A stretch of 12,419 nt of DNA from positions 1 through 12,419 of the forward strand of contig JAOTST010000005.1 of NCBI GenBank assembly GCA_029864785.1, given 5' to 3'. Made by a program: the position numbers and the translations under genes. The first letter of the stretch is position 1. Every line of letters begins with the position of its first letter. The notes under the pieces are model-generated. The model was not told the DNA's origin and did no database searches. It saw only the letters and a list, made by a program, of their open reading frames with translations. Source of the stretch: Chromatiales bacterium (GTDB taxonomy: Bacteria; Pseudomonadota; Gammaproteobacteria; Thiohalomonadales; Thiohalomonadaceae). Positions 1 to 12,419 of the stretch are shown here, piece by piece.

Positions 1-79
1 CAGCAATAAGTTGGCTGAAGGGAGCTGCAAATAGTAAAAATGCGGCAAAAAAATGGCTTAGATATGATTGTTTCAACAT
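1..79 (-). CDS. Exported protein, N-terminus only (cut by left edge)
   Basis: Twenty-six codons are visible before the window ends. They read as a Sec-type signal peptide: MLKQ start, one Lys, then a hydrophobic core around HFFAAFLLFAAPF, and a possible signal peptidase I site near SQLIA. The ATG is preceded by AGAGGAG with a 6-nt spacer, the best ribosome binding site in the window. The gene starts 35 bp after the xerC stop on the same strand with no visible terminator, so co-transcription with xerC is likely. The mature protein lies outside the window and its function cannot be inferred. That it is a real gene rests on the signal peptide plus the ribosome binding site. Confidence 0.75.
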   Translation of the reverse strand, partial: MLKQSYLSHFFAAFLLFAAPFSQLIA

Positions 80-85
80 GATTAA

Positions 86-92
86 CTCCTCT
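86..92 (-). promoter_or_regulatory. Strong Shine-Dalgarno site for the exported protein
   Basis: On the minus strand the sequence is AGAGGAG, six bases before the ATG at 79. It is near-perfectly complementary to the 16S rRNA tail and decides the start of the partial gene. The other genes in the window have much weaker sites. Confidence 0.75.
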
Positions 93-114
93 ATGGACTC
101 TATTCTACACGACT

Positions 115-1182
115 CTAATCAGAATGCTTCGGTCGTTTATGTGCACGGGGATGTGCCCGGTCATAGACTTTAGCCAGATGCTGAAAATCGAGATGAGTAT
201 AGATCTGCGTAGTAGCAATATCGGCGTGTCCGAGTAATTCTTGAACGGCTCGCAGGTCACTGCTGGATTCAAGAATATGGCTGGCGAAGGAGTGGCGTAG
301 CATATGCGGGTGAACCGGTATATCAAGACCCTGGTGGGCGGCCCATTGCTTGATACGCAGCTGTATCGCTCGTGAAGAGAGGCGTTGGCCACGGTTTGAG
401 AGAAATAGTGCTTTTTCATCGCTCCCGCCATCCATGGCTCCCACGAAATTAGTACTTCCTTGTACGTCATCGCTCCCGCCATCCATGGCTCCTGCTAAAT
501 TAGTACTGCCCTGTACGTTACCGCTTCCACCATCCATTCCCTTCGTGAAGTTAGTATCGCCGTGTAGGCTACCTTTCTTGAGTAACTGATGACGAACAGC
601 CAACCAGCGATTAATGGCTTCGAGAGCCTTGGAGCCAACGGGAACAAGACGCTCCTTACTACCCTTGCCGATGACGGTAACCGAGGCCGATTGTTGATCG
701 ATACTATTAAGATTGAGAGAGACTAGTTCAGAGAGGCGCAAGCCGGATGAGTAGAAGAGCTCCATGATGGCGATATCTCTCAGAGAGAGGGGATCATTTT
801 GGTTAATTTTTAGTAACTGTTCAGTCTGTTCAATATCGAGGTTTTTGGGTAGGCGTTTATCACCTTTGGGCGCACGTACACCCTGTGCGGGATTATGATT
901 AAGTACATCTTGTGTAATTAGAAACCGAAAAAAACTGCGTAGAGCAGAAAGTTCGCGCTGCAGTGTTCTGCCGGAGACCCCCTGTTGATGACGCCATATT
1001 ACAAAATTACGAATTAGCGGATGTTTAAGTTGCCGCCAATGGAGAATATTACGCTCACCACAGAAACGGTTTAGTTGAGCAATATCTCGACGGTAATTAT
1101 TTATTGTATGAGGCGAGTAACGGCGCTGCTGTAGAAGCTGAGTTAGAAACTGCTCAACAAACTCTTCAGCGCCGCTTTCCAT
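115..1182 (-). CDS. xerC: Tyrosine recombinase XerC with an in-frame repeat insertion
   Basis: Site-specific recombinase that, with XerD, resolves chromosome dimers at dif near division. From the ATG at 1182 the protein has 355 residues; usual XerC is about 300. The N-terminal SAM-like core-binding domain (about 5-90) is followed by the catalytic domain. All catalytic residues are present: R149 (GLRLSEL), K173 (GKGSKER), H293 and R296 (HPHMLRHSF), H319 (LLGHA) and nucleophile Y328 (TTQIYTHLDF). The C-terminal FQHLAKVYDRAHPRA block is typical of XerC rather than XerD. Residues 206-256 are three 17-residue repeats placed between the ...WLAVRHQLLKKG helix and ALFLSNRGQ, a loop in normal XerC. 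An in-frame TTG at 1206 would add eight residues, but the ATG one base after the DUF484 stop, with GGAA upstream, is the better start. The enzyme is probably active; the effect of the insert is unknown. Confidence 0.93.
   Translation of the reverse strand: MESGAEEFVEQFLTQLLQQRRYSPHTINNYRRDIAQLNRFCGERNILHWRQLKHPLIRNFVIWRHQQGVSGRTLQRELSALRSFFRFLITQDVLNHNPAQGVRAPKGDKRLPKNLDIEQTEQLLKINQNDPLSLRDIAIMELFYSSGLRLSELVSLNLNSIDQQSASVTVIGKGSKERLVPVGSKALEAINRWLAVRHQLLKKGSLHGDTNFTKGMDGGSGNVQGSTNLAGAMDGGSDDVQGSTNFVGAMDGGSDEKALFLSNRGQRLSSRAIQLRIKQWAAHQGLDIPVHPHMLRHSFASHILESSSDLRAVQELLGHADIATTQIYTHLDFQHLAKVYDRAHPRAHKRPKHSD
415..567 (-). repeat. Three tandem 51-bp repeats inside xerC
   Basis: Three direct repeats with an exact 51-bp period: 567-517, 516-466 and 465-415 in gene order. 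They encode LHGDTNFTKGMDGGSGN, VQGSTNLAGAMDGGSDD and VQGSTNFVGAMDGGSDE. By eye, the last two copies agree at about 44 of 51 bases; the first matches the second at about 35 of 51. Each of the two better copies has the hairpin core GCCATGGATGGC (GCCAT/ATGGC arms; plus-strand 478-489 and 427-438) and the palindrome AGTACT. The period is a multiple of three and no copy contains an in-frame stop, so xerC stays open. From memory, tandem repeats with a CATGGATG hairpin core are common between genes in Gammaproteobacteria; this looks like such an element caught inside a gene. That link needs a genome search. Confidence 0.9.
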
Positions 1183-1183
1183 T

Positions 1184-1885
1184 TTAACGTTCCATGTGCG
1201 AGACAAAAATGGTATTGATTACAGCACCGAGATGGTTAATGAAGACGGTGCCCATGTCGGGTGAGAAGCGTGTGGGATCAACGCTACCAATAGCGAGCAT
1301 GCCTATAGGGCTGTTATTAAGACCATTGCCAGCTAGGGGGATAATTACAGCAGAGGCAATTTCTGAGGCGTGCTCTTCAAACAGAGCCTCTTTTTGTTCG
1401 TCGGTGAGTCGCCCACAAAAGCAGTTACATTTATCAAGAAGAGGCTTGAGTGATTTTAGGCTTGGAGCGTCAGGGTCAATAGCATTGGGTATTTTAAGCT
1501 CTCGATCATAGAGATGAATAATAACGGAGTCGGCATGAAAATCATCCAGGAGAGCGGAGCGCAGGTAACCTGTGGTCTGCTCCATACTGTCAGATTGAAT
1601 GAGCAGGACGATCAGATGCTGTAGGCGAGTAAGGAGCTGCTCATTATTTTGGGCGGTCTGATGGAGTATTTTTAGTTGTTGCTCAGTTCGGGTTTTTTCT
1701 TCACGGAGCACCCCCATCTGCCGCTCAACAAGTGAGATTGCAGAGCCGGTAGTAGGATGTGGGAGTTTGATCTCGGAAAGTAGGCCGCTATTGTTTAAGA
1801 AAAAATCAGGATGATCGCGCAGATAGGTAGCGACATCCTCTTCTTTTATAGTGGTCACACCTTCAGTCTTGGCAGTTTGGCTCAT
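1184..1885 (-). CDS. DUF484 family protein (GAF-like), between dapF and xerC
   Basis: Protein of 233 residues of the DUF484 family, a cytoplasmic GAF-like family of unknown biochemical role that is regularly encoded between dapF and xerC. Hallmarks visible: YLRDHPDFF at 21-29, the LPHPTTGSAISLVERQ block at 41-56, a helical, probably coiled-coil stretch at about 50-100 (LREEKTRTEQQLKILHQ), then an alpha/beta GAF-like part with SVIIHLYD and GMLAIGS. It has a CNCFC motif (C153, C155, C157) just before GRL. Only the last of these Cys, in CGRL, is one I recall as usual for the family. The ATG overlaps the dapF stop in ATGA, and the stop TAA is one base from the xerC ATG, so the three genes are probably translationally coupled. 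Family assignment is firm, function is not known. Confidence 0.88.
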   Translation of the reverse strand: MSQTAKTEGVTTIKEEDVATYLRDHPDFFLNNSGLLSEIKLPHPTTGSAISLVERQMGVLREEKTRTEQQLKILHQTAQNNEQLLTRLQHLIVLLIQSDSMEQTTGYLRSALLDDFHADSVIIHLYDRELKIPNAIDPDAPSLKSLKPLLDKCNCFCGRLTDEQKEALFEEHASEIASAVIIPLAGNGLNNSPIGMLAIGSVDPTRFSPDMGTVFINHLGAVINTIFVSHMER

Positions 1886-2712
1886 ATTTTAATCGTTCCT
1901 TTAAATACGGTTGTGGCGGGGCCGGTCATCCAAACGGGAGCCTCACCTTTTTGCCATTCAATCGTTAGTCTACCCGCCGGTAGTAAAACGTCAACTCTGC
2001 TATCAAGCTCTCCCCAGAAGATGCCGATGGCAACGGCTGCACAAGCTCCCGTGCCACAGGCAAGGGTCTCTCCTGCACCTCGCTCATAAACGCGCAGACG
2101 GATCTGGGTGCGTGAGAGGATCTCCATGAAGCCGACGTTGACGCGCTTTGGGAAACTGGAGTGGCGCTCAAGGATGGGGCCCCACTCAGCCACCGGAGCG
2201 TGCTCGATATTGTCGACTTTATAGACAATATGAGGATTACCCATAGAGACCGCCCCTACAGTAATATTTTGATCATCAAATTTTAGCTGATAGGTCGGGG
2301 CCATTGAGGGTGCAGAAAAAGGGAGTGATGCAGGATCAAAATTGGCTTGCCCCATGTTAACGCGAACTTCGCCATCCTCTTCGATATAGAGGGTAATAGT
2401 TCCAGAGATAGTTTCAACAGAGATCTCTCTCTTGTTGGTTAACCCCTCTTCACGAACAAAATGTGCAAAACAGCGAGCACCGTTACCGCACTGCTCTACT
2501 TCACCGCCATCGGCATTAAAGATGCGATAACTGAAATCAATATCTGTATGGGTACTTTTCTGAATAATTAAAATCTGGTCGCAACCTATACCAAATCGTC
2601 GATCGGCAATCATGCAAGCAAGCTTAGAAGTAATCTCAATATTCTGGGTAATAGCATTGATGACGACAAAATCATTACCGAGCCCATGCATTTTTGTGAA
2701 ATTTAGATTCAT
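1882..2712 (-). CDS. dapF: Diaminopimelate epimerase
   Basis: Cytoplasmic, PLP-independent epimerase that converts LL-diaminopimelate to the meso form, the peptidoglycan cross-linking residue and direct precursor of lysine. It has 276 residues, the normal family length. The N-terminal signature FTKMHGLGNDFVV is intact. The two catalytic cysteines are C75 in QCGNGARCF and C219 in ACGTGACAA, each in its conserved Cys-Gly context. Family motifs RIFNADGGEVEQCGNG and MGNPHIV are also present. The ATG at 2712 gives the expected N-terminus although no good ribosome binding site precedes it. The stop TGA overlaps the DUF484 start as ATGA. A 52-bp gap with a possible -10 box separates it from the kinase gene upstream, so it may have its own promoter or be read through. 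Confidence 0.97.
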   Translation of the reverse strand: MNLNFTKMHGLGNDFVVINAITQNIEITSKLACMIADRRFGIGCDQILIIQKSTHTDIDFSYRIFNADGGEVEQCGNGARCFAHFVREEGLTNKREISVETISGTITLYIEEDGEVRVNMGQANFDPASLPFSAPSMAPTYQLKFDDQNITVGAVSMGNPHIVYKVDNIEHAPVAEWGPILERHSSFPKRVNVGFMEILSRTQIRLRVYERGAGETLACGTGACAAVAIGIFWGELDSRVDVLLPAGRLTIEWQKGEAPVWMTGPATTVFKGTIKI

Positions 2713-2764
2713 GCGGCGATCATATTTACTAGACTAGTATAAAAGACTCTGTGAGGTAAGAGAT
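2713..2764 (-). promoter_or_regulatory. Gap before dapF with a possible promoter -10 and a short palindrome
   Basis: On the minus strand TATACT (2741-2736) matches five of six bases of the sigma-70 -10 box, but no convincing -35 lies 16-18 bases upstream. Overlapping it, 2727-2739 is a 13-bp palindrome with arms TACTAG and CTAGTA, which could be an operator or chance. A CTCT/AGAG stem followed by TCTTTT just after the kinase stop is too short to call a terminator. Confidence 0.22.
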
Positions 2765-3460
2765 TTATAGTGGAGGAAGAAAGATAGAGAGAACTCCGCC
2801 GCCCAAACGCCCATCATTTGCAAGCTTCATGTAACCACTATCTTTACCGTTGTTATGTAGTTTAGTAGAGATATCGATAAAGTGTATTCCTAACCCTGTT
2901 GAGCCTGTAGTAAAGTCAATTTCTGTTTTATGGTTGCCGTAGTCAAGCATCATATCAGGGTAGCCACGACCATTATCATCAATATCAATTCGTAGAAACC
3001 CATTTTCAACAGATGCGCTAATCAGAATTTTTCCATTGGTATAGCGGCTGGAATTAACGATAGTATTGTTGACAATTCCTGTTACAAGATTGGTATCAAA
3101 AGACCAATCAAGGGAATCATCACATTCGTAATCGATAGTAATTGAGCGACCCTTGAGCAGCGGGGCATTGAGTGTAATGCAGTCATCGACAAACTCGGAA
3201 ACACTCTGTTGCTGAAGATAGGGTTCGTAATTTTCATTATCAATTCGATAGATAGCAAGGAGTTGAACCAAATTGTTACTGATGCGCTTGGTTTGATACT
3301 CAAGCTGAGAAAGTTCTTCGGTGGGACAGCTGTGTGTTTTATTATCGCCGGCTGCATCCATCATCATCTCCAGTGAGTTGAGTAGAACACCAATAGAATT
3401 TTTCACATCATGAATACTTGATGCGAGAATTTCAGAAAAACTATTATCTTTTTTGCTCAT
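2765..3460 (-). CDS. Short soluble sensor-less histidine kinase
   Basis: Cytoplasmic histidine kinase of 231 residues with no transmembrane segment, PAS or GAF domain. A dimerisation/phospho-acceptor helix carries H17 in SIHDVKNSIGVLLNSLE; the second helix of the hairpin is about 48-70. The ATP-binding HATPase domain follows: N-box NNTIVNSSRYT (key Asn N136), G1 box DIDDNGRGYP (D162, G164, G166), and G2 box GSTGLGIHF (186-194). All catalytic boxes look intact, so it should autophosphorylate. The ATG lies 8 bp after the stop of the receiver-TPR gene, which makes that protein the obvious partner. With no input domain, the kinase probably gets its signal from a partner, perhaps the TPR array. 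Gene-specific function is not recognisable. Confidence 0.88.
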   Translation of the reverse strand: MSKKDNSFSEILASSIHDVKNSIGVLLNSLEMMMDAAGDNKTHSCPTEELSQLEYQTKRISNNLVQLLAIYRIDNENYEPYLQQQSVSEFVDDCITLNAPLLKGRSITIDYECDDSLDWSFDTNLVTGIVNNTIVNSSRYTNGKILISASVENGFLRIDIDDNGRGYPDMMLDYGNHKTEIDFTTGSTGLGIHFIDISTKLHNNGKDSGYMKLANDGRLGGGVLSIFLPPL

Positions 3461-3468
3461 AGTAGTGA

Positions 3469-5079
3469 CTATTTTTCCCTTTGCTTATTATAAAGATCCA
3501 TTAATCGATTGAATGCAAAATTGTTGGGCTCACGTTCACGAATGAGCTCAATGGAGCTATTGAGAGCCATTTGATCGCTGGTCGAAAGCATCTGTTCTTT
3601 CATCTCCATCAAGAGCACCTGAATGTAATTGATGTGAATAGTGATGTTGTAAGGCATCTCAGTAAGCGCCGTCTTGAAAAGTTTTTTGGAGTCGTCAATT
3701 TTGCCACTCTTGGCAAGAGAGACGCCCTTATTATTGAGCCCGACAATCGTTTTGGATATAGAGCTAATAAATGAGCTGCCCTCATCGCTGATACTATGCT
3801 CATTAAAAACGTGCTGAACTTTCTCAAGCACATTTTTATCATGAAGATTATCTTGGGCGATATTTTTTAAAATAGTTTTACTTGATTCTGCATCACCATT
3901 GGTCATTAAAGCGGAAGAGAGGCTTACACCAACATCAATAGGAACCGGAGCACTTAAATTATTATAGAGCTTCGTCGCCTCCTTTAATGCCTGTTCTGCG
4001 AGGTCCTTATTACCCCTGGCAATTTGAATTTTATTTTCAGACAGGGCTAGGTAGATCTTTGACTCAGGGCGGCTGCGAAAGCGTTTTTTAGCCGAATTGA
4101 TTAATTTTAATGCTTGAAGAGAGTCGCCTTTATCAAGATAGACATTAGCAAGAGTTGCTTCATTTTCGCCATCTTCATGTATGGAGTCGCGTGCCAATTT
4201 AACGACTCGGGTAAGCACATGAGAGGCGGTCTCCAGGTCGCCATTTTTATAGGAGACAAGGCCAAGCTGTCGTTGGCGAGGGACAATGTTTGGGGCAATG
4301 CTGGCCGCTATAGTTAGCCACTCTGTCGCTTTATCTAGATGACCTTGTTGCTCTTCAATTTTTGCAATCCAGTCATAGGCCGGGGTGTAGGTGGGGTGGC
4401 TTTTAATAAGGGCAAGAAAAACCGTTTGAGCCTCTTTATATGATTTATTTTTAAAGAGGATAATGCCGTGGCCAAATTGAGCCCAAGGCAACGCACTTTG
4501 AGAAAGTACTTCGCTATAAATCTTATCGGCAGCTTTTAGATCGCCAATTTTCTCATAGAGGCTGGCTTTTATACGGATAATTTGATTAAGGTTTTTTGGG
4601 GCTTTAGCAATGAGTAGGTCACACGTTTTTATGGCATTGTTATAGTTGAGCTGCTTAACCCATTTTGCAATTGGAGCGAGATTTCTTTTGCGTAATGCGA
4701 TACGTTCAAGGCGTTTGCGCAACAGATCTTTATTAAATGGTTTGGCAAGATAGTCATCAGGTTCAGACTCAACGGCGCTCATAACGATCTCTTTTGAGCT
4801 CTCCGCAGTAATAATAACAAAGATAGAGGTATAGTCGATCAGCGAACTTTTTTGCGCCTCTTCAAGGACTTGTTGACCGTTTTTGCCCTCTCCCAGATTG
4901 TAATCACAGAGAATAATGTCATAGGTGTTAAGCTTCAGGTTGGCAATCGCATCTTTGCCATTATCGACCATATCAATTTCCCCTACCTGCAATGGCTCAA
5001 GCATCTGCTTAATCATGCTTCGCATGTCGGGGTAATCATCAACGATTAGCACGCGTCGATCTTTTAGAAGGTTTTCCAA
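3469..5079 (-). CDS. Response regulator receiver domain fused to TPR array
   Basis: Cytoplasmic protein of 536 residues. The receiver domain (about 7-125) has the acidic pair D14/D15 (VLIVDDYPDM), phospho-acceptor D59 (IILCDYNLG), switch T91 (VIITAESS) and K113 (LAKPF), so it should be phosphorylatable. Instead of a DNA-binding or enzymatic output, residues about 135-536 are TPR-like helical hairpins, for example RIKASLYEKIGDLKAADKIY and LGLVSYKNGDLETASHVL, suggesting output by protein-protein contact. The start is TTG at 5079: an in-frame TAA lies three codons upstream and the next ATG is after D14/D15, so no ATG is usable. No Shine-Dalgarno precedes it, which predicts low translation. The kinase gene follows after 8 bp, a probable cognate pair. 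REC-TPR proteins are a known architecture in Gammaproteobacteria; this one's target is unknown. Confidence 0.9.
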   Translation of the reverse strand: MENLLKDRRVLIVDDYPDMRSMIKQMLEPLQVGEIDMVDNGKDAIANLKLNTYDIILCDYNLGEGKNGQQVLEEAQKSSLIDYTSIFVIITAESSKEIVMSAVESEPDDYLAKPFNKDLLRKRLERIALRKRNLAPIAKWVKQLNYNNAIKTCDLLIAKAPKNLNQIIRIKASLYEKIGDLKAADKIYSEVLSQSALPWAQFGHGIILFKNKSYKEAQTVFLALIKSHPTYTPAYDWIAKIEEQQGHLDKATEWLTIAASIAPNIVPRQRQLGLVSYKNGDLETASHVLTRVVKLARDSIHEDGENEATLANVYLDKGDSLQALKLINSAKKRFRSRPESKIYLALSENKIQIARGNKDLAEQALKEATKLYNNLSAPVPIDVGVSLSSALMTNGDAESSKTILKNIAQDNLHDKNVLEKVQHVFNEHSISDEGSSFISSISKTIVGLNNKGVSLAKSGKIDDSKKLFKTALTEMPYNITIHINYIQVLLMEMKEQMLSTSDQMALNSSIELIREREPNNFAFNRLMDLYNKQREK

Positions 5080-5149
5080 AACTATTTAATTTAATATTTG
5101 TTGGTATGTGACAGAATATATTAGCGGAAATTTATTAGGTAATAAATCC
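5080..5149 (-). promoter_or_regulatory. AT-rich gap upstream of the receiver-TPR gene, possible promoter
   Basis: On the minus strand TATATT (5120-5115) matches five of six bases of a -10 box about 36 bases before the TTG start. The -35 is poor (ATTACC at a 17-bp spacing), so this is only a candidate promoter for the receiver-TPR/kinase pair. The gap also holds the stem-loop at 5126-5149. Confidence 0.28.
5126..5149 (-). repeat. AT-rich inverted repeat after the small exported-protein gene
   Basis: The arms TTTATTA (5131-5137) and TAATAAA (5140-5146) are perfectly complementary with only two bases between them, flanked by GGAA and TCC. It begins immediately after the stop of the small exported-protein gene. 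It has no T-tract on the minus strand, so it is at best a weak terminator or an mRNA 3'-end stabiliser. It also overlaps the region where a -35 for the next gene would lie. Confidence 0.35.
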
Positions 5150-5572
5150 CTACTCTCCAGTTTGTAACAGAGTCAGCGCTGTATTTGCATCGGCAATTAA
5201 TGTGCTTTTGGGATAGGCGCTAATAAATTGACTAAACGCATTTTTAGCACCTTCAGCATTCCCCGATTCATATAGAGTAATGGCATTTTCAAAATCTTTT
5301 AACTCTTTCGCATCAATCTCTTTTTCAATACGTTCACCTTTCCAGTAGAGATCTTCTGATTCAATTAATGCACCGCGTACGCCACCAACAGCAGTTGTTG
5401 CAATTAATCTCTTTTTTGGTGTTAGTGTCTCAATTTTTTTTCTAAGAGCCTCCCATAGACTAATAGATTCCTTTTTTGGTTGCTCTATCTGTGGCTGTTC
5501 GTCAGCAGCATATAGGGGATTCAAGTAGAGGGTGATACCTAGTATTAGGGTTAAGCTTATGACGTTCTTCAT
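5150..5572 (-). CDS. Small exported protein with TPR-like C-terminus
   Basis: From the ATG at 5572 the protein has 140 residues. It opens with a signal peptide (MKNVISLTLILGITLYLNPL) and a likely cleavage site at LYAADE, so it is probably periplasmic. A charged Pro/Gln/Lys stretch follows, then a small Gly-rich patch TAVGGVRGA. The C-terminal 50 residues (DFENAITLYESGNAEGAKNA, FISAYPKSTLIADANTALTL) form TPR-like helices similar in style to YbgF/BamD-type proteins. An upstream in-frame ATG at 5584 exists, but GGAG at 5582-5579 sits six bases before the 5572 ATG, which also gives the cleaner signal peptide. It starts about 20 bp after the giant lipoprotein gene, so the two are almost surely co-transcribed and may act together. 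I do not recognise a named family. Confidence 0.82.
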   Translation of the reverse strand: MKNVISLTLILGITLYLNPLYAADEQPQIEQPKKESISLWEALRKKIETLTPKKRLIATTAVGGVRGALIESEDLYWKGERIEKEIDAKELKDFENAITLYESGNAEGAKNAFSQFISAYPKSTLIADANTALTLLQTGE

Positions 5573-5578
5573 AATAGT

Positions 5579-5582
5579 CTCC
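5579..5582 (-). promoter_or_regulatory. Shine-Dalgarno GGAG deciding the start of the small exported protein
   Basis: GGAG on the minus strand with a six-base spacer to the ATG at 5572. The upstream ATG at 5584 overlaps it and has no well-spaced site of its own, so 5572 is preferred. Confidence 0.6.
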
Positions 5583-5591
5583 ATGCTTCCG

Positions 5592-8500
5592 CTATAGTGT
5601 GTTTAGTAGCTCAAGAGCCATGACGCGATGTTTTTTCTTAATCGAGGGGTCAAGTTTTGTTGCTTTAATAAAGGCGGCCTTTGCTTTACCAATCTGTTTC
5701 AACGCCTTGTAGGTCTTTGCAAGGTTGATCCAGAGATGAGGATCTGCTGCATCACTCTCGGTTGCGGCAAGATAACTCTCGGTGGCCGCTTTAAGTTTCT
5801 CATCGATCACCAGCAAATTACCGCGATTGTTGAGGGCCGCAGCATTATTGGGCTCTACCTTGATGATCTTGTCAAAATATTTCATTGCCTCTTTACGATC
5901 CCCCGCTTTGGCGAAAATGATGCCCATCTGCAGAAGGGCATCCAGATCATTGGGATTCTCTTTTATAGTTTGTTGATAACGGCGAACCTTGGTTTGGGTA
6001 CCGATTTTAAGAATACTCATATATTCGCCAGGGAAGCTCTTCTCGATACTCGCTCTTGATATGGCTGAAGGACTCCAGGTGGATTGAGGTAGGCTAGCCG
6101 GTTTATAGGTGCGCCACGAATCTTGAATATTGAGAAGGCTAAGTCCCTTTCCCTTCCATTGATAGTAGTTTTGACTACCAAGCTCCCACGCCTTGAGGAA
6201 TGAGTTGCCTACCACGGTTGTTTCAATGGGGATCCAGAGCATCCCTTCGTGAATGACATACATATCATCCATGGTGTAACCATCACTATCCGCACGAATA
6301 CCGGTATTAAACATCATGAGCATATGTCCCGGCACTTCAATTACACGTGTCTCTACGCCGAGACTCTCAAGTGATGCGGTATAGAGGGCGACCAGATCAT
6401 CGCAATCCCCCGATTTGCGTTCAAGGGTTTCACGAGGATATTGAATATAGTCAACAAAGTCGGTCTTTCCAGAAGTTACTTGATAGGGATTAGTTGGATC
6501 TTGAATATAGGTGAGTCCAAGAACGCCAAGGGAGTTGAAGACGGCAGCAGCCCACTGTGCCTTTATTTTGGTCTCTTTAAATTGGGTTGCGACGGAACGT
6601 ACATAGTTGATTAACAGAGGGTCCTTTGGCGTAATGAATGATGCAAATCGATCGCGATCATCCCAGCTTAGGCGGTGTTTCTCATAGACATTAATCGTAT
6701 GATTTTTGCTAAAGCTCTTCTTTTCACCATTTTCAAAATAGGAGGCTGTCAGCTCAGTCTGCACGGGCGTATCTTCGGTGACATTGAGAATATTATTATT
6801 GAAGACGGCTTTAAGGGTGAGCTCCAGACTATCGCCGGGGGCGAGCTGATCGATTTGTGAACCTGTTGGGAAATCCATAAAGTCTTTCAAGGTGAAGCCA
6901 ACCTTGATGTTTTGCATGATGTCGCCGGTGTTATTGGTCAGTTTAATCCGGCCAATGCTATCTTGTTCATAGATTTTGTAGGTGTTGGAGAAGACATCTT
7001 TCATCTCCAAAATATCAATTTCCAGTGGAGTGGTGGTAGCCACTAGAGTTGTCGCTGTTGCGGCAACTTTTTTTGATTCAATGCCATCGCTGCTGATTGC
7101 AGTGACATAGAAAGTGTAATCATTTTCGGGGTCTAGCGAACCGACAATAAATTCAGGTAGGCTGCTTTCGCCAATTTTGGAGAAGCCTTCACCACTTTTT
7201 TTGTAGATAAGATAGCTGCTGGAGTAGCTCTCTTCAAGGGGGTTCCAGCGGAGCTTCACCTGCCAGGCAGAGGGATGGGCGATTAAATTCTCTACTTCAT
7301 GAGGGATGTATTTACGAGTTGAACTCGAAGCTACCTTTTTGAGTGTGCTCTCGTAACCTCGATTGGTTACCGTACTTACACGGTAGTAATAATCGTGATC
7401 TGCCTTGAGCCCTTTATCTATATATTGTGTTTTTTCAGTGCGGCCAATGGGCATAAACAGGCCGCTTTTGCTCTCTGCACGATAGAGTTGATAGTGATCG
7501 AAATAGGGAAGTTTAACCGGAGACCAGCGCACCTCAACAGCATGCATACCACCTTTGGTTGTGAGATTCTGTATGGCCGGTGGCTTATGCAGTGTAGTAA
7601 AGCGCTGTATACGCTTATTACCTGAATCCGCTATGGCAAAGGTAAAGGAGTCTTTGGCTGAGATAGACGTGGGTTGATTAAATTGGCCTATTCCTTTGCC
7701 AGTTACGCCCCATGAACGTAAAAAACCACCCGTTTTGTTATAGACCTTAACTTGGTTTTGATCGAGAAGAAGCACTTCATTATGAGTTGCTATTAAATCG
7801 GTGGGGTTGGAGAAATTTCCTGGGGCATCGCTTTTTTTGCTTTTAGCAAAATTTGACTTGGGTTCTCCTTTCGCGCTAAAGATTGAGATAGTACTGTTAC
7901 CGCGATCAAGCACATAGAGGTTATCCATGGGGTCAAGAGCAATTGCGGATGGGTCTTGTAGCTTAATTTCAGGATTGATTGTGTCTCGTATTACGTTAAG
8001 GAAAATCCCTTCACTATTAAAGACCTGTATCCAGCTATTTCCGCGGTCAGCGACAAAGATGAGACCTGCCGATGATATGGCAATATCGACGGGCTCATCA
8101 AACATTCCAGCGCCGCTGCCGGAGGTGCCGAAGCTCGAGATGATTTCGCCTGAATTAGAGAGCTTTACAACTCTCTTTTTCTCTCTATCAATAAGCAGCA
8201 TGCTGCTGTCGGGATAGATCGCGATGGCAACGGGGTCGAGCCCCTTAATTTTAATTTCGTTGGTAACGGTACCGTTCTCTATTTTGAGAATAGAGTGCTT
8301 ATCTGGGTTGATTGCGAAAATGGTCTCTTTACCATTCCAGGCAAATTTAGTGATCTTGGTTTTGGTTTCACCCAACCACTCTATTGAGGTAGGGGTTGCT
8401 TGCCGCTGCCACTGCTGTAGTGGTTCGCCCGTTTCGGTTGAGAAGAGGTGAATGCTATTTGCCTTGGAGTCACCAACAAAAACCTTCTTTTTTCCATCGA

Positions 8501-9356
8501 TGGCTAAACCTGACATGCTCATAAATTGAGCGCGCCCTTTTCCCTTGGAACCAAAGGTGGAGTCGAGCCGAAAATCAAAGTTGTATTTGTTGATCGTATA
8601 GCTGGCGATATTGGCTACGAAGATGCCGCTCTCTGAGATGTTGATCGCAATGGGTTCGCCACTGTTAGGCAACTTGTTGATATATTGGCCACTCTGAGAA
8701 TAGATTTTGACCAGAGAGTCATCTTTATCCAGCACATAGATTCGTCCTAGAGCATCGAGCTCGATATCAATAGGCTCATCCAATTGGAAGGGAATCTTGC
8801 TCTTCTCTGCGACTTTCTGGTTGTGTTTGTTCTCGTTAATATCGAGTACCGTGAGAAAGACACCATTAATCCCGTAGAGTTGAATACGGCTGTTACCGCT
8901 ATCGGCAACGTAGACGATACCGTCATAGATGGCTATTCCGTGTGGATTGTTTAACTGCATATCCCCGCCTCTGCCACCGAAGGTTCCCTTAAGCTCACCG
9001 TTGCGACTGAACATAGCGACCAGTTCGGTCTCACTATCAACGACATAGATGGTCTCTTTAAAGAGGGCGATGGCCTCAGGCTGTTCGAGAATGCGCTCAC
9101 CACGGCTGTTTTTCGATGGTAGCGTTGCTAATTTCCGACCATTTTTATCCAGAACTTCAACGGAGCCATCTTCCTGTGCCACATAGAATCTATTTTCACT
9201 CCAGTGGAGTAACTTGACGCCCTTTCCCATAGGAACATCACTGATAAAGTCAACATTGGCGAGAGATGATGATGGTGGTAACTCTGGGGTACCCGCACAG
9301 GCGAAGAGGAACAGGGTCAAGATGGTGATGAGGATTTTATGCATTGGAAATATCAT
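5592..9356 (-). CDS. Giant lipoprotein: NHL propeller, Fn3, transglutaminase-like, TPR
   Basis: Protein of 1254 residues, envelope-anchored by a lipobox (LFAC, Cys20). M5 is an equally possible start and gives a compact lipoprotein signal; no ribosome binding site decides. Residues about 40-590 are NHL/beta-propeller repeats with recurring blocks such as NPHGIAIYDGIVYVADSGNS, EPVDIAISSAGLIFVADRGN and QPTSISAKD, enough for more than one propeller. Two Fn3-like domains follow (about 592-680 and 685-772), then a beta-sandwich-like region (775-890). A transglutaminase-like domain (about 900-1060) carries C985 in KSGDCDD, H1011 in PGHMLMMF and E1045 in WIPIETT; Glu stands where the family usually has Asp. 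TPRs occupy about 1125-1240. The domain set suggests scaffold and cysteine peptidase or transferase activity in the periplasm or at the outer membrane. The substrate is unknown. The small exported protein follows directly. Confidence 0.9.
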   Translation of the reverse strand: MIFPMHKILITILTLFLFACAGTPELPPSSSLANVDFISDVPMGKGVKLLHWSENRFYVAQEDGSVEVLDKNGRKLATLPSKNSRGERILEQPEAIALFKETIYVVDSETELVAMFSRNGELKGTFGGRGGDMQLNNPHGIAIYDGIVYVADSGNSRIQLYGINGVFLTVLDINENKHNQKVAEKSKIPFQLDEPIDIELDALGRIYVLDKDDSLVKIYSQSGQYINKLPNSGEPIAINISESGIFVANIASYTINKYNFDFRLDSTFGSKGKGRAQFMSMSGLAIDGKKKVFVGDSKANSIHLFSTETGEPLQQWQRQATPTSIEWLGETKTKITKFAWNGKETIFAINPDKHSILKIENGTVTNEIKIKGLDPVAIAIYPDSSMLLIDREKKRVVKLSNSGEIISSFGTSGSGAGMFDEPVDIAISSAGLIFVADRGNSWIQVFNSEGIFLNVIRDTINPEIKLQDPSAIALDPMDNLYVLDRGNSTISIFSAKGEPKSNFAKSKKSDAPGNFSNPTDLIATHNEVLLLDQNQVKVYNKTGGFLRSWGVTGKGIGQFNQPTSISAKDSFTFAIADSGNKRIQRFTTLHKPPAIQNLTTKGGMHAVEVRWSPVKLPYFDHYQLYRAESKSGLFMPIGRTEKTQYIDKGLKADHDYYYRVSTVTNRGYESTLKKVASSSTRKYIPHEVENLIAHPSAWQVKLRWNPLEESYSSSYLIYKKSGEGFSKIGESSLPEFIVGSLDPENDYTFYVTAISSDGIESKKVAATATTLVATTTPLEIDILEMKDVFSNTYKIYEQDSIGRIKLTNNTGDIMQNIKVGFTLKDFMDFPTGSQIDQLAPGDSLELTLKAVFNNNILNVTEDTPVQTELTASYFENGEKKSFSKNHTINVYEKHRLSWDDRDRFASFITPKDPLLINYVRSVATQFKETKIKAQWAAAVFNSLGVLGLTYIQDPTNPYQVTSGKTDFVDYIQYPRETLERKSGDCDDLVALYTASLESLGVETRVIEVPGHMLMMFNTGIRADSDGYTMDDMYVIHEGMLWIPIETTVVGNSFLKAWELGSQNYYQWKGKGLSLLNIQDSWRTYKPASLPQSTWSPSAISRASIEKSFPGEYMSILKIGTQTKVRRYQQTIKENPNDLDALLQMGIIFAKAGDRKEAMKYFDKIIKVEPNNAAALNNRGNLLVIDEKLKAATESYLAATESDAADPHLWINLAKTYKALKQIGKAKAAFIKATKLDPSIKKKHRVMALELLNTL

Positions 9357-9381
9357 TCTTTTTATAGTGTGATTACGGGTA

Positions 9382-9387
9382 AGTATA
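9382..9387 (-). promoter_or_regulatory. Candidate promoter -10 for the giant lipoprotein gene
   Basis: TATACT on the minus strand matches five of six bases of a sigma-70 -10 box and would place the transcript start about 20 bases before the ATG at 9356. The -35 (AATCCG at a 17-bp spacing) is weak. The 108-bp gap 9357-9464, the longest in the window, holds nothing else I can support; a TGAGT/ACTCA pair in it has a 2-base loop and no T-tract. Confidence 0.3.
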
Positions 9388-9464
9388 GAACATCTATTTT
9401 AGCTCGGATTTAGTGAGTGTACTCAGAGAGGGAGTTGATGCAAAGTTATCATTCGAAATGGAGG

Positions 9465-11507
9465 CTATTTACTCTCCCGATCGTAGACACCATCCCACTC
9501 TGGAGGGGGTGAATTGTCGATAAAGAAGTCGCAGCGTTTGATATAGATCTGACATGGCTTGTCATCGGGGAGCATTTCGCGAAGGGAGAGAAAAAGCATC
9601 CTGGCGGCTAGCCACTTTTGAGCGCGGTAGAGTTGTAAGGCTCTTTGGAACTGCCTGATCTCCTCTTCGGTAATCTCTGACAGGGGGTCGATTAGCTCAT
9701 AGATCGTGACGGGGATCTGCTTACCAATGACACGAATCTGATCGAGTTCGCGGTAGATAAATTTGTCACAAGTCAGTTGGTAGGTGTTGTCGGAGACCAG
9801 AAAATCGACACCATAATATTTGGCGGTGCTCTCAAGCCTTGCTGCGAGGTTAACGGTGTCGCCAATAACGGTGTACTCCAACTTTTTACCACGGGAACCA
9901 ATATTACCGGCAATGACTTCACCACTATTGATACCACCCCTAAAAGAGAAGGGCTCCTCACCACTCTTCTCCCATTTTCTACATAGTTCATTAAGGGCCT
10001 GTTTCATCCCCAGCAGAGCCCCAACGGCACGTTTAGCATGGTCTGGCTGAGCAAGTGGTGCGCCCCAGTAGATCATAATGCCATCGCCAATGAATTTGTC
10101 GACGGTGCCGTCATAGTTGGTAATTACCTGCACCATCGCAGCCAGATACTCATTAAGTCGGCCGACCACCTCAAGTGGTGTGCGGCTTTCGGTAAAAGAG
10201 GTAAAGCCCTTAATGTCGGTGAAGATGATAGAGATCTCTTTACTATCTCCTCCGATTCTGGCGGCATCCGGGTCGCGTTCCAGTCGTGAGACCAATTTGG
10301 GAGAGAGATAGCTAGAGAACATGGAACGCATCTCACGAGCTCTGCGCTCAAGAATCAGATAACGGAAACTGCCGCCTACCAGCAATGATGCGACAGCGGC
10401 AATAAGTGGGTAGATCATACTGACCCAGTGCCCTTCAGTGAATAGCTGGTAGGTGAGCCAGATATATCCTGTAGAGAGAATAAAGGTGACGGGGATGGCA
10501 CTGTAGAGTTTTAGACGTGCGGTGAGGTAGAAGGTTAAAAGCCCTAGCAGCAAAATAAATGAGATATCGATCAGAGCCTCAAAACCGGCCTGTCTGATAA
10601 AGCGACCGCTAATGATATTGTCGGCAATGGTCGCGTGGATCTCTACCCCAGGGGTGTTGCTATGAAAGGGGGTGACGCGCATGTCGTAGATGCCGAGGGC
10701 GGTCGCGCCCAGAAAAAGAATTTTATCTTTTAGCAGAGCAGGGTCGATCCGCCCAGCAGCGATATCACTAAAAGAGTATTGCGGATAGCTACCGGTAGGG
10801 CCGGTATAGTTAATCCACATGGTGTAACTTGCATCGACAGGAATGCTGTGACCTGCCAGCTCAATTGAAAACGGTTTTGGTGTGAGCGTCATATCATTGA
10901 GGGCAACCATCGCTCCCATCAATCCCAGTGAAGGCATGAGCTGATCTTTCTCTTTGATCAGTAGCATACTGCGGCGGTTAATGCCGTCCTCATCGGGGAA
11001 AAAATTGATGTGACCGATACCCATTGCGCTCTTTTCTATGGTGGGTAATGAGCGGGTGGTGCCAACGACTTGAAATTGCCGATTAAAGTCAAAGACAGTG
11101 GCAAGAATGATATTTCCAGCCTGGCTAATGGCCTTAGAGAAGGCCTGATCGGTTGCTTCGTTTTCAGATTCGGGGAAGAAGGCATCGAACAGAACAGCCT
11201 TTGCACCGGCGGCGGATAGATTCTCAATCAGGGGAATATAGTGGCGGCGGCTCCATGGAAAACGCCCAAGCTCGGCGATGCTCTTGTCATCAATGGCGAT
11301 AATGGCAATCTGTTTATTGGGAGGAATCGCACCTCGGATATTCTTAAAACGCAGGTCATAGCTCTTAGCTTCAAAGGCCTCAATGAAGGGATTTTGATTG
11401 TAATAGAGGGCAACAACCGTAAAGGAGGTGATCAAGGCCAACAGAATTGAGACGATAGCCGACCGTCTATTTAAGAATTGGGTGGTCAGTTCTGATGGTG
11501 AGGCCAT
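9465..11507 (-). CDS. CHASE2-domain membrane adenylate cyclase (class III)
   Basis: Inner-membrane enzyme of 680 residues predicted to make cAMP in response to a periplasmic signal. A first membrane helix (about 16-36) is followed by a CHASE2 sensor (about 45-305; motif IAIIAIDDKSIAELGRFPWS, then KAVLFDAFFPE) and three membrane helices (about 312-330, 336-354, 362-384). The cyclase domain (about 420-605) has metal Asp D431 (IIFTDIKGFT) and D475 (FIGDGIMIYWG). K471 (VDKFIGD) and T546 (EYTVIGD) fit the Lys/Thr base-selecting pair of class IIIb adenylate cyclases rather than the Glu/Cys pair of guanylate cyclases. N553 and R557 (DTVNLAARLE) complete the site. The C-terminus (FQRALQLYRAQKW to PPPEWDGVYDRESK) is the tail usually seen in CHASE2 cyclases. 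GGAA precedes the ATG. cAMP as product is inferred from these residues. Confidence 0.93.
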   Translation of the reverse strand: MASPSELTTQFLNRRSAIVSILLALITSFTVVALYYNQNPFIEAFEAKSYDLRFKNIRGAIPPNKQIAIIAIDDKSIAELGRFPWSRRHYIPLIENLSAAGAKAVLFDAFFPESENEATDQAFSKAISQAGNIILATVFDFNRQFQVVGTTRSLPTIEKSAMGIGHINFFPDEDGINRRSMLLIKEKDQLMPSLGLMGAMVALNDMTLTPKPFSIELAGHSIPVDASYTMWINYTGPTGSYPQYSFSDIAAGRIDPALLKDKILFLGATALGIYDMRVTPFHSNTPGVEIHATIADNIISGRFIRQAGFEALIDISFILLLGLLTFYLTARLKLYSAIPVTFILSTGYIWLTYQLFTEGHWVSMIYPLIAAVASLLVGGSFRYLILERRAREMRSMFSSYLSPKLVSRLERDPDAARIGGDSKEISIIFTDIKGFTSFTESRTPLEVVGRLNEYLAAMVQVITNYDGTVDKFIGDGIMIYWGAPLAQPDHAKRAVGALLGMKQALNELCRKWEKSGEEPFSFRGGINSGEVIAGNIGSRGKKLEYTVIGDTVNLAARLESTAKYYGVDFLVSDNTYQLTCDKFIYRELDQIRVIGKQIPVTIYELIDPLSEITEEEIRQFQRALQLYRAQKWLAARMLFLSLREMLPDDKPCQIYIKRCDFFIDNSPPPEWDGVYDRESK

Positions 11508-11571
11508 AGGTTTCCGGTTTCAGAGCATATTGCTTTGGACTATAGATGATTCTTGCGCCAAAGCCTATGGC
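11503..11571 (-). promoter_or_regulatory. Possible mRNA leader stem covering the cyclase start codon
   Basis: In the leader of the cyclase mRNA the 14-base segment GCCATAGGCTTTGG (11571-11558) is complementary in two pieces to downstream segments: CCAAAGC (11538-11532) and CCTATGGC (11510-11503). The second contains the ATG at 11507-11505. The resulting stem would have a 19-base loop and a 21-base bulge holding the ribosome binding site GGAA, and would hide the start codon. TATAGT (11544-11539), a -10-like box, lies in the loop; a transcript starting there would lack the first arm, so the two readings exclude each other. The rest of the 99-bp gap 11508-11606 shows no clear terminator. Confidence 0.3.
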
Positions 11572-11606
11572 GGTAGCTGCGGGAAACAGAGGGTGGCCTG
11601 ATGTGA

Positions 11607-12419
11607 TTAGGCTGGTTGGGTGGTGTCATCCTTGCAACAGAGGCTTGTTAGCTGACTCTCCTCCTTGAGAAGGGCCTCAAAATCTGTGACAGGGAGCGCC
11701 CTGCTGAAGAGAAAGCCCTGAATATCCGTACACTGGTGGTTCACGAGGAACTGCAACTGCTCCTCGGTCTCTACCCCCTCAGCAACAACCCTCAGCTGCA
11801 GGCTGTGTGCCATGTCGATAATGGCTGAGGTGATCGCCTCATTGTTATGATTTTTTGTAGCGTCCTTGATGAAGTCGCGATCGACCTTGAGGGTATCGAT
11901 AGGTAGTGTTTTGAGGCTGCTCAGTGATGAGTAACTGGTACCAAAGTCATCAATGGCGACCTTGATTCCGAACTGTTCATTAAGCTTGTTGAGCTGTGCA
12001 CTCGACAACGCCATACTTTGCATAAGGGTTGACTCGGTGATCTCCAGTTCTAACGTGTGTAGCTTCTGGTCGTAGCCGTTGTCGGTGAGAATTGCTCCTG
12101 TACGTTCAGCAAAGTTCTCTTGTTGTAGTTGATGGCCGGAGATGTTGACGGCAACGGCGATATCGCCATAGCCTGCCTGTTGCCAGGCAATTAGCTGTCG
12201 ACATGCCTCGTTAAGAACCCACTCACCCACCCCAATAATGAGTCCATACTCTTCAAGGATGGGGATAAACTCTGCCGGACTGACCACTCCGCGCTGGGGG
12301 TGATTCCACCTCAACAGCGCCTCGGCAGAGATGATCTTCATCGAGTGACAGTCGACCTGAGGTTGGTAGAAGAGCTCAAATTCGTTACGTTCTAATGCAT
12401 AACGCAGCTCAGTCTCCAT
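11607..12419 (-). CDS. EAL-domain c-di-GMP phosphodiesterase, C-terminal part
   Basis: The visible 270 residues are a complete EAL domain that would hydrolyse c-di-GMP to pGpG. Catalytic and metal ligands are present: the EAL motif (SAEALLRWNH, E33), N92 (AVNISGHQL), the TLELEITES block (about 122-130), D157/D158 (AIDDFGTSYSSL), K178 (LKVDRDFI), E215 (VAEGVETEEQ) and Q234 (DIQGFLFSRALP). DDFGTS replaces the commoner DDFGTG in the dimer-linked loop 6, a frequent tolerated variant. The first visible codon is an ATG, but METELRYALERNEFELFYQP looks like the linker that follows a GGDEF or other sensory domain, so the gene almost surely continues past the right edge. Any N-terminal sensor is therefore unseen. 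It ends 99 bp upstream of the cyclase gene on the same strand. Confidence 0.93.
   Translation of the reverse strand: METELRYALERNEFELFYQPQVDCHSMKIISAEALLRWNHPQRGVVSPAEFIPILEEYGLIIGVGEWVLNEACRQLIAWQQAGYGDIAVAVNISGHQLQQENFAERTGAILTDNGYDQKLHTLELEITESTLMQSMALSSAQLNKLNEQFGIKVAIDDFGTSYSSLSSLKTLPIDTLKVDRDFIKDATKNHNNEAITSAIIDMAHSLQLRVVAEGVETEEQLQFLVNHQCTDIQGFLFSRALPVTDFEALLKEESQLTSLCCKDDTTQPA

Follow-up and report, generated by a model that had tools for sequence, protein, structure and literature searches.

The window, by which we mean the whole stretch of 12,419 nucleotides of DNA that was analysed, carries on its minus strand a xerC gene with a 51-residue insert encoded by three tandem units of 51 bp (Table 1). 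The xerC open reading frame scores 361.7 bits against the TIGR02224 equivalog profile, for which the cut-off is 335.15. It opens at a TTG codon at 1206, and the ATG at 1182–1180 was judged by eye to be the likelier start. In a 35-row alignment the catalytic residues R157, K181, H301, R304, H327 and Y336 occupy invariant columns, and the nearest named xerC loci share 49–51% identity with the gene, which suggests a gammaproteobacterial host. We found no close xerC orthologue in G001, a genome of the same genus, where the best match is XerD-like, with 36% identity in the N-terminal part and 44% in the C-terminal part. Beside xerC there are a gene with a below-cut-off match to PRK10963 and dapF. 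Two further proteins encoded in the window are one of 1254 aa (5592–9356), which has matches of ScyF/NHL-like and TPR type, and one of 680 aa (9465–11507), which weakly matches a TOMM kinase/cyclase fusion.

The bounds of the insert were set by the homologue in genome G003. Since the matches to query residues 6–210 and 262–360 stand side by side on the G003 contig, the insert in XerC amounts to 51 residues. It belongs to a loop of the catalytic domain that measures 65 residues from W202 to A265, versus 11–20 residues in 109 other Xer loci. These loci comprise the best 80 of at least 594 candidates from a contig search and 29 from a genome search, each represented by its best Xer homologue; when they were aligned, the insert was found in none of the 109, and not even a single unit was present in any of them. 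In an AlphaFold model of XerC, residues 215–260 form the longest low-confidence stretch, with pLDDT near 30, and the loop is therefore predicted to be disordered; the model rests on a shallow set of 35 sequences and is also unsure at 324–335, which is a conserved part. The best Foldseek match of the model is XerD (1a0p), with a poor superposition (TM 0.42 by query).

A 51-bp period was detected at 416–537 and at 416–568, using TRF and a second repeat search. The unit bounds adopted here, 418–570, follow the register of the dispersed family described below, and all three units lie on the minus strand. When folded as RNA, units C and B form two hairpins, although the fold of unit B is no better than those of shuffled sequences (z −0.84), and unit A does not form the two-hairpin fold. 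Folding the xerC array as DNA gave a stability no greater than that of shuffled sequences (z 0.39).

Most of what an earlier note had read from this DNA held up at the locus. It described three 51-bp tandem units that add 51 residues, and the adjacent flanks in G003 and the lengthened loop bear this out. The six catalytic residues are retained as it had said, the units are in frame and leave the gene open, and two of the units are more alike than the third. Its span for the array, 415–567, is correct within the freedom of register, and the disordered loop that it proposed to look for is predicted by the model.

Table 1. Features of the xerC gene and its repeat array, in positions of the window.
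Feature	Position	Strand	Evidence or remark
xerC with 51-residue insert	115..1206	minus	TIGR02224 above cut-off in two stretches; six catalytic residues invariant
51 extra XerC residues (211–261)	424..576	minus	bounds set by homologue in G003
Unit C, peptide DVQGSTNFVGAMDGGSD	418..468	minus	found by models R1 and R2, neither trained on it
Unit B, peptide NVQGSTNLAGAMDGGSD	469..519	minus	45/51 bases same as unit C
Unit A, most diverged	520..570	minus	33/51 bases same as unit C, 34/51 same as unit B
Hairpin 1 of unit C, GTAC-AAGGAA-GTAC, GGA in loop	452..465	minus	unit fold; covariation of this helix across the 18 intergenic copies
Hairpin 2 of unit C, two-part stem around GCC-ATGGAT-GGC, GGA in loop	418..446	minus	unit fold; helices covary in 18 intergenic copies

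Kinship with a dispersed intergenic repeat family

When the 154-bp xerC array was used as a BLAST query against its own genome, the search returned one 22-bp match outside xerC (E 0.012) and three further, weaker matches (E 0.5–3.3). The 22-bp match falls in an intergenic hairpin repeat that has further copies, and the kinship became clear using an intergenic copy as the query and then covariance models, of which R1 was built from 6 and R2 from 18 intergenic copies of the same genome. Unit C was found by R1 with 36.2 bits (genome-wide E 2.2e-6) and by R2 with 38.8 bits (genome-wide E 5.3e-8). Unit B scored 19.0 bits with R1 and 17.6 bits with R2, for genome-wide E values of only 0.07–0.08, and unit A alone had no match with either model. 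A core pattern allowing at most 2 mismatches occurs at 8 places in the genome, two of them in xerC, and the reversed pattern occurs at none. The xerC unit belongs to a repeat family that is dispersed between the genes of this genome.

Alternatively, a piece of xerC could simply have been duplicated in tandem and resemble intergenic sequence by coincidence; this would fit units that stand head to tail and a direct BLAST search that found nothing outside xerC better than the 22-bp match. This reading is nearly refuted, as models made from intergenic copies only find unit C at E values of 2e-6 to 5e-8, and none of the 109 other loci has even one unit. The likeness to dispersed intergenic repeats that the earlier note had proposed is thus upheld by R2, and the presence of the family elsewhere in the genome, together with the absence of the insert from the other Xer loci, favours the note over an ordinary protein domain. 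The hairpin core that it singled out, GCCATGGATGGC, occurs in units B and C but not in unit A.

In its own genome R2 gave 28 matches at E ≤ 1e-3, of which 18 are its training copies. Three matches lie in genes, namely xerC, thiL (E 5.7e-7) and tgt (E 5.3e-4), the last two also being copies on which R2 was not trained, and for the remaining 25 no recognisable gene covers the match in the stretches inspected. In thiL (L135, C67:9599-9687) about two units run the other way round, placed between RYF near the N terminus and the VLGIGDD motif. A terminator T-run is the start point of 11 of the 21 intergenic copies examined; such starts may reflect an insertion preference or a function at transcript ends. 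Some copies are nested in the apical loop of an inverted copy. In two clear cases the joined flanks match an intact copy at 34/36 and 32/36 bases, and in two more at 27/36 and 26/36; three others that appear nested by eye match at 21–22/36, within the background of 16–22 of this ungapped test. Tandem growth also occurs between genes, with three intergenic copies at C93:1549-1745 (L143) that have a period near 50 bp, the third being disrupted. When 11 loci of this genome were compared with Rfam, only a tRNA reached its gathering score, and the best matches on the element itself were to Bacillaceae-1, at 22–25 bits versus the required 35.

Searching more widely with R2 at E ≤ 1e-3, we found the element in 32 of 95 genomes, its own included, and in 16 of the 20 genomes of its own family. 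A third model, R3, built from eight copies of which six are in-gene, was used to scan 36 genomes, namely the family's 20 plus 16 further ones that were positive with R2. R3 matched 32 of the 36, and the four without a match are the family members that R2 missed too. As a negative control, the xerC neighbourhoods of 80 other genomes, 508,263 bases in all, gave neither R2 nor R3 a match at E ≤ 0.01. An 81-base leuS copy from genome G011, used as a query, matched neither phage nor E. coli sequences; it gave three 29-base matches to Methylobacterium plasmids (E 0.2).

Base pairing and GGA loops of the element

In the 18 intergenic copies, 94.4% of the cells in the aligned stems pair, and changes on both sides were found in 10 of the 14 pairs. 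Double-changed cells number 45, versus 11.2 in shuffles, and the excess is lost when the partners are slid by 1–3 columns. The same was seen in 35 in-gene copies, ten or more of which come from unnamed reading frames and one of which is read in a second frame: 92.7% of cells pair, and 38 are double-changed versus 13.0 in shuffles. Related copies inflate counts of this kind, and the slid controls still stay below them. Stems are 3–5 bp long in both sets. At pair 23-49 the in-gene copies have C-G in 19 cases and T-A in 14, and since this switch flips the frame 0 peptide between Ala..Ala and Val..Thr, both residues change jointly. Base pairs in the in-gene copies therefore covary even at the cost of an amino acid change.

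All 18 intergenic copies have the triplet GGA in the hairpin 1 loop and 17 of the 18 have it in the hairpin 2 loop; among the 35 in-gene copies it is kept in each loop in 34. Non-standard cells in the intergenic set include 13 G-T and 4 A-C, which weakly fit a functional strand that carries GGA. CsrA selects by SELEX the consensus RUACARGGAUGU, with GGA in hairpin loops (PMC4347634), and the element resembles such targets in both loop position and context. The element could accordingly be a mobile RNA module that is bound at its two GGA-loop hairpins by CsrA/RsmA or by some other protein with affinity for GGA, its copies in mRNAs acting as regulatory sites or sponges. Unit C matches the consensus at 11 of 12 bases, unit B at 10 and unit A at 7; the mean number of matches is 9.28 in intergenic and 9.91 in in-gene copies, versus 7.34 and 7.13 in base shuffles, and the GGA strand is the mRNA strand at 29 of 30 in-gene sites. 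Against this, thiL carries the opposite strand, and the GGA loops may serve a DNA-level enzyme instead. A CsrA (PF02599) match was found in 78 of the 95 genomes. Unlike the hosts of CsrA/RsmA targets, the element's own genome (G000) and G001, incomplete drafts at 82% and 92%, have no such match, and both carry copies at E ≤ 1e-3 (27 and 13, respectively, in the search of the 95 genomes). Over the 95 genomes the association between CsrA and the element is not significant (29/3 versus 49/14, Fisher P 0.16). We therefore regard the binding of CsrA or a similar protein as improbable, and give equally little credence to the broader form of the idea, a mobile RNA-binding module of 51 bp that combines two CsrA-type GGA hairpins with an open 17-codon frame under RNA-level selection. 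If it were true, one and the same element would supply the mRNAs of housekeeping genes with a pair of regulatory hairpins and their proteins with a linker that does no harm.

Copies inside genes, with filled and empty sites

To survey in-gene copies, 40 regions around the listed R3 matches were taken, 63 loci were re-scored and all 84 resulting matches were examined for open frames; 21 of the 84, examined apart from the first 63, added no named gene. Among the listed R3 matches together with xerC, thiL and tgt, we found at least 30 in-frame sites in 16 gene families and 14 genomes, of which 26 share one reading frame (D-x-Q-G...), 3 use another sense frame and 1 is antisense; since R3 was partly trained on in-gene copies, neither this count nor the 26/30 excess of one frame is an unbiased sample. 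The sites lie in valS (7), metH (4), leuS (3), tgt (3) and guaA (2), with one each in rhlE, pcnB, rep, gcvT, pepA, hom, dnaG, hsdR, hsdS, xerC and thiL. The valS and leuS genes of genome G016 (L266, L274) were named by alignment to its congener. Sites were counted per genome and are not independent events, as five are common to two genomes each: one in valS and one in leuS (G011 and G016), one in tgt (G007 and G015), one in metH (G041 and G083) and one in guaA (G007 and G052). The place in metH is the same in G083 and G041 (L245, L253), and that in guaA in G052 and G007 (L298, L302), each pair being genomes of different families; these cross-family sites may be hot spots, old insertions or the result of gene transfer.

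Measured against the first-listed profile, metH (all 4), rhlE, dnaG, gcvT and rep are 16–18 residues too long. The gcvT product exceeds one profile by 18 residues and another by 9, and the leuS product of G011, although it has two units, exceeds its profile by just 6. The inserts in hsdR and hsdS fall outside the matched stretch of the profile and that in pcnB at its edge, and we therefore treat these as weaker cases. Rhs-like and unnamed reading frames at ten loci (L236, L250, L270, L275, L277, L278, L279, L290, L292 and L304) were left out of the 30, since their inserts are covered by no named family. The ispE gene of G040, a candidate antisense case, was dropped because it is only 1 residue over its profile. 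At two of the unnamed loci, L279 at the start of contig C49 and L290 at the end of C58 in G007, the contigs end within tandem units of what is seemingly one gene. Tandem arrays may break assemblies, and would hence be under-counted.

Comparison of genomes revealed filled and empty sites for several of these genes. The 17-residue insert in tgt of the window's genome is absent from PDB 10fb/10fa and from G001 of the same genus. In G015, tgt carries a single unit of 17 residues, its peptide being of the same type, at a site other than that in the window's genome, and tgt of G007 has two tandem units at the G015 site, such that the unit number in tgt is 0, 1 or 2 among genomes. Eighteen of 19 aligned tgt relatives have neither insert, and the nineteenth is G015. 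Between the congeners G011 and G016, whose aligned identity is 89% in valS and 95% in leuS, valS has a clean 51-bp insert in G016 that is missing from G011, and leuS has a unit in G011 that is missing from G016; at another leuS site the unit numbers are 1 and 2 between these two genomes. Both leuS gaps measure 54 as aligned, which we attribute to 51 bases and three adjoining ones; the valS alignment contains a further gap, of 45 bp, that is unrelated. A pyrimidine precedes the insert in 32 of the 35 listed cases, and at most one base is seemingly duplicated at insertion. A core of 50 bp plus one such base may account for the gain of 51, a multiple of three. With congeneric filled and empty sites and differences in unit number, the movement of the element and its limits can be tested by genome comparison and laboratory assays.

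These copies bear on the question of whether the insert serves XerC. A domesticated linker could give the protein a new property, such as an altered contact with XerD or FtsK, and the gene is indeed intact and kept in frame, with the loop placed in the catalytic domain. We consider this very unlikely: the same peptide type sits in unrelated enzymes, the insert is common to 0/109 other loci and is predicted to be disordered, and the in-gene copies obey base pairing where the protein changes thereby. The data fit toleration better than the word 'domesticated' that the earlier note had used, with no sign of a function for the protein, and the XerC of the window is probably active and its insert probably neutral.

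Origin of the insert and known systems

We conclude that the xerC repeat is very probably a copy of a small dispersed two-hairpin element, a tolerated passenger that has been locally expanded. A selfish or neutral hairpin element with a core of about 50 bp and a net gain of 51 bp would be spreading in these genomes, mostly between genes, often directly after terminators and sometimes nested in another copy. Landings inside genes would be rare, and copies there would survive because they add 17 stop-free codons at tolerant sites. One copy would have entered xerC at the loop that separates the Lys hairpin from the HxxR motif, later growing to three units by tandem duplication, through slippage or unequal exchange between units, while xerC stayed functional with the insert as a passenger. 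The hairpins would presumably drive both spread and duplication.

No mobiliser of the element was found: the single Y1_Tnp match in its own genome is a RAYT, and the 2.7 kb locus of that gene holds no R1 copy. Both sides of the RAYT gene (L166, contig C250) carry GGTCGGAGTCAAA and its complement, as seen by eye. This RAYT scores above the NF047646 cut-off, and the element is small, palindromic and both intergenic and intragenic; on these grounds the element could be a REP, of either the GTAG or the CGTC superfamily, with the tyrosine transposase as its mover. REPs are described in PMC3733652 (Di Nocera 2013) as occurring singly, as dimers or grouped, and inside genes that include those for tRNA synthetases and helicases, types in which the present element is likewise found. 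The same account gives GTAG REPs an unpaired terminal GTAG in >90% of the members of most families; in contrast, GTAG on either strand is found in 7/18 intergenic and 1/35 in-gene copies of the element, and where the aligned intergenic copies have it, it belongs to hairpin 1. CGTC repeats, for which no transposase is known according to that account, have stems of 8–9 bp and loops of 4–5, versus the 3–5 bp stems seen here. GACG, the complement of CGTC, starts 21/35 in-gene copies, which speaks for this kinship, yet it starts only 4/18 intergenic copies; CGTC at either end is found in 22/35 of the in-gene copies, this count covering CGTC only, with the variants TGTC and CCTC left out. Unlike REPs as there described, the element is a fixed two-hairpin module that forms head-to-tail arrays of 51-bp period inside genes, and unlike in REP/RAYT systems the RAYT gene is flanked by what appears by eye to be a different repeat. 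We therefore think it unlikely that the element is a REP moved by RAYT, and retain the tolerated two-hairpin passenger as the explanation of the xerC repeat.

Protein-coding palindromes are best known from Rickettsia. The RPEs of that genus are small palindromic elements found between genes and in frame in conserved genes, where their products are tolerated (Ogata 2000, 2002, cited in PMC2229807). Like them, the present element has inserted in frame in many unrelated conserved genes. The description of RPEs in PMC2229807, in which they measure 105–146 bp, form a long stem-loop with terminal inverted repeats and are Rickettsia-specific, sets them apart from a 51-bp element outside Rickettsia that has two short GGA-loop hairpins and grows in tandem by 51-bp steps. 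The enterobacterial repeats RU-1/ERIC, RU-2 and RU-3 are also small and mobile, with open frames that are fused in frame to genes, as described in PMC2229807 (see also PMC2759123); at 103–168 bp they are longer than the element, a comparison made by description and not by sequence. We did not recognise the element among the papers listed by searches of the open-licence PMC literature, in which fragments of its peptide and DNA matched no paper.

An in-frame element with its own pairing rules thus recurs, in no fewer than 14 genomes, in enzymes as different as tRNA synthetases, a primase, a recombinase and a queuine enzyme, which is a warning that insertions of 17 residues in these enzymes derive from the element and are not domains. 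Since a defining feature of RPEs and one of REPs are each absent from it, we file the element as like these systems and as a member of neither; by analogy, it appears to work as RPEs and intragenic REPs do.
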